From NCBI RefSeq assembly GCF_000264455.2, contig NC_017956.1, forward strand, positions 1-64,000: DNA of 64,000 nt. The letters are read 5' to 3'. Shown one piece after another: positions 1 to 64,000 of this stretch. A program made the position numbers and the translations under genes. The stretch is from Tistrella mobilis KA081020-065. GTDB taxonomy: Bacteria; Pseudomonadota; Alphaproteobacteria; Tistrellales; Tistrellaceae. The notes beneath the pieces were generated by a model, which searched no databases, was not told the DNA's origin, and saw nothing but the letters and a program-made list of their open reading frames with translations. Every line of letters starts with the position of its first letter. Within the stretch, counting starts at the first letter, position 1.

Positions 1-1578
1 ATGAAGCCGGACGACCCCCGCCAACTCCGACTGCCGCTGCCCATGACCTCGGTTTCCGATCCTGCTGACTTCGCCGAATATGAGGCACAATGGGCCCGTG
101 TGCGCGACTCGCTCCGTACCGAGTTCGGTGATGCCGCCTTCTATTCCTGGTTGAAGCCGCTGGCTCTCGCTTCGGTCGCCGATGGCCGGGTGACGATCCA
201 GGTGCCGACCCGCTTCATGCGCGACTGGGTGGTGTCGCATTATGCCGACCGCATCCGCGTGCTGTGGTCATGGGAGAATCCGGCGGTGCGCCGGGTCGAC
301 ATCGCCGTGGCCGGCGTGAAACCCGCGGCCGCGGAGGCGCCGGCACAGCCGGCCCCCCGGCCTGCCGAGGTGGTGGATCTGCCGCCGGTGCCGATGGCCG
401 CGCCGGCGCCCATGACCTCCAGATCCGCTGTCGCCGTTGCCCCGGCCCGGGCTGCGGCACCGCGTGCCGCCACGGCGGCGGCGCCTGCGATCGTCATCGC
501 CGACGGCGATGCCGAGGCGGAAGCGGGCAGCCGTGCGGCGGAGCGGATCGATCAGTGGTCGGCCGGACTGGACCCGCGCTTCACCTTCGACAATTTTGTC
601 TGCGGCAAGCCTAACGAACTGGCCCATGCGGCGGCGCTTCGCGTCGCCGAAAGCGAAACGGTGCAGTTCAACCCGCTGTTCCTCTATGGCGGCGTCGGCC
701 TGGGCAAGACCCATCTCATGCATGCCATCGCCTGGCATATCCGTGGCCGCAATCCGCGGCGCAAGGTCGTCTACATGTCGGCCGAAAAGTTCATGTACGA
801 GTTCATCCGGGCGCTGCGCTACAAGGACACCATGGCGTTCAAGGAGCAGTTCCGCTCCGTGGACGTGCTGATGATCGACGACGTGCAGTTCATCAGCGGC
901 AAGGACTCGACCCAGGAGGAGTTCTTCCACACCTTCAATGCGCTGGTCGACCAGAACCGTCAGATCGTGGTCTCGGGCGACCGCTCGCCGTCCGATCTGG
1001 ATGGCATGGAGGAGCGGCTCCGTTCCCGCCTCGGCTGGGGCATGGTCGCCGACATCCATCCCACCACCTATGAACTACGCCTCGGCATCCTGCAGCAGAA
1101 GGCGGATCAGCTTGGGGCGGCGGTACCGGTGAAGGTGCTGGAATTCCTGGCCCATAAGATCGCCTCCAATGTTCGCGAACTGGAGGGTGCCCTCAACCGC
1201 GTTGTGGCGCATGCGACCCTGGTCGGCCGGGCGATCACGCTGGAGACCACCCAGGAGGTGCTGCAGGATCTGCTGCGCGCCAATGAGCGCCGGCTGACGA
1301 TCGAGGACATCCAGAAGCGGGTGGCCGAGCATTTCAATATCCGCACCTCGGACATGCATTCCGCCCGGCGGTCGCGTGCGATCGCGCGGCCGCGGCAGGT
1401 GGCGATGTATCTGGCCAAGCAGCTCACCCAGTCCAGCCTGCCCGAGATCGGTCGCAAATTCGGCGGCCGCGACCATACCACCGTGATGCACGCGGTCAAA
1501 AAAGTGGAGGAACTGGCCGCTCAGGACGCCGGTTTCTCCGACGATATCGAGCTGCTGCGCCGGATGCTGGAGAGCTGA
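1..1578 (+). CDS. dnaA: Chromosomal replication initiator protein DnaA
   Basis: This ATPase binds DnaA boxes at the origin, melts it and loads the replicative helicase; it acts in the cytoplasm on the chromosome. The 525-residue protein has the family layout: an N-terminal domain I (about residues 25-95), a long Ala/Pro-rich linker (about 105-180), an AAA+ domain with Walker [10 protein letters not shown] near residue 230 and Walker [10 protein letters not shown] near 290, and a C-terminal DNA-binding domain IV ending in the signature DHTTVMHAV near 491. It is somewhat longer than the E. coli protein because of the linker. It is followed by dnaN, recF and gyrB in the classical order. The ATG is the first base of the window, so upstream signals and an earlier start cannot be assessed. 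Identity is very secure. Confidence 0.98.
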
Positions 1579-1641
1579 GCCGGCGGCATCCGCGCTGCCC
1601 TCTCCGTGTGGTCCGCATCCCGGTGACACCTGCCGTTACAC

Positions 1642-1688
1642 TGGCTTCGCGCGCGCGCGGGCGGTATACTCCTAGCCCCTGACGGGGC
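1642..1688 (+). promoter_or_regulatory. Candidate dnaN promoter with start-site hairpin
   Basis: The dnaA-dnaN gap holds a TATACT hexamer at 1665-1670, a good -10, but the sequence 17 bases upstream is only a weak -35. A short perfect hairpin, GCCCC-TGAC-GGGGC, follows at 1675-1688, where the transcript would begin. The alternating CG run just upstream is also notable. The promoter call is tentative because dnaN may be co-transcribed with dnaA. Confidence 0.3.
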
Positions 1689-1785
1689 CAGAGTCCGGAA
1701 CCGTCTCCGGGGGTCGTCACCGCCCTCTCAGATCTGCCGGCCGGGCATGCCCCAAGCCGATCGACAGCCCTCACCGGGAGCGCAC

Positions 1786-2907
1786 ATGAAGCTGACCATC
1801 GAACGCGCCGCCCTGCTCCGCGCGCTGACCCACGTGCAGAGCGTCGTCGAGCGCCGCAACACGATTCCGATCCTGGCCAATGTGCAGGTCGAGGCGGAAG
1901 CCTCGGGCCGGCTGCGCCTGACCGCCACCGATCTGGATCTGTCGGTGGTGGAGGATGTGCCGGCGACGGTGGGACAGCCGGGGCGGACCACGGTGCCGGC
2001 GCACACCCTGCACGACATCGTCCGCAAGCTGCCCGACGGCGCCGAGGTCGAACTGGCGCTGGATGCCGCCAAGGGCCAGGTGAAGCTGACCGCCGGTCGC
2101 TATGCGTCGGCGCTGTCGGTGTTGCCGGCCGAGGATTTTCCCGAGATCGCCGAGGGCAACCTGCCCTTCGCCTTCTCGCTGCCGGCCGATGAGCTGAAGC
2201 GGCTGATCGACAAGACCCGCTTCGCCATCTCGACCGAAGAGACCCGCTATTACCTGAACGGCATCTATCTGCATGTGGCCGAGGGGCCGGATGGCCGGCG
2301 GCTGCGTGCGGTCGCGACCGATGGCCATCGTCTGGCCCGCGTCGAGGCGGATGTGCCCGAGGGGGCCGCCGGCATGCCCGGCGTGATCGTGCCCCGCAAG
2401 GCGGTCGGCGAGCTGCGCAAGCTGGTCGACGAGGTCGATGCCGAGGTGTCGGTGGCCCTGTCGGAAACCAAGATCCGTTTCGTCTTCGGCGACGTGGTCC
2501 TGGTCTCGAAGCTGATCGACGGCTCGTTCCCGGATTACGAGCGGGTGATCCCGGCCGGCAACGACAAGATGGTGCGGATCGACTGCAAGCCCTTCGCGGC
2601 CGCAGTGGATCGTGTCGCCACGATTTCGAGCGAGAAGTCGCGCGCCGTGCGGTTCTCGCTCACCGACGGCCGGCTCGATCTTGCCGTGACCAGCCCGGAT
2701 AACGGCTCGGCGAGCGAAGAGCTGACGGTCGACTACGAAGGCCAGCACATCGATATCGGCTTCAATTCGCGCTATGTGCTCGATGTGGCCGGCCAGATCG
2801 ACGGCGATCTGATGGAGCTGGCGATCGCTGACGGGGCCTCGCCGGTGGTGATCCGCGATACGGCGGATGCCGGTGCGCTCTATGTGCTGATGCCGATGCG
2901 GATTTGA
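1786..2907 (+). CDS. dnaN: DNA polymerase III sliding clamp, beta subunit
   Basis: The protein forms the dimeric ring clamp that tethers DNA polymerase III and repair polymerases to DNA. It begins MKLTIERAALLRAL and ends YVLMPMRI, both typical of the family, and its 373 residues match the usual length for three repeated clamp domains. The internal SAEDFPE-like segment (LPAEDFPEIAEG) and the LIDGSFPDYERVIP segment are family hallmarks. The ATG at 1786 is preferred over an in-frame ATG 39 bases upstream because it gives the canonical N-terminus and follows a GGGAG ribosome site. It lies between dnaA and recF, and its stop codon is close to the recF start. Confidence 0.98.
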   Translation: MKLTIERAALLRALTHVQSVVERRNTIPILANVQVEAEASGRLRLTATDLDLSVVEDVPATVGQPGRTTVPAHTLHDIVRKLPDGAEVELALDAAKGQVKLTAGRYASALSVLPAEDFPEIAEGNLPFAFSLPADELKRLIDKTRFAISTEETRYYLNGIYLHVAEGPDGRRLRAVATDGHRLARVEADVPEGAAGMPGVIVPRKAVGELRKLVDEVDAEVSVALSETKIRFVFGDVVLVSKLIDGSFPDYERVIPAGNDKMVRIDCKPFAAAVDRVATISSEKSRAVRFSLTDGRLDLAVTSPDNGSASEELTVDYEGQHIDIGFNSRYVLDVAGQIDGDLMELAIADGASPVVIRDTADAGALYVLMPMRI

Positions 2908-2972
2908 TCACGCTCGACCCCACCGATTTCCCGGAGCCCACCGCCGGCGCTGCGTCTCTGCGGCCGGGGGTG

Positions 2973-6687
<3,715 letters not shown>

Positions 6688-6771
6688 AGCGCCGTATCTT
6701 GCTTCGCCTCCATTGCCTCCTCGCCCGGATTGCTCCTATATTTCAGAGTGATCCGGGCAAAAGAGGTCGGG

Positions 6772-6981
6772 ATGAGCGTCAAACTGAATCTGATCCTGTC
6801 GGACGACCTCGGCCGCGAAATCGATCAGGCGGCAAGGGAGAGCGAGACCGACCGGAGTGAAATTTTCCGGAAGGCGCTCCAGCTGTATCTGGCAGCCCGG
6901 GAGGGCAAGCGGCGCGGATTAAAGCTCGGGCTCATTGAACCCGGATCTGAGCGCGTCGAGACCGAGATCGTCGGATTGTGA
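6772..6981 (+). CDS. Small ribbon-helix-helix-type protein
   Basis: This 69-residue protein has the length and pattern of a ribbon-helix-helix DNA-binding protein. A short hydrophobic strand (VKLNLILSDDL) is followed by two predicted helices (REIDQAARESETDRSEIFRKAL, then the basic AAREGKRRG), as in CopG/Arc-like regulators. The ATG at 6772 is preceded by AGAGG; an in-frame ATG 42 bases upstream lacks a good site. The stop overlaps the GTG start of the next gene by four bases, so the two are translationally coupled. The role is not known: it may repress its own operon or act as an antitoxin-like partner, but the downstream protein does not look like a known toxin. Confidence 0.75.
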   Translation: MSVKLNLILSDDLGREIDQAARESETDRSEIFRKALQLYLAAREGKRRGLKLGLIEPGSERVETEIVGL

Positions 6982-7244
6982 ACACGATTGATCTCGATCG
7001 TCCTCCGTCGGGGCACAGGCTCGACGTGAAGATTTCTCCTGACGAAGCGGCCGGTGAGCGCCAGGTGCGTCTGTTCAAGGACGTCACCCTGTTTTTGATG
7101 GCCGCAGGCTTCGTCATTCTCATCATCGTCTTTTGCTTTTTGACGGTGACGTCGGTTGCTGCGTCTGTCGATGAGAAGAAGTGGGCGATGTCGGTTCTTT
7201 CTGCCGCAGCAGCCGGGTTGATCGGTTATCTGATTCGCAAATGA
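6978..7244 (+). CDS. Small two-helix membrane protein of unknown function
   Basis: The 88-residue protein starts at a GTG that overlaps the stop of the ribbon-helix-helix gene (GTGA). It has a polar N-terminus of about 35 residues, a strongly hydrophobic helix (about 38-62, FLMAAGFVILIIVFCFL) and a second shorter hydrophobic stretch (about 70-86, MSVLSAAAAGLIGYLI) ending in RK. This predicts two membrane segments with a cytoplasmic N-terminus. No enzyme motif is visible. Its coupling to a putative DNA-binding protein suggests a two-gene unit, but no function should be assumed. Confidence 0.7.
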   Translation: MNTIDLDRPPSGHRLDVKISPDEAAGERQVRLFKDVTLFLMAAGFVILIIVFCFLTVTSVAASVDEKKWAMSVLSAAAAGLIGYLIRK

Positions 7245-7277
7245 GGCGGGCCGCGGGTGCGGAGCTGCTCACCTGCG

Positions 7278-8093
7278 TCAATCGAACCGGAACGCCGAAA
7301 CCGTCGTCTCCATCACCCGGTCGGAAAAGATCTTCCGGCCCCGCCCTTCGGGTGCTGCACCCGCGGTGACCATGAGCGGGATCAGGTGCTCTTCCGCCCG
7401 GGGCGGGTGGCAGAGCCGTGCCGCCGGGGCATCCGCCCACTCCGTCAGCAACTTATGGCGGGTGGCGGGGGCCGCCTCCACCGCACCGGTCAGCCAGGCG
7501 TCGAAGCTGTCGGAGACGGGCCCGAAGCGGGGATCGCCATAGCCGCGCATGTTGTGGAAGCTCATGCCGCTGCCCAGGATCAGCACACCCTCGTCACGCA
7601 AGGCGGCAAGGGCGACACCGGCGGCGAGATGGCTGGCCGGATCCAGATCATTGCGGATCGACAGCTGAACCACCGGCAGGTCGGCATCGGGGGCCGCGAG
7701 CAGCAGCGGGATGAACATGCCGTGATCGAAGCCGCGCGCAGGGTCGACCCGGGCCGCGAGGCCGGCTGCCCCAAGCAGGTCGACCACCCGGGCGGCGAGC
7801 GCGGGATCGCCGGGCGCCGGATAGCGCAGCTGGTAGGTATGTGGCGGAAACCCGTAATAGTCGTAGATCAGCTCCGGCGCCGCGGCACCGGTGACGGCAA
7901 AATCATCGGTCATCCAGTGGGCTGAGACCATCAGGATCGCCCGCGGTCGCACCGCAAGCCCCCGGATCAGCCCGCGCAGAAAATCGCCCATGCGGGTCCA
8001 GGTGTCGCGGGGCGTCCAGTCCATGAAGAAGCAGGGGCCGCCGCCATGGGGGATGTAGATCGCGGGCATGGGCGCGGTCGCGGCCTGGCTCAT
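7278..8093 (-). CDS. Class III extradiol-type dioxygenase, DODA family
   Basis: The 271-residue protein resembles the DOPA-4,5-dioxygenase-like branch of LigB-type class III extradiol ring-cleavage dioxygenases. These are non-haem metal enzymes that open catechol-type rings, although many bacterial members have no proven substrate. Visible ligand candidates are the His in YIPHGGGP near the N-terminus, the His in MVSAHWMTDD, and the His in FDHGMFIPL. The GSGMSFHNMRGY segment is also typical. It is convergent with the small membrane-protein gene and divergent from the penicillin-binding protein gene. The start ATG at 8093 gives the canonical N-terminus. Confidence 0.9.
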   Translation of the reverse strand: MSQAATAPMPAIYIPHGGGPCFFMDWTPRDTWTRMGDFLRGLIRGLAVRPRAILMVSAHWMTDDFAVTGAAAPELIYDYYGFPPHTYQLRYPAPGDPALAARVVDLLGAAGLAARVDPARGFDHGMFIPLLLAAPDADLPVVQLSIRNDLDPASHLAAGVALAALRDEGVLILGSGMSFHNMRGYGDPRFGPVSDSFDAWLTGAVEAAPATRHKLLTEWADAPAARLCHPPRAEEHLIPLMVTAGAAPEGRGRKIFSDRVMETTVSAFRFD

Positions 8094-8200
8094 GGGGGCG
8101 TCCTCCGGCTGGGGTTCAATGCCGAGTATGCGTCCACCGGCTGATCCGGCAAAGTCGCATGAAGGTCACGACCTGGAACAGGCCGTTCCACGTAGTGTCC

Positions 8201-8262
8201 CGAGCTGGTATTCCCGTTCCGTTCAGAGACCTGTCGTTCATGCGCCGAGCTGCCATTCCCGT
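8201..8262. repeat. Pair of 17-bp direct repeats in a divergent promoter region
   Basis: Two copies of CGAGCTG-NN-ATTCCCGT lie 45 bases apart (8201-8217 and 8246-8262), differing only at the two central positions. They sit in the gap between the dioxygenase gene (minus strand) and the penicillin-binding protein gene (plus strand). They could be regulator-binding sites or a small local duplication. If the penicillin-binding protein starts upstream at 8159 they would be inside its coding region. Confidence 0.4.
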
Positions 8263-8323
8263 CCGTCGTGATCCCGTGCTGTCATCGGCTGCCGAGACCC
8301 CGGCCGGGGATGGCCCGCTTCTG

Positions 8324-10417
8324 ATGGCCGAGCGTCGCACATCGGGTGGTGGCGCCAGGGCATCGGGCAGTGGCGGCGGTGGCGGGCGCCGTGGCGCGGG
8401 CAGGGGGGGAACCGGTGGCGGGGGCAGCCGGCCGCCGCGGCGCTGGTTCCGCCGGGCAGGCATTGCGCTCGGCGTGGTTGCCCTGATTTTCGCCGGCTAT
8501 ATCGCCTGGGTGCTGCGGGACCTGCCCTCGCTCGACGAGCTGAACAAGCCTGCGGCGGAGCCGGGTATCACCGTGCTGGCCCGCGACGGAACCGCGATCG
8601 CCGTCTATGGCCGGTTGACCGGCCGCCAGATCACGGTCAACGATCTGCCGCCGGCCCTGGTCGAGGCTGTGCTGTCGACCGAAGACCGGCGGTTCTACGA
8701 CCACCCCGGCATCGACATCTTCGGCATCGGCCGCGCGGTCTATGCCAATCTTTCGGCCGGCCGGGTGGTGCAGGGCGGCAGCACCATCACCCAGCAGCTG
8801 GCCAAGATGCTGTTTCTGACTCCGGAACGCTCTTTCGAGCGCAAGCTGCGCGAAGCGGTGATGGCGCTCCGCCTGGAAGCGGTCTACGACAAGAACGAGA
8901 TCCTGGCCCGCTATCTGAACCGCGCCTATTTCGGCGCCGGGGCCTATGGCATCGATGCGGCGGCCCGGCGCTATTTCGACAAGCCGGTCGAGGAGCTTGA
9001 TGTCGGCCAGTCGGCGATGCTCGCGGGCCTCCTGCAGGCGCCGTCGGCCTATGCGCCGACATCGGCGGCCGAGCGGGCCGAGCGGCGGATGAGGGCGGTG
9101 GTCCAGAACCTGGTCGATGTCGGCTATCTGACGCCGGAGGCGGCGAAAGAGGTGCGGGTGCCGAAGCTTGCCCCCTCGGCCCGGGCGACGGTGGGGGCCA
9201 CCAACCGGCGCTGGTTCGCCGATTGGGTGCTGGACCAGCTTTCGGCCCATCTGGAGCCCACCACCCGCGACATCGTGGTCCGCACCAGCCTGGATGCGGA
9301 GTTGCAGAGTGCGGCCGAATCGGCCGTGAGCGAGGTTCTGGCCGCCGACGGACCGAAGCTTAAGGCCGGCCAGGGGGCCTTTGTGGCGGTGGCGCCCGAT
9401 GGCGGCGTGCTCGCGATGGTCGGTGGCCGGGACTATCGTGCCAGCCAGTTCAACCGGGCGACCCAGGCCTGGCGCCAGCCCGGATCGACCTTCAAGCTGT
9501 TCGCCTTTCTGGCGGCGCTGGAGGCGGGCTGGGAGCCGAACACTCTGGTGCTGGATGCACCGGTGACGGTGGATGGCTGGTCGCCAGCGAATTTCGAGCC
9601 GGACTATGCGGGCGAGGTGCCCCTGGTCCAGGCGGCCGTGCGCTCGCTCAACACTGCGACCGTGCGGGTGGCGGAAGAGGTCGGGCGCGACCGGGTGATC
9701 GCGACCGCCCGCCGTCTGGGCCTGTCGGGCGACCTGCCGCGGGTCCCGAGCGTGACCCTGGGGACGGGGTCGGAGAACCTGCTGGAGATGACGGCGGCCT
9801 ATGCGGCGCTAGCCAATCAGGGGCGCCCGGTTCAGCCCTGGGCGATCGAGGAGGTGCGGGCAGCCGACGGAACCGTGCTCTATCAGCGCGCCGCGCCGGA
9901 ACCGGCCGAACCGGTGCTGTCTGCCCATACGGTCCAGGCGATCAACGCCATGCTGGTCAAGGCGGTGGAGACCGGCACCGGCCGTGCCGCGCAGCTGCGC
10001 GGCGCCGTGATCGCGGGTAAGACCGGCACGACCCAGGATTACCGCGATGCCTGGTTCATCGGCTATACCGGCGCGGTCGCGGCGGGGGTCTGGGTCGGCA
10101 ATGACGATGATGCGCCGATGCGCGGCGTAACCGGCGGCCGGTTGCCGGCCAAGATCTGGGCACGCGCGATGTCGGAAGGGGGCGGCCGGATGATGCTGGT
10201 ACCGCCGCCGGTCCTGGAGATCAATGCGCCGGCGCCGGTGGTGCCCCCGTCGGACGACCCGCTCTCGCGCCTGCTGCGCGGCCTGTTCGGCGAGGAGAGT
10301 GCCGCCCCTGCCCGGCCCGGGCAGCCGTCGGCGCAGCAGCCGGCGCGCCCGGCACCCTCTCAGCCCTCGCGTCTGTCCAATCCGCCGGCCTATCCCGGAG
10401 AGCGCTTCGACCGCTGA
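8324..10417 (+). CDS. Bifunctional penicillin-binding protein 1A-type (class A PBP)
   Basis: The protein polymerises glycan strands and crosslinks peptides of peptidoglycan at the outer face of the inner membrane. After a Gly/Arg-rich cytoplasmic tail it has one membrane segment (IALGVVALIFAGYIAWVL). A family 51 transglycosylase domain follows with the catalytic-Glu motif EDRRFYDHPG, GGSTITQQLAK and the ILARYLNRAYFG segment. The transpeptidase domain has SxxK as STFK (about residue 388), SLN, and KTGT (about 566). The C-terminus is a Pro/Ala-rich tail. The ATG at 8324 is chosen because it begins the basic cytoplasmic tail; in-frame starts at 8159 and 8240 would add unconserved residues. Confidence 0.93.
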   Translation: MAERRTSGGGARASGSGGGGGRRGAGRGGTGGGGSRPPRRWFRRAGIALGVVALIFAGYIAWVLRDLPSLDELNKPAAEPGITVLARDGTAIAVYGRLTGRQITVNDLPPALVEAVLSTEDRRFYDHPGIDIFGIGRAVYANLSAGRVVQGGSTITQQLAKMLFLTPERSFERKLREAVMALRLEAVYDKNEILARYLNRAYFGAGAYGIDAAARRYFDKPVEELDVGQSAMLAGLLQAPSAYAPTSAAERAERRMRAVVQNLVDVGYLTPEAAKEVRVPKLAPSARATVGATNRRWFADWVLDQLSAHLEPTTRDIVVRTSLDAELQSAAESAVSEVLAADGPKLKAGQGAFVAVAPDGGVLAMVGGRDYRASQFNRATQAWRQPGSTFKLFAFLAALEAGWEPNTLVLDAPVTVDGWSPANFEPDYAGEVPLVQAAVRSLNTATVRVAEEVGRDRVIATARRLGLSGDLPRVPSVTLGTGSENLLEMTAAYAALANQGRPVQPWAIEEVRAADGTVLYQRAAPEPAEPVLSAHTVQAINAMLVKAVETGTGRAAQLRGAVIAGKTGTTQDYRDAWFIGYTGAVAAGVWVGNDDDAPMRGVTGGRLPAKIWARAMSEGGGRMMLVPPPVLEINAPAPVVPPSDDPLSRLLRGLFGEESAAPARPGQPSAQQPARPAPSQPSRLSNPPAYPGERFDR

Positions 10418-10428
10418 CAGCCCGCGGT

Positions 10429-11649
10429 TCAGACCGACCGGTTGGGCCGGTGGACCAGCAGCCGGTTGGCGGTGAGCGCGATGGCGGCGAGCACCAGGAT
10501 GGTGCCGGCGATCGGGATCGGCGTGCCGTCGGCAAGCGGTGCCGTGGCCGCCGCGACGATGCCGCCCGTGGTCATCTGGGTGCTGCCGATCAGTGCACTG
10601 GCGGTACCGGCCATATGGGGATAGGGCAGGATGGCCGCGGTAAAGGCCTGGGGCAGGGCGAAGCCGGCACCGGCGAGCAGGAAGGCGGCGCCGGCCGTGA
10701 CACCGAGGGCGGTGTCGGTGCCGGTCAATGTCTGGGCCAGCATGACCAGGCCGCCGGTGGCCATCAGGCAGAGCCCGATGGTCAGCAGGCGCAGCGAGCC
10801 GAGCCGCATGACCAGCCGCCCGCCGATGCCCGCGCCCGCCACATAGCCGGCGACCGCCAGCCCGAAATACAGACCGAAACGTTCGGGCCGGATGCCGTAG
10901 CCCTCGATCAGCAGCACCGAGGAATTCGACACCCAGGCGAAAAGGGCGCCGAAGGCCGAACAGGTGCAGATGCCGAGACCGACGAAGCGCCGGTCGTGGA
11001 GCAACTCGCCCATCGCTCTCAGGATCGCGACCGGCCGGATCCGGCTGAGATCGCGATTGGTGATCGGCTCCGGCAGGATGGTGACCGCGCTTGCGATCAG
11101 CAGGATGCCGATCACACCGAGGGCGGCGAAATTGCCGCGCCAGCCGAACAGCACCTCGATCTGACCGCCGATCATCGGCGCCACCATGGGGGCGAGTGCG
11201 GTCGCCGAGGTGATCGAGGCGAAGACCGATCCTGCGCGTTCGGGCGGAAACAGATCGCGGACCAGGGCGCGGCCGATCACGGCCCCGGCACAGGCGCCGG
11301 CCCCCTGCAGCACCCGGGCCATGACCAGCTGGTCGATGGTCGCGGAATAGAGACAGAGAACCGAAGCCACCACCTGCACCGCCATGCCGGCGATCAGCAC
11401 CGGCCGGCGGCCCAGCGCATCCGAGACGGGGCCATAGACCAGCTGGGCAAGGGCCAGCCCCCACATATAGCCGGTCAGGGTCAGCTGCGCGGTTGCGGCA
11501 TCCGCGCCCAGATCCCGCCCCATCGTCGGCAGCGAGGGAAGATAAAGATCGGTCGAGAGCGGCCCGAGGGCGGTCAGCGCGATCAGAACCAGGGTGATAC
11601 CGCGGCTGGGGGCGGCACCGCGGCCGGGGCCGGAGGTGGGGAAGGACAT
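10429..11649 (-). CDS. Bcr/CflA-family drug-resistance MFS exporter
   Basis: This is a 12-helix major facilitator of the Bcr/CflA branch, which pumps drugs or small metabolites out using the proton gradient. The N-terminal helix LIALTALGPLSTDLYLPSLP with its Asp is diagnostic for this branch. The loop motif GPVSDALGRRPVLI matches the MFS GxxxDxxGRRxx signature between helices 2 and 3. Hydrophobic segments continue to the C-terminus. The ATG at 11649 is preferred over one 120 bases upstream, which would add a charged, unconserved stretch. It is convergent with the penicillin-binding protein gene. A GTCTC-N7-GAGAC palindrome about 100 bases upstream may control it. Confidence 0.92.
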   Translation of the reverse strand: MSFPTSGPGRGAAPSRGITLVLIALTALGPLSTDLYLPSLPTMGRDLGADAATAQLTLTGYMWGLALAQLVYGPVSDALGRRPVLIAGMAVQVVASVLCLYSATIDQLVMARVLQGAGACAGAVIGRALVRDLFPPERAGSVFASITSATALAPMVAPMIGGQIEVLFGWRGNFAALGVIGILLIASAVTILPEPITNRDLSRIRPVAILRAMGELLHDRRFVGLGICTCSAFGALFAWVSNSSVLLIEGYGIRPERFGLYFGLAVAGYVAGAGIGGRLVMRLGSLRLLTIGLCLMATGGLVMLAQTLTGTDTALGVTAGAAFLLAGAGFALPQAFTAAILPYPHMAGTASALIGSTQMTTGGIVAAATAPLADGTPIPIAGTILVLAAIALTANRLLVHRPNRSV

Positions 11650-11750
11650 TGCGGCGATGCCGATCGGAAGCGCGTGGAGACCTGCCAGCTTATAGGCCGT
11701 CGGGCGGTGCCGGCCAAGGGGGACGCCTCGATCGCCAGGATCGTCATAGA

Positions 11751-11767
11751 GTCTCGCTTTGTGAGAC
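11751..11767. promoter_or_regulatory. Palindromic operator GTCTC-N7-GAGAC upstream of the MFS exporter
   Basis: The 17 bases read GTCTCGCTTTGTGAGAC, with perfect 5-bp arms. It lies about 100 bases upstream of the minus-strand exporter gene. Two closely similar sites occur before the amidohydrolase gene at 15586-15602 and 15749-15765, so a common regulator is likely. The regulator is not identified. Confidence 0.55.
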
Positions 11768-11847
11768 ACATTTCACCGGACAGGATTTCACGTCTTAGCC
11801 TGAAGAATACTCATGCATGACATGCGGAGCTCTGATGCCAGAATAAT

Positions 11848-11862
11848 GTCAGCAGTGCTGAC
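11848..11862. promoter_or_regulatory. Perfect 15-bp palindrome
   Basis: GTCAGCA-G-TGCTGAC is a perfect 7-1-7 inverted repeat in the 519-base gap between the MFS exporter and the citrate synthase gene. The surrounding sequence is less GC-rich than the genes. It may be a regulator-binding site for either divergent gene. The rest of that gap holds the GTCTC palindrome on the exporter side and the citrate synthase promoter on the other side. Confidence 0.4.
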
Positions 11863-11994
11863 GTGTCTGTCCGGAAATAAGAGCGAAATTACAGTAGGTT
11901 GTGGAATATAAGCGGGACCACGGCCATTCGGGGCCGCCTGGGACAGGTTGTTGCGTGATGAGCGTGTCCGTCATTCTATGGTGACATGTTGTTC

Positions 11995-12007
11995 CGCGAT
12001 AATCGCG
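11995..12007. promoter_or_regulatory. Palindrome just upstream of the citrate synthase -35
   Basis: CGCGAT-A-ATCGCG is a perfect 6-1-6 inverted repeat ending six bases before the TTGACG -35 hexamer of the citrate synthase promoter. That position fits an activator or repressor site acting on this promoter. Confidence 0.45.
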
Positions 12008-12013
12008 AATAAA

Positions 12014-12042
12014 TTGACGGACCGCTGCCTGCGGAGTTATAT
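12014..12042 (+). promoter_or_regulatory. Sigma70-type promoter of the citrate synthase gene
   Basis: TTGACG at 12014-12019 and TTATAT at 12037-12042 are separated by exactly 17 bases, a near-consensus arrangement that stands out in this GC-rich sequence. Transcription would start near 12049, giving a 5' leader of about 120 bases. That leader is very GC-rich, with several complementary G/C runs. Confidence 0.7.
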
Positions 12043-12168
12043 CTCCCCCACATGTTGAGGCCCGGACGCAGGGGCCCCCCGGAAATCCGACGTCCGCCCC
12101 AGCGGGCGGCGCCGGCAGCGAGGGACTCCGCCGACGGAGCGCGCCCCGTAGCTGGAGAGGATTTGAGC

Positions 12169-13266
12169 GTGACGATCAATGCAGGTCTCGAAGGGATTGT
12201 CGTCGCCGAGACGGATCTGTCGCTTGTCGACGGCAAGAACGGCTATCTGGTCTATCGCGGGAACTGGGCCAAGGATCTCGCGATCTCCCGCACCTACGAA
12301 GATGTGGTTCACCTGCTGTGGCGCGGCCACCTGCCTGACGAACGCGAGAGCGAGGCCTTCCGCGCCGAACTGGCGGCCCGCCGCAAGCTTCCCGACTATC
12401 TGAAGACGATCATCCGGGCGCTGCCGCCCGAGACCGACACCATGAGCGTGCTGCGCACGGCGACCTCGGCGATCGGCGATCGCAGCTTCGCCTGGCCCCC
12501 CACTTTCGAGCAGGCCTCGGAGATCCTCGCCAAGGCGCCGACGATCATCGCCTATCGCAATGCGCTGAACACCGGTCGCGACCCGATCGAGCCGGATGAG
12601 AGCCTCGGCCATGCCGAGAACTATCTCTATATGCTCCATGGCGAAAAGCCGACCCGCGTCCACACCCGTGCGCTCGACGCCTATATCATCCTGACCGCGG
12701 AGCACGGGCTCAATGCCTCGACCTTCACCGGCCGGGTGATCACCTCGACCCGCTCGGACATCGCGTCTGCGATCACCGGCGCGATCGGTGCGCTGAAGGG
12801 CCCGCTTCATGGCGGTGCGCCCTCGGAAGTCGACACGATGCTCGAAGAGATCGGCACCAAGGAGAATGCCGAGCCCTGGCTGCGCCAGCAGATCGAGGCC
12901 GGCGAGCGTCTGATGGGCTTCGGCCACCGGGTCTACAAGACCATGGATCCGCGCGCCGTGGCACTCCGCCAGGTGTCGGACAGCTTTGCCGGCGAGGATC
13001 CCTGGTTCGATCTCTCGGTCCATGTCGAGGAGACCGCGGTCCGGCTGCTGTCGGAATACAAGCCCGGCCGCAATCTTTATCCGAATGTCGAGTTCTGGGC
13101 GGCGGCGGTGCTGCGCGGCGTGCGCATCCCGACCGACCTTTATACTCCGACCTTCGGGCTGGCGCGCATGGCCGGCTGGTCGGCGCATATCCTGGAACAG
13201 GCCGACAAGAACCGCCTGATCCGGCCCGAATCGACCTATGTCGGCGAGATGCCCAAGGCGTCCTGA
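12169..13266 (+). CDS. Citrate synthase-family protein (CitA-like citrate/2-methylcitrate synthase)
   Basis: The enzyme condenses an acyl-CoA (acetyl-CoA, perhaps propionyl-CoA) with oxaloacetate. Catalytic His residues are visible in GPLHGGAP (His214) and GFGHRVYK (His253). The usual catalytic Asp is replaced by Glu in YPNVEFW (Glu308); from memory the mycobacterial CitA branch has the same change, so this is a paralogue type and not damage. The GTG at 12169 is chosen because GGAGAGG lies eight bases upstream. Reading on to 12052 would add 39 Arg/Pro-rich residues with no homology. At 365 residues it is shorter than the hexameric GltA type. It has its own promoter and terminator. Confidence 0.88.
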   Translation: MTINAGLEGIVVAETDLSLVDGKNGYLVYRGNWAKDLAISRTYEDVVHLLWRGHLPDERESEAFRAELAARRKLPDYLKTIIRALPPETDTMSVLRTATSAIGDRSFAWPPTFEQASEILAKAPTIIAYRNALNTGRDPIEPDESLGHAENYLYMLHGEKPTRVHTRALDAYIILTAEHGLNASTFTGRVITSTRSDIASAITGAIGALKGPLHGGAPSEVDTMLEEIGTKENAEPWLRQQIEAGERLMGFGHRVYKTMDPRAVALRQVSDSFAGEDPWFDLSVHVEETAVRLLSEYKPGRNLYPNVEFWAAAVLRGVRIPTDLYTPTFGLARMAGWSAHILEQADKNRLIRPESTYVGEMPKAS

Positions 13267-13285
13267 TCTCCGGCTTCTGATGCAG

Positions 13286-13326
13286 AAAGGCCGACCGTCC
13301 CGGTCCGGGGCGGCCGGCCTTTCGTT
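13286..13326 (+). terminator. Rho-independent terminator after citrate synthase
   Basis: AAAGGCCG at 13286-13293 pairs with CGGCCTTT at 13315-13322, and further G/C pairs lie inside the loop. The stem is followed by TCGTTT. It lies 20 bases after the citrate synthase stop and before the convergent rlmJ gene. Confidence 0.7.
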
Positions 13327-13350
13327 TGTGCAGATCCTTGTCGTGACTGA

Positions 13351-14238
13351 TCAGTCGTGCGGCAGAGGGCTCACGCGCCAGTGGCCGGGGCGCTTCGGAT
13401 CTGCCGCCAGCCTGCGGGCGCACCAGTCCAGCAGATCGGCCATGCCCTCTTCCACCGGCCAGGCGGGGTTGACCGCGATCAGCCCGGTGGTGGTCATCCC
13501 GTCGGAGGTGCTGCCGGGGGGCAGGATCGACAATTCGGCGCGCAGACCTTCCACATGGGGCGGCAGGGCGCGACCGATCCTCCGTGCCAGATCTTCGGCG
13601 GCCTCGGCCCGCTTCACCGGGTACCAGATCAGATAGCTGCCGCTGGCCCAGCGTTCGATCGCGGCCTCCATGGCGCGGGCCAGACGATCGAACTCGTCCA
13701 CCTCTTCGAAAGGTGGGTCGATGATGGCGAGGCCGCGCCGTTCCCCCGGCGGCAGGCAGGCTTTCAGCACGCCGTAGCCGTCGTGACGCAGCACTTCGAT
13801 CCGCGGGCCCGGGCGCGGGGCGCGGGCGCCCAGCACCCGTTCCAGCCGTGCACGCACCGGATCGACGGTCTCGGCTGCGATCAGCCGGTCGCCTGGACGC
13901 ATGGCAAGGGCGGCAATGAGGGGAGAGCCGGGATAGCGTCGGCGCGTGCCGACGGCACCGCGGCCGTCATCCACCGCATCCAGTGCCCGGCGCAGCCCGG
14001 CAATCAGCGCCGGTTCGTCCGGGGCCGGTCGGTCGGCGATGCGGAAGATGCCGCCGCGGGCCTCGCCGCTGCGCAGGCTTTCGGGGGCCTCGAGGTCGTA
14101 GAGCCCTGAACCGGCATGGGTATCGATCACCACGAAGGGCTTCGACTTGCGGGCCAGATGGGCGACCGTGGCGGCCAGCGCCGCGTGCTTGACGATGTCG
14201 GCAAAATTGCCGGCGTGGAAGTCGTGGGCGTAGTTCAT
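13351..14238 (-). CDS. rlmJ: 23S rRNA (adenine-2030-N6)-methyltransferase RlmJ
   Basis: RlmJ methylates A2030 of 23S rRNA using S-adenosylmethionine. The N-terminus MNYAHDFHAGNFADIVKHA is the family hallmark. The SAM-binding loop DTHAGSGLYDL follows at about residue 39, and the catalytic motif IV DPPFEE is present in the second half (LAIIDPPFEEVDEF). The C-terminal SYLIWYPVK segment is also typical. Its 295 residues match the usual size. It is convergent with citrate synthase and downstream of the amidohydrolase gene on the same strand. Confidence 0.95.
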   Translation of the reverse strand: MNYAHDFHAGNFADIVKHAALAATVAHLARKSKPFVVIDTHAGSGLYDLEAPESLRSGEARGGIFRIADRPAPDEPALIAGLRRALDAVDDGRGAVGTRRRYPGSPLIAALAMRPGDRLIAAETVDPVRARLERVLGARAPRPGPRIEVLRHDGYGVLKACLPPGERRGLAIIDPPFEEVDEFDRLARAMEAAIERWASGSYLIWYPVKRAEAAEDLARRIGRALPPHVEGLRAELSILPPGSTSDGMTTTGLIAVNPAWPVEEGMADLLDWCARRLAADPKRPGHWRVSPLPHD

Positions 14239-14269
14239 GCCTGGGGCGGGCCTGTTCTGGAAATGCCAT

Positions 14270-14295
14270 GGGCGGTCACCGGATGGTGACCGCCC
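14270..14295. terminator. Perfect hairpin between amidohydrolase and rlmJ
   Basis: GGGCGGTCACC and GGTGACCGCCC form an 11-bp perfect stem with a four-base GGAT loop. It lies just past the end of the minus-strand amidohydrolase gene. No strong T run follows on either strand, so it may be a weak terminator or an mRNA-stabilising structure. Confidence 0.45.
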
Positions 14296-14328
14296 CGGCG
14301 TCTTTCGACAAGGCCTGCCTGGCCGGGA

Positions 14329-15546
14329 TCAGCCCTGCATCGTCTGGGTCGGCTTCGAGAAGTGCACATCTTCGGGCTTCAGCCCATAGAAGCGCATCGC
14401 ATTGGGGCCGAAGATCAGATCCTTGTGCGCATCGGGCACGTCGTCGCGCTCGCGGATCGAGCCGAAGGCTTCACCCAGCTTGCCGCCGGCATAATGGGTG
14501 TGCGGGAAGTCCGCGGCCCCCAGAATGCGATCGGCGCCGATCAGATCGACGAAGGCCGGCAGGTTGGCCTCGTCACCCTCGACGGTGAAGTAGATCTCGC
14601 GCTCGCGCAGATAGTCGATCGGGGCCTTTTCCGCCGGCCAGACCTCGGCCGCGGGCGTCACCCGCCACTTGTCCATCCGGTCGAGCACGGTGGGGAACCA
14701 GCTGGCGCCACCTTCCAGGAAGCCGACCTTCAGCGACTTGAAGCGATCGAGGATGCCGCCACCCAGGAAGCTGAAGAAGCCGAAGACGATGGTCATCTCG
14801 AAATTCAGGATGAAGGCTGCGGCCGGGCTGTCGAGGCCTTCGCCGATGCCGTCATGGGCCCAGCCGACATGGACGCAGATCGGCAGGCCGACCTCTTCCG
14901 CCGCCGCCCAGACCGGATCGAACCGACGATCATGCAGCAGAACCGATCCGACCGTGCCCAGCACCATCAGCGAGGTTGCTCCCAGAGCCTTGGCGCGATG
15001 CACTTCCTTCACCGCCTGATCGGGCAGGCGCATCGGCAGAAGGGCCGCCCATTTCAGCCGGGTCGGCTTCTTGCCGCAGGTTTCGGCCATCCAGCTGTTA
15101 TACGACCGCATCAGCGCCGCCTCGAACAGCGGATCGCGGGTCAGCGGCTGGAGGAAAAGGGTCGAATAGATCGTCGCCACGTCCAGCTGGATCTCGTCCA
15201 TCTTCGCACAATAGGCGTCGACGTCGAGAATGCCCTGGATAGCGGTGCTGACCGGCTTCAGCTTCGCATAGTCGGTGACGATCGGGCTGGCATGACAGGA
15301 CGCCTGATAGCCCTGCATCTTGGGCCGCATCTCGCCGTCGATCAGCCAGGCATAGTTGCGCTGGGTCCGATGGGCGATCATGTCGCCGATATGGACGATC
15401 TTGGGCCGCCGGTGCCAGTAGGCGCGGTCCAGATGATCGAAGATGCCGTCATGATCCTCGATATGAGAATCGGCATCGATGAAGGGGTGTTTCTTCTCGG
15501 CCGACGCGAAAGCGCCACGCCGGTTCGGAACGGGCTGATAGGTCAT
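14329..15546 (-). CDS. Amidohydrolase-family 2 (ACMSD-like) metal-dependent hydrolase
   Basis: The 405-residue protein belongs to the amidohydrolase-2 superfamily of TIM-barrel metalloenzymes, whose members hydrolyse or decarboxylate small aromatic and amide compounds. The N-terminal metal motif appears as FIDADSHIEDHD, a D-x-H variant. A mid-barrel His is in ICVHVGWAHD and another in ADFPHTHYAGG, with the barrel Asp in RILGAADFPH. The substrate cannot be told from sequence. Two near-identical palindromes, 40 and about 205 bases upstream, suggest tight regulation together with the MFS exporter. Confidence 0.85.
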   Translation of the reverse strand: MTYQPVPNRRGAFASAEKKHPFIDADSHIEDHDGIFDHLDRAYWHRRPKIVHIGDMIAHRTQRNYAWLIDGEMRPKMQGYQASCHASPIVTDYAKLKPVSTAIQGILDVDAYCAKMDEIQLDVATIYSTLFLQPLTRDPLFEAALMRSYNSWMAETCGKKPTRLKWAALLPMRLPDQAVKEVHRAKALGATSLMVLGTVGSVLLHDRRFDPVWAAAEEVGLPICVHVGWAHDGIGEGLDSPAAAFILNFEMTIVFGFFSFLGGGILDRFKSLKVGFLEGGASWFPTVLDRMDKWRVTPAAEVWPAEKAPIDYLREREIYFTVEGDEANLPAFVDLIGADRILGAADFPHTHYAGGKLGEAFGSIRERDDVPDAHKDLIFGPNAMRFYGLKPEDVHFSKPTQTMQG

Positions 15547-15585
15547 CGGGCTGCTCCGCCGTGCTGCCTGCCTGAAATGGCAAAT

Positions 15586-15602
15586 GTCTCATTCTGCGAG
15601 AC
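15586..15602. promoter_or_regulatory. Palindromic operator GTCTC-N7-GAGAC, amidohydrolase promoter, proximal
   Basis: GTCTCATTCTGCGAGAC lies 40 bases upstream of the amidohydrolase start on the minus strand. The arms are perfect, and the preceding GGCAAAT is shared with the distal copy at 15749. The position suits a repressor that blocks RNA polymerase. Confidence 0.6.
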
Positions 15603-15748
15603 GATTTCGGGCGATCCACCATTGCGTGATATTGGCCGCCCCGTCCTAGCCAAAAATGAGCACCGCAAACCGGCTTGTCAATTTTTGCGATCTATTCATC
15701 CTGAAATAATCACCGGAGCCGCGATCTCGCGGACTTTCGGCGGCAAAT

Positions 15749-15765
15749 GTCTCGTTCTGTGATAC
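15749..15765. promoter_or_regulatory. Palindromic operator, distal copy (one arm mismatch)
   Basis: GTCTCGTTCTGTGATAC differs from a perfect palindrome at one position and shares GGCAAATGTCTC with the proximal site 163 bases away. The pair forms a 24-base imperfect direct repeat. This copy lies in the gap between the amidohydrolase gene and the divergent LeuA-like gene, so it could influence either. Confidence 0.5.
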
Positions 15766-16188
15766 TTGTGGGGATGAATTGCTCGTAGAGGTTGAGAAAA
15801 CGGGTTGCCGGTTAGATAGCGATGTTTTAGGGTCATCCAACTGATGGTAGATAATCCGTCAGGATAGTCATCGGTGGGAACGATCGCCAGCAGCATCGCA
15901 CCGGTACAAAGCCGGGCGAGGTCGCGCCGGAAGGGACGGTGGCAGGCGACGGAACCAGGGCAAGTGGCGCGGGCGATGCGGCGGGCAAGCCGGCTTCGTC
16001 TGCGAAGCGGGGCAGTCGCGAACGGGGGGCCGGCGGGGCCAAGACCTGCCGGCGTGAAGACGCAGACCGGATGTGAAGTGCTGAGCGGCAGCCGCCGCCA
16101 TGCGCCGTGGGTGGCCCATTGCCCGCAATCCGGTGTGAGGATCAGCCCTGACGGCACGCGACCTGTTCCTTCGAAGGGAGCATGTCCG
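15766..16188. other. Remainder of the 642-base intergenic region
   Basis: The gap between the amidohydrolase and the LeuA-like gene begins AT-rich (about 15,600-15,860) and then becomes GC-rich. An in-frame upstream extension of the LeuA-like gene reaches 15,874, but its residues look non-coding (Arg/Gly/Pro-rich with no homology). No RNA gene or convincing promoter hexamer pair was recognised here. GAAGGGAG at 16172-16179 is the ribosome site of the next gene. Confidence 0.4.
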
Positions 16189-17394
16189 ATGCATCATGAT
16201 CTTCCGACCGTCGCGGCCAGCGGGTTCCGGACAGCCAGACTGGTTGACGCCTCTCTGGCCGACGGCCGCGGTGCAACGGCACCGACGGCGGAGCGGCTGG
16301 ACATTCTGCTGGCCCTCGACGATCTGGGCATCGATGCGGCGCTGATCGGCTATCCGGCGGCCCGGCCCGCAGATCTGGCGCTGGTGGAGGCGAGCCGCGC
16401 ACGCTGTCGGCAACTGACCCGCATGGTCTGCACGGCGCTTGCCGATGCGCCGGTCCTGGCGGATCTGCTGGGCCGGGGCGAGCCGACGGAAAGCGGGCCG
16501 CCGATCGAGGTCGTGCTGGAATGCGGCACGGACCCGCGTCTGGCCGAGGGTGCGGATCCGGTGGCACTGCTGACCGGCGCGATCATCCGTCTGGCACCCC
16601 GGGCACCCGTCTGGGTCGAGCTTGCGGCGATTGCTGCAGCCGCTCCCGAAATGCTGCGGAGCCTGGTTCATGCCGCTCTTGCGGCCGGCGCCCGGGGGCT
16701 GATCCTTGCCGATACCACCGGCCGGATGCTGCCGGCCGAGACGGCGGCCACGATCGGCATGCTGCGGGCGATCACCGGCCCGACGATCCCGGTGATCGTG
16801 GCACCGGCCGACGATCTGGGCCTTGCTACCGCGAATGCGCTGGCAGGCCTTGCCGCCGGCGCCGATGGGGTGCTGGGTGCCATCGGCGGTTTGGGGGAGC
16901 GCGCCGGCCTGGTGCCGATCGAGGAGGTCGCGACCGCCATCCGTTATCGCCCGGATCACGTCCGACTGGATCACGCCATCGATCTCGCGGCCCTGGTCCG
17001 CACGGGCATGACGATCGCGGAAAGGCTTTCGGTCGATCTGGGGCGCAATAAGGCGCTGCTCGGCGACTACGTCTTCGGAACGGCTGCCGGGCTGCATCAG
17101 CACGGGCTGCTCAATCATCCGATCACTTACGAATATCTCGACCCGGCGGATTTCGGCCGCGAGCGGCGGATCCTGATCGGTCGCCATTCGGGGCGTGCAG
17201 TGCTGCGCGCCCGGCTGACCGAGGTCGGGATCAATCTGGATCCGGCAGGGCTGGAGGCCGTCTATCAGGCGGTGATGCGCAGCGCCGATCCCGAACGGTT
17301 CAACGACACGGCCGAGCTGGTCGCGCTCCACCGCCGGCTCTCGGCCGGGGATGCGGTCGCAGGCCCTGTCGCCCACGTCAGTCAGGGGGCATGA
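16189..17394 (+). CDS. LeuA/homocitrate-synthase-like protein with degenerate active site
   Basis: The 401-residue protein is clearly of the isopropylmalate/homocitrate synthase (HMGL-like) fold: LADTTGRMLPAE, GLATANALAGLAAGAD, GGLGERAG and GRHSGRAVL match the family. The usual TLRDG is SLADG (Ala24 where the catalytic Arg should be). The metal-binding HxHND before GLA is APADD (residues 205-209), so both His are lost. THEAGIH-like residues are AAGLHQHG. It is unlikely to do normal aldol condensation and may be a repurposed enzyme or scaffold. The ATG at 16189 follows GAAGGGAG by nine bases. Its stop overlaps the next start by four bases, so it is coupled to the YrdC gene. Confidence 0.8.
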   Translation: MHHDLPTVAASGFRTARLVDASLADGRGATAPTAERLDILLALDDLGIDAALIGYPAARPADLALVEASRARCRQLTRMVCTALADAPVLADLLGRGEPTESGPPIEVVLECGTDPRLAEGADPVALLTGAIIRLAPRAPVWVELAAIAAAAPEMLRSLVHAALAAGARGLILADTTGRMLPAETAATIGMLRAITGPTIPVIVAPADDLGLATANALAGLAAGADGVLGAIGGLGERAGLVPIEEVATAIRYRPDHVRLDHAIDLAALVRTGMTIAERLSVDLGRNKALLGDYVFGTAAGLHQHGLLNHPITYEYLDPADFGRERRILIGRHSGRAVLRARLTEVGINLDPAGLEAVYQAVMRSADPERFNDTAELVALHRRLSAGDAVAGPVAHVSQGA

Positions 17395-18092
17395 GGACGA
17401 TGGAAGTAGCGCTTGGCGTACCCGATGACGAGGTCGTCGACGATGCCGAGGTGGAGCATGTGCTGGGGGTCATCCGCGGCGGCGGCCTGACCCTGCTCAA
17501 AGCCAATATCGGTTACGGGCTGATCGGCCATACCGAACGGTCGATCCGCCGGATGTACGAGGTGAAGGGGCGGCCGCTGACCAACCCCTGCATCACCATC
17601 GGCAGCATCGATGTGCTGCGCGACCTGGTGATCATGGAGGATCCCCGGCTGCTGGACTGGATTGCCGAGGTGTCGGAGATGACGACGCTGGCGGTGATCA
17701 ACCGGCTCAACCCCGACAGCCGGCTGTTTGCCAAGCTGACGCCTCATGTCCGTCGGCAGTGCAGCGAGAACGGCACGGTCGCGACCTTCATCCGGACTGG
17801 CGCGTTCATCGAGCAGCTGGTCGAGAAGGCGCTGGCCGAAGACATCCTGCTGGTCGGATCCTCGGGCAACATCTCATCCACAGGCAATCGCTATACCTTC
17901 GCCGACGTCCAGCCGCAGGTTCTGGAGGGTGTGGATTTCTGGCACGAGAAAGGTGACGCCAAGTATCTCAACGACCAGAAACTGGCGACCAGCATCGTCA
18001 ACCTGACGAACTTCACCTTCCGCCGCAAGGGCGTGAACCACGAGTACATCGCGGCCAGCCTCGACGCTTTCAGATCGCGAACCGGCCTCTGA
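17391..18092 (+). CDS. YrdC/Sua5-domain protein
   Basis: The 233-residue protein has the YrdC fold known from TsaC/Sua5, which makes threonylcarbamoyl-AMP, and from carbamoyl-transfer enzymes of natural-product pathways. The nucleotide-binding motif is VKGRPLTNP (residues 58-66, with Lys59 and Arg61), and the SSxN motif is GSSGNISS (Ser157, Ser158, Asn160). The GGGLTLLKANIGYGL start replaces the usual T-x-T-x-YGL segment. It overlaps the LeuA-like gene by four bases and precedes the diiron oxidase gene by 110 bases. Being in this set, it is more likely a pathway-specific acyl- or carbamoyl-adenylating enzyme than the tRNA-modification housekeeping copy, but that is inference. Confidence 0.8.
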   Translation: MRTMEVALGVPDDEVVDDAEVEHVLGVIRGGGLTLLKANIGYGLIGHTERSIRRMYEVKGRPLTNPCITIGSIDVLRDLVIMEDPRLLDWIAEVSEMTTLAVINRLNPDSRLFAKLTPHVRRQCSENGTVATFIRTGAFIEQLVEKALAEDILLVGSSGNISSTGNRYTFADVQPQVLEGVDFWHEKGDAKYLNDQKLATSIVNLTNFTFRRKGVNHEYIAASLDAFRSRTGL

Positions 18093-18202
18093 GGTCGGGC
18101 CGGCCTCTGACGTCGGTCGTGCGACGGCGACACGGGATGCAGTTTCCAGGGACATGGACAAGTCGGCCCGCCCGCGGCGGGCTTTCGGAAGGACGATGAC
18201 GC

Positions 18203-18883
18203 ATGTCGGAATATTTTGAGGAGTTCGACCGGATCATCCAGGCCAACAAGTATTCACGCCACTCCTTCGTGAAGGAGATCGAGGCGGGCCGGGTGACGCG
18301 GGAACAGATGAAGCGCTGGGCGATCCAGAAGTATCATCAGGTCTATCTGCAGAACAGCTGCTACAGCGGCATTCATGCCAACAGCTGGCACGAGGACGTC
18401 CGCGCCTTCGAAATGGAGCAGCTGATCGCCGAGGAAACCGCGATCGCCGATGGGTCGGACAGCCATTACAACCTGATGAAGCGCTTCGCGCTGGCGCTAG
18501 GGGCGACCGAGGCCGAGATCCGGGAGACCCCGGTGGCGCCGGAAGTCTGGGATTTCGTGACCTATCTGGTCGGCCACTGCCGGAACAATCATTTCGTCTA
18601 TGGCATCCTGGCGATTTATGTGAACGAAAGCCAGACCTCGGAAAGCGCGATGAAGATGTATCGGGCGCTCAAATCCGGCTTCCAGTTGGATGATCGTGCG
18701 CTCGAATGGTTCACCGTTCATGGTGAAGCCGATATCGAGCATTCGTCGCACGCCAAGGATCTGATCGTGAAATACGCTCATGAGGCGCCGAACTTCGAAT
18801 GGCGCGGCCGGCAGGTGGTCGAGACCGGGTCGAAGATGTGGACCAAGCTCCACGACTTCTACTACGGGGTCATCACCGGCTGA
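18203..18883 (+). CDS. Haem-oxygenase-like diiron oxidase/PqqC-TenA-like protein (HDO)
   Basis: The 226-residue all-helical protein belongs to the PqqC/TenA/CADD superfamily. Six likely metal ligands are visible: Glu78 (in AEETA), His88 (DSHYNL), Glu142 (VNES), and the motif HxxxDxxH as His173, Asp177, His180. That set is the hallmark of haem-oxygenase-like diiron oxidases, which activate oxygen for N-oxygenation, C-C cleavage or desaturation; cofactor-free PqqC and thiaminase TenA lack it. The N-terminal segment with REQMKRWAIQKYHQVYLQN is PqqC-like. It follows the LeuA-like/YrdC pair and probably acts on the same metabolite. Substrate unknown. Confidence 0.82.
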   Translation: MSEYFEEFDRIIQANKYSRHSFVKEIEAGRVTREQMKRWAIQKYHQVYLQNSCYSGIHANSWHEDVRAFEMEQLIAEETAIADGSDSHYNLMKRFALALGATEAEIRETPVAPEVWDFVTYLVGHCRNNHFVYGILAIYVNESQTSESAMKMYRALKSGFQLDDRALEWFTVHGEADIEHSSHAKDLIVKYAHEAPNFEWRGRQVVETGSKMWTKLHDFYYGVITG

Positions 18884-18897
18884 GACCGGGCCGGGTT

Positions 18898-18933
18898 CCG
18901 CCGCGGCGGCGTCGGGGGAGGCCGCCGCGGCGG
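18898..18933. terminator. Bidirectional hairpin between convergent genes
   Basis: CCGCCGCGGCGGC at 18898-18910 and GCCGCCGCGGCGG at 18921-18933 form a perfect 13-bp stem with a 10-base loop. It sits between the HDO gene and the convergent ABC permease gene. There is no T run, so it may work as a rho-aided or roadblock terminator. Confidence 0.5.
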
Positions 18934-18944
18934 ATGCCGGATCG

Positions 18945-19730
18945 TCAGGATGTCGCCGGGCTTTTGCCCCGCCGCTTCATCGCCGCCATGGCCAGGGCGA
19001 CCAGGATCGTGCCGACGATGAAGACGAAGGCCGCGGCGGCGATCGCCGGGCTGATGTTCTCGCGGATGGTCGAGAACATCTGCCGGGCGAGGGTGCGCTG
19101 ATTGGGTCCGGCGACGAACAGGGTGAGCACCACCTCGTCGAGCGAGGTGGCGAAGGCCAGCACCGCGCCCGAGGCAACCCCGGGCATGGCCAGCGGCAGG
19201 GTCACCCGCCGGAAGACGGTGACCGGCGAGGCGCCCAGGCTGAGAGCGGCGAGTTCGACCCGCCGGTCGATGCCGGCGAGCGCACCGGTGACGCTGACTA
19301 CCACGAAGGGGATCGCCACCACCGCATGGGCGACGATGACGCCCAGATAGCTGCTGGCGATGCCGAGCCGGACGAACAGCACCTGCATGCCGACCCCCAG
19401 CACCACGGCAGGCACGACCATGGGCAGCAGGAACAGCGTCCGGGCGATGCCGGCGAAGGGCAGGCGGCGGTTGCGCAGACCGAGCGAGGCGGCGGTGCCG
19501 AGCACCGTGGCCAGCAGGGTCGCCCCGGTGCCGATGATCAGGCTGTTCACGATGGAGCGCTGCCAGACCGCCGCCGTCGCCAGTTCCTCGAACCAGCGGG
19601 TTGAGAATTCCGGGATCGGATAGGTCAGGAAGACGCTGGAGGTGAAGGCGAGCGGCAGGATCGCCACAAGCGGCGCCACCAGGAAGATCACCACCGCAAG
19701 CGCATAGAGCAGTTTGAACGCCTTGGGCAT
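18945..19730 (-). CDS. Polyamine-type ABC transporter permease (PotC-like)
   Basis: The 261-residue inner-membrane permease has six predicted helices. It carries the EAA loop ELAALSLGASPVTVFRRVTLPLAMPG, which contacts the ATPase. It belongs to the PotC branch of spermidine/putrescine-type importers. It is the last gene of a minus-strand operon with a PotD-like binding protein, a PotA-like ATPase and a PotB-like permease. Ligand is inferred only from family; other ligands (opines, amino acids, ferric compounds) are carried by relatives. Confidence 0.9.
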   Translation of the reverse strand: MPKAFKLLYALAVVIFLVAPLVAILPLAFTSSVFLTYPIPEFSTRWFEELATAAVWQRSIVNSLIIGTGATLLATVLGTAASLGLRNRRLPFAGIARTLFLLPMVVPAVVLGVGMQVLFVRLGIASSYLGVIVAHAVVAIPFVVVSVTGALAGIDRRVELAALSLGASPVTVFRRVTLPLAMPGVASGAVLAFATSLDEVVLTLFVAGPNQRTLARQMFSTIRENISPAIAAAAFVFIVGTILVALAMAAMKRRGKSPATS

Positions 19731-19736
19731 GGGCTG

Positions 19737-20912
19737 TCAGCTCCTTCCCGTGGCAGGGTCGGCCGAAAGCCGGCCATAGACCGCATAGAGCAGCAGGGTG
19801 ACCACCAGCAGCACCAGGCCGAGCGCGCCGGCCATGCCCCAATTGGCCGAACCCGTGGCATAGAAGGCGATGACCGAGCTGATCATCTGGTCGCCGGGGC
19901 CGCCGATCAGGGCCGGGGTGATGTAGTAGCCGATGGCCGTCATGAACACGAGCAGCGCGCCCGAGGCGAGGCCGCGGAAGGCGAGCGGGAACACCACGCG
20001 CAGGAAGGCCCGGAGCGGGTTGGCACCCAGAGAGGCTGCGGCCGGCACCAGATTTCTGGGGATGGCGATCAGCACGCTGTAGATCGGCAGCACCATGAAG
20101 GGCAGCAGGACGTGGGTCATGGCGATCACCACGCCCAGGCGGTTGAAGATCATCGGCACCGGCGCGCCGACGATGCCGAGGCCGAGCAGCAGATCGTTGA
20201 TCAGCCCCTTTTCCTGCAGGATCACGAACCAGGCCGCAGTGCGCACCAGCAGAGAGGTCCAGAGCGGCAGCAGCACGGCGGCGAGCAGCAGATTGCGCTT
20301 CCAGCCCTCGGCCGCCGCGATCAGCATGGCATAGGGAAAGCCGATCAGGGCGCAGGCGATGGTGACCAGGGCTGCGATCCAGAAGGTGCGCAGCATGATC
20401 ACCCGGTTGGCCGAAGCCTCGTCGGCCATCGACACCACCTCGCCCGCGGCGTCGCGCTTCAGATCGACGGCGGCGAGCAGGTGACGATCCGTATAGGGGG
20501 AAAGCGCGCCGGCGATCGCCTGCCAGTAGCGGGGTTGATCCCATCGGCGGTCGACCTCGGCCAGGTCGGCCGGCATGTCGCCATCCTCGATCGCCCGGAT
20601 GGTCTTCGACATCAGGGTGCGGAAGCCCGACTGGGCGCTGTTCAGCCGGCGGACCATGTCGCCGACCGCCTGGGTATCGGTCGCCGCCGTCAGATCCTCG
20701 ACGATGGCCGCCTTCATCTCGGGCGTCGGCGGCGACTGACGATCCCAGTCGGCGGCGACCTCGGCGGTGCGGGGCAGAATGCGCAGCACCGCCGGATCCG
20801 ACACCGCCTGCGACATCATCGTGGCCAGCGGCCAGAGGAAGAAGATGCCCAGGAAAAGCAGCAGCGGCGCCAGCAGCAGCGCTGCGGCGCCCTTCGACCC
20901 GCCGCCGCTCAT
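19737..20912 (-). CDS. Polyamine-type ABC transporter permease (PotB-like) with long periplasmic loop
   Basis: The 391-residue permease pairs with the PotC-like protein. The first helix (about residues 11-29, ALLLAPLLLFLGIFFLWPL) is followed by about 145 mostly polar residues before the second helix at about 176-196, much longer than in E. coli PotB. The EAA loop PAAASLGANPLRAFLRVVFPL lies in the second half. The ATG overlaps the stop of the ATPase gene (ATGA), which fixes the start. The long loop probably contacts the binding protein or ligand. Confidence 0.9.
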   Translation of the reverse strand: MSGGGSKGAAALLLAPLLLFLGIFFLWPLATMMSQAVSDPAVLRILPRTAEVAADWDRQSPPTPEMKAAIVEDLTAATDTQAVGDMVRRLNSAQSGFRTLMSKTIRAIEDGDMPADLAEVDRRWDQPRYWQAIAGALSPYTDRHLLAAVDLKRDAAGEVVSMADEASANRVIMLRTFWIAALVTIACALIGFPYAMLIAAAEGWKRNLLLAAVLLPLWTSLLVRTAAWFVILQEKGLINDLLLGLGIVGAPVPMIFNRLGVVIAMTHVLLPFMVLPIYSVLIAIPRNLVPAAASLGANPLRAFLRVVFPLAFRGLASGALLVFMTAIGYYITPALIGGPGDQMISSVIAFYATGSANWGMAGALGLVLLVVTLLLYAVYGRLSADPATGRS

Positions 20913-21979
20913 GGGGCGATGACCCGGCAGTCGGCCGGGCGGAATTCGGCGAAAACCTCGGTTCCGGGCGCCCATTCGCGCGATTTGCGGTCGAGCCGGA
21001 CGGTGAAGCCATGCGCCCCGCCGTCCAGTTGCACCCTCAGATGATCGCCCTGATATATGCAGTCGGCGACCCGGGCCGCCAGGCTGTTGCCGGTGCCGCC
21101 CGGGCGCTCCGCCAGCTCGATCCGCTCGGGGCGGATCGACAGCAGAACCTCCTGGCCGCGGACGACCGGTTCGGCGACCGCGGCGACGACATGGCCGCCG
21201 GCGGCCAGGGCGATGCGGGCTTCGGCCCCCGCGCTGTCTTCCACCCGGCCCTCGGCGAGATTGGTCTCGCCGATGAACTCGGCCACGAAGCGGGTGCGGG
21301 GTTCGTCGTAGATTTCGCGCGGCGAGCCGATCTGCTCGATCCGGCCGTGGTTGAACACCGCGATCCGGTCGGACATCGTCAAGGCTTCGGACTGGTCGTG
21401 GGTCACGAAGACGATGGTTAGCCCCAGCCGGTTGTGCAGGGCGCGGATGTCGAGCTGCATCTGTTCGCGCAGCTGCTTGTCGAGTGCACCCAGCGGCTCG
21501 TCCATCAGCACCACCCGGGGTTCGAAGACCAGCGCGCGGGCAAGGGCCACACGCTGCTGCTGTCCCCCGGAAAGCTGAGACGGCCTGCGATCGGCCAGCG
21601 CCGAGAGCTGGACCATGTCGAGCACCCGTGCCACCCGCTCGGCGATCTCGGCGCGGCCGGTGCCGCGCATCTGCAGCGGAAAGGCGATGTTCTCGCCCAC
21701 GGTCATGTGGGGGAACAGGGCATAGCTCTGGAACACCACGCCCATATTGCGGCGATGGGGCGGCAGGTCGTTGATCGGCTGGCCGTCGAGCAGGATGGTG
21801 CCGGCCGTGGGGTTTTCGAAGCCGGCCAGCATCATGAGCAGGGTGGTCTTGCCCGAGCCGGATGGCCCGAGCAGGCTGACGAATTCTCCCTCGGCAATAT
21901 CGAGGGTCAGGTCGTTGACGACCGTCAGGGCTCCGTACGACTTGCTGATGCCGTCGAAGCGGATGCGAACGTTTTCCAA
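20909..21979 (-). CDS. Polyamine-type ABC transporter ATP-binding protein (PotA-like)
   Basis: This 356-residue ATPase drives the importer. Walker A is GPSGSGKTT, the Q-loop is in VFQSYALFPHMTV, the signature is LSGGQQQRVALARAL, and Walker B plus catalytic Glu are VVLMDEPLGALD, with the switch His in FVTHDQSEA. The C-terminal third is the TOBE-like regulatory domain typical of PotA and related proteins (ALSIRPERIEL-like segment LLSIRPERIEL). It overlaps the PotB-like gene and follows the binding-protein gene by about 110 bases. Confidence 0.93.
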   Translation of the reverse strand: MENVRIRFDGISKSYGALTVVNDLTLDIAEGEFVSLLGPSGSGKTTLLMMLAGFENPTAGTILLDGQPINDLPPHRRNMGVVFQSYALFPHMTVGENIAFPLQMRGTGRAEIAERVARVLDMVQLSALADRRPSQLSGGQQQRVALARALVFEPRVVLMDEPLGALDKQLREQMQLDIRALHNRLGLTIVFVTHDQSEALTMSDRIAVFNHGRIEQIGSPREIYDEPRTRFVAEFIGETNLAEGRVEDSAGAEARIALAAGGHVVAAVAEPVVRGQEVLLSIRPERIELAERPGGTGNSLAARVADCIYQGDHLRVQLDGGAHGFTVRLDRKSREWAPGTEVFAEFRPADCRVIAP

Positions 21980-22091
21980 CAGCGTCCTCCAGCTCTGACC
22001 GGGTCGGCGCTGAGGTGGGCGAAGGATCGTGCGGGGGAACGATGCCGCGCCGGGCGGGTGTCGCCACCCGCCCCTCGCGCCGGTCGCGGGC

Positions 22092-23147
22092 TCAGCGCGC
22101 CAGCCAGGCGTTGAAGCGCCGGGTCAGTTCCTCGGAATTGTCGATCCAGAAATCGACGTCGAGCGGGATGGCATCGGCGATATTGGCCGGCGCCGTCGGC
22201 AGGTCGGCTGCGTATTTGGGATCGACCATGGCGGCCGCTTCCTTGTTCGGCAGACCATAGGCAATCGTCGCCGGCAGCTTGATCATATTCTCGGGCGCGC
22301 TTGCGAAGGCGATGAAGTCCTGGCCGGCCGCCGCGTTTTCGGCGCCTTTCAGAACCACCCAGCTGTCGATCGCATAGATGCTGCCCGGCCAGACCACCTT
22401 GAACTGCTTGCCCTCGGCCTTGTTGATGGCGGTGATGCGCCCGTTATAGGCCGTGGTCATCGCCACCTCACCCGAGGCGAGCAGCTGCAGCGGCTGGGCG
22501 CCGGCTTCCCACCAGACCAGGTTGGGCGAAAGTTCATCCAGCTTCTTGAAGGCGCGGTCCACCCCTTCGGGCGTGCCGAGCACATCGTAGATCTCGTCCT
22601 TCGGCACGCCGTCGGCGAGCAGGGCGAATTCGAGCGTATACTTGGCGCCCTTGCGCAGGCCCCGCTTGCCCGGGAACTTCTCGACATTCCAGAAATCGGC
22701 CCAGGTCTTGGGGCCGTCGGCGAGCTTCGCGCCGTCATAGGCGATGGCGGTGCTCCAGACGATGGCGCCCACGCCGCACTCACTGCCCGACTGGGCCAGG
22801 AACTTGTCCTTGCCGCCGAGTTTTGCCCAGTCGATGGTCTCGTAAAGGCCGTCGGCGCAGCCCAGCGCCAGCTCTTCGGCCTCGACCTGGACCACGTCCC
22901 AGTTGGGCGCGCCGGCCTTCACCTTTGCCTGCAGCACGCCATAGCCGCCATCCCACGATTCGTCCAGCAAGGGCTTGCCGGTCTTGGCGGCGAAGGGCTT
23001 GAAATAGATCTCGCGCTGCGCGTCCTGATAGTTTCCACCCCAGGAAACCACGGTCAGATCCCGGGCGAGTGCCGGTTGACTTGCGGCGATGCAGATGCCC
23101 GCCAGAAATACACCACCGGCCCCGATGTTCCGGAATACGCTCTTCAT
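22092..23147 (-). CDS. Periplasmic substrate-binding protein of the polyamine-type ABC importer (PotD-like)
   Basis: The 351-residue protein captures the ligand in the periplasm. A signal peptide with cleavage after ALARD-like residues spans about the first 28 residues (IGAGGVFLAGICIAA then ALA). The mature part begins LTVVSWGGNYQDAQ, typical of PotD/PotF-like family 1 binding proteins, and contains the conserved AYNGRI and VVLKGAENAAAGQDFIAF segments. It is the first gene of the minus-strand operon, so its upstream gap (23,148-23,380) should hold the promoter. No clear hexamer pair was found there. Confidence 0.9.
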   Translation of the reverse strand: MKSVFRNIGAGGVFLAGICIAASQPALARDLTVVSWGGNYQDAQREIYFKPFAAKTGKPLLDESWDGGYGVLQAKVKAGAPNWDVVQVEAEELALGCADGLYETIDWAKLGGKDKFLAQSGSECGVGAIVWSTAIAYDGAKLADGPKTWADFWNVEKFPGKRGLRKGAKYTLEFALLADGVPKDEIYDVLGTPEGVDRAFKKLDELSPNLVWWEAGAQPLQLLASGEVAMTTAYNGRITAINKAEGKQFKVVWPGSIYAIDSWVVLKGAENAAAGQDFIAFASAPENMIKLPATIAYGLPNKEAAAMVDPKYAADLPTAPANIADAIPLDVDFWIDNSEELTRRFNAWLAR

Positions 23148-23380
23148 AGGAACAGCCTCCCCTGGCTTCCCTGGTCTTGCCCCCTTCTCAGGATGTCCTC
23201 ACACCAGAATCCCCAACGTCGTTGCGACGACTGTGAGTGCAGCCTGAGCGTCATAATTGCTGCATCTTTTCCGGCGCACCGCAACATCTTTTGATGGCAT
23301 GTCGACGAGTGGACATCCTGCCGCAGCGGTATGCAGAGGGGCCAGCGCCGGCCGGGTCACTCTCCCGGTCGTTCTCCGGA

Positions 23381-24256
23381 TCACTCTCCGGAGGCGAGCA
23401 GGCGGCCGTCGCGGCGGGCGGCGCGGGTCGCGCGGGTGAAGGCCACCGCCGCCATCACGACCAGCACGCCGTCCAGCGCGAAGGCCCAGGCCAGATGGCG
23501 CCAGGGAATGGTGCCGTCGATCAGCACCTGACGCATGCCTTCGAAGATATGCGCGGAGGGCAGGATCCAGGCGACCGGCTGCAGCCAGCCGGGCAGCACC
23601 TCGATCGGGTAATAGATGCCCGAGATCGGCTGCAGCACGAAGATCGCCGCCCAGGCCAGCCCCTCGGCACCGAGCCCGACCCGGAGCAGCAGGCTGGCCA
23701 CCATCAGCCCGATCGACCAGCCCATGATCATCAGCGCCGCGAGGAAGGGCAGCAATGGCCAGCCGAGGGTGAAGATGTCGTAATGGTAGAGCGGCCAGGC
23801 CAGGGCAGCCGCGGCCCCTGTGCCGATCGCGACCCGGATACCGGCGACCGTGAGCATGGCCGCGATCATTTCCCAAGGGCGGAGCGGGCTGACGAAGAGG
23901 GTGGCGAGGTTGCGGGCCCAGATCTCTTCGAGCAGGGCGAGGTTGACCCCCAGCTGCGAGCGGTAGAGCACCTCCCAGAGCAGCAGGCCCGAAAGCAGGG
24001 TGCCGGCGGCCTGGGCCAGCCAGTCGGTGCGCGTGGTGAGGAAGACGGTGATGAAGCCCCAGAGCAGCATCTGCATCGTCGGCCAGTAGACGATCTCGAC
24101 GAGCCGGGCCCACGAACTGAACAGCAGGCGCAGATGGCGCAGCACCAGCGCCTGGATGCGCTGCAGGGAAGCAGCGGTGCCGGTGAGCCGCTCGGGCGCC
24201 TCGCTCAACGCCGCCTCCATCGCGGCGGTGGGTGGCATCATCCGTTCGTGGTTCAT
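23381..24256 (-). CDS. ABC-2-type transporter permease
   Basis: The 291-residue protein has six predicted membrane helices, including WPTMQMLLWGFITVFL near residue 59. It has the general layout of ABC-2 (NodJ/DrrB-like) export permeases. A soluble N-terminus of about 45 residues precedes the first helix. Its start overlaps the stop of the ATPase gene by four bases (24253-24256), so the two form one exporter. Substrate cannot be inferred. Confidence 0.85.
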   Translation of the reverse strand: MNHERMMPPTAAMEAALSEAPERLTGTAASLQRIQALVLRHLRLLFSSWARLVEIVYWPTMQMLLWGFITVFLTTRTDWLAQAAGTLLSGLLLWEVLYRSQLGVNLALLEEIWARNLATLFVSPLRPWEMIAAMLTVAGIRVAIGTGAAAALAWPLYHYDIFTLGWPLLPFLAALMIMGWSIGLMVASLLLRVGLGAEGLAWAAIFVLQPISGIYYPIEVLPGWLQPVAWILPSAHIFEGMRQVLIDGTIPWRHLAWAFALDGVLVVMAAVAFTRATRAARRDGRLLASGE

Positions 24257-25005
24257 GCCCCCTCCGCAGGCTGCATTTCGGGCGACCGGGCGACGTCGAG
24301 GAAGACGTCTTCCAGGCTGGCACGGCCGTAGCGGGTCAGGAGCTCCGCAGGCGTGCCGTCGTCGACCACCCGGCCGGTGCGCATCATCAGCACCCGATGG
24401 GCCAGCCGCTCCACCTCGCCCATATTGTGCGAGGCGAGCAGAATGGCGGCGCCCGACAGGTCGCGGAACCGTTCCAGCAGCCCGCGCAGCCGGTCGCCGG
24501 TATCGGGGTCGAGCGAGGCGGTCGGCTCGTCGAGCAGCAGCAACTCCGGCCGGTTCAGCATCGCCTTGGCGAGCGAAACCCGGGTCTTCTGCCCGGCCGA
24601 GAGCCGCCCGGTCGGGCGGTCGAGCAGGGCGTCGAGGTCGAAGGCGGCCGAGATCTCGCGCACCCGTCGCGCCGGATGGGCAATGCCGTAAAGCCGGGCA
24701 TAGACATCCAGATTCTGGCGCACGGTCAGCCGGTGGGGCAGGTCGACATAGGGCGAGGAGAAATTCATCCGCGGCAGGGCCCGCTTGCGATCGCGGGTCA
24801 TGTCCTCGCCGAACAGCCGGATCCGGCCGGCGGTCGGGATCACCACACCCAGGATCATCGACATCGCCGTGGTCTTCCCGGCGCCGTTTCCGCCGAGAAG
24901 TGCAACGGTTTCGCCACGCCGGACGGTGAAATCGAGGCCGGCGACCGCTTCGACGGTGCCGTAGGTCTTGCGCAGGTGCTCGACGGCAAGGACGATCTCG
25001 GTCAT
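24253..25005 (-). CDS. ABC transporter ATP-binding protein (exporter)
   Basis: The 250-residue ATPase partners the ABC-2 permease. Walker A is GGNGAGKTT, the signature is LSAGQKTRVSLAKA, Walker B is LLLLDEPTASLD, and the switch His is in LASHNMGE. The short length with no extra domain fits the ABC-2 exporter class. It is divergent from the methyltransferase-regB-regA genes, separated by about 150 bases. Confidence 0.9.
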   Translation of the reverse strand: MTEIVLAVEHLRKTYGTVEAVAGLDFTVRRGETVALLGGNGAGKTTAMSMILGVVIPTAGRIRLFGEDMTRDRKRALPRMNFSSPYVDLPHRLTVRQNLDVYARLYGIAHPARRVREISAAFDLDALLDRPTGRLSAGQKTRVSLAKAMLNRPELLLLDEPTASLDPDTGDRLRGLLERFRDLSGAAILLASHNMGEVERLAHRVLMMRTGRVVDDGTPAELLTRYGRASLEDVFLDVARSPEMQPAEGA

Positions 25006-25154
25006 GGATACGCCGTTCGGCCGGTGGGGCTCAGGAAAGGGTGCAAACCCTGTCGGGCCTGCAGGCTGTTCGATCGAAGGTGGTCCGGTGCCGGCCGGGG
25101 GTCAAGCGCGACGGCCGGCGACCCGGGCCCCGTCCGCCTGAACTGGAGCCATCC

Positions 25155-25655
25155 GTGAGCCGTCTCGACAGTTTCATTCGCCGCCTGACCGCCCAGCGTG
25201 CCTGCCTGGATCGTGCCGCGGAGATCATCCGCGATCTCGACGGGCCGGTGCTGGAGCTGGGGCTCGGCAATGGCCGCACCTACGATCATCTGCGCAGCAT
25301 CCTGCCCGACCGGGAAATCTTCGTGTTCGAGCGCAAGGTCGCGGCCCATCCGGATTGCATCCCCGACGACGCCCATCTGATTTCGGGGGATCTGGCAGAG
25401 ACCCTGCCGCGCGCGGCCGAACGCATCCCGGCGCCCGCCGCCCTCGCCCATGCCGATATCGGCAGTGGCGATGCCGAGGCGACGGCCCGGAACGCCGCCC
25501 GGGTGGCGGCGGCGCTGCCGGTTCTGCTGGCGCCCGGTGCGGTGGTTGCGGCCGATCAGCCGCTCGACGATCCAAGGCTCCGGCCGATCGACCTGCCCGA
25601 GGGCGTGGCACCCGGGCGCTATCACCTCTATCTCAGGGTCGAGGTGCCGGAATGA
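25155..25655 (+). CDS. Small class I SAM-dependent methyltransferase-like protein
   Basis: The 166-residue protein has the SAM-binding motif I as VLELGLGNGRTYDHL near residue 35 and an acidic residue ending strand beta2 (IFVFERKV). The C-terminal third ends in a strand-like YHLYLRVEV. It is shorter than most class I methyltransferases and may be a minimal one. The GTG at 25155 follows GGAG by six bases; earlier in-frame codons would add Arg/Pro-rich residues. Its stop overlaps the regB start (ATGA), so the two are coupled. Target unknown. Confidence 0.75.
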   Translation: MSRLDSFIRRLTAQRACLDRAAEIIRDLDGPVLELGLGNGRTYDHLRSILPDREIFVFERKVAAHPDCIPDDAHLISGDLAETLPRAAERIPAPAALAHADIGSGDAEATARNAARVAAALPVLLAPGAVVAADQPLDDPRLRPIDLPEGVAPGRYHLYLRVEVPE

Positions 25656-27001
25656 GTGCGGCCGGCCCCACGCTTCCGCCGGCCGCCAGCCTGCCGCCGG
25701 GCATGGGATCCCCCGATGGCGGGCGGGTGCGTGCCCATACCCTGGTCACCATCCGCTGGCTGGCGATCGCCGGGCAGCTGGCGGCGATCATGCTGGTGTC
25801 GCAGGGGCTGCGCTTCCCGCTGCCTTTGCTCGAATGCGTGGCCGCGGTGGGGGCCTCGGCCCTGCTCAACCTTGCCACCACCCTGGCACGGCCGGCCAAT
25901 GCCCGGCTGACCGACGGCCAGGCGGCGCTGTTCCTGGCCTTCGACGTCTGTCAGCTGGCGGTGTTGCTGCAGCTCACCGGCGGCCTGGCCAATCCCTTCT
26001 CGGTGCTGGTGCTGGCGCCGGCCACGATCAGCGCGACCATCCTGTCGGTGCGTTCCACCGTGGTGCTGGCCGGCATGTCGCTGATTGCGGTGACCATGCT
26101 GGCGGTCTGGCATCATCCGCTGCCCTGGGACGGCGAGGGCGGACCTCTCGCCCTGCCGCCGCTCTATGTCGCCGGGGTCTGGGCGGCGCTGGTCCTGAGC
26201 CTGCTGTTCCTGACCGTGTATGCCGCCCGGGTCGCGGCCGAGGCCCGGCGGATGTCGGATGCGCTTTCCGCCACCCAGATCGCCCTGTCGCGGGAGCAGC
26301 AGCTTTCAGCGGTGGGGGCGCTTGCGGCGGCGGCGGCCCATGAACTCGGCACGCCGCTCGGCACCATCGCCATCGTCGCCCGCGAACTGGAGCGCGATCT
26401 GGGCCCCGACGGTCCGCAGGCCGAGGATCTGGCGCTGCTGGTTTCGGAAAGCGCCCGCTGTCGCGAGATCCTGGCCCGGCTGGCGCGTGCCCCCGAACAG
26501 GCGAGCCCCGCCTTCAAGCGCCTGGGCCTGCCAGAACTGCTGGAGAGTGCGGCAGCACCCTATCGGCGCAGTTCCGGCCCCGAGATCGTGGTCGAGATCG
26601 ACCCCGGATCCGATCCTGCGCAGATGCCCGATGCGGCGCCCGTGCCCGAACTGCTCCACGGCCTGGGCAATCTGGTCGAGAACGCCTCTCAGTTCGCCAC
26701 CGGCCGGGTAACGCTTTGGCTGGGCTGGGATCCGCGCTATATCACGATCGAGGTGCGCGACGACGGCCCGGGCTTCCCGGCGGATCTGCTGCCCTGGATC
26801 GGCGAGCCCTACATGTCCACCCGCCGCGAGGCGGGGCGCATGGGGCTCGGCGTGTTCATCGCCAAGACCCTGCTGGCCCGCACCGGCGCTGATGTCCGTT
26901 TCGCCAACCGGCCCGAGGGCGGGGCGGTGGTCAGCCTGCGCTGGTCGCGTTCTGCCCTGGCGGGCGGCAGTAAGGGTGCCGCCCGGCCGGTGTCGTTCTG
27001 A
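25652..27001 (+). CDS. regB: Redox sensor histidine kinase RegB/PrrB-type
   Basis: RegB senses the quinone pool and cytosolic redox state and phosphorylates RegA to control photosynthesis, respiration, nitrogen and carbon fixation genes. Six membrane helices fill the first 210 residues; the ubiquinone-binding heptapeptide GGLANPF is at about residue 109. The phosphoacceptor His is in AAAAHELGTPLG (about 229), and the redox-active Cys is in ARCREIL (about 270), equivalent to Cys265 of Rhodobacter. The HATPase N-box LVENASQFA and G-box DDGPGFP are present. It overlaps the methyltransferase gene and is followed by regA. Confidence 0.93.
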   Translation: MSAAGPTLPPAASLPPGMGSPDGGRVRAHTLVTIRWLAIAGQLAAIMLVSQGLRFPLPLLECVAAVGASALLNLATTLARPANARLTDGQAALFLAFDVCQLAVLLQLTGGLANPFSVLVLAPATISATILSVRSTVVLAGMSLIAVTMLAVWHHPLPWDGEGGPLALPPLYVAGVWAALVLSLLFLTVYAARVAAEARRMSDALSATQIALSREQQLSAVGALAAAAAHELGTPLGTIAIVARELERDLGPDGPQAEDLALLVSESARCREILARLARAPEQASPAFKRLGLPELLESAAAPYRRSSGPEIVVEIDPGSDPAQMPDAAPVPELLHGLGNLVENASQFATGRVTLWLGWDPRYITIEVRDDGPGFPADLLPWIGEPYMSTRREAGRMGLGVFIAKTLLARTGADVRFANRPEGGAVVSLRWSRSALAGGSKGAARPVSF

Positions 27002-27054
27002 ATGCAGCCTGCTCCACTGCTGCGGGTCCGTATCGCAAGAGGAAATGCCGTCCC

Positions 27055-27645
27055 ATGTCCACGCCGCCACATGTCGATGCGGAAGATGCCGATCTGATCG
27101 ACCTCGCCGCCGCAGCCCCCGAAGACCGCGTGCTGATGATCCTGGATGACGATGCGCCGTTCCGGCAGCGCCTGGCCCGGGCGATGGAGCGCCGCGGTTT
27201 CGACGTCCATGCCGCCGGCTCGGTCGCCGAAGCGCGCGACCTGCTCACCAGCCTGCGGCCCGCCTTTGCCGTGCTCGACATGCGGCTGGACGATGGCAGC
27301 GGCCTGGATCTGGTGCCGGCCCTGCGGGACCGGCGCGAGGACGCCCGGATCGTGATGCTGACCGGCTATGGCAACATCGCGACCGCGGTGGCGGCGGTGA
27401 AGGCCGGTGCGCTCGACTATCTGGCCAAACCCGCCGACCCGGACGATCTGGAGCGGGCGCTGCTGTCGCGCTCGGGGGTTCTGCCGCCGCCGCCCGAGCA
27501 TCCGATGTCGGCCGATCGCGTGCGGTGGGAGCATATCCAGCGGGTGTTCGAGCAGTGCGACCGCAACGTCTCCGAGACCGCCCGGCGGCTGAACATGCAT
27601 CGCCGGACCCTGCAGCGCATCCTGGCCAAGCGCTCGCCGCAATAG
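27055..27645 (+). CDS. regA: Response regulator RegA/PrrA/ActR
   Basis: This is the DNA-binding partner of RegB. The receiver domain has the acidic pair at DDD (about 31-33), the phosphoacceptor Asp75 in AVLDMRLDDGSG, and the conserved Lys125 in DYLAKPAD. After a Pro linker (LPPPPEHP) the C-terminal Fis-type helix-turn-helix NVSETARRLNMHRRTLQRI closes the protein, the near-invariant RegA motif. At 196 residues it is about ten residues longer than Rhodobacter RegA because of its N-terminus. It lies 53 bases after regB. Confidence 0.95.
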   Translation: MSTPPHVDAEDADLIDLAAAAPEDRVLMILDDDAPFRQRLARAMERRGFDVHAAGSVAEARDLLTSLRPAFAVLDMRLDDGSGLDLVPALRDRREDARIVMLTGYGNIATAVAAVKAGALDYLAKPADPDDLERALLSRSGVLPPPPEHPMSADRVRWEHIQRVFEQCDRNVSETARRLNMHRRTLQRILAKRSPQ

Positions 27646-27783
27646 GCCCCTTGACCGCCGGACCCTGGCGGCGCCGGATTGTGATGCGGGCTGGCCGCCC
27701 GGATCGGTAAGCGATAGTCTTTTGGGCATGGATCAATTCCGGCGCGAACCCGTCGCCGGCCTGCCCCGAAGGCCGCCATCGCC

Positions 27784-28308
27784 ATGACCACGTCCGAGAC
27801 CCTGCCGCCCTATACGGCCGATGACCTGCTGATCGATACCGTGCCGCCGCCGACCGATCCGGCAGCCATCGGCCCCGGTGCCGGTCGCTTCCGGCTCTGG
27901 ATCCCCGAGCGTATCCGCTTCGGCGAGACCGATATGCTGGGGCATGTGAACAACGCGGTCTATGCCCGCTGGCTGGAGCTGGGACGCACCCGGCTGTTCG
28001 ATCTCTGCGGTCTCGCCACCCGCTATGATCAGGATGCTCCGACGGTGATGGTCCAGGCCGAGCTTCGGATCGGCTACAAGGCCGAGCTGCGCTATCCGGG
28101 GCTGGTGATGATCGCGACCGGGGTTCAGCGCATCGGCCGCAGCTCGATCGCCATTCCGCAGGCGCTTTATGCCGGCGGCGTGCTGATCGCCGACAGCGAC
28201 AGCATCTGTGTCGCCATCGATCGCGACAGCCGGCGCCCCGCAGAAGTGCCGGCGGATCTGCGCCGGGCGCTGGAGCGCTATGCGACCCGCGAACCTGCGG
28301 CGGGATGA
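27784..28308 (+). CDS. Hotdog-fold acyl-CoA thioesterase (4HBT-like)
   Basis: The 174-residue protein has the 4-hydroxybenzoyl-CoA thioesterase pattern: RIRFGETDMLGHVNNAVYARWLELGR, where the Asp of ETDMLGHVNN is the usual catalytic residue of this branch. An N-terminal extension of about 45 residues precedes the hotdog fold. Members hydrolyse acyl-CoA thioesters of fatty or aromatic acids in the cytoplasm. It is convergent with the response-regulator gene and follows regA by about 140 bases. The substrate is not evident. Confidence 0.85.
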   Translation: MTTSETLPPYTADDLLIDTVPPPTDPAAIGPGAGRFRLWIPERIRFGETDMLGHVNNAVYARWLELGRTRLFDLCGLATRYDQDAPTVMVQAELRIGYKAELRYPGLVMIATGVQRIGRSSIAIPQALYAGGVLIADSDSICVAIDRDSRRPAEVPADLRRALERYATREPAAG

Positions 28309-28324
28309 CGGGTGACGGCCGGCC

Positions 28325-29239
28325 TCAGCGTCGGCCTTCCGCCTCGCGACGCCCTTCTGCTTCGCGACGGCTTTCCTCGAATTCGCGCAGGGCCAGCGGC
28401 TCGAACGGGCCGGTGCCGTTCTCGGCCTCGCCGGCTTCGCGGCGGCCGGCGGTGCGACCGGATTTGAAGGTGCGCTCGTTGACATATTCGACCAGCGCCG
28501 AAATCAGCTTGTCGCCCTGGGCCTTGTCGACGATGCCGGTATCGCGCAGTGCCGCGCGGAGATATTCGTCGAAGCGCCGTTTCACCTCTGGCATGCGCTG
28601 GGCCCAGAACTCGACCGAGCCGGTGAGATAGCCCAGCATGAAGACCTGATCGGCATGGCTGTTGCCGAAATCCGGGCTGGCGAGCGCGCGGGCGAGGGCG
28701 ACGATCCGGCTCACCTTCAGCAGAACGTCGTCGTTCTGAATGGTGGGCGCCGAGCCCTCAGCCAGCTTCAACTGCCGGGTAGTGAGCTCGGCCTGCGGCT
28801 TGGCCAGCGCGTCGCGCGCGCTGGTCAGCACCTCGCGGCGACGCTCGCGGGCATGGGGCGTTTTCGGGCGGGTCCAGAACTCCACCCGTTCCACCAGCTT
28901 GGCGAGACTTTCCGACTTGATGATGTAGTCGTCGCCGCCCGCTTCCAGGCAGGCCCGCACGGTTTCGCGCGTGTCGAGCGAGGACAGGAAGATGATCGGC
29001 ACGGCCGAGCCCAGGATCCGGCGGATCCGCCCGCAGGCCTCGATACCGTCCATGCCCGGCATCATGATGTCGAGCACGACCAGTTTCGGTGTGTTCGAGG
29101 TGCACAGCTGGATGGCCTGCTCGCCGTTATTGGCGGTAAAAACCGAAAAGCCATGCGCCTCCAGCACGTCTCGGTAGAGCTTGCGGAGACTGTCCTGATC
29201 CTCGGCGAGGACGATGAGACCACGGCTGGTGACGGTCAT
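28325..29239 (-). CDS. Response regulator with receiver domain and uncharacterised C-terminal domain
   Basis: The 304-residue protein has an intact N-terminal receiver domain: acidic pair in LAEDQD, phosphoacceptor Asp57 in VVLDIMMPGMDG, Ser/Thr switch in FLSS and Lys108 in YIIKSES. The remaining 180 residues show no DNA-binding, GGDEF or HPT motif. A helical region (about 190-265) contains GYLTGSVEFWAQRMPEVKRR, and the C-terminus ends in repeats of RREAEG. The output mechanism is therefore unknown; it may act by protein interaction. The ATG at 29239 gives the canonical receiver start. It is divergent from argD. Confidence 0.8.
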   Translation of the reverse strand: MTVTSRGLIVLAEDQDSLRKLYRDVLEAHGFSVFTANNGEQAIQLCTSNTPKLVVLDIMMPGMDGIEACGRIRRILGSAVPIIFLSSLDTRETVRACLEAGGDDYIIKSESLAKLVERVEFWTRPKTPHARERRREVLTSARDALAKPQAELTTRQLKLAEGSAPTIQNDDVLLKVSRIVALARALASPDFGNSHADQVFMLGYLTGSVEFWAQRMPEVKRRFDEYLRAALRDTGIVDKAQGDKLISALVEYVNERTFKSGRTAGRREAGEAENGTGPFEPLALREFEESRREAEGRREAEGRR

Positions 29240-29431
29240 GTTCTGCCTGTACGCGGGCCGACCCGTTGCCGGGTGGTCATCTGACGTCCGGAGCGGACGC
29301 GGGCCATTGAATTCCGACGGGGTCGGTACCGCCGTCACGGGAATCCACACCCATCGGATACGCCTCCGAAGGTACACCGGGCCGCAGGCGCACACCAAGG
29401 AAATCCGCCGCTTGCCGCCTGTGCTGCGCGA

Positions 29432-29460
29432 TTGACAGCACAGGTTCCACGCCGGATACT
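29432..29460 (+). promoter_or_regulatory. Sigma70-type promoter of the argD operon
   Basis: TTGACA at 29432-29437 and GATACT at 29455-29460 are 17 bases apart. The -35 is a perfect consensus and the -10 has four matches of six. Transcription would start near 29467, about 65 bases before the argD start. The rest of the 293-base gap between the divergent genes holds no recognised element. Confidence 0.65.
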
Positions 29461-29532
29461 CGCCCCTTTCCAGCGTGTCCGTCGCCGTTATGACGGGTGC
29501 GGACACCCAACCGCCACGAGGAGCGAGGGACA

Positions 29533-30732
29533 ATGATCCCGGCCGTGATGCCGACCTATGCGCGGACCGATCTGACGTTCGACAAGGGCGAAGGCGCGTA
29601 TCTGTATACGGCGGACGGGCGACGATTCCTCGATTTCGCCAGCGGCATCGCCGTGAATGCCCTCGGGCATTCCCACCCCCATCTGGTCTCTGCGCTGACG
29701 GAGCAGGTGGGGAAGCTCTGGCACGTGTCGAACCTGTATCAGAGCCCCGGTCAGGAAAAGGCTGCGGAACGGCTGGTGGCCGCCACCTTCGCCGACACCG
29801 TGTTCTTCTCCAATTCGGGCGCCGAGGCGATCGAATGCGGCATCAAGATGGTGCGGCGCTATTTCGACCTGTCGGACCAGCCTGGCCGCTATCGCATCAT
29901 CACCGTCCAGGGCGCCTTTCACGGCCGCACGCTGGCGACGCTCGCCGCCGCCGGCAACAAGAAGTACCTGGACGGCTATGATCCGGTGGTCGACGGTTTC
30001 GATCACGTGCCCTTCGGCGACCTCGCGGCCGCCGAGGCGGCGGTGACTGAGGAAACCGCGGCGATCCTGATCGAGCCGGTTCAGGGCGAAGGCGGCATGC
30101 GGCCGGCGGCGCTCGACTATCTGCGCGGCCTGCGCAAGCTCTGCGATCAGCATGGCCTGCTTCTGTTCCTGGACGAGGTTCAGTGCGGCTTCGGCCGGAC
30201 CGGCCGGCTGTTCGCCCATGAATGGGCGGGCATCACCCCGGACATCATGGCGGTCGCCAAGGGCATCGGCTCGGGCTTCCCCATGGGCGCATGCCTTGCG
30301 ACCGAAAAGGTGGCGGCGGTGATGGGACCCGGGACCCATGGCTCTACCTTCGGCGGCAATGCGCTCGCCATGGCGGCGTGCAATGCGGTGCTGGACGTGA
30401 TGCTCGAAGACGGGTTTCTCGACCGGGTCCGCCAGGCGTCCGAACGGCTGTGGGGGGAGCTGTCGCAGCTGATCCCCAACTATCCGGGCGTGCTGGAAGA
30501 GATCCGCGGCGCCGGGCTGATGCTGGGATTGAAATGCGTGGTGGCCAACGGGCGCATGGTCGATGCCTTCCGGGCAAACGGCCTGCTGACCGTTCCTGCG
30601 GGCGACAATGTGGTGCGTCTGCTGCCGCCGCTGATCATCGGTGATGCCGAGATCGACCAAGCCATCGACGCGATCCGTCGGGCCTGCGACAGCGTCGCAT
30701 CCGAGATCGCCACAGAGGAGGCCGCCGGATGA
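29533..30732 (+). CDS. argD: Acetylornithine aminotransferase
   Basis: ArgD uses pyridoxal phosphate to convert N-acetylglutamate semialdehyde to N-acetylornithine in arginine synthesis; it can also act in lysine synthesis. The 399-residue protein shows [18 protein letters not shown] at the N-terminus, SNSGAEA for cofactor binding, [11 protein letters not shown], and the Schiff-base Lys in [12 protein letters not shown] (about residue 243). The ATG at 29533 is preferred to one 36 bases upstream because GGAGCGAGGGA lies just before it. It overlaps argF by four bases, and argF and hslO follow in the same operon. Confidence 0.94.
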
Positions 30733-31704
30733 CGGCCCTGGACCTGACCATCGACGCGCCGCTCACTGCGGCGCGGACGCCCCGCCATTTCCTGGATCTG
30801 GACGCGCTGCCGACGGCTGAGCTGCGGCGCATTCTGGATTTCGCCCATGCGCTGAAGGCCCGCCGTGCGGCAGGCGAGCGCCCGCCGCTGCTGGGCGGCC
30901 GGACCCTGGCGATGATCTTCGAGAAGCCGTCGACCCGGACCCGCGTGTCGTTCGAGGTGGGCATGAACGAGCTGGGCGGCTCGGCGTTGATCCTGAACCC
31001 GCAGGACAGCCAGCTGGGCCGCGGCGAAACCATCGCCGACACGGCGCGCGTCCTGTCGCGCTATGTCGACGCGATCATGATCCGCTGCCACGCGCACGAG
31101 ACGCTGACCGAACTGGCGGCACATGCCAGCGTGCCGGTGATCAACGGCCTGACCCGCCGCTCGCATCCCTGCCAGCTGATGGCCGACCTCATGACCCTGG
31201 AAGAGCAGGTGGGGGCCGGGCAATCTGGCCGGCCGTCGCATCGCCTGGGTCGGTGACGGCAACAATATGTGCGTGACCTTCGTACAGGCGGCCGTGCATT
31301 TCGGCTTCGATCTGGCGATCGCCTGTCCTGCGGCCTATCAGCCGGATCCCGACGCGGTGACGGCGGCCCTGGCTGCCGGTGCCCGTGTGACGGTGGGCGA
31401 GGATGTCGGTGCCGCCGTGGCCGGCGCCGATTGCGTGGTCACCGACACCTGGGTGTCGATGGACAGCAAGGACGCCGAAGCCCGCCAGCGCGACTTCCCG
31501 GCCTATCAGGTGAATGATGCGGTGATGGCGAAGGCAGCGCCCGGGGCGGTGTTCATGCATTGCCTGCCGGCCCATCGCGGCGAGGAAGTCACCGACGCGG
31601 TCATGGACGGCCCGGCCTCGGTCGTGTTCGACGAGGCGGAGAACCGGCTTCATGCCCAGAAGGCGGTGCTCGCCTGGTGCCTGGGTGTCATGGAGACCAA
31701 GTGA
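30729..31704 (+). pseudogene. argF: Ornithine carbamoyltransferase, frameshifted
   Basis: ArgF makes citrulline from ornithine and carbamoyl phosphate. The first 160 or so residues are intact: carbamoyl phosphate site KPSTRTR, and [10 protein letters not shown]. The frame then breaks near 31211-31215, a run of five G after EEQVG, and reaches a stop at 31254-31256. The other half reads on in the next frame from [15 protein letters not shown] through FMHCLPAHRGEEV to the stop at 31702-31704. Removing one G restores a full protein of about 325 residues. It is either a recent frameshift or a homopolymer sequencing error. The gene overlaps argD and hslO, so an operon role is clear. Confidence 0.9.
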
Positions 31705-32687
31705 TGACGACGACGCCGACCCACGGCGCCGGAACCCCTGCCGAGCGGTCGACCCTGGTCGACCGCTCGTTGCCGTTCCGGCTCCCTTGGGCCGAGGCCC
31801 GCGGCCGTGTTGCACGGCTCGGCCCGGCGCTGGACGAGATCCTGGGGCGCCATGCCTATCCGGCGGCGGTCTCTGCCGTGCTGGCCGAGACGGTGACGCT
31901 GGCCGCCATGGTCGCCCATTCGCTGAAGACCGACGGTGTGTTTACGGTGCAGATCCGCGGTGACGGCCCGGTCTCGCTGATGGTCGCCGATGCGACCGCG
32001 TCGGGCGCATTGCGGGGTTATGCCCAGTTCGATGCCGACGCCGTGGCGGCGCTGGACACGGCCGTTGCCGGCGTGCGCCATCAGGGCGCACCCTCGATGC
32101 CGCGCCTGTTCGGCCGGGCCTATCTGGCGCTGACGCTGGACCCGGGGCAGGGTATGGAGCGCTATCAGGGTATCGTCGAACTCGATGGCGAGCGTCTGGC
32201 CGATGCGGTTCACGCCTATTTCCGGATGTCGGAGCAGATCGAAAGCGCCGTGCGGTTTGCGGTGATGCCGCCCGAGGGCGACCGGGGCTGGCGGGCCGGC
32301 GGGCTGCTGCTTCAGCGCATGCCGCCCGAGGGCGGCACGGCGACCGCGGCCGAGGATGCCGAGGACGGCTGGCACCGTGCGGTGGTGCTGGCCTCCAGCG
32401 TCCGCGACCAGGAGCTGACCGACCCGGATCTGCCGCTCGAGACCCTGCTGCTTCGCCTCTATCACGAGGATGGCGCCGTCGCCTACGAGGCGCTGCCGCT
32501 CGGTTTCGCCTGCCGCTGCTCGCCCGAGCGTGTCGAGGGGCTGATCCGCAGCCTGCCCGTCGACGATCTGGCCGAGCTGACCGTCGACGGCCGGGTCGAC
32601 GTGGTTTGCGAGTTCTGCGGCACATCCTATGTCTATGACGATGCAGACATCGCCCGGCTGCGGGCGAATGATGCCCACCGGCACTGA
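31704..32687 (+). CDS. hslO: Redox-regulated chaperone Hsp33
   Basis: Hsp33 is a holdase switched on when oxidants make its zinc-bound Cys residues form disulfides. The C-terminal redox switch is visible as CRC (Cys270, Cys272) and CEFC (Cys302, Cys305), with 29 residues between. The N-terminal domain has the GDGPVSLMVADAT-like segment. The 327-residue length is slightly above E. coli because of an N-terminal extension (LPFRL). The ATG shares one base with the argF stop (TGATG), so the two are translationally coupled even though argF is broken. Confidence 0.93.
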   Translation: MTTTPTHGAGTPAERSTLVDRSLPFRLPWAEARGRVARLGPALDEILGRHAYPAAVSAVLAETVTLAAMVAHSLKTDGVFTVQIRGDGPVSLMVADATASGALRGYAQFDADAVAALDTAVAGVRHQGAPSMPRLFGRAYLALTLDPGQGMERYQGIVELDGERLADAVHAYFRMSEQIESAVRFAVMPPEGDRGWRAGGLLLQRMPPEGGTATAAEDAEDGWHRAVVLASSVRDQELTDPDLPLETLLLRLYHEDGAVAYEALPLGFACRCSPERVEGLIRSLPVDDLAELTVDGRVDVVCEFCGTSYVYDDADIARLRANDAHRH

Positions 32688-32742
32688 CGGGCCGCCGGAT
32701 CACGTCGAGGACGCCGGCCATATCGAGGGAGACTGACCGACG

Positions 32743-33399
32743 ATGACCACCTCCCCGTTCCATCCGACGCGCCTTCATCCGATGCGCCCCCATGCGGGCG
32801 TCGGACCCACCCGTCGCCGGGTGTTGGGCCTGGCCGCCGGTCTTGCCGCGGCAGGCCTTCTGGCCGGCTGCGCCTCGGAGCCGCTGCCCGAGGGGCCGAA
32901 GCCGATCCGCTTCGACGACAAGCCGAAATTCCGGCTGAATGTGGCCCGGGTGCAGCTGCTGGACAATTACCAGCCGCCGCGCAAGGCCCCCAATGTCGAG
33001 CATCTTTTCCCGACCTCACCGGCACGGGCTGCCGGCGACTGGGCGCGGGACCGGCTGGAGGCGGCGGGTGTGTCGGGGACGGCGCGTCTCGTTATCCGCG
33101 ACGCGAGTGTGATCGAGAAGCCGCTCCCCCAGACCGGCGGCATTCGCGGCACGTTCACCCAGGAACCCACCGACGAATACGCCGCGACGCTGATCGCGAC
33201 GCTCGAGATCTTGTCGGAGACCGGCGAGCGGCAGGCCTATGTCGATGTCGAATCACGCCTGGTGCGCGCCATCGATGCCAGCGGCTCTCCGCTCGCCCGT
33301 GAAGTCGCCTTCGATCGCATGACCCGCGACCTGCTGGCAGGATTCGATCAAAGGTTGAGTGAGAATCTGAATACAACCCTCAAGGACTATGTTCTTTGA
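32743..33399 (+). CDS. Putative lipoprotein
   Basis: The 218-residue protein starts with TRRRVLGLAAGLAA and a lipobox LLAGC, so Cys43 should be lipidated after signal peptidase II cleavage. The RRR before the hydrophobic stretch could also signal Tat export. The mature domain (about 45-218) has no motif I recognise; it is mixed alpha/beta with several charged segments. Its position after argF-hslO suggests co-transcription, with a 55-base gap. Function unknown. Confidence 0.8.
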   Translation: MTTSPFHPTRLHPMRPHAGVGPTRRRVLGLAAGLAAAGLLAGCASEPLPEGPKPIRFDDKPKFRLNVARVQLLDNYQPPRKAPNVEHLFPTSPARAAGDWARDRLEAAGVSGTARLVIRDASVIEKPLPQTGGIRGTFTQEPTDEYAATLIATLEILSETGERQAYVDVESRLVRAIDASGSPLAREVAFDRMTRDLLAGFDQRLSENLNTTLKDYVL

Positions 33400-33458
33400 T
33401 TGCTCGCGTCTGATCGCCGCAGACCTCCCTTTTCGGCTTAAGCAAAACCCATGGTGGT

Positions 33459-33487
33459 TTGACAGGGGTCATCATATCGCCTAGGTT
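33459..33487 (+). promoter_or_regulatory. Promoter of the IclR-family regulator gene
   Basis: TTGACA at 33459-33464 and TAGGTT at 33482-33487 are 17 bases apart. The -35 is a perfect consensus and the -10 matches at three of six positions, including the key A and T. The start codon used lies about 50 bases downstream of the predicted start site. Confidence 0.55.
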
Positions 33488-33542
33488 CTTTCGACCGTCG
33501 GCCGCGATTGCGCGGGCTGCGGTCGGAATGGAGGACCGGGGC

Positions 33543-34448
33543 ATGAACCGGATGTCGGGTGTCGAGGAGCTGCCGCGGGTTGCCCGCGGTGAGGGTGGCC
33601 ATCGGGGGGACGCGGCGCCGACGGTGCGACGTTCGACCGATGCCGGCAATGTGCAGAGTGTGGCGCGTGCCGCGGCAATCCTCCGCGTTCTCGCCGGCCA
33701 TGTGGGTGAAGGGGCGCGGCTGTCCGAGATTGCGGGCGCGACCGGGCTGCACAAGGCAACGGCCCATCGTCTGCTCGCTGCCCTGAAGGAACAGGGGCTG
33801 GTCGACAAGGCGGCCGACACCCATCGCTACCATCTCGGGCTGGAGCTGTTTCTGCTCGGGTCTTCCGCATCCAACCGTTTCAGCATTCGTGATATTGCGC
33901 GGCCGTCGCTCCAGCGTCTGGCCGAGCAGACCGGTGACACGATCTATCTGTTCGTGCGCAGCGGCATGGATGCGCTGTGCGTCGACCGCGTGGAAGGGGC
34001 CTTCCCCATCCGCACCCTCAGCCTTGATGTCGGCGGTCGCCGGCCCCTGGGAGTTTCGGCGGGGTCGCTTGCCCTGCTTGCGGCGCTGGGCGATGAGGAG
34101 GTCGGCCAGGTGATTGCAGCCAATGCCGAGCGCTTCGCCCGCTTCGACTGCGCCCCTGAGGAGGTCGGCCGGATGGTCGAGGCCACGCGGCGGGCCGGCC
34201 ATGCCGTCAGTGACGGCATGATCGTGCCCGGCATGTGCGCCGTGGCGGTGCCGATCAATGATCGTACGGGGATGCCGGTGGCAGCGATCAGCATTGGTGC
34301 GATCAGCCAGCGCATGGACGCGACGCGTCGCGCCCGTATCGTGGGCCTGATGGCCGCCGAGGCACGGCGGATCGAGCAGGGCCTGCAGCCGGCCGCCACC
34401 CCCGGCCGGCGCCGGCGCAGTGCGCGCAGCGCCGGCGCATCGGCCTGA
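33543..34448 (+). CDS. IclR-family transcriptional regulator
   Basis: The 301-residue protein has an N-terminal winged helix-turn-helix (about 40-95, VQSVARAAAILRVLAGH then GLHKATAHRLLAALKEQGLV) and a C-terminal IclR ligand-binding domain (VDRVEGAFPIRTLSLDVGGRRPLG). Such regulators control small-molecule catabolism, typically as repressors relieved by a pathway metabolite. The ATG at 33543 follows GGAGG by eight bases. It faces the enolase-superfamily gene convergently. Its target cannot be fixed; the GTCTC palindromes elsewhere in the window are candidate sites, without direct evidence. Confidence 0.9.
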   Translation: MNRMSGVEELPRVARGEGGHRGDAAPTVRRSTDAGNVQSVARAAAILRVLAGHVGEGARLSEIAGATGLHKATAHRLLAALKEQGLVDKAADTHRYHLGLELFLLGSSASNRFSIRDIARPSLQRLAEQTGDTIYLFVRSGMDALCVDRVEGAFPIRTLSLDVGGRRPLGVSAGSLALLAALGDEEVGQVIAANAERFARFDCAPEEVGRMVEATRRAGHAVSDGMIVPGMCAVAVPINDRTGMPVAAISIGAISQRMDATRRARIVGLMAAEARRIEQGLQPAATPGRRRRSARSAGASA

Positions 34449-34473
34449 TCGGCCCTCAGTCCCCGATCCCCCC

Positions 34474-35583
34474 TCAGTCCCCGATCCTCAGAATCCGGGT
34501 CGTGACCCGGGCAAGCTGCACCGGGTCCGGTTCGGTGCCGAGGCCCGGCGCATCCAGCGGAGCGACCAGCCCCCGCCCGGTCAACGCGACCGGAAGGGTG
34601 GTGATGTCGGGGGCGAAATAGCGGGCGCTTTCTGCGACATCCGACGGATAGGTCATACCGGGCAGGGTGGCGAGCGCGATATTCGTCCAGCGGCCTATGC
34701 CGGTCTCGAATTTGGCCCCGGTGAAACAGCCGATGCCCTCTGCCGCAAGCCGGTCGTGGATCGCTCTTGCCCGGATCAGCCCCCCGACCCGGCCGACTTT
34801 AATGTTGACGGCGCGGGCCGCGCGACGTTCCAGGAGGTCGTCGACGTCCTCCATCGTGTGGATGCTTTCGTCCAGGCAGACCGTGGTGTCCAGCCGGGAC
34901 TGAAGGGCTGCATAGGCCTTCCAGTTGTGCGCGGCCATCGGCTGTTCCAGCAGCATCAGCCCGAACCGGTCGAAGCCCGCCAGATGATCCAGATCCTCAG
35001 GGCCATAGGCGCCGTTTGCGTCGGCCAGCACCGGCATATGGGGCAGTTCGGTACGCAGCGCCGACAGCGGCTCCACGTCCCAGCCGGGCTTGATCTTCAC
35101 CTTGATCCGGTGATAGCCGCCATCTTCCGCCCGCCGGGCCGCCGCCAGCAGATCGGCGACGCTTCCGGTCACGCCGATCGTGGCGCTGGCCTTGACCGGC
35201 CTGACGTCGCCGCCGATACGCACCGCCAGCGGCACGCCATCGCGCCGGGCCAGCAGATCGTGCAGCGCGACCTCCAGCGCTGCGACCGTTTCGACATGGC
35301 CGGCCACATCGCGGAACCGGTCGAGCATGTCTTCCGGCCCCTCAATCTCATGGCCGACGAGCATCGGTGCCAGATGGCGCTCGATGATGTGCCATGCGGT
35401 CTCGATGGTTTCGTAATGGTAGAAGGGCGATTCCATGGCCGTGCATTCGCCCCATCCCGACAGCCCGTCGGATCGGATCTCGACGATCAGCTTGGTCCAG
35501 CGTTCCATGCGCTGCCAGCGATTGGCGAAGGGCGCCACCATCTTCGGCGTCACGAAACGCAGCACGATCTCGTCGATCCGCAT
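34474..35583 (-). CDS. Enolase-superfamily enzyme, o-succinylbenzoate synthase/N-succinylamino-acid racemase type
   Basis: All catalytic features of the MenC-2/NSAR branch are present: base Lys pair KVKIKPGWD (Lys161, Lys163), metal ligands Asp188 (LADANGAY), Glu213 (LEQP) and Asp238 (CLDES), and the second base Lys262 in NIKVGRVGG. These enzymes either dehydrate SHCHC in menaquinone synthesis or racemise N-succinyl amino acids. No other men gene is visible nearby, so a racemase or related isomerase is more likely. The 369-residue protein starts at ATG 35583. It is convergent with the IclR gene. Confidence 0.88.
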   Translation of the reverse strand: MRIDEIVLRFVTPKMVAPFANRWQRMERWTKLIVEIRSDGLSGWGECTAMESPFYHYETIETAWHIIERHLAPMLVGHEIEGPEDMLDRFRDVAGHVETVAALEVALHDLLARRDGVPLAVRIGGDVRPVKASATIGVTGSVADLLAAARRAEDGGYHRIKVKIKPGWDVEPLSALRTELPHMPVLADANGAYGPEDLDHLAGFDRFGLMLLEQPMAAHNWKAYAALQSRLDTTVCLDESIHTMEDVDDLLERRAARAVNIKVGRVGGLIRARAIHDRLAAEGIGCFTGAKFETGIGRWTNIALATLPGMTYPSDVAESARYFAPDITTLPVALTGRGLVAPLDAPGLGTEPDPVQLARVTTRILRIGD

Positions 35584-35660
35584 CGGGGAGTCTCCCTGGG
35601 GTTGAGATGATCCAGGGATGATAGCGGTAGGAAAATATCAATCCAACGTTGAATATCGAG

Positions 35661-35694
35661 GTAAGAAAGACCGCGGGGCCCAAGGGCACCGCGG
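35661..35694 (-). terminator. Rho-independent terminator of the serine hydrolase gene
   Basis: CCGCGGGGCCC and GGGCACCGCGG form a GC stem on the minus strand, followed by a T-rich tail (TCTTTCTT read on that strand). It lies just downstream of the serine hydrolase stop and before the enolase gene. Confidence 0.6.
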
Positions 35695-35703
35695 CCTTGC
35701 GGT

Positions 35704-37011
35704 TCAGCGTGTCATGGCGCCATAGACGCCCTGGCGAACGATCAGCCGATAGGGCTCACGTTGCGAGACGCTCTGCATCATGTAGACCACCAGCAGCTTC
35801 TCGCGCGGGTCGATCCAGAAATAGGTACCGGCATAGCCGCCCCAATAGAGATCGCCGGTGCTGCCCGGCCAGGCACCGTCCTCGCCACGACGCACGGCGA
35901 AGCCCAGGCCGAAACCATAGCCCAGGGGGCCCAACCCACCGGTATCGATCTCGGGTGTCAGATGATCGGCGGTCATCAGCCGCACGCTGGCCGGGCTCAG
36001 GATCCGGGTGCCCTCCAGCTCGCCGCCATTCAGGATCATGCGCAGGAAGCGCAGATAGTCGCGGGTGCTGCCATACATGCCGCCGCCGCCCGAGAGGAAG
36101 GTATCGGGGCGCGCAGGGTCGAGCAGCTCGGGCGGCTTGTTGCCGAAAGCGGCCTCGGGATCGGCGGCTGCCACCCGGCTGCGCAGGGCCTCGGGCACGT
36201 GGAAGAACGTCTCGGTCATGCCGAGCGGCTTCAGCACCAGCCCGGCCACGACCTCATCCAGCGGTTTGCCGGCGGCGACTTCCAGCACCCGGCCAAGCAG
36301 GTCCGTCGAGCGGCCATATTCCCAAAGCGTGCCCGGTTCCGCCACCAGGGGCAGCTTCGCCAGCTTGGCTGCATACTGCTCGTTGGTGTCGGTCCAGAGA
36401 TGGGTGCCGGCAGCCAGATAGCGGCTCTTGATCGCCGACTTGCCAAACACGCCATAGGTCAGGCCGCTGGTGTGGCGAAGAAGATCACGCACCGTCATCT
36501 TGTGCGTGGCGAGGGTGGTCTCGACCGTCGGCTTGCCGTCGGCGCCAGCGACCTCCCGGCCGACCTCCAGCCTGGCGAAATCCGGCAGATAGGCCGATAC
36601 GGGGGCCGCCAGCAGCAGCCGCCCGTCTTCGATCAGGCGGATGGCCGCGACCGATACGATCGGTTTGGTCATGGAATAGAGCCGGAACAGGCTGTCCTCG
36701 GTCATTTTCGTGCCGGCGGCCCGGTCCTGCCAGCCGACGGCACGCAGTGTGACCAGCTGCCCGTCACGTTCGACGGCAAGCACGGCGCCCGGAATGCGGC
36801 CGGCTTCGGCATCCGCTGCCAGCCGGTCGCCAAGGGCGGTGAGCCGGGCGGCATCGAAGCCCGCGCCCGCGGCATCCGTGACAGTGGTTTCCGCAGCCCG
36901 GGCAGCCGGAAGGCCGGGTATCGTCGTCAGCAGGGCTGCGGCCAGAAGGGCGGCGTGCAACGACCGGCGTCGGCCGACCGCCGATCCGGCAAGGGATGTG
37001 AGACAGATCAT
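35704..37011 (-). CDS. Exported serine hydrolase (class C beta-lactamase/esterase fold)
   Basis: The 435-residue protein has a signal peptide ending near ARAAET (about residue 40) and the penicillin-binding/beta-lactamase fold. SxxK is SMTK (Ser113, Lys116), and the YxN-equivalent Tyr186 is in HTSGLTYG. Members of this family act as esterases, D-aminopeptidases or amidases far more often than as true beta-lactamases. The second half has a conserved LSGGGGMYGSTRDYLRFL segment. It lies between the Nudix gene and the enolase gene on the same strand, and its terminator is visible. Confidence 0.88.
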   Translation of the reverse strand: MICLTSLAGSAVGRRRSLHAALLAAALLTTIPGLPAARAAETTVTDAAGAGFDAARLTALGDRLAADAEAGRIPGAVLAVERDGQLVTLRAVGWQDRAAGTKMTEDSLFRLYSMTKPIVSVAAIRLIEDGRLLLAAPVSAYLPDFARLEVGREVAGADGKPTVETTLATHKMTVRDLLRHTSGLTYGVFGKSAIKSRYLAAGTHLWTDTNEQYAAKLAKLPLVAEPGTLWEYGRSTDLLGRVLEVAAGKPLDEVVAGLVLKPLGMTETFFHVPEALRSRVAAADPEAAFGNKPPELLDPARPDTFLSGGGGMYGSTRDYLRFLRMILNGGELEGTRILSPASVRLMTADHLTPEIDTGGLGPLGYGFGLGFAVRRGEDGAWPGSTGDLYWGGYAGTYFWIDPREKLLVVYMMQSVSQREPYRLIVRQGVYGAMTR

Positions 37012-37155
37012 CTGGGTCTTCCTCCCTCCGTCGCCCGATGCGTTGCCGGGCGATCATGGTCGGCCCGGATGCGACATCCAGACCTGTCATGATCAGGCGG
37101 GGCCGGTGCCCTTCTGTCAACGTAGACGGGAGAAAAATCCGCTATGCGAAACCCG

Positions 37156-37620
37156 TTATCCCGGCAGCCGTCGGGCCGGGCGGGTGGCCGTCACCAGGGC
37201 CTCGACGTCTCGGCAAAGCGGCTGGGGCAGATTATCGGGATCAGCCCATATGGCGTCGCGGGCGTCGTCGGCCGCCCGCAACCCGGCGGATCCGGTCACG
37301 GCAAGACGGATGGCCACCAGCACGAAATGATGGTCCGGCCGATCCGCGGCACCTTCCGCGACCTCCAGTACCGCGACAGGTTCCGGTGCGGGCGAGGCAT
37401 CGGCCCGGACCTTCAGGCCGGTTTCCTCGGCCAGTTCACGGGTGGCCGCGTCGACGAGCCCCTCTCCCCAATGCACCCGGCCGCCGGGGAAGCCCCAATG
37501 GCCGGCCTGGGGCGGGTTTGCGCGCAGCACCAGGGCGACGCGCCCGTCATGCCAGGCGATGGCAATAACGCCGACCCCGGGCATGGCCGGATGCGGAAGA
37601 GCGGGGGCTGTCTCGGTCAC
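37156..37620 (-). CDS. Nudix hydrolase
   Basis: The 154-residue protein is a pyrophosphohydrolase of the MutT/Nudix superfamily, which cleaves nucleoside diphosphates linked to X. The full Nudix box runs from Gly47 to Leu69 as GGRVHWGEG...RELAEETGL, with all Glu of the metal-binding REUXEE pattern. The N-terminal PGVGVIAIAW and ANPPQAGHWGFPGG are typical of ADP-ribose or NADH-type members. It lies upstream of the serine hydrolase gene and downstream of the TetR gene on the minus strand. Substrate uncertain. Confidence 0.9.
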   Translation of the reverse strand: MTETAPALPHPAMPGVGVIAIAWHDGRVALVLRANPPQAGHWGFPGGRVHWGEGLVDAATRELAEETGLKVRADASPAPEPVAVLEVAEGAADRPDHHFVLVAIRLAVTGSAGLRAADDARDAIWADPDNLPQPLCRDVEALVTATRPARRLPG

Positions 37621-37662
37621 GGGCGGGAAGCTCCGGTCATGGCCTCCCCGCCCGGCCGGCGG

Positions 37663-38349
37663 TCAATGCGGTGCGAGGCGGCGGAGCAGGTCGGCGGTGT
37701 AGCGGTCGAGCATCGCCTCGGCATTGCTGCCGAGTGCGCGGAGCCGATGGGTGCAATCGCAGATCAACAGGCCCATCAGATAGCTGAACACCTGACAGAG
37801 TTCCATACGCCGGGCATCCGCGTCCAGACCGGCATAGGCGGCAAGCGCGTCTCCGATCACGTCCAGCGCCTGGGAGAGCTTGCGATTCAGCCGGCGGTCA
37901 AGCTCGGGCGTCAGGCCCGCCGGCTTCAGCCCGTGATAGAGATAGAGGCCCAGGCTCAACTCGTCGGGGCGGCTGCGGTAATAGGCGAAATAGCTGCGCA
38001 AGGCGATTTCAACCCGTTCGCGCGGATCCGTCGCATTGCCGCTGGCCGTCGCCAGATGCTCGTGAAGGCTGGTCAGCCCGTCCGAGAGGACTGCGGCATA
38101 AAGCTCTTCCTTGTTGCGAAAATACGGATAAATCGCGCCGGTGGTGCAGCCGGCGGCCGCTGCGATGCCGCGCATCGACGCGGCTTCCAGACCCATCTCG
38201 GCAAAGACCGATCGGGCGGCATCGACGATGATCTGGCGTTTCAGGGCGCGAACCGCCTGGTCGCGCGCCATGCGCGGTCTCACGGCCGGTGCAGGGCCCC
38301 GGGCGGGCAGTTGGGTCGCGGTGGTGGTCTGCGTATGGCTAAGCATCAT
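37663..38349 (-). CDS. TetR-family transcriptional regulator
   Basis: The 228-residue protein has a TetR helix-turn-helix in IVDAARSVFAEMGLEAASMRG through CTTGAIYPYFRNKEEL, in the N-terminal third. The C-terminal helical domain (about 90-225) is ligand-binding and dimerising; it contains YFAYYRSRPDELSLGLYLY. The ATG at 38349 is chosen over one 102 bases upstream because GGGGG precedes it. It is divergent from the Crp/Fnr gene, and the 455-base gap between them holds a candidate operator. Confidence 0.88.
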   Translation of the reverse strand: MMLSHTQTTTATQLPARGPAPAVRPRMARDQAVRALKRQIIVDAARSVFAEMGLEAASMRGIAAAAGCTTGAIYPYFRNKEELYAAVLSDGLTSLHEHLATASGNATDPRERVEIALRSYFAYYRSRPDELSLGLYLYHGLKPAGLTPELDRRLNRKLSQALDVIGDALAAYAGLDADARRMELCQVFSYLMGLLICDCTHRLRALGSNAEAMLDRYTADLLRRLAPH

Positions 38350-38588
38350 GGTCAGGATCCCCCCTGTGCCGCCCGGCCCCTGTGTCTGGCGGACGGCCGC
38401 GGACCCGGAAATTGGCGGGCATGGTTGGTCCATGCTCCGTCCGGGGCGCATGTTCTCGGCATGGCGCCGTAGATGGTCGAGCCCCTCTTCTCGCGGATGC
38501 GATACAGATCCGGTACGCCAGATCCCGCAGGCTCGTTCCGATATGAGGAAAAGCCTAACCGAATCGCAATTTTCTGTTCCTCGGTGCG

Positions 38589-38630
38589 TTGACAGATGGT
38601 GCGACGTGAATCATGCTACTATAGCAGTAG
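38589..38630. promoter_or_regulatory. TTGACA element and CTACT-N5-AGTAG operator in the tetR-crp gap
   Basis: A perfect -35-like TTGACA lies at 38589-38594, but no good -10 follows at 17 bases. The palindrome CTACT-ATAGC-AGTAG at 38616-38630 lies where an operator would be, and TCTAT repeats follow (38631-38645). It could bind the TetR regulator. The rest of the 455-base gap (38350-38804) is otherwise featureless to me. Confidence 0.4.
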
Positions 38631-38804
38631 TCTATAAACCTCTATGGTGCATCCCGAGGCAGGCGGAGAAGGCCGGGGGGCGCTCCGATCGCCTGCCTGT
38701 ACCGGATGGCGATCAGCCGGGACAGCCGCCAGCGCCGGAGTTATCTTTGATGGGTCAGTTGACGGCCGGCCGGCCGACCGATGCTCCACCGGACAAGGGA
38801 TGCC

Positions 38805-39485
38805 ATGCTCTCTGAAGCGAAGTTCATGACCGTCGCTCACTGGGCAAAGGATCTGAATGAGGAGGATCGCGAACTCGCCCGGCGCAACATGACCGAGAAG
38901 CTGCTGCCCAAAGGCGCCTACCTGCTTCACGAGCACGACCATGTCGACGCCTGGTTCGGCGTCATCGACGGACTGCTCAAGATCAGTGTGGTGGCTGAAA
39001 GCGGTGAAATGGTCAGTCTGGCCGGCATCTCCAGCAGCGGTTGGGTTGGCGAAGGTTCGGTGATCAAGAACGAACCCCGGCGCTATGATGTCGTGGCGCT
39101 GCGTGATACCAGCATAGCCCTGCTCAATGGCCGCACCTTCCGCTGGCTGATGGACAACAGCCCCCCCTTCAACAAATTTCTGGTCCGGCAACTGAATGAG
39201 CGTCTGGGCCAGTACATTGCGTTCGTCGGCTATGGCCGCCTGCTCGATCCGACTGCGCGGCTCGCCCGGTCGATCGCCTGGATGTTCAACCCGGTGCTCA
39301 GCCCGAACAACCAGCTTCAGCTCGGGATTTCGCAGGAAGAAATCGGCCTGCTCTCGGGCATGTCGCGCCAGACCGCAAGCAAGGCGCTGCGCCAGCTTCA
39401 GGCGGAGGGCTTGCTCAGGCTGCAACACGGGCAGATCGAGATCCTCAATCTGGAGCGGCTCAGCCGTTACGGCACCAAGCTTTGA
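38805..39485 (+). CDS. Crp/Fnr-family transcriptional regulator
   Basis: The 226-residue protein has an N-terminal cyclic-nucleotide-binding-type beta-roll (GAYLLHEHDHVDAWFGVIDGLL, GWVGEGSVI) and a C-terminal winged helix-turn-helix (GISQEEIGLLSGMSRQTASKALRQLQAEGLL). No FNR-type Cys cluster is visible, so it is not an Fe-S oxygen sensor of the Fnr type. The ATG at 38805 is preferred over one at 38781 because AAGGGA precedes it. It lies about 85 bases upstream of the halohydrin dehalogenase gene and may control it. Confidence 0.9.
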   Translation: MLSEAKFMTVAHWAKDLNEEDRELARRNMTEKLLPKGAYLLHEHDHVDAWFGVIDGLLKISVVAESGEMVSLAGISSSGWVGEGSVIKNEPRRYDVVALRDTSIALLNGRTFRWLMDNSPPFNKFLVRQLNERLGQYIAFVGYGRLLDPTARLARSIAWMFNPVLSPNNQLQLGISQEEIGLLSGMSRQTASKALRQLQAEGLLRLQHGQIEILNLERLSRYGTKL

Positions 39486-39569
39486 ACCCTGCCTGGAACC
39501 GGGTCAATCAGCCTTGAGCCTGCCAGCATCAGAAGCAGGCCCGGCAGTTATGAGGATGGAAACGCACCC

Positions 39570-40316
39570 ATGCCTGTCACCGACACCGCGCCCCGCGTGG
39601 CGCTGGTTACCAATGCGACCAAATATGCCGGCGCCCCCACGGTGGCGGCGCTTGCCAGCCAGGGCTGGCAGATCATCGCCCATGACGCATCCTTCACCGA
39701 CGTGGCGGCCCGTGCCGCCTGGGAGGCGGACAACCAGGGCATGACCGCCGCCGAGGCTCAGGATCCGGCCGGGTTGATCGCCGAAGTGCGCGACCGGATG
39801 GGCGGGCTGCACGGTATCGTTTCCAACGACGCCTATCCCGCGATCCGTCGCCGTATCGAAGAGACCGAGGCGGAGGCGCTGCGCGAGATGCTGGAGGCGC
39901 TGACCGTCTTCCCCTTCGCGCTCGCCTCGGCAGTGACCCCACACCTGAAGGCGCAGGGCGCCGGCGCCATCGTGATGGTCACCTCCGCATCGCCGCGCCG
40001 TCCCTACCCGGGGTTCGCGATGTACGCAACCGCCCGCTCGGCCTCGACCGGGCTTGCCAAGGCACTGGCGAACGAGCTGGCGCCCCATGGCATCCGGGTG
40101 AATGCCGTGGCGCCGAACTTCCTCTACAGCGAGACCTATTACCCGCGCGCCAAATGGATCGACGATCCCGCCGGTGCCGCCCGGGTGCGCGAGATGGTAC
40201 CGCTCGGCCGTCTGGGCCGGCCCGAGGAGATCGGTGAACTGATTGCTTTCCTGCTGTCCGACAAGGCCGGCTTTGTGGTCGGCGAGACCGTGGGCTTCAC
40301 CGGCGGCTGGCCGTAA
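39570..40316 (+). CDS. Halohydrin dehalogenase (SDR-fold)
   Basis: The enzyme would convert vicinal haloalcohols to epoxides and open epoxides with halide, azide or cyanide; it needs no NAD(P)H. The 248-residue protein has the SDR fold, but the glycine-rich cofactor loop TGxxxGxG is replaced by TNATKYAG (Thr14 to Gly21), the signature T-x4-[FY]-x-G. The triad Ser139-Tyr152-Arg156 fits S-x12-Y-x3-R, with Arg where normal dehydrogenases have Lys. Asn183 in APNFLYSETYYP matches the halide-site segment of HheC. It follows a Crp/Fnr gene and precedes a terminator. Physiological substrate unknown. Confidence 0.88.
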   Translation: MPVTDTAPRVALVTNATKYAGAPTVAALASQGWQIIAHDASFTDVAARAAWEADNQGMTAAEAQDPAGLIAEVRDRMGGLHGIVSNDAYPAIRRRIEETEAEALREMLEALTVFPFALASAVTPHLKAQGAGAIVMVTSASPRRPYPGFAMYATARSASTGLAKALANELAPHGIRVNAVAPNFLYSETYYPRAKWIDDPAGAARVREMVPLGRLGRPEEIGELIAFLLSDKAGFVVGETVGFTGGWP

Positions 40317-40344
40317 GACGGGGCTGACAAGGCACCGGACATGG

Positions 40345-40378
40345 AAAAGCGGCCTGCACCGGGTGCAGGCCGCTTTTT
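40345..40378 (+). terminator. Strong rho-independent terminator after the dehalogenase gene
   Basis: AAAAGCGGCCTGCACC pairs with TGCAGGCCGCTTTTT across a GGG loop, giving a long stem followed by TTTTT. It lies 28 bases after the stop and marks the end of the chromosomal unit just before the prophage attachment site. Confidence 0.85.
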
Positions 40379-40383
40379 GAATC

Positions 40384-40429
40384 TGGTGCCGGCGGTAGGA
40401 ATTGAACCTACGACCTACTGATTACGAAT
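40384..40429 (-). other. attL: 3' fragment of a tRNA-Thr(CGT) gene at the prophage edge
   Basis: Read on the minus strand, the 46 bases run from the anticodon loop (ATTCGTAAT, anticodon CGT) through the variable loop and the T arm (GGTTCAATTCC) to the acceptor stem and CCA. The 5' half is missing: after the anticodon loop the sequence continues as unrelated DNA. This is the typical scar of a phage that integrated into the 3' half of a tRNA gene; the intact tRNA should be at the other end of the prophage beyond 64,000. The tRNA identity rests on memory of alphaproteobacterial tRNA-Thr(CGT). Confidence 0.85.
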
Positions 40430-40511
40430 TAGCCGACATTTAATGAAATCAAGGGACTGCGCACTATTTTTAGGCGGAAGCCCTTCATTCTTCGGATAAA
40501 GTCGGACGCGG

Positions 40512-40712
40512 CTACGGCCGCGCCTTATGGTCATCCTTGATCATGTCGATCAGGCCGACAACGCCGGCGGCAACGCCGACGATCTGCGCCGCGACGGCCG
40601 GGTCCAGCTGCACGCCTGCGAACGTCGCGACCCAGACCAGGCCGCGCGCGGTGGACGGCTGAAGCAGCCGCCCCTTCATCCACGACCACAGGCCGTCCTT
40701 TTCCTCGTCCAT
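40512..40712 (-). CDS. Small phage membrane protein
   Basis: The 66-residue protein has a charged N-terminus (MDEEKDGLWSWMKGRLL), a hydrophobic stretch (about 23-54, LVWVATFAGVQL then AAQIVGVAAGVVGLIDMI) and a charged tail (KDDHKARP). It is next to the lysozyme and holin genes, so it may be a second holin, antiholin or spanin-like protein. No homologue was recognised. Confidence 0.6.
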   Translation of the reverse strand: MDEEKDGLWSWMKGRLLQPSTARGLVWVATFAGVQLDPAVAAQIVGVAAGVVGLIDMIKDDHKARP

Positions 40713-40728
40713 TTCTCTGCCCTCCTTC

Positions 40729-41274
40729 CTATTGTTCCGCGGCGAGGACCATCCCCGCCCGCATCATGCGCAGCGCCCGCCGGGTCCAGCCGCCGGCGTT
40801 GTGCCCCCAATTGCTCAGGCTCGCCAGATACTGGATCCGCCGCGCCGTCATCTCCTCGATCAGATCGGCCGCATTCGCGGCCTGGACCGCGGCCAGCGTC
40901 CGCGGGCCGATGATCCCGTCCGCCGTCACCCCCGCCGCCTGCTGAAGCAGCCGCCGGGCGCTGGCCCCCCCCTGCAGGAACGCCATATCGGCCGTGACCA
41001 GGTCCACGCCGGCCGGCAGATCGTCGCCCCGGACCGGCCCCCAGAAATGCCGCTCGAACAGGCCCAGCGCCACCGGCTCGGTGACCAGCAGGATATCCGC
41101 CCGTGTCGTCACGCCGTCGCCGTCGAGGTCCAGCCCGATCGCGTCAGCGAAGCGCAGCGAGATCCCCCAGCGGGTGGTGCCGCCCGGATCGGCTGCCGCC
41201 GACCGGTCGGACACGGCCGACCCGCCTTCCGCCAGGGCGATCGCCGCCCAGGCCGTCGATCGATTGTCCTTCAC
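40729..41274 (-). CDS. Phage endolysin, GH108 (ZliS-like) lysozyme
   Basis: The enzyme cleaves peptidoglycan to release progeny. The N-terminal GH108 motif is visible as LAEGGSAVSDRSAAADPGGTTRWGIS with catalytic Glu16. The C-terminal half holds a peptidoglycan-binding-like segment (GVTADGIIGPRTLAAVQAAN) and the tail LSNWGHNAGGWTRR. Length 181 matches the family. It overlaps the holin gene start region and forms the lysis cassette with it. Confidence 0.9.
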   Translation of the reverse strand: MKDNRSTAWAAIALAEGGSAVSDRSAAADPGGTTRWGISLRFADAIGLDLDGDGVTTRADILLVTEPVALGLFERHFWGPVRGDDLPAGVDLVTADMAFLQGGASARRLLQQAAGVTADGIIGPRTLAAVQAANAADLIEEMTARRIQYLASLSNWGHNAGGWTRRALRMMRAGMVLAAEQ

Positions 41275-41588
41275 ACTCCCCCCTTCCGGGCGGCCAGCAG
41301 CCGCCCCACCAGGTCTTCCAGGCCCCGCGGGCCGAGATAGGCAATCGCCACGATCGCCGCGGTACGCGGCGCGCCGACCAGCCCGAGATGTGTCGCCATC
41401 CCGTCAGCGACGAGACCTATCCCGATCGCCGCCAGGAGCTCCCACAATAGGTGAGTGCTGAAAAAACGGCGCCGGCCGCGCTGTACCTCGCCGACATGCC
41501 ATAGGAGGCGGCCCACATAGGCGAGCAGGCATGCCAGCCCGATGGCATCGCAGGCTTGCCGCGCGGCGGCCCAGATATCCGAGAGCAT
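41271..41588 (-). CDS. Phage holin (LydA/holin-3-like)
   Basis: The 105-residue protein has three hydrophobic helices (ACDAIGLACLLAYVGRLL, LLWELLAAIGIGLVADGM, APRTAAIVAIAYLG) separated by charged loops and a basic C-terminus (ARKGG). This fits a small holin that forms pores for lysozyme release. It overlaps the lysozyme gene at its 3' end and the tail-fibre gene at its 5' end. Confidence 0.75.
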   Translation of the reverse strand: MLSDIWAAARQACDAIGLACLLAYVGRLLWHVGEVQRGRRRFFSTHLLWELLAAIGIGLVADGMATHLGLVGAPRTAAIVAIAYLGPRGLEDLVGRLLAARKGGV

Positions 41589-43942
41589 CAGACCCCATCA
41601 CGATACGGATAGACATCTCGCGGTCCGCGCCCGACAGCGCGCAGGGCACTGATGTCGACGGATCGCAGGGCGCCGCCCTGAGACCAGACGACCGCGGTCC
41701 CCAAAAGCATCGTCTGGAACAGGGCTCCGCCACGGACTGTAATGCTGTCCCCGACAGCAAAATCGCTGGCGACATCGTATGGCACCTGTATTGCCGAACC
41801 GCCGGATCCGATAATCTTATGTGAAGAAGACGATGTATAGACCCATCGTCCCGTATATTCGTTTTCAGGAAAAACTGCAGATGTGATGATGTTCGTCACG
41901 CCGGAAGAATATGACGCGGACAGGACCGTCATATTTGCTATCTGTATGAAGAAAGGTAGATTTGACTCAATCCTTGCTCCCATGGTAATATCAAGATCGT
42001 GGCTCGGCGAATATTCAACATAAACATAGTCTCCAATGCTGTATTCGGAGACTTCAGATGTTGAATATAGATTTACGCCATAGTTATAATAAGTGTTTAT
42101 TTTTGAGCGCCGCGTCAATCCATTTCCGCGACCTGCAATATGATGTTTTGCCCACGGCGTTCCGGTTGTGAGGCTCGTCCCGAAGCTGATCGAGTTCCCA
42201 CTTTTGCCCGCCACCTGGGCCACACCTTTGATCGGTGTTGACATTTTGCCGTCGAAAATCGCAGGCGTGGAGCTGGACACATCGGGGTGAGTCCGCTCGA
42301 TGCTCCCGGCCCATGAAAAAGCCGGGCCGGTCGGCCGGATACCTTCCGGCGTCTGGCCCGTCACCCCGTAGCTACCGTCAATGAGCACGTGCACGGCCCC
42401 ACCACCGCCGCCGAGGGTACAGCCATCGTCAGCCGACACCTTGCCTTGTCCGTGGATGGCGATTTTCGGGCTGCCGATGAAGCCGGAAAAGAGATATGCG
42501 CTCAGTCTCAGGCGGCCTTCGATCCACATACCACAGACTTCTGGCGATCCACCCGAGGCAAAACCGCAATCAATCTTTCCTTCCTGGATATATATCTCTG
42601 CCTTTGCGGCCACAAATACTCCGCAATATTTTGGCTGTTCTATGCGAAGTCCGTTTATCGCTATATTATTGACGCCATTTCCGAATATAACGGCGGAATC
42701 TGTATAGGGATACACTACGCGGTCATTCCGCGACATGGGCTGGAATATGTCAATGTCAGTCCATCCCATGTCATATGGGCCAGACACTCTAATGTGCGGC
42801 CCCCGGCACGCGGTGAACCACAGGTTGTTTAGCGACCATCCATTAGCCCCTGATTCTGGTGGTGCACCCGCCGCAATATCCATCACAATAAGACCTGCGG
42901 AAGTGCAGTTCTTAAACCCAATATGACTTATAACTACATTATTTTGGCTGTCACCATAGAAGCAATATCTGTCAGGATTTGTCATTTTTATCCATGATAC
43001 TGTTCTATGTGCACCAATTATTGATGTATTTCCGTTGACATTAATCCGCCTGGTCATGAGGTATTCGCCCTGAGGGACGAAGACCGCCCCCCACCTGACG
43101 GCCGCCTCCATAGCGTCGCTATCGTCAGTGACCCCATCGCCTTTCGCTCCCCAGCATTTGAGGGAGAGACGCTCCCTGCCGGCTGTCACCCGGCGCCAGA
43201 GACCTGGACCGCTTGACTGTCCGGTCGGGACAAGCCGCGTCCCGCCGTCGTCCGGTGTCAGGCGGCCAGGAATAATTTCGGACGGTATCCAGGGGGACGG
43301 GTCCCAAACGTACACACCGCCAGCCCCGTCGGTCGACGCGTAGTATCCGATCGCCCTTATATAGATAAGGCTTTCATTACTGCTCTTCATTTCCTCGAAA
43401 TTATACGACCTTATTTCGTCAACAGATGAAACCGTCATCGTGTTGCTGAATGAGGGCATTTGAATATAGGTCAGCGTCCCGGCTGACGTCATCGCCAGTA
43501 TTTTATTTGCCCGCGCCGCGACGCCTTCGAGCGGCGGCTGCGGGCCGTCCGCATCAGGAAATCGGACCGACTGCGCTATCTGACGCTCGATTTCCTGCGA
43601 CCACATGACGATGCGATCCAGCTCTTGATTCATCGCCCGCGCGGTGAAATCACCGCTCTCGATGTAGTCTGTGAGCCGTCTGATCGGCATCGCGCCGACA
43701 ATCGCGATCAAATCTCCAGCCAGCGCCGGCAGAGACAGCGTCACAGTGGCGGTCGCAGCCCCGATACCGGATACGCTGTAATCGGTATCGAGCACCAGCG
43801 TCACATCCGCGCCACTGCGCCGGCGCACCACGCGGATATCACCGGCCCCGAAGACTGGCCAGCTGAGGGGAAGCGATGTCTCCCCGCCGGTCATCTCGTA
43901 GCGCTCGACTCGGGTCGAGGGGGTGACAGGAAAGTCGGCCAT
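41588..43942 (-). CDS. Tail fibre/receptor-binding protein with T7-type N-terminus and pectate-lyase-like beta-helix
   Basis: The 784-residue protein likely binds the host surface. The N-terminal 150 residues (RVERYEMTGGETSLPLSWPVFGAG and the DYSVSGIG segment) resemble the T7 gp17-type head-binding domain, and a short coil follows (MNQELDRIVMWSQEIERQI). The middle has CWGAKGDGVTDDSDAMEAAV, a hallmark of pectate-lyase-fold beta-helices. The C-terminal 250 residues are unrelated to anything I recognise. From about 41,820 to 43,460 the DNA is markedly AT-richer than neighbours, suggesting this region came by recombination. No VR/TR or reverse transcriptase is seen. Confidence 0.8.
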   Translation of the reverse strand: MADFPVTPSTRVERYEMTGGETSLPLSWPVFGAGDIRVVRRRSGADVTLVLDTDYSVSGIGAATATVTLSLPALAGDLIAIVGAMPIRRLTDYIESGDFTARAMNQELDRIVMWSQEIERQIAQSVRFPDADGPQPPLEGVAARANKILAMTSAGTLTYIQMPSFSNTMTVSSVDEIRSYNFEEMKSSNESLIYIRAIGYYASTDGAGGVYVWDPSPWIPSEIIPGRLTPDDGGTRLVPTGQSSGPGLWRRVTAGRERLSLKCWGAKGDGVTDDSDAMEAAVRWGAVFVPQGEYLMTRRINVNGNTSIIGAHRTVSWIKMTNPDRYCFYGDSQNNVVISHIGFKNCTSAGLIVMDIAAGAPPESGANGWSLNNLWFTACRGPHIRVSGPYDMGWTDIDIFQPMSRNDRVVYPYTDSAVIFGNGVNNIAINGLRIEQPKYCGVFVAAKAEIYIQEGKIDCGFASGGSPEVCGMWIEGRLRLSAYLFSGFIGSPKIAIHGQGKVSADDGCTLGGGGGAVHVLIDGSYGVTGQTPEGIRPTGPAFSWAGSIERTHPDVSSSTPAIFDGKMSTPIKGVAQVAGKSGNSISFGTSLTTGTPWAKHHIAGRGNGLTRRSKINTYYNYGVNLYSTSEVSEYSIGDYVYVEYSPSHDLDITMGARIESNLPFFIQIANMTVLSASYSSGVTNIITSAVFPENEYTGRWVYTSSSSHKIIGSGGSAIQVPYDVASDFAVGDSITVRGGALFQTMLLGTAVVWSQGGALRSVDISALRAVGRGPRDVYPYRDGV

Positions 43943-43946
43943 GGGA

Positions 43947-46922
43947 TCACCCTCCGTCCGGAGATGTCGGCCAGCCGCCGCCGCGCGGGATCACGCGGGA
44001 CGGGGGCAGCAGGTATTTCTGATTGTTCTCCCGGGCCAGGCGCCGTTCGTGGCGCTGGAGATAGCCCGGGGACATGGCTTCCTGGAGATTGAACAGGACG
44101 AGATAGTCAATCGCCCACCGGGTGTAGGCCAGGTTCAGGAAGGGCGTGTTCGCCGTGACCAGCCGCAGCGCGGCCGCGGACGGGTCTTCGCCCTCTCGGA
44201 TCCCGTAGATGACGTTCATGAAGTCGGAGGCGGTCGGGAAGAAAGGGCCGGCCAGCGTTTCCAGCGCGGTATTGCCGGTGCGGCTATAGGCCCCGAACAG
44301 AAAATCGCCGTAGATACCGGCGCCGCCGCCCTGTGCCATGGCTGCCACCCAGGTTCCCGGATTGGCCGGGTCGCGCGGCTCGCGGCCGCGGGACATCTCC
44401 TTGAGGCTCTGGGCGACATAGCCCAGCAGGATCGAGGCGGTCAGCTGATGGATGACGGCCGCGACCTTCGCCGGCCGGGCCGTCTCGCCATAGAGCGTGC
44501 GGCCCCACGACTTATTGAGGACAGCGGCCGGGAACGACTTGAACTGCGTGATCAGCCGCAGCGCCTCGCCCCATTCCGTGCCCGGCAGGGTGCCGCCGGT
44601 GAGGATGGCCCGCTCGTCGACACCTGCCTGCAGAACGGCATAGTCGACCCGGTCGGCATACATCGCGTCCAGCTTCAGCGCCAGCTCTTCACGCGCGCGG
44701 ATCCGGCCGTCAGCCAGGGCCTTTTCAAGCCGCTCCGGCGCCCGCTCGATGCGCTCCAGCCGCTCGACCAGGGCGTCACGCACCCCGTCGATAGCCTGCG
44801 CCGCCGCGTCCTGCGCAGCCTCGCCGCGCGCCCGTTTCGATTTCAGCGCGGCCAGCTGCCGGGCGAATTTCTCGCCGATCTGCCGTTCGGCGCGCGCGAG
44901 AGTATTCACCTCGCGGGCCATCCTCTCCAGCGCCTTGCTGGGCGACAACTTCTTTCCCGCTTCCCCATACCGCAGCTTCATAACATCTTGCCCGAGCTGG
45001 GCAGTCGTCTTTTGATAGCGCCGCATCGCGTCGACAGTGGCGCGGATGTCCAGCTTTTCGGCGTCGCGATCTCCGGGCAACATCTTGTCGAGCACGGCTT
45101 GCAGCTTTTCGATCCGACGCGCCAGCTTATCTGCCTGCCCGACATCGACCGACAGCCGGTCAAGATGCGCATCAATCGTCCGCTGCACCTCTGCCGCCCG
45201 CAGCTCGTCGAGGGCGTCATCCCCGATCTGCCGCGCCCGCTCCGGCGTCAGGAAAACGCGGCCTTCCTCGTCCGTGGTCCAGGGCAGCTTACGCAGCGCC
45301 TCCCATTCCGCCGGCGTGATGCCGGCGCCGGTCAGAAGCCGCCGACTTTCGGGCTTCAAGGTGCCCCACGCTCGATCCTGCTGTTTGCCCAGCTGGTGCG
45401 CCATCAGCTGTACGGCGCCGGTGCGCTGCGCATCGGTCCAGTAGGAAATCCCCGTCAGCTCGAAAAACAGGTTTTCCCAGCGCGACAGCTTCCCCAACAC
45501 CGACGGATCGTCGGCGTCATAGCGGGCGTGCAGCGCGGAAATCATGCCCTCGACGCCAAGGCCAAGTTCTGCGGCCAGCTCGGGGTTCTGGCCCCGGCGG
45601 CCGCGCACGGTCGAGAGGACGCCATCGCTATACGCCTGGAGCAATGGCAACCCCTGGTACCGCAACTCTGACGCCTTGCCGGCCAGGTCGGTGACCGCAG
45701 AAATGACAATCCCGCCCAGCTTCGCCGTCCGCTGCTGCATGCGGATCAGCTGGCCGACGCGCGCGAGGGTCCGATTGACCGGCTGCTGCGCTGTCCCGTC
45801 CAGCACGTCGAACCGGCGGGTCAGCGCCACTTCTCGCGATTTATTGTGGTCCATCCGCCTGGTCGCGCGGATGTATTCAAGATCGGCCTGGAAGCCATAG
45901 CGGGGGTTCGTCCCGAACACCTCCATCAGCGCCGCATTCCGGCTCCCGCTGTCCATCTCGCCCAGCCAGGCCGCGATCAGATTTTCGGCGCCGAATTTCT
46001 GCTGATAGTCAAACCAGCCATCGGCATCGCGCCAGTGCAGCACCCGTTCATGCGACAGCCTCTTGGCCAGATTGCCCGGCCCTTTGAAGGCCGGCGCCTT
46101 GTCGAAGCCCTTCCATTCCTGCGTCAGGTGCACGCCGCTCACCAGCGCTTCCCAGGCCGATCGCAGGAAGGCGTCCCGATCGGTCACGCCCTCGAAGGTC
46201 CGCTCGTCCAGCCGCGGCAGGATGTAATCCCGCCAGCTCTCGAAGCCGGCGCGTCTGATCCGATCCGGATCGTGAGCCGTCCGCGCAATCCGGCCTTCAT
46301 ACTGCCCGATCCAGGCGCCGGCGCGATTCTGGATCTCGCGCGCCCGATCGAGGTATTTCACCCCGATCTCTGCAATCTGGCCGGCGCTCTTGTTCTTCGT
46401 GATCCCGGTCTTTCCACCCTCGCGATTCAATTCGAAAACCTCGCGGGCGACCAGCCGCCCGAATTCCGGGCTCGCCAGCTCCTTAGAGGTGACACCGGTC
46501 TGCCGGATCTCGGTCGCCATGCCCCGCAGCAGCGTGGTCCGCAGCCCTTTCGCCCGGGCCTCGACGCTATAGCGATGCCCCGCGAATGGGGTATTCACGC
46601 CGGTCAGAAGCGCTTTGAGGCCCATATAGGCCCCCGGGGTGTCGCCGACCTTCGGCGCGGTATCGATCAGCCCCCGCCGCGCCGCCTGCCGTTGCAGGTC
46701 AAGCCGCTTATTCCGGGCTTCCACAGCCGCCGCCGCCCGGGCCTGTGCCGCCAGCTCTTCCGCCGCCACCCGGCGCAGCTCCGCGTCCGCCAGATCGGCG
46801 CGGGTCGCCCGGATGCTGTCGGCCCGGGCCTGAATGCGGTCCATCAGGTCCAGCGCTTCAGCCGGCGTCACCTCGCGGCCCATCGCCGCCCCGATATCCG
46901 CCGCGCATTGCTCGAAGCTCAT
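43947..46922 (-). CDS. Giant phage virion protein, putative internal/ejection protein (gp16-like position)
   Basis: The 991-residue protein is encoded between the tail fibre and a second giant protein, the place of T7 gp16-type internal core proteins ejected into the host. It is largely helical. A central region (RRIEKLQAVLDKMLPGDRD, then KSPSKALERMAREVNTLARAERQI-like) looks like coiled coil, and the C-terminal third has hydrophobic stretches (VIHQLTASILLGYVAQSL). No enzyme motif was recognised. Its start overlaps the end of the next gene (46919-46922). Confidence 0.65.
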   Translation of the reverse strand: MSFEQCAADIGAAMGREVTPAEALDLMDRIQARADSIRATRADLADAELRRVAAEELAAQARAAAAVEARNKRLDLQRQAARRGLIDTAPKVGDTPGAYMGLKALLTGVNTPFAGHRYSVEARAKGLRTTLLRGMATEIRQTGVTSKELASPEFGRLVAREVFELNREGGKTGITKNKSAGQIAEIGVKYLDRAREIQNRAGAWIGQYEGRIARTAHDPDRIRRAGFESWRDYILPRLDERTFEGVTDRDAFLRSAWEALVSGVHLTQEWKGFDKAPAFKGPGNLAKRLSHERVLHWRDADGWFDYQQKFGAENLIAAWLGEMDSGSRNAALMEVFGTNPRYGFQADLEYIRATRRMDHNKSREVALTRRFDVLDGTAQQPVNRTLARVGQLIRMQQRTAKLGGIVISAVTDLAGKASELRYQGLPLLQAYSDGVLSTVRGRRGQNPELAAELGLGVEGMISALHARYDADDPSVLGKLSRWENLFFELTGISYWTDAQRTGAVQLMAHQLGKQQDRAWGTLKPESRRLLTGAGITPAEWEALRKLPWTTDEEGRVFLTPERARQIGDDALDELRAAEVQRTIDAHLDRLSVDVGQADKLARRIEKLQAVLDKMLPGDRDAEKLDIRATVDAMRRYQKTTAQLGQDVMKLRYGEAGKKLSPSKALERMAREVNTLARAERQIGEKFARQLAALKSKRARGEAAQDAAAQAIDGVRDALVERLERIERAPERLEKALADGRIRAREELALKLDAMYADRVDYAVLQAGVDERAILTGGTLPGTEWGEALRLITQFKSFPAAVLNKSWGRTLYGETARPAKVAAVIHQLTASILLGYVAQSLKEMSRGREPRDPANPGTWVAAMAQGGGAGIYGDFLFGAYSRTGNTALETLAGPFFPTASDFMNVIYGIREGEDPSAAALRLVTANTPFLNLAYTRWAIDYLVLFNLQEAMSPGYLQRHERRLARENNQKYLLPPSRVIPRGGGWPTSPDGG

Positions 46923-49201
46923 GCCGACCGCCTCCCCATGCAGAAGGCCGCGGCAGCCCAGCCCGAAGCCTCCGCGTCCGCCTCGGCATCGAGCGCGGCG
47001 ATTTCGGCCCGTGCCGCCTGCACCTCGTCGGCCGACAGCGCGCCGACCCGAACGGCTTCGTCCAGCTCGGCATCAAGGGTCGGATCGTCGGCCGGCATCT
47101 CAATCCCCGCCTCGCTGCGGCGCGGCAGCGGGTCATCGGCCGGCGCCAGGCGTTCCGCCGCCTCGATCGCCGCCCGGTCCTCGATCTCGCCCGCCTGTGC
47201 GACCCGGCGGACACCGGCCAGGATCTCGTCCGCCGTCGCCGGCGCCGTGCCGAACATGTCGGGCACGGGCGAGGTTTTGACGGCCGCATCCACATAGGCG
47301 CGCAGATGGCGGGTGATCGCCTCGCCCGATCTGGTGGTCACGGTCCCGTCCGGCCGCTCGACCAGCATCCCGGCCAGGAACGCCGACGTCGCCGGCGTCG
47401 GTGGGTCGAAGGCGTCGTACTGGTCCATCACCTCGGCCAGCGGCCGGCCGGCGGCCCGCTGGTCGCGGATCATCCGCACGGCCCGCACCAGGTCCGTGGT
47501 GGCATCGGCGCCGGCCGAAATCTGCCCGGAAGCCGCTTCCGCCCGCATCCGCGCCCAGGCGGGCGCCACCGCTTCCAGCGCATTCCCCAGCGACCGGCTG
47601 GACGGGTCGGCCGCCTCGGTGATCCGGGCCACCAGATCCGCATCGCCGAAGGCGCGCGCCAAAAGTCCGGCCTTGATTCGCCGCAGCCCGTCGGCCGACA
47701 GATCGCCCGTCGCCGTCGCCAGCCGGCCGCGCTCCGATTGCGGCAGCGCCTCCAGATAGGCGCGGACGAAACGGGCATTCGCGGCCGCGTCCAGCTCCGC
47801 GGCCTCGTCCAGATAGGCAAGGGCGCGGTCGATCGCGCCGGCATCGGCCATCGCCCGCTCGGTCGCCGACAGCTCCAGCGTCCCCGACGACTGCGCCGCG
47901 ACCGTGAAGCGCCGGCGGTCTTCTGGCGTCAAGTCAGAGACCCGGCGCCGCACCAGCACCGGCGCCGTCATGCCCTCGATCTGGTAGCCCTCCCGGGCGA
48001 GGAATGCGCGATAGTCGGCGTCCAGGCCGCGGGCATAGGCCTCGCGGATCGCAAGCACCCGGCCATTTCCGCTTTCCACGACACCTTCCGCCGACACCAC
48101 CGGCGCACCGGTCGCGGCATCGGCCGATGCGCCCAGGCGCGCCGGCTGAAGGTCGGCCGCCATCGCCGATATCTGCTCGCGGCTGGCCATGCGGTCGCGC
48201 TGGCGGGGCTGAAGATCCGCCGGAAAGGCCGGATTGATCGTGCCATCAGCCAGATTGCTGGTGACCAGGCTGTCGGCCTCGACCACCTCGTATCGCGTCT
48301 GTATCCGCCGCTGCTCACTGTCATAGACTTCCTGGATGCTCGACCGGCGCGCCGGGCGCCGGGGCGGCATGGCGGCTCGTACCGCCGCGCCGATTTCCGG
48401 CGGCACCGGCCGGCCTTCGGCGACGGCGCCCACCGCGGCCGACATCAGCCCCTCATGCACATCCGCCCGGCCGGATTGCGTCAGGCTGTCGACGGCTTCG
48501 GTCGCGGGCGACCGGTAGCGGCCCAGGGCGGCATCACCCGCGAAGCCGGCGCCGGCATGCAGGCCGCCGCCCATGACACCGCCGAAGGCGACGTTGAGGA
48601 TGCTATCGGCCAGGCTATAATCGGCCCGCTCTTCGGCCGTCATGCCCAGGATGGCCGGCTCCAGCACGGCCGCACCGGCCGCGCCCTCGATGGCGCCCAG
48701 CCGTGTCCGTACCAGCGCCCGGCCGGCCGCACTGCCGGCGCCTTCCAGCGCCGTGGCATAGCGCGCCTGGCCCACGAAGGGGATAAAGCTTGCCGCGATC
48801 CCGATCGGGTCGAGCAGCGATCGCCACAGCCCGACGCCCAGGGCCTGCGTGCCTTCCCAGATGCCGCCCTGCGCGCGGGCCAGCACGGATTGACGATTGA
48901 TTTCCGCCTGCTTCAGGTCGCGCAGCTCCCGCGCGATCCCCTCGGCGACCGGCTCGGTCCACGACAGCTGTCCATCGATCCCATAGAGGCTATTCGCCTC
49001 TTCGGGATCGAGGGTGCGGCCCTGGTCTTCCAGCCGTCGGGACAGCCAGCGCCGGGTCAGCGGCGTGATATTGGTCGCCGAGGTCTCTTCGGCCGTGGCG
49101 TCGAGCACGGCCGATGTCGAGGCGGGCAGGGTCGCGTAGCCAAGCGCCTCAAGGCGCCTGTTCGGGGCGGTGGGTTGCGTGTAGATGCCGAGACCGGTCA
49201 T
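46919..49201 (-). CDS. Giant phage protein with DdrB/ParB-like domain
   Basis: The 760-residue protein has a helical N-terminal region with hydrophobic segments (LDPIGIAASFIPFVGQARYA) and Ala/Gly-rich stretches. In the middle it carries a ParB/DdrB-superfamily-like domain: RYEVVEADSLVTSNLADG, RQRDRMASREQ, VVSAEGVVESGNGRVLAIREAY. Such domains bind nucleic acid or act on nucleotides and are found in phage polyvalent or injected proteins. It sits among the ejection proteins, so it may enter the host with the DNA. It overlaps both neighbours by four bases. Confidence 0.7.
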   Translation of the reverse strand: MTGLGIYTQPTAPNRRLEALGYATLPASTSAVLDATAEETSATNITPLTRRWLSRRLEDQGRTLDPEEANSLYGIDGQLSWTEPVAEGIARELRDLKQAEINRQSVLARAQGGIWEGTQALGVGLWRSLLDPIGIAASFIPFVGQARYATALEGAGSAAGRALVRTRLGAIEGAAGAAVLEPAILGMTAEERADYSLADSILNVAFGGVMGGGLHAGAGFAGDAALGRYRSPATEAVDSLTQSGRADVHEGLMSAAVGAVAEGRPVPPEIGAAVRAAMPPRRPARRSSIQEVYDSEQRRIQTRYEVVEADSLVTSNLADGTINPAFPADLQPRQRDRMASREQISAMAADLQPARLGASADAATGAPVVSAEGVVESGNGRVLAIREAYARGLDADYRAFLAREGYQIEGMTAPVLVRRRVSDLTPEDRRRFTVAAQSSGTLELSATERAMADAGAIDRALAYLDEAAELDAAANARFVRAYLEALPQSERGRLATATGDLSADGLRRIKAGLLARAFGDADLVARITEAADPSSRSLGNALEAVAPAWARMRAEAASGQISAGADATTDLVRAVRMIRDQRAAGRPLAEVMDQYDAFDPPTPATSAFLAGMLVERPDGTVTTRSGEAITRHLRAYVDAAVKTSPVPDMFGTAPATADEILAGVRRVAQAGEIEDRAAIEAAERLAPADDPLPRRSEAGIEMPADDPTLDAELDEAVRVGALSADEVQAARAEIAALDAEADAEASGWAAAAFCMGRRSA

Positions 49202-52092
49202 CGCCCGGTCTCCTGCTTATACAGCCGCACATCGGGATGCCGCCGCGCCCAGGTCTTCAGGCCGGCGGGATCGCCCCGGAAGCGCTGTAGCACCTCGAAA
49301 ATCCGCGGCTCGAAATTGCTGGGATTGGCCGGGTCGAAGGTGTCGGGGTCGGCGATCAGCTCGTCAATCCGATCGGCCGCCAGCATGTTCACGAAGGGCT
49401 GCCCCTCCGCGAAATACCAGCTATCGACCTCGCGGCCCGCGCTGTCGAGCTGCACGAAGAGACGGCGGGGCGTGCCTGCGCTGTCATTATCTTTGGTCAG
49501 CTGCTCCGTCTCTTCGCCCCAATAGCCACTCATTCCCGGATAGAGGGTCACGATTTTCGGCCGATCGCCGACCAGCATCTGGCGCGCCTGCTCGTCGGTC
49601 ACCCGCATTTGCCGGGCACGGCCTTCAAGGTCGGGCGGATCCGGCCAGGCTGGCGCACTCGGGACGTCCCCAAACGACAACTGCATGATACTGCCGTCAG
49701 CCAGGCGCACCGGCTGGCCGCGCGCGTCCAGCCGCACCCAGCCATCGGAGGTGTCGTTGATCACCCACCGTCCTGCCCGGGCCGCGTCCAGCGCCGCCGC
49801 GCGCCGGGTGGCTTCATCGGCCGGCAGGGCGCCAGGGCTCGGGCCCGGGTCCGCCACATCCGCCGGCGTGAGCGCGGTCACAAGCTGGCTGCCATAGGCT
49901 TCCGTGCGCCCGCCCCAGCCGCGCGGCGCCAGCGCCGTGGCCGCCCCCTGGCGGACGATGTCCATCCGGCTGGTCAGCGCTTCCACGGCGCCGCTGGCCG
50001 CCGCATCCGGCGCCGCGCCGCCCTGCATCCGCCTCAGCGCCAGGCGCAGCGCGGCCGCCTCCATTTCCGCCGCCCGCTGCGGGCCGTCGGGCGCATGCGC
50101 CAGCGCCTGATCGATCGGCGCCATCTGGGATCGCACACTTTCCTTCACCGCCTTCAGATCGCCGGCGGTCGGCGCCAGCCGTTCCAGATCGCGCATGGGG
50201 GTGTCCAGCACCCCGCCCAGCTCCGCCCGGGCCACCGGCTCGTCGACCATGGCGAGAACGCGATATTCCGCCGGCAGCCCGGCCGCGGCCAGCTGGCCCA
50301 TGACACGCGGCCAGTCGGCGCCGTATTCGCCTTCCAGCGCCTGGATGGCATCGGCGCGGCCCTCGCCGCGCGCCGTGCTCAGGCGTCCCACGATTTCCGC
50401 CGCCTGCGCCTTGGTCAACAGGCGCTCTTGACCGGCCGGGATGCCGAGGCGCCGCTGCCATTCCATCAGCTCGTCGCCGGCCACGGGGCCGACAGTGCGC
50501 ACGACATAGCCGGCCGGGTCCGCCTGGATCGCCTCGGCCTGGTCCTTCAGGGCCGCGACCACCCGGCCATAAACATCGGCATCGGCCGCATAGCTGCCGG
50601 CGCCGCCCTTGGGCGCGATCGCCGCCGCGATCGCGGCCCGGTCTTCGGGGGATGCGGTCTTGCCGGCGGTCACCGCCTGATACTGGCGCTCTGCCGCCGC
50701 CACGGCCTGGCGATACGCCGCCGCCGGCGCCGCGCCCAGAATGCTGCGCACCGTCTCGGGCGTCACCCCGTCCACGCCCTGGCCGGTCGTGGTCCGGCTC
50801 TCCAGATCAGAGGCCACCAGCCCGCGAAAGGCCTCTTCCTGCGGCGCCAGACGCTGCGCCGCCCGGGCGGCTGCCGAGGCATCATCGGCAAAGGTCGCAG
50901 CGCCCGGCTTCGGCTTGATGCCTTCCAGCAGCGCGGCCAGCTCGTCGGGCGTCGCCGTCGCCGCCTGTGTGACGACGTCGTGCACCCGGCGCGAGCGCGC
51001 TTCTGCCGCCGCCAGATCCGCAGCGGCCGCCGGCCCCAGAACGGCCGCGACCGTCGCCGGCGTCACGCCGTCGACACCAACGCCGGTCGCCTCCAGGCTG
51101 GCCAGATGGCTGGCGATCCGGTCGCGCAGGATGGCCTTGCCCACGGCTGCGCCGGCATCGACCTTCGCCCGATCGGCTTCCATGCGTCGTGTCAGCTGGT
51201 CGATCTGCTCTTCGGTCAGCCCGGAGCCCTTCGGTCCAAGCTCGCGTTTCCGCCAGCTGTCGATCCGGCCTTGCGTCTTCGGCCCGGTTTCCCACCAGCC
51301 CATCACCGCGTTTTCGCGGACCTCGGCGTCATAGGCGTTCACCCGCTCCTGGATCGCGGCCAGGGTGAGCGCGCCGGCGCGGGTCGGGTCGGCCGGATAC
51401 TCGACACCGCCGAACACAAATGCCGATTTCGGGCCAAGCGCGATCAAGTCGGCTTCCAGCGCCGTCATCGCCCCTTCCAGGGCCACATTCGCATCGGCGT
51501 CGCCCGCGGCAGCCTCGCGCGCCAGGCGCTGCACCAGCGACAGGCGCTTGGGCTCTGCCGCCGTCCAGGTCGCTATACGCTCATCCGCGACCCGGGCGTC
51601 AGCCTGGCGCCGGGCGGCATTCACATAGGGGCGGACGAGTGTCCCGAAAGAGGCGCTGAAAATCGCCCGCCCTTCCTGAGACGGGATGCCCTCCGCCGCC
51701 CCTTTGGCCCAGGCATCCGCGGCCGCGGCCAGGTTCTGCGGCGCGGCCTCATGTTCCTGCGCCAGGCGGTCCAGGGTGTCGAGCGCGTCGGCTTCGAGGC
51801 GCCTGGAATAGGTCTCCAGCGCCGCCCTGTTATAGGCAGCGCCGCGGATCGTCTCCGGGTCCATCTCGGCATACTGGCCGGCCGCGCCGGCGGCGGCACC
51901 CGCTGCGGCGCCCTGCCGCGCCGCGCTCTGTGCCTCGCGTTCCAGGCGCCGGCCCAGGAAGACGTCCAGGCGCTCCGACAGCGTGCCCAGGCCGCGGGCC
52001 ACCCCATCGCTCTGGAGCGTCTGCACCGGCCCGGTCGGGCGGATGCCGAGCGGCTGATAATCGGGGATCAGCGGTCCCGGGCGCCGCGCCAT
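49198..52092 (-). CDS. Giant phage virion protein with internal repeats (gp15-like position)
   Basis: The 964-residue, Ala-rich, helical protein has two tandem repeats of about 100 residues: GVGVDGVTPATVAAVLGPAA and GQGVDGVTPETVRSILGAAP, each followed by an AAxR-rich helix and a short acidic tail. The C-terminal 200 residues are mixed, with GMSGYWGEETEQLTKD and WYFAEGQPFVNMLAADRID. Its length and place between the ejection genes suggest an internal virion/ejection protein. No catalytic motif seen. Overlaps the next gene by four bases. Confidence 0.6.
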   Translation of the reverse strand: MARRPGPLIPDYQPLGIRPTGPVQTLQSDGVARGLGTLSERLDVFLGRRLEREAQSAARQGAAAGAAAGAAGQYAEMDPETIRGAAYNRAALETYSRRLEADALDTLDRLAQEHEAAPQNLAAAADAWAKGAAEGIPSQEGRAIFSASFGTLVRPYVNAARRQADARVADERIATWTAAEPKRLSLVQRLAREAAAGDADANVALEGAMTALEADLIALGPKSAFVFGGVEYPADPTRAGALTLAAIQERVNAYDAEVRENAVMGWWETGPKTQGRIDSWRKRELGPKGSGLTEEQIDQLTRRMEADRAKVDAGAAVGKAILRDRIASHLASLEATGVGVDGVTPATVAAVLGPAAAADLAAAEARSRRVHDVVTQAATATPDELAALLEGIKPKPGAATFADDASAAARAAQRLAPQEEAFRGLVASDLESRTTTGQGVDGVTPETVRSILGAAPAAAYRQAVAAAERQYQAVTAGKTASPEDRAAIAAAIAPKGGAGSYAADADVYGRVVAALKDQAEAIQADPAGYVVRTVGPVAGDELMEWQRRLGIPAGQERLLTKAQAAEIVGRLSTARGEGRADAIQALEGEYGADWPRVMGQLAAAGLPAEYRVLAMVDEPVARAELGGVLDTPMRDLERLAPTAGDLKAVKESVRSQMAPIDQALAHAPDGPQRAAEMEAAALRLALRRMQGGAAPDAAASGAVEALTSRMDIVRQGAATALAPRGWGGRTEAYGSQLVTALTPADVADPGPSPGALPADEATRRAAALDAARAGRWVINDTSDGWVRLDARGQPVRLADGSIMQLSFGDVPSAPAWPDPPDLEGRARQMRVTDEQARQMLVGDRPKIVTLYPGMSGYWGEETEQLTKDNDSAGTPRRLFVQLDSAGREVDSWYFAEGQPFVNMLAADRIDELIADPDTFDPANPSNFEPRIFEVLQRFRGDPAGLKTWARRHPDVRLYKQETGR

Positions 52093-52646
52093 CAGCCGAT
52101 CGCCAATCGGCGGTCGACGAAATCAAACAGGCTGCCGCCGGCACGGGCCGCGCCGCCAATCACGGCGCCGGTCGCATCGGCCCTGAGCGCACGTGCATTC
52201 ATCCGGCGGGTGCCGGATGCGATGATGGTGTTGTCGCGGTTCACCCTCAATTCGCGGTCGGCATCCGCCGCCGCGCCCATCTGCGCGGTCTGGATCGAGC
52301 CGGCATTCAGATCGGCTCCGGCTGCGCCGGCGGCGGCAGTGCCAGCAGCCAGAGAGGCGATCAGGCGACGGCGGGTTTCATTCTCCGCTTCTCGCCCCCT
52401 GATAAGCTCTTGCTGCGCATTGAAATTTTCCATCTTGGCTTGACTCCGGAGTGCGGAGGCCTGGCCAAGGGCCGACGCGAAGCCAAGACCGGCCGAGGCC
52501 AGAGACAGGCCGCCGGTGATCAGCCCGGCCGTGGTGACGGCGCCGCCGGCGCCGAACAGCCCCGCCGTGGCCGCCGTCGCGGCCGTCGTCGCGGTCGCGG
52601 CAGTGCCCGCCGATCCGACGGCAAGCGCGGTCAGGGTCTCGACCAT
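52092..52646 (-). CDS. Small internal virion protein (gp14-like)
   Basis: The 184-residue protein starts with a hydrophobic Ala/Thr/Gly-rich region (about 1-60, AVGSAGTAATATTAATAATA then TTAGLITGGLSLASAGLGFA), then a helical charged region (ENFNAQQELIRGREAENETRRR) and a second Ala/Gly-rich part. This layout matches T7 gp14-type internal virion proteins. Its position just after the nozzle gene and before the giant proteins supports that. It overlaps the nozzle gene by one base. Confidence 0.7.
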   Translation of the reverse strand: MVETLTALAVGSAGTAATATTAATAATAGLFGAGGAVTTAGLITGGLSLASAGLGFASALGQASALRSQAKMENFNAQQELIRGREAENETRRRLIASLAAGTAAAGAAGADLNAGSIQTAQMGAAADADRELRVNRDNTIIASGTRRMNARALRADATGAVIGGAARAGGSLFDFVDRRLAIG

Positions 52647-54580
52647 CAGATTTGCACCTCCGCCACCAGCCCGATCACCTCGAAAGGCCCCGGCGCCGTC
52701 TGGGTGATCGTCACCACGGTCTGCCGATCCCAGCCGCTGAAGCCGTCGACCAGGATGTCACCGGTCAGCACCGGGGGCGCGCGATCGAGCGGCGAGCCGG
52801 CGCCGATGCCGAAGCGCCGCGCCTTCACCGGCTCGCCGGCGACGGTGACGTTCTGTACCTCGACGGTCCGCAGCATCACGCGGACCAGGCGCGACAGGCG
52901 CCCCATAGCCGGCCCGTCCGGCAGGCTGGGTTCCAGCGGATGGGTCTGCACCAGCGGGATCGCCCATAGCCCGACTTCGACCCGATCGGCCGGCCGGGCC
53001 AGGGTGACCGCACCGCCCATCACCACCTGCGACGGCTGAAGGCTGCCATCGGCGATGATCATCACCGTGGCCCCTTCCAGCCAGTCGAGCCCGGTCACGC
53101 TGGTGATCCCGTCACCGGTCGCGACCGCGGCGCCGTCCAGCCTGACGGCCTGGTCCCAGCGCTCGATCAGATAGCGGGTGGTGCCGGCGATCACCCGGCG
53201 GATCAGCCAATAGATCGTCCCGTCCACGACGGCGATGTCCAGCACCTGGCCCGCCGGCTCGACCAGCGTCCAGCCGGTGACCTGCTGGTCGCGCAGGGTA
53301 TTGATCACGGCCACGGTCCCGTCGGTATTGACGCAGAGGACATAGTCCGTGTCGTCGTCGCGCGACGTCTTCCGCACGGCGAGCCGCACCGGGTCGCGGA
53401 CCAGGTGCTGGGCCAGCAGGGACAGCGGCGATGTCGTGTAGGCCTGGGCGACTTCCTGGTACACGGCTTCATGGAGCGTGCGGCCGCCGCGCTCCGCAAA
53501 GATCCATCCGCGGTCGATCTCGACCGGACGCGGCGGCTTGCTCGGCGCCAGCCCGCGCCGCGTCTGTTCCGCCAGTGCGAATGTCTTCGGCGTCAGGGCA
53601 GGGCTGCCGCCCCGCAGCGCCATATAGAGCGCGCCCGTGGTCCAGACGAGCAGGTCAGATCCGGAGGCGATCGCCATCACCGCGTTGACCTGGTCGCTGT
53701 CGATCGCGGCATCGATGCCCTGATCGTCGAGCGCGTCCCCCAAGTCGAAATTGAAGAAATCCCCCACGACGCTGCCGAAAATCGACGATGGTCGGCGCGC
53801 CATCCGCCCCAACCACAACCGCCCCTCGTGGAAGGTCACTGCCCCGGGCCAGCCGCGGGCGGTGCTGATCACCGGCTCTTCCAGGTGCCAGTCGTCCGCG
53901 GGGATCGCGTCGGTATCCGAAAAAGCGACGCGGGTTTTCGCCTTGACGCTGGTCGCGGAGGTGAATTCGGTGATGCGCGCGATCCCGCCATTGCCCTTGA
54001 ATTCCCAGCCGTTCACCATCGCGGCTGTGAAGACCGGATCGGTCGCGGTCAGCGTCACCGTATCCTCTTCCGCCGACGGCGTGACCGTGCCGGTCGGCGT
54101 GACGGCGCCATAATCATAGGTCGGAAGCCGGCTCATCGGCATCGCGCCGATGGTCCAGTCGGCATGCGTCGCACCCCGCATCAGCCGCTGCGGCGCCATG
54201 CTCTGGTGCACGGCAATCAGGGTGTCGGCCGACTGCGCATAGTCCAGTTCGGCGACCACGGTCGCATCCCAGGGCGTCGCGATATCCGCGACGACGGCAT
54301 CATCCCGGTAGACCCGCAGCCGATTGGCTGTCAGCACGAGAAGGTAATCCTGCTCGGTATTGAAGGCGAAGGGGATCAGCCGGGCGCCGCCGGCGGCATC
54401 ATCGAGCGCGTCGACCACCACCCGCCCCGGCGCCGCGCGAAAGCCGCCCTGCGGGAAGGTCACCACATTCCGGGCCATCCTGACGGACCCGTAATATTGC
54501 TTCAGATCGATCCGCGCGCCGACCTGAGGCGCCAGTTCGCCTTGGGTGAAATTGACCTGCGCCGTCCGGACACGGGGCAT
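52646..54580 (-). CDS. Tail nozzle protein (T7 gp12-like tubular protein B)
   Basis: The 644-residue protein starts VRTAQVNFTQGELAPQVGAR and continues with ARNVVTFPQGGFRAAPG, the conserved beginning of the podovirus tail-nozzle family. The rest is beta-rich, with repeated LVLTANRLRVY and RPVEIDRGWIFAERGG segments. It forms the tip of the short tail. It lies three bases from the gatekeeper-like gene and overlaps the internal virion protein gene. Confidence 0.85.
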   Translation of the reverse strand: MPRVRTAQVNFTQGELAPQVGARIDLKQYYGSVRMARNVVTFPQGGFRAAPGRVVVDALDDAAGGARLIPFAFNTEQDYLLVLTANRLRVYRDDAVVADIATPWDATVVAELDYAQSADTLIAVHQSMAPQRLMRGATHADWTIGAMPMSRLPTYDYGAVTPTGTVTPSAEEDTVTLTATDPVFTAAMVNGWEFKGNGGIARITEFTSATSVKAKTRVAFSDTDAIPADDWHLEEPVISTARGWPGAVTFHEGRLWLGRMARRPSSIFGSVVGDFFNFDLGDALDDQGIDAAIDSDQVNAVMAIASGSDLLVWTTGALYMALRGGSPALTPKTFALAEQTRRGLAPSKPPRPVEIDRGWIFAERGGRTLHEAVYQEVAQAYTTSPLSLLAQHLVRDPVRLAVRKTSRDDDTDYVLCVNTDGTVAVINTLRDQQVTGWTLVEPAGQVLDIAVVDGTIYWLIRRVIAGTTRYLIERWDQAVRLDGAAVATGDGITSVTGLDWLEGATVMIIADGSLQPSQVVMGGAVTLARPADRVEVGLWAIPLVQTHPLEPSLPDGPAMGRLSRLVRVMLRTVEVQNVTVAGEPVKARRFGIGAGSPLDRAPPVLTGDILVDGFSGWDRQTVVTITQTAPGPFEVIGLVAEVQI

Positions 54581-54583
54581 TGC

Positions 54584-55198
54584 TCACCCCCCGAAACGCG
54601 CGGAAATCAGCGGGAAATCGGTGATCACCGCCGGCGGCTGCTGCTGGCTGTCGATCGTCCGGGCCACCCGGGCATAGCCCCCCGTCCGATTTTCGGACGG
54701 CGTGCCCCAGGTCTTCCCCTCCCAGAAATCCGCTTTCGTCGTCTGTTCCGTGACCGGGATCGCCAGCATGGCGGTCAGCGCGAAGACGAACAGCTGCCGC
54801 ACATGGGCTGGCCACAACGCCTCCGGTATCCGCGCCTGATAATCGGCCCAGACCTGCACCGCCTGGGTGTGCACCTGGTCCCCGTACAGCTCATAATCCG
54901 GCGCCGCGGCAAAGAGACTGTCGCTCGACCAGATCCCCCGCAGCACCAGCAGATCGGCCGGCAGGGCATAGGCATAGGACCATTCGGCAATGGGGCGCTC
55001 CGCAAGGCGAGGGAGGCGCGCCTTGCGGAGCGTGCTACGCCACGGATACGACGAGAGGACGTCATCCCGTACCGTGCCGTAGAGGGTCGACACGATCGAC
55101 GCCAGACCGCTCCCCTCGTCCAGCGCCTGGATCGATCGCGATCCCAGCAGGGCGAGGGCCTGATTGGCCAGACGGACGTCGAGCGCGGCGACGGACAT
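54584..55198 (-). CDS. Tail adaptor/gatekeeper protein (T7 gp11-like tubular protein A)
   Basis: The 204-residue protein has the family start DVRLANQALALLGSRSIQALDE and VSTLYGTVRDDVLSSYPWRSTLRKARLPRL-like middle part, which is typical of gp11-type tail tubular proteins. It attaches to the portal and holds the nozzle. It is flanked by the nozzle gene and the decoration-like gene. Confidence 0.85.
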   Translation of the reverse strand: MSVAALDVRLANQALALLGSRSIQALDEGSGLASIVSTLYGTVRDDVLSSYPWRSTLRKARLPRLAERPIAEWSYAYALPADLLVLRGIWSSDSLFAAAPDYELYGDQVHTQAVQVWADYQARIPEALWPAHVRQLFVFALTAMLAIPVTEQTTKADFWEGKTWGTPSENRTGGYARVARTIDSQQQPPAVITDFPLISARFGG

Positions 55199-55202
55199 GG
55201 GG

Positions 55203-55520
55203 TCAGTCCGTGTCGGTGACGGTCATCGCCGTCGCATCGGTGACGTCGATCACCCGCGTGGCCGCGTTGACGCTGTTCACGATCATGATGCCGGCGGCGG
55301 TGACCGCGCCGCCGGTAATCGTGGTGACAAAAATCCAGTCGCCGAGGTTGAAAAGCCCGAACGCGTCGTTGAAGTATCCGCTGGCCCGCACGGTGGCCAG
55401 GGGATCTTCCGAGACGTAGGAATGCACCATGGGGCCGCCTTTCACGACGGCCCCCGATGCCATGTAGGTCGATGCGGACTGGCCGCCGATCGCGTTCAAG
55501 CGCTTCAGGGAAAAGGCCAT
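55203..55520 (-). CDS. Putative head decoration/stabilisation protein
   Basis: The 105-residue protein is beta-rich (YVSEDPLATVRASGYF, FNLGDWIFVTTITGGAVT) and lies directly after the capsid gene, where decoration or capsid-stabilising proteins are encoded. No family was recognised with certainty. Confidence 0.55.
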   Translation of the reverse strand: MAFSLKRLNAIGGQSASTYMASGAVVKGGPMVHSYVSEDPLATVRASGYFNDAFGLFNLGDWIFVTTITGGAVTAAGIMIVNSVNAATRVIDVTDATAMTVTDTD

Positions 55521-55534
55521 GGTCTCGTTTCCTC

Positions 55535-56404
55535 TCAGGCCACGGGCGGTGCAGTTTCGGTGTGCTCTATGCGGATCACACCCAGCGGATCGATGACCGC
55601 GGCCCCGGCCTTGATCATGCCCTGCACCAGGTACGCCCCCTTTTCAGGGACCCAGTCGACCATCGTCCGCCCCTCGAAGCGCCAGGCCATGCCGATCGCT
55701 CCATCAGCGCCGCCATGGAAGGCGAACGACGTGCAGATGTTGCCGACGCGCGGCAGACCACCCTCCGGGCGCCGGCCGATCGTCTTGAAGCGGAAGCCCA
55801 GGAAGTAATCGACCTTGCCATCGACCAGCGCCTTGGCGTTGGCGTAGTCGGCCGACGTCACCTCGACCTGCCCCAGCAGGCTTTCGATCGCCATGGCATG
55901 GGTCAGCATGTACCGGTCCGTCTCCGGCACTTCGAGGTGATCGAAATACGCCTTCGCCCGGCGCAGCTTGGCGAGATTCAGGCCGGTGCCGGCCCCACCG
56001 ACATCGGTATCGATCTGCACGCTGGGCTGGCCGGTGACCAGCGCATCGATGCCCACCTGATCTTCGCGGCGCCCCATGGCGCCACCGACCTTCCGGGCGA
56101 TCTGGGCGCGATCGTCGATGTTGGTGTTGTTGACATCAGTGGTCTTGATGTAATCGCCCGCGCGCCATCCCCGCGTGCTGGTCCTCACGACATCCTGACC
56201 GCTGTTCGCAGCCTTGATGTCCTGCACCCCGTTATCATCGGGATAGGCGACGATTTCATCGCCCAGGCGAAATTCGACTTCAGTCCCGACCCAATCGGTC
56301 TTCAGCCGGGCGGTGGGGCGCAGCACCCCACCCTTGGATCCGTAGGCGGCTTTGACCCTCATGTCGTAATCGACCTGGGTCGCCAGCGAGGCAGGAACGG
56401 ACAT
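55535..56404 (-). CDS. Major capsid protein
   Basis: The 289-residue protein should form the icosahedral head. Beta-rich segments such as LKTDWVGTEVEFRLGDEIVA and the central QVGIDALVTGQPSVQIDTD fit the HK97-like podovirus capsid family. Its place between scaffold and tail genes, with the decoration-like gene next, supports the call. An ATG at 56404 (MSVPASLATQ) is used; an ATG two codons upstream is also possible. A dedicated promoter lies about 220 bases upstream. Confidence 0.8.
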   Translation of the reverse strand: MSVPASLATQVDYDMRVKAAYGSKGGVLRPTARLKTDWVGTEVEFRLGDEIVAYPDDNGVQDIKAANSGQDVVRTSTRGWRAGDYIKTTDVNNTNIDDRAQIARKVGGAMGRREDQVGIDALVTGQPSVQIDTDVGGAGTGLNLAKLRRAKAYFDHLEVPETDRYMLTHAMAIESLLGQVEVTSADYANAKALVDGKVDYFLGFRFKTIGRRPEGGLPRVGNICTSFAFHGGADGAIGMAWRFEGRTMVDWVPEKGAYLVQGMIKAGAAVIDPLGVIRIEHTETAPPVA

Positions 56405-56543
56405 ATGCACCTCTCGGCGCTGCGATATCGCAGCGTGCGATCATCCATCTTCGACGATCGCGACCGATCGGCCCGGTGCTCGCGGGTCAGTCCTGGCACT
56501 GCCAGCTGATAAGCCGCCCTGACGCGGGGTCCTGTCGCTTGGC

Positions 56544-56575
56544 GGATGCGTGCCGCCCTGTCACGTGACGCATCC
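56544..56575. other. Stem-loop in the capsid mRNA leader
   Basis: GGATGCGT at 56544-56551 pairs with ACGCATCC at 56568-56575; the 16-base loop contains the palindrome TCACGTGA. If transcription starts near 56,615 on the minus strand, this element lies in the leader of the capsid mRNA and may stabilise it or bind a regulator. Confidence 0.45.
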
Positions 56576-56621
56576 GGCGCCAGCGGGTCCGGTCCCAATA
56601 ACGGGATAGGCGGACGCACTA

Positions 56622-56650
56622 TTTACACGATCAAGGCGGGTGCATGTCAA
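56622..56650 (-). promoter_or_regulatory. Promoter for the capsid-tail genes, nested in the scaffold terminator
   Basis: On the minus strand, TTGACA (56650-56645) and TGTAAA (56627-56622) are 17 bases apart. The -35 is a perfect consensus and the -10 matches four of six. The -35 lies within the hairpin that follows the scaffold gene, so the same DNA can act as terminator and promoter. Confidence 0.55.
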
Positions 56651-56668
56651 GTTGACATGACCCGCCTT
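56633..56668 (-). terminator. Long hairpin between scaffold and capsid genes
   Basis: AAGGCGGGT-CATGTCAA and TTGACATG-ACCCGCCTT form a 17-bp stem interrupted by one extra base, with a one-base loop. It lies 40 bases after the scaffold stop on the minus strand. It probably limits read-through from the early structural genes, while the nested promoter boosts capsid mRNA. The 303-base gap between the two genes holds nothing else I recognise. Confidence 0.65.
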
Positions 56669-56707
56669 TATGCATTCAGGCATTTTGTGGAAAAAAGTTT
56701 CCTCGTT

Positions 56708-57604
56708 TCATCTGATCGTGCCGTTGGCGATCAAGCGGTTGATCATCTCCTGCGCCTTCCGCTGCTTCTCCGGGGATGTGTCAAAGTCCTTTTCCTTGTA
56801 CAGGGCTTCGACCTCGGCCATGGATCCGACGCTTGACGACATGCTCATCGGGTCCATCGGGATCGACTTTTCGCCAGCCAGATCCCGCAGCTTCGACAGC
56901 ATGCGCACGCCGGCGGCAGTCCCTGCCGCCAGCTGGAATTCCTCCCATTCATCGGCCGTCAGGGCCTCTTTCTGGAAGAGGCCTCTTCCCCACTGCCCGA
57001 CGGCTTTCACCAGGCCGGCGCCGCCGGTGCCCAGCTTCTGCAGTTCCGCCTTATAGGCGGCCTGTCTCGTTTCCGGGGTCTCCGCCGGCGGCATGGCTTC
57101 CGCCAGTGTCGCCAGGACCGGGGCGATCAGGGCATCGAACTGCCCCTGCGAAAGCCCCTGCGCGTGTGCCGCGTCGCGGAAAGCCTTCAACGCCGGATCG
57201 TCGGCCGGCACGTCGAGAATCGGCTTTTCACCCAGCTGCGGCAGCTTGTAGGCATCCGCCGTTGCCGGCGGCTTATGATCGCCCTTGCCCAGCTGGCGCC
57301 GCAGATCCTGGTGGGACTGCGCCAGCTTTTCCCACTGCGCTTCGCCCTTCGTTGCGTCCCAAAACTGCTCCGGCAGCCACTCCGGCCGCTGCTTTCCAGC
57401 GGCATCGGCGGGCTTCCCGGCATCCGCCGCCGGTGCGGCCGTGGTATCCGTCTTCTGATCCACCATGTCAAACAGGCTGGACGGCACTTTCGGCGCCGCA
57501 TCCTGCCCCGCGGCCGGTGCCGCCGGCGCCGGCGCATCACCGCCGGCACCTTCACCTTCCGGCGCCCGCAGCAGCGCCGACTTCATCCAAGATTTCACCC
57601 GCAT
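56708..57604 (-). CDS. Capsid assembly scaffold protein
   Basis: The 298-residue protein is acidic and Ala/Pro-rich (APEGEGAGGDAPAPAAPAAG) in its first third, then predicted helical, ending in a charged helix (PEKQRKAQEMINRLIANG), as in T7 gp9-like scaffolds. The segment RPEWLPEQFWDATKGEAQ is conserved in such proteins. The ATG at 57604 lies next to the stop of the Bbp19-like gene; a longer version starting at 57661 would overlap that gene. Its position before the capsid gene is canonical. Confidence 0.8.
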   Translation of the reverse strand: MRVKSWMKSALLRAPEGEGAGGDAPAPAAPAAGQDAAPKVPSSLFDMVDQKTDTTAAPAADAGKPADAAGKQRPEWLPEQFWDATKGEAQWEKLAQSHQDLRRQLGKGDHKPPATADAYKLPQLGEKPILDVPADDPALKAFRDAAHAQGLSQGQFDALIAPVLATLAEAMPPAETPETRQAAYKAELQKLGTGGAGLVKAVGQWGRGLFQKEALTADEWEEFQLAAGTAAGVRMLSKLRDLAGEKSIPMDPMSMSSSVGSMAEVEALYKEKDFDTSPEKQRKAQEMINRLIANGTIR

Positions 57605-57605
57605 T

Positions 57606-57893
57606 TCACGCGCCCCTCTTCCCGCGTTCGGCCCGCTTGATGATCTGGCGGACGATTTCATTCTGGCCTTCGCGCATATACCCGTGGTCAGCAGGCTGAC
57701 CGGGCACCCAGGACGGCTGATCGATCGTCACCGACCGCAGGTATTCGATGACCTTTTTCCCGGCCCGTGTGCCGAAGGTCATCGCAAAGACCCTGTCCAG
57801 CTCATCCGATTCAGCCTGAAGCCCTTTCAGCCGCTGCACTTCGGCAACGGCCGCCGGGCCAAGATTGTCCATGTCTTCCCATCCCGGAATCAT
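57606..57893 (-). CDS. Bbp19-like phage protein
   Basis: The 95-residue protein has the short Bbp19-type pattern LDRVFAMTFGTRAGKKVIEYLRSVT, then YMREGQNEIVRQIIKRAERG. The family is named from Bordetella phage BPP-1, is found between portal and scaffold genes, and has no established role. The start overlaps the portal stop by four bases (57890-57893). Confidence 0.7.
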   Translation of the reverse strand: MIPGWEDMDNLGPAAVAEVQRLKGLQAESDELDRVFAMTFGTRAGKKVIEYLRSVTIDQPSWVPGQPADHGYMREGQNEIVRQIIKRAERGKRGA

Positions 57894-59500
57894 GCTGCCC
57901 CCTTGTTCTGCGCGCCTGCCGGCGCCGGCTTGGTCAGATTGTCCGCCACCCGCGCCGCCACGGGGCTGGTGGCCAGCATCTGCGCTTCAGCCCCCTGGCG
58001 CGCATCCTCGCGCCCCTTCTGCCTCTCCGTGACGGTCGGCAGAAGCTTCTGAGGCACGCCCAGCTTGTCGGCGAGCCAGTCATAGAAGTCGTCGCGTTTG
58101 ACAGCCTCCTGAACAACTTCAGGGCCATATATCTGCGCCAGTATTTGCAGATATTGCGTGACCGTCTGGACGTCGGCCAGGTTCTGGACCTGAGCCAACG
58201 GGCTCGTTGCTTTGATCGCGATTTCCCGCCCGTTGACCTTCAGGGGGAGGGCGACTTCCCCCGCCTCACTCAGGATATCGAGGAAGCGGGCAATCGCCGG
58301 CTCTGCCCCATCACTGATCAGGCGCCCGAAGGCCGCCCCGATATCGCGCTGAAGCTCGCGGGTCCGCTCCATGATTTCCGTCGGAGAGCGGACCGGCCCG
58401 GTCTCCGGCGGCAGCTGGCGATCAAAGAGCGCGTCCTTGATGTTCTGCCGCAGATCAGACAGCACGATCTGCGACATTCGCACGTCGCCGACTGACGGCA
58501 GGGGCTGCAGGGATGCCCCGCGGCCGCCGCCATTCGATCCGACCGGGATCAAGGCCCCGGGGCGGATCTGAATGGTATTGAGGTTGAGGACGCCATCATC
58601 CACGGCCGTGAAAGCCGGCACGATCGCGAGCGATGCCGCCTGAAGCACGAGCCGGACCACGGCGTTGGCCGTCTTGATGTCCGGCAACACTTGGATGACC
58701 GGCCCACGGCCATAGACCTCGCCCGGCGCTTTGAGCCAGCGGAAGCAGATCCAGGGCATCGTGTTGTGCATTCGGGCGACCAGCCGGGCCGGCGGGCTGC
58801 CGCGCCACAGCACGTCGAAGCGGTATCCATCGTCCTCGGCGTCGTAATAGGTCGCGGTCTCCAGCTCGATTTCGGCGTTCTCATCTTCCAACCGCCGCCG
58901 CTCCAGCTCGGGCGGCAGATCGGCATCCGGGTACAGACGCAGGATGTCCCGGACCACCACCTTCTGTTTCCAGAAGACGCCCTCAACGATCCCGAATGGG
59001 CCTTCTTCCAGGGCAGCCAGTGGCGCCGGAACCGCCTGGCATTGAATCTTCGCGCCTGAGTTCCTTCTCAAGGCGTGCGCCGACTGCACCAGGATCAGCC
59101 CGGTACTGACGCTCAGATCGTGCAGCGCCTCATTGAGGGCGACGTCCCAATTCGAGAGATGCACCTCCCTCCACAGCACTTGCTCGACCTCATCGAGCGC
59201 TTTCTGCACCTCGTCCCGGTCAGCCTCCGGGACATCCGATCCGGCATCAAGCGTCGCCCAGCGCTGGCGGGCTGGGAACGCCACGTCCTGAATGCGATTG
59301 GCGAAGCGGCTCACGGAGCCAATCGCCGTGCTGTCATAGACCGCATCCGACTTCCGCGCCCCTTCCGCCGTCGTCGTGATCGGGTCACGCTCGGGCAGCG
59401 CATAGCGGTAGGCCTCCTGGTGCAGGCTTCGCCAGGCCGCGTTCCTTTCCCACGCCCGATCCGCCCGTTTGATGAGCGTCGGCACGTCCATCGCTGCCAT
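57890..59500 (-). CDS. Portal protein (T7-type head-tail connector)
   Basis: The 536-residue protein makes the dodecameric DNA-entry channel. The N-terminal RADRAWERNAAWRSLHQEAYRYALPERDP and YDSTAIGSVSRFANRIQDVAFPARQRW-type segments are the conserved start of the T7 gp8-like connector family. The middle contains RQNIKDALFDRQLPPETGP, a conserved portal stretch. It lies upstream of the scaffold and Bbp19-like genes, as in podoviruses. Confidence 0.9.
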   Translation of the reverse strand: MAAMDVPTLIKRADRAWERNAAWRSLHQEAYRYALPERDPITTTAEGARKSDAVYDSTAIGSVSRFANRIQDVAFPARQRWATLDAGSDVPEADRDEVQKALDEVEQVLWREVHLSNWDVALNEALHDLSVSTGLILVQSAHALRRNSGAKIQCQAVPAPLAALEEGPFGIVEGVFWKQKVVVRDILRLYPDADLPPELERRRLEDENAEIELETATYYDAEDDGYRFDVLWRGSPPARLVARMHNTMPWICFRWLKAPGEVYGRGPVIQVLPDIKTANAVVRLVLQAASLAIVPAFTAVDDGVLNLNTIQIRPGALIPVGSNGGGRGASLQPLPSVGDVRMSQIVLSDLRQNIKDALFDRQLPPETGPVRSPTEIMERTRELQRDIGAAFGRLISDGAEPAIARFLDILSEAGEVALPLKVNGREIAIKATSPLAQVQNLADVQTVTQYLQILAQIYGPEVVQEAVKRDDFYDWLADKLGVPQKLLPTVTERQKGREDARQGAEAQMLATSPVAARVADNLTKPAPAGAQNKGAA

Positions 59501-59501
59501 G

Positions 59502-59708
59502 TCAGCCTCCCGTCGTCGTGGTCACACCACGTTCGTCATTCGACAGCAGCAGCGCCCGGCCCTTTGACCGGGAGGTGATCGACCGCCGCCGGGCGTCCTC
59601 TTCGGCCTTCAGGCTGGCGGACTGCCGCTCCGCGGCCTCCGCCTGCCGCTTCTGGGCCGCCACCAATTCCGGGTCCGGACCCTTCGGTTTCGAAAGAAGC
59701 GCAGACAT
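59502..59708 (-). CDS. Small phage protein of unknown function
   Basis: The 68-residue protein is charged and helical (ELVAAQKRQAEAAERQSASL, then EEDARRRSITSRSKGRAL) with a Thr/Gly tail. It sits between the portal gene and the 190-residue gene, ending two bases from the portal start. Similar small genes occur at this place in podoviruses; no function recognised. Confidence 0.6.
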   Translation of the reverse strand: MSALLSKPKGPDPELVAAQKRQAEAAERQSASLKAEEDARRRSITSRSKGRALLLSNDERGVTTTTGG

Positions 59709-59712
59709 CCCC

Positions 59713-60285
59713 TCACCCTTCCCCTTTCAACTCGACGCCCCCGGGCGTGGGGGCGGACAGGATCGGCCGGGCACCCTCGCGGCGCAGCCGGCGGTAGAGC
59801 TGTCGGGGGGTCAGCACCCGCCAGGACCGCAGCCCGACAAGGTGCGCCATCACCCCGGCGCAGGTATAGATCGGCCGGTAGACCGGCGCCTGGGCCAGGC
59901 CGGCCGGCACCGGCACCGCCAGCGCCCAGCCGCCGGCCGCCAGCTCGTCCCGCACCGCGTCGCCCAGCGGCCGCGGGTCGATCCTGACCAGCATTCGGCC
60001 CGCCACGGGGTCGACCACCATGGTCAGCGGCCTGTCCTCTGCGCCGATCGCGGCCAGCGCGAGCACGTGCCGCCAGCCCGGGCGGGTGAACAGCCGCCAC
60101 CACCGCCGCCGGCCGTCGTCGGGCACCACCCCGCCCACGACGACGTCGCCCTTGAAGATCAGGATCCACAGCTGCGGGTCCGACAGCGCCCACAGCCGCG
60201 CCAGCTCCGACGGCGGCAGCAGCTTCCCCGGCGCCGGCGTCGCGGCGGCGGGGGTGGCCCGGGCGCTGGTCATGTGCTCGGTCAT
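59713..60285 (-). CDS. Phage protein with possible Cys-His hydrolase signature
   Basis: The 190-residue protein lies between terminase and portal genes. It contains WRHVLALAAIGAEDRPLTMVVDP with a His and Asp, and PIYTCAGVMAHLVGLRSWRVLTPRQLY with a Cys at the start of a helix. A Cys after a YT strand, followed by TPRQL, is reminiscent of papain-like or NlpC/P60-like peptidases, here in a His-first order. Without structural comparison this is only suggestive; the protein may be structural. Confidence 0.5.
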   Translation of the reverse strand: MTEHMTSARATPAAATPAPGKLLPPSELARLWALSDPQLWILIFKGDVVVGGVVPDDGRRRWWRLFTRPGWRHVLALAAIGAEDRPLTMVVDPVAGRMLVRIDPRPLGDAVRDELAAGGWALAVPVPAGLAQAPVYRPIYTCAGVMAHLVGLRSWRVLTPRQLYRRLRREGARPILSAPTPGGVELKGEG

Positions 60286-60294
60286 CGCAGCCCC

Positions 60295-61758
60295 TCACCA
60301 GACGCTGAAGTCGTGCGGAGCGACAACCGGCCGGCCGCCGGCGTGGCCCATCAGCCGGTCCCGCTGGTCCTGGCGGCGGCGGGTCGCCTCGACCCACTCG
60401 CCGCCGCCCAGAAGCAGGTACTGCAGCGCATCGGCAATGTGCGAGTGCTCGGACTTCGCCGGCACGTCCTCGTACCGCTCGCCGCCGCCGGGCAGGCGCT
60501 GGCGCTTGTAGGCATAGCCGGACAGCAGCGCCCGACGCAGGGTCCGGCACCTCGGGCTGATCAGGATCCCGGGCCGGCCGTCGATCATCCGCCCCAGCGG
60601 TGCACGGACGGCCTCCAGCCGCGGCAGCAGCCCGTTCGTCACCGTCCCGCGGAAGCGCACGCCGCTCGCTGCGGAAATCGCGTCCATCCAGCTCTCTTCG
60701 TCGGTGCTGGCCCGGCTGGTGCCGGCCGGATCGGCCCAGGCCTGCCCCACCTGGTGCCCCGGGTACCGATCCCGCAGCAGCCGCGCCAGCGCCTCGCCGA
60801 AGCGCACGGCGCCGATACCGCCCAGGTCTCCGACCAGCTCATCAAGGATCACCCACTGCCCCGTCGGCAGCTGCTGCGCGATCAGGACGGCAGGGGTGAG
60901 GCCCGCATCGGCGCCCAGCCGGAGCGGCACGCCGGGGGCCGGCTCGATCGGCGCCGGCGCCATGTGCTGGGCCTCCGAGAACTCGGGGAACACCGGCTTT
61001 CCGTCACGGCTCGCCCCCCACCGATTGTGGATCATCCGCCGGACGTACCACTCATCGTGCCCCGCGGCCGCGCGCTCGTAGTAGTCCGGCGGAAGATTTT
61101 CGACGTTCTCGGCGCCGGGATCGGTGCCACCGGGCTGGACGAAAAGCCGATATCCCGGCTTCGGATCGTCGACGAAATCGGCGCGCAGATAGTGATCCGT
61201 GTCCGGCGCGTTGAAATCGCAGATGATCCCGCGGAAGGTCGGGCCGCCGTGCCGTCTGGACGGATAGCGCGTCCGGCCCGGCAGGAAGGTCAGGACGTCC
61301 CGGCTCAGAAGGTCGACCTCATTAAGCCAGCCGCCCGTGATTTCGAAACCGCGGGTGAACGGCTCGACATCGTTGTCACCGATCGCGGCGAACATGACCT
61401 CGCTGTCGACGACGGACCCGTCCGGCAGCTGGTAGCGCAGGTGGTGCGCCGATGGCGCATTGTCCCCGCCGCTCTTGAAGACACCGAAATCATGAGGCAC
61501 CCACCCGAACCAGCTCGGCAGCACCGTCCGATTGATCCGGCGATACGTATCGCGGAGCACCACCCACCGGCTGTAGCGCACTCCATCGACAGGGCTACGC
61601 CCCTGTTCGCAGGCCAGGGCCAGCAGCTTCGCCACGCAGGCGCCCGTCTTGCCGGAGCCGATCGGCCCCATGATCGCTGACACGGGGCTTCGATCGGCCA
61701 CGAACGCGCCTGCGATCGGCCCCGGTGGAGACCATTGGAAGACCTGCGGTGTCCTCAC
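60295..61758 (-). CDS. Large terminase subunit
   Basis: The 487-residue protein packages DNA into the head. Walker A is GPIGSGKT (residues 31-38), then RYSRWVVLRDTYRRINRTVLP and GWLNEVDLLSRDVL follow, with a Walker B-like Glu in LNEVD. The C-terminal nuclease part has LRLGADAGLTPAVL, where the Asp is a metal ligand, and the late acidic motif in SHIADALQYLL. The GTG at 61758 is used as start, after AGGGA. It lies next to the putative small terminase gene. Confidence 0.9.
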   Translation of the reverse strand: MRTPQVFQWSPPGPIAGAFVADRSPVSAIMGPIGSGKTGACVAKLLALACEQGRSPVDGVRYSRWVVLRDTYRRINRTVLPSWFGWVPHDFGVFKSGGDNAPSAHHLRYQLPDGSVVDSEVMFAAIGDNDVEPFTRGFEITGGWLNEVDLLSRDVLTFLPGRTRYPSRRHGGPTFRGIICDFNAPDTDHYLRADFVDDPKPGYRLFVQPGGTDPGAENVENLPPDYYERAAAGHDEWYVRRMIHNRWGASRDGKPVFPEFSEAQHMAPAPIEPAPGVPLRLGADAGLTPAVLIAQQLPTGQWVILDELVGDLGGIGAVRFGEALARLLRDRYPGHQVGQAWADPAGTSRASTDEESWMDAISAASGVRFRGTVTNGLLPRLEAVRAPLGRMIDGRPGILISPRCRTLRRALLSGYAYKRQRLPGGGERYEDVPAKSEHSHIADALQYLLLGGGEWVEATRRRQDQRDRLMGHAGGRPVVAPHDFSVW

Positions 61759-61769
61759 ACTACTAATCC

Positions 61770-62459
61770 CTAATCAGTGGTATCGCTGGCATTTTCGCCA
61801 GCAATATCAATGGGTTGATCAGTCACGTTCAACTCGCTCGCGTTCAACTCGCGGCGAGCGTCGCCGCTAAGCTGTTGATATTGCTCACTTGTCAGATCCA
61901 CGACATGAACGGCCCCGTCGCCCGGCGCCGCGGCCGCGCTCGGCATCTGAAGGACCATCATTGGCAGGGCGTCGCCCGTGATTTCGACGGCCTGCGGCAG
62001 GCGCTGGTGCAGGTACGGCGCGACGTCGCGGGCTGCGGTCATCTGGATCTTGATCGCCTCGATCCGGTCGCAGTGCAGCCTCGCGGCCAGCTCTTCGACC
62101 GGCATCGAGTAGATGTCCGCCAGCACCAGCAGCGGTGACCGGTGCGTCGACAGCAACAGCTTGCGCCATTCCTCGGTCGACCTGTTCCGCGCCCCCTTCG
62201 GCCGGCCGGCCGAACGGCGCGGCGTGCCCCGGCCGGCGCCGAAATCGGCCAGGGCCTGGTCGAGTGGCCCCGCCCCCGTGGTGAGGACGTCGGACATATC
62301 GCCCTCCGCGTCCCCCTCTGGCTCAACTTCAGCGGGCAGGAGCGGCAGCTGCGCAGCCGGCGCCGGCCGCGCGCGCGCGGGATCCATCGCCCCCGCCGCC
62401 TCTGCCGCCTCCATCGCCGCTTTCAGCCCCTCTTTCCGCTCACTCACTGCATAAACCAC
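61770..62459 (-). CDS. Putative small terminase subunit
   Basis: The 229-residue protein is encoded directly upstream of the large terminase, the usual place of the DNA-recognising small subunit. It has a basic AT-hook-like stretch (RRSAGRPKGARNRSTEEW, about 81-98) and a helical middle (LADIYSMPVEELAARLHCDRIEAIKIQM) suitable for oligomerisation, then an acidic Ala/Pro-rich C-terminus. The start is GTG at 62459; a GTG four codons on is also possible. The repeat modules at 62,518-62,744 lie just upstream and may be its binding site. Similarity to a named family was not recognised. Confidence 0.6.
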   Translation of the reverse strand: MVYAVSERKEGLKAAMEAAEAAGAMDPARARPAPAAQLPLLPAEVEPEGDAEGDMSDVLTTGAGPLDQALADFGAGRGTPRRSAGRPKGARNRSTEEWRKLLLSTHRSPLLVLADIYSMPVEELAARLHCDRIEAIKIQMTAARDVAPYLHQRLPQAVEITGDALPMMVLQMPSAAAAPGDGAVHVVDLTSEQYQQLSGDARRELNASELNVTDQPIDIAGENASDTTD

Positions 62460-62517
62460 TGATATTTAATCCCTTTTTCCCGCCGGGCCCGCCCGGCCCC
62501 TGCCGCGTTCGGCTGTC

Positions 62518-62605
62518 GTTAGGTGTGCGTTAGGTCTGTCGTTAGGTCTATTATTCTTTATTTTCAATAAGTTAGAAGAATACCTAACAACCTAACGCAC
62601 CTAAC
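62518..62605. repeat. Heptamer module A: three GTTAGGT, AT-rich core, three ACCTAAC
   Basis: GTTAGGT occurs at 62518, 62529 and 62541, and its complement ACCTAAC at 62582, 62590 and 62599. Between the two triplets is an AT-rich core of about 34 bases (62548-62581) with TATTATTCTTTATTTT. The module is a dyad, and is repeated almost exactly by module B 138 bases away. It lies in the 455-base gene-free stretch between the small terminase and the P-loop gene. Confidence 0.85.
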
Positions 62606-62655
62606 GGCATGTCTTCACACGCATGCGCACACCCACATGCATTATGTGAGTGTGC

Positions 62656-62744
62656 GTTAGGTCCGTTAGGTGCGTTAGGTTCCTATTATTTTCCTTTGTT
62701 TTCAGATGCTTGGCACCTAACGCCCTGCCTAACATCTGCCTAAC
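62656..62744. repeat. Heptamer module B: three GTTAGGT, AT-rich core, three [AG]CCTAAC
   Basis: GTTAGGT occurs at 62656, 62665 and 62674, and the complement at 62715 (ACCTAAC), 62727 and 62738 (both GCCTAAC). The core (62681-62714) again has TATTATTTTCCTTTGTTTT. Between modules A and B is a 50-base spacer of mostly alternating purines and pyrimidines (62606-62655). Twelve heptamers in two matching dyads cannot be chance; they look like protein-binding sites for replication, packaging or control. Confidence 0.85.
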
Positions 62745-62801
62745 GTCTCGCCGTCCCCAGCCCCGGCGCTGCGTTCTTTCTGAACGCCCCGTCCTGGGTC
62801 T

Positions 62802-62839
62802 GGGCGGGGCCACCAAAAAAACCGGAGGGCGGGGCCACC
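62802..62839. repeat. 13-bp direct repeat flanking an A tract
   Basis: GGGCGGGGCCACC occurs at 62802-62814 and 62827-62839, separated by AAAAAAACCGGA. The second copy is part of the terminator hairpin. It may be a small local duplication. Confidence 0.5.
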
Positions 62840-62841
62840 GG
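62815..62841 (-). terminator. Rho-independent terminator of the P-loop gene transcript
   Basis: On the minus strand a GC hairpin with CCGG ends (62841-62822) is followed by seven T (62821-62815). It lies about 75 bases after the stop of the P-loop gene, so early transcripts from the right are separated from the terminase/structural operon. Confidence 0.55.
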
Positions 62842-62914
62842 GTCGAAGGGTCGGGGCGAGGTGAGGACGTCGAAAGCGGCCGGCCGCGCCCCTCTGCGGC
62901 CGGTGATCAGCTGG

Positions 62915-64000
62915 CTACGCCGGCGAGGGCGCGGCCGAAGTCGGTGTGAAGCGAGCCCTTTCGGGCTCGGGCAGGCAGAGGGCGAGGGGAATTTCCGACC
63001 CCCTGCACGTGGCCCCGATCCAGATCGTCTTTTTCGGCACCCGGGCGCCCTCCAGGCGCCGCAGGCTCTGGACCCAGACGCCATCCGCGGCGGCGCGCTG
63101 CTGCCAGTGCGTGCCCTGGAAAATCCTGGCAAGCCCTTGATGCTGATTGGCGACCCGCAGCCATGCCGACCGTGTCGGCGGCGGCTCGAAATGGACGGCG
63201 AGCCCTGCTTCCTGGAGCAGGCGGCGCGCCAGGCGCAGGCGCTCGTCCCCCTGATAGTCGGGGTGCGTCCCCGCGGCGATCCGGATCCAGTCGCCAATCG
63301 TCCGTCGCTGGCGGTCGTGCGGGCTGTCCAGGGTCGAGCTGAGCAGGTGGGTAAGGCACGACGCCTCGTCGCTCGCCTCGCCGTCCGGTGTCATCTCCGA
63401 CTTCGCCAACATCTCGACCCAGCCGTCGAGTGCCCCCGGCTCGGGAATCAGGTCGTGGAACAGCAGGTCCGCGGCCGCGAGCATCGTCCCATAGACGTCC
63501 TGGCCGCGGGCATCGTGCCCTGCCTGGCGCATGGCGGCGCGGTATGCCTCGACGGTCTCGGGCCAGCGCCACCAGCCGTCCATCAGACGACGCAGAAGCT
63601 GCGATCCCCGATCGCGCGCCCAGCGCTCGGTAATCTTGGGCTCGGGCCTATCGCCCAGCGGCAAAAGGTCAAGGATCGCAATCCGGCTGCGATCCTGCGG
63701 CAAAAGAGGTGGGATCAGAACAGACGAAAATTGAACAGAAGACCGCAAGATAAAATGCTCGGCGCCACCATCATTACCCGCACGCATGCTCAAGGCACCG
63801 GTCGCAGCATTCCGCGCAAGCTTGACAAGCTTATGCATCTGCCTGTTGTCTTCTTCGCTTTCCGCCTCGTCGATTGCGACGGGCAAGCTATCATACTTGA
63901 GCGTGCGCCGCAGGCTCGGTTCGGTTGCATCGGCGCTCTTCAACAGCGCATGCTCGTCGAACAGCATTTTGATGAAGTTCTGGAGCGTGCTCTTGCCGGT
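62915..64000 (-). CDS. Phage P-loop ATPase, probable primase/helicase (3' part; 5' end outside the window)
   Basis: The visible 361 codons run in frame from the window edge. The first residues read TGKST, the end of a Walker A loop, and SLPVAIDEAES follows about 40 residues later as a Walker B-like Asp/Glu motif. The rest is helical with WARDRGSQLLRRLMDGWWRWPETV and no further motif I recognise. The arrangement fits phage replication ATPases of the primase-helicase type, and the position upstream of the terminase block suits an early gene. The 5' part, perhaps with primase, is beyond 64,000. Confidence 0.65.
   Translation of the reverse strand, partial: TGKSTLQNFIKMLFDEHALLKSADATEPSLRRTLKYDSLPVAIDEAESEEDNRQMHKLVKLARNAATGALSMRAGNDGGAEHFILRSSVQFSSVLIPPLLPQDRSRIAILDLLPLGDRPEPKITERWARDRGSQLLRRLMDGWWRWPETVEAYRAAMRQAGHDARGQDVYGTMLAAADLLFHDLIPEPGALDGWVEMLAKSEMTPDGEASDEASCLTHLLSSTLDSPHDRQRRTIGDWIRIAAGTHPDYQGDERLRLARRLLQEAGLAVHFEPPPTRSAWLRVANQHQGLARIFQGTHWQQRAAADGVWVQSLRRLEGARVPKKTIWIGATCRGSEIPLALCLPEPERARFTPTSAAPSPA

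Follow-up and report, generated by a model that had tools for sequence, protein, structure and literature searches.

The window analysed here is a 64-kb stretch (positions 1 to 64,000) of the Tistrella mobilis KA081020-065 contig NC_017956.1, and towards its right-hand end it enters a full prophage with its own capsid, portal, tail and terminase genes. On the minus strand, a primase-like gene, the gene for a predicted initiator helicase (Rep), a repeat array, a probable terS, terL, a portal gene and capsid genes follow one another in that order. The array thus lies where an earlier reading of the same DNA (hereafter the sequence-only reading) had placed it, with a replication ATPase gene, Rep, on one side and the probable small terminase gene on the other. 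NCBIfam matches to the primase-like gene are weak, Rep has no match above cut-off in Pfam or NCBIfam, and a scan found no terminator between Rep and the array. The features are as follows.

60295 to 61758, minus strand: terminase large subunit (terL), phrog_2 match.
61770 to 62459, minus strand: probable terminase small subunit (terS), named from its position and its label in the sequence-only reading; sole match phrog_15261, of unknown function.
62452 to 62464, plus strand: extra IHF-type box at the start of terS, just beyond the array, differing from the IHF consensus at 1 position.
62518 to 62547, plus strand: outer (loose) iteron triplet A, GTTAGGT at 62518-62524, 62529-62535 and 62541-62547; pitch 11, 12.
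62548 to 62581, no strand: AT-rich core 1, AT 0.82.
62562 to 62574, minus strand: IHF-type box of core 1, TAACTTATTGAAA; opposite strand TTTCAATAAGTTA, 1 mismatch to WATCAANNNNTTR.
62582 to 62605, minus strand: inner (tight) iteron triplet B, at 62582-62588, 62590-62596 and 62599-62605; pitch 8, 9.
62606 to 62655, no strand: 50-bp spacer of alternating CA/CG/TG steps, Z-DNA-prone by sequence; alternation 0.80, rank 0.0 in the window.
62656 to 62680, plus strand: inner (tight) iteron triplet B', at 62656-62662, 62665-62671 and 62674-62680; pitch 9, 9.
62681 to 62714, no strand: AT-rich core 2, AT 0.65.
62700 to 62712, minus strand: IHF-type box of core 2, CAAGCATCTGAAA; 2 mismatches to the IHF consensus, de novo motif posterior >0.99.
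62715 to 62744, minus strand: outer (loose) iteron triplet A', GTTAGGT at 62715-62721, GTTAGGC at 62727-62733 and 62738-62744; pitch 12, 11.
62915 to 64000, gene continuing to 64756 of the contig, minus strand: Rep, predicted initiator helicase of 613 aa, 3' end facing the array.

The array comprises twelve iterons in 227 bp (62518 to 62744), ten of them exact copies of GTTAGGT and the last two, on the minus strand, GTTAGGC variants; the twelve GTTAGGT heptamers of the sequence-only reading therefore stand as an array, but not in the sequence of the last two copies. Exact GTTAGGT occurs ten times in the 64-kb window, always inside 62518-62721, against an expectation of 0.90 (sd 0.94), and none of 100 dinucleotide shuffles of the window contained ten or more. 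GTTAGG/CCTAAC hexamers between 60001 and 80000 of the contig are the array's twelve and nothing else, 80001-95000 holds no GTTAGG, and the other matches in the window, at 610 and 38554, lie far to the left. Start-to-start intervals by triplet are 11,12 / 8,9 / 9,9 / 12,11, and module 2 starts 138 bp from the start of module 1. Because these intervals run loose-tight and then tight-loose, the modules are mirror images in spacing: a loose triplet, an AT-rich core, a tight triplet and an alternating purine/pyrimidine spacer are followed by their reflection. The sequence-only reading had described two copies of one design, a description that keeps its intervals and its 138 bp but loses its common direction. 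Its cores of about 34 bp (two of exactly 34 bp, AT 0.82 and 0.65) and its mainly alternating 50-bp spacer were borne out, the spacer alternating at 80%, a value matched by no other 50-bp stretch when the window was sampled every 5 bases.

We gathered relatives of Rep from genomes, phage records and viral contigs, the viral set being the best 80 of 180 relatives, and searched around them for a cluster of at least eight hexamers with at least three in the inverted (minority) orientation. Such a cluster was present in 67 of the 80 viral contigs and in 2 of 80 shuffled ones. Counts on these 80 contigs, array parsing, core and spacer ranks and TerL distances retain near-duplicates and the window's own copy. 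After we had left out the copy in the window and loci whose Reps shared 80% identity or more, 58 of 69 contigs from the same best 80 carried a cluster (11 of 690 shuffles), and the stricter four-group layout was found in 56 of the 69 and, through the identical pipeline, in 2 of 690 shuffles. Of these 56 contigs, 52 also have the plain cluster and 6 others have the cluster alone, so that the four-group layout is absent from 13 and the plain cluster from 11 of the 69. Three of these six, the CGGCGA clusters of L213, L227 and L235, look like GC-rich coding noise. The top hexamer differs widely, with 35 different hexamers among the 56 contigs, or about 20 iteron words after overlapping registers were merged by eye. 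The array lies 3' of Rep in all 56 parsed non-redundant contigs, at a gap of 14 to 3499 bp and within 500 bp in 44 of them. The arrays not 3' of Rep are those of Acjo_20 and of L257, a contig left out of the non-redundant set as redundant. The L257 array (943-1153) stands about 5.8 kb before Rep, and that contig may be circularly permuted.

A second, mixed set gave a cluster at 16 of 31 loci (the window's own counted), at positions from directly beside Rep to 4.9 kb off; one of these, an A/T-rich word at L035, may be no true array. The 15 loci without one include every one of the six 86-96-kb phages and the two additional Bordetella phages of the set, and three of the 15 (L021, L038 and L044) still have 6-7 copies; since the flanks examined ranged from 1.5 to about 10 kb, arrays lying farther away could be missed in this set. 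One scan of genome contigs found no relative, and a pattern scan for the core box with the iteron word gave 14 contigs, none with a Rep match in the stretch examined. A GTTAGG triplet scan returned at least 120 rows, and among the 134 loci of the pattern and triplet scans together at least three have a Rep match (L068, L148 and L160), two of these with a GTTAGG-type array. Larger, closely similar GTTAGG arrays occur in the viral contigs L113 (6556-6824), L136 (7800-8070), L173 (3647-3917), L077 (893-1163) and L134 (1541-1811), none with a Rep match in the stretch examined; the ORFs checked near them encode a HEPN/TPR protein (L113) and a ParA-like ATPase (L136). GTTAG-type arrays also lie near a D5_N/DUF5906 protein (L083, 189-513) and a DUF5906 protein (L119, 1923-2195), which suggests that the same kind of array can be paired with P4-like initiators.

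The spacing of the array recurs with it. Our parser joined runs across gaps of up to 20 bp and accepted cores of 20-65 bp and spacers of 35-100 bp, with no selection on pitch, and four groups fitted 64 of 72 candidate arrays from the best 80 of 180 relatives (near-duplicates and the window copy included). In the non-redundant arrays of that set, outer intervals measured 11-12 bp in 61 of 81 and 65 of 89 cases, and inner intervals 8-9 bp in 74 of 76 and 78 of 84; of the 40 arrays that could be scored, 36 are mirrored and 4 direct. Parsed arrays from the same relatives mostly have cores of 34-39 bp, with spacers of 41-96 bp. Among the 64 parsed loci, again with near-duplicates and the window copy, mean core AT falls in the top 5% of its own contig at 60, the Z-run score of the spacer at 59 and its plain alternation at 51, while in named-phage or genome loci a central 50-bp proxy for the spacer reached the top 5% for alternation at just 10 of 17.

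The cores share a further element. After loci with a Rep 95% identical had been dropped, de novo motif discovery recovered YAASYCAYTGAWA in 111 of 121 cores, with a log-likelihood ratio of 378 compared with 44-48 in four shuffles. The motif mostly lay either 2-5 bp away from the outer triplet or at a distance of 7-10 bp to the inner triplet. Its reverse complement reads as the IHF consensus WATCAANNNNTTR given in the part of PMC10380432 available to us. Of 112 cores, 57 contain an IHF site with no more than one mismatch, compared with an average of 5.6 such cores (maximum 10) over 50 rounds of shuffling; only 14 of the 112 carry the exact consensus. The host genome encodes IhfA and IhfB, both over cut-off, and one protein that is nearest to HU yet under the HU cut-off, and we infer that host IHF binds the cores of the array.

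The structure model of Rep (pLDDT 91.1) resembles the initiator helicases of SaPI5 and SCCmec. Foldseek returned first an AsfvPrimPol structure and then more AsfvPrimPol chains, SaPI5, NrS-1 primase-helicases, PriRep1 and the MPXV E5 and D5 helicases. The two best VIA-align matches were the SaPI5 primase-helicase 7om0_D, with Z 16.0 over 329 aa at rmsd 6.5, and SCCmec Cch (5dgk_A), with Z 15.9 over 428 aa (model residues 42-597) at rmsd 6.1; MCM chains (Z 13-14.7) and D5 chains came close behind. As the MCM chains score nearly as well as SaPI5 and Cch, the AAA+ part common to them accounts for much of the fold match, and since VIA-align rows mostly span residues 37-462, support for the C-terminal fold comes mainly from Cch. 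By sequence profile, TIGR01613 (the primase_Cterm/D5 family) matched Rep far under its cut-off (E 0.055), and hhalign against P4 alpha gave a low probability with little aligned outside the ATPase region. The predicted fold agrees with a self-loading helicase of the kind that serves PICI and SaPI-type origins. As far as the accessible text of PMC7581432 goes, the C-terminal domain of SaPI Rep recognises iterons 3' of its own gene, and in vitro the repeats 3' of the Cch2 helicase gene are bound by the C-terminal domain of Cch2.

If the iterons were bound by the C-terminal region of Rep (RepC), the two might be expected to diversify together. Mantel and partial Mantel tests on 55 loci (Rep duplicates at 80% identity removed; p 0.0005 is the floor of 2000 permutations) gave a correlation of iteron similarity with RepC of r 0.253 (p 0.0005), compared with 0.107 (p 0.04) for the ATPase part of Rep, 0.105 (p 0.06) for TerL and 0.094 (p 0.07) for TerS. 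The RepC correlation persisted given TerL and TerS together (partial r 0.229, p 0.0005) and given the ATPase part (0.231, p 0.0005), whereas given RepC there was no residual link to TerL (0.008), TerS (0.023, p 0.36) or the ATPase part (-0.021). TerS was here the longest suitable ORF between the array and TerL, picked by rule, and the TerS half of the result is weaker for that reason. The 50-residue segments that covary best with the iterons, ranked without a permutation test, are Rep 81-150 and 541-610. In these comparisons of sequence the effects are modest in size and one-sided toward RepC.

Among the known systems examined, the closest layout is that of P4 crr (NC_001609, 4291-4590). Like the array, crr lies 3' of an initiator gene (alpha, a primase-helicase) and has two modules, each of forward iterons, a 35-bp core and inverted iterons, with a spacer of 60 bp where the array has 50. 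The crr modules, however, are annotated as direct 120-bp repeats of five type 1 iterons each, whereas those of the array are mirrored in pitch and built on a different iteron, GTTAGG. The crr spacer is also not alternating (0.49, rank 0.57), unlike that of the array (0.80), and although its cores match our box model at 4350 (score 10.1) and 4530 (11.8), these matches are not IHF sites within 2 mismatches, unlike the array boxes. P4 has a separate origin besides crr; the annotated origin (L186, 9364) also matches the box model (10.4), and 4350, 4530 and 9364 are three of six P4 sites scoring at least 10.

The origins of PICIs offer a second comparison. According to the portion of PMC6092414 that we could consult, these place sets of iterons on both sides of AT-rich DNA located 3' of rep, a plasmid replicated from one cloned rep-ori, and the organisation is shared by no other known bacterial replicon. 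The array resembles these PICI and SaPI origins in lying 3' of rep, in setting iterons around AT-rich DNA (here twice) and in pairing with a Rep whose model resembles SaPI5 Rep; it differs in having two mirrored dyads where the available descriptions give one, and in its carrier, a full prophage with capsid and tail genes and not a satellite dependent on a helper phage. The putative SCCmec Cch/Cch2 origin likewise combines a helicase fold close to that of Rep (5dgk, Z 15.9) with a site directly 3' of the helicase gene, though in the text accessible to us only three short iterons are reported for it, against twelve in the array. Mirrored double dyads, IHF-type core boxes and a Z-prone spacer are what is new relative to the P4 and PICI sites, and the double-dyad layout appears in no title or abstract found by a literature search that covered little of the subscription literature. 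Judged from its sequence, the array would work like a PICI or P4 cis replication site, and it falls outside formal membership on the satellite lifestyle, the P4 direct repeats and the P4 iteron.

The anatomy of the array, its recurrence near Rep relatives, the covariation of iterons with Rep and the IHF-type boxes, together with the predicted fold of Rep, argue that replication of the prophage starts at the array, with the prophage's own Rep helicase binding there, an assignment in which we have good confidence. The sequence-only reading had held origin and packaging site about equally likely; the recurrence of the layout with different iterons near Rep relatives and the covariation with RepC favour its origin half and undo the equality. 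From these observations we infer how binding, bending, hexamer loading, melting, direction and the spacer might fit together. Each module offers six iterons, three on either side of an AT-rich core; IHF would bend the core such that the two triplets face each other, one Rep hexamer would assemble on them, and the hexamer would melt the core and then load. As the modules mirror each other in spacing, we propose that two hexamers would be loaded in opposite polarity, one for each of two diverging forks, and the alternating spacer probably absorbs supercoiling or holds the two complexes apart.

The strongest competitor to an origin is a packaging (cos or pac) site at which TerS would bind the iteron triplets and IHF would bend the DNA, and we consider it unlikely. 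It draws on a likeness to lambda cosB, which lies near terS and combines R sites with an IHF site: the array too stands beside terS, itself a probable assignment, and has IHF-type sites in its cores. Position also speaks for it, because 60 of the 61 parsed contigs with TerL (best 80 of 180 relatives, near-duplicates and the window copy included) have the array 489-2453 bp ahead of TerL, including contigs in which as much as 3.5 kb separates the array from Rep; given this range and a Rep gap of 14-3499 bp, position alone fits terS at least as well as Rep. In addition, Vibrio phage VA-RY-3 has an array and a related TerL, and a Rep homologue was not detected, from which it follows that the layout may reach past this Rep family, or follow terS there. 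The VA-RY-3 array (L272, 2866-3108) is a two-orientation AGGATA cluster of 9 copies, 3 inverted, with core boxes, and the candidate helicase of that phage has a DUF3987 match and no relation to Rep by hhalign.

Unlike cosB, however, the array has iterons that follow RepC and show no residual link to TerL or to the presumed TerS (r 0.008 and 0.023), and it can stand apart from the terminase genes: in phi1422, a phage with a Rep relative, it is about 7.5 kb from TerL, and in Acjo_20 it is upstream of Rep and, provided that the record is closed, about 4 kb away from terS. The array was absent from the stretch fetched for 6 of 7 TerL relatives without a Rep match (two of the stretches being cut at the record start), and P4 crr has the same kind of layout in an element with no annotated terminase gene. 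A different candidate is also at hand. The exact IHF consensus occurs at just two places in the 64-kb window, 61805-61817 (+) and 61868-61880 (-); the two sites are convergent and lie at the terS-terL junction with a spacing of 63 bp. A convergent pair with at most one mismatch recurs near TerL in 10 of 54 relatives (spacing 61-63 bp in nine, 73 bp in one), against 3 of 54 elsewhere in the contigs. This pair is a better packaging-site candidate than the array, though coding constraint may contribute to it. Boxes downstream of the array at terS-terL at first resembled parts of the origin; judged by eye from the sequences, several of them probably coincide with TerS and TerL coding ends. The packaging claim of the sequence-only reading is thus weakened by the null terminase residuals and the distant terminases of two phages, while the adjacency on which it was built holds.

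Very unlikely, in our judgement, is an arrangement in which Rep binding to the array serves a cis requirement or copy-number control while replication starts elsewhere. P4 provides the precedent, since crr and a separate origin are both annotated there and type 1 repeats occur in each, but neither the window past about 41 kb nor the stretch 60001-95000 has a second GTTAGG cluster, and no separate origin with the same iteron is therefore visible there. The control role that the sequence-only reading had also entertained, with the iterons serving a phage repressor or activator as operators in the turn to late genes, would suit the border of replication and late genes at which the array lies in the window and in most parsed contigs, but we discarded it as scarcely credible, because 60001-95000 contains no further GTTAGG, the part to 80000 including a repressor-like gene at about 68.7 kb, no sigma-70-like promoter was found in 62400-62960, and the iterons covary with Rep in a comparison that covered Rep, TerL and TerS.

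An origin bound by Rep would supply a sequence rule for locating origins, together with the initiators that match them, in phage genomes, where gene annotation often stops at 'hypothetical', and would extend to full phages a layout that PMC6092414, in the portion available to us, describes as unique to PICIs. The roughly 20 iteron words with their matching Reps form a natural library with which initiator specificity, the geometry of loading a helicase pair and any role of Z-prone DNA at origins become directly testable. More tentatively, and at somewhat less than even confidence, we suggest that origins across a large group of phages follow a common plan, in which two mirrored docks would each load a helicase hexamer on 6 + 6 iterons in all, IHF would bend both cores and a Z-DNA-prone central hinge would take up supercoiling at initiation. 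The geometry of such a plan would stay constant while the iteron word and the recognition surface of Rep diversify jointly, giving rise to many origins incompatible with one another.
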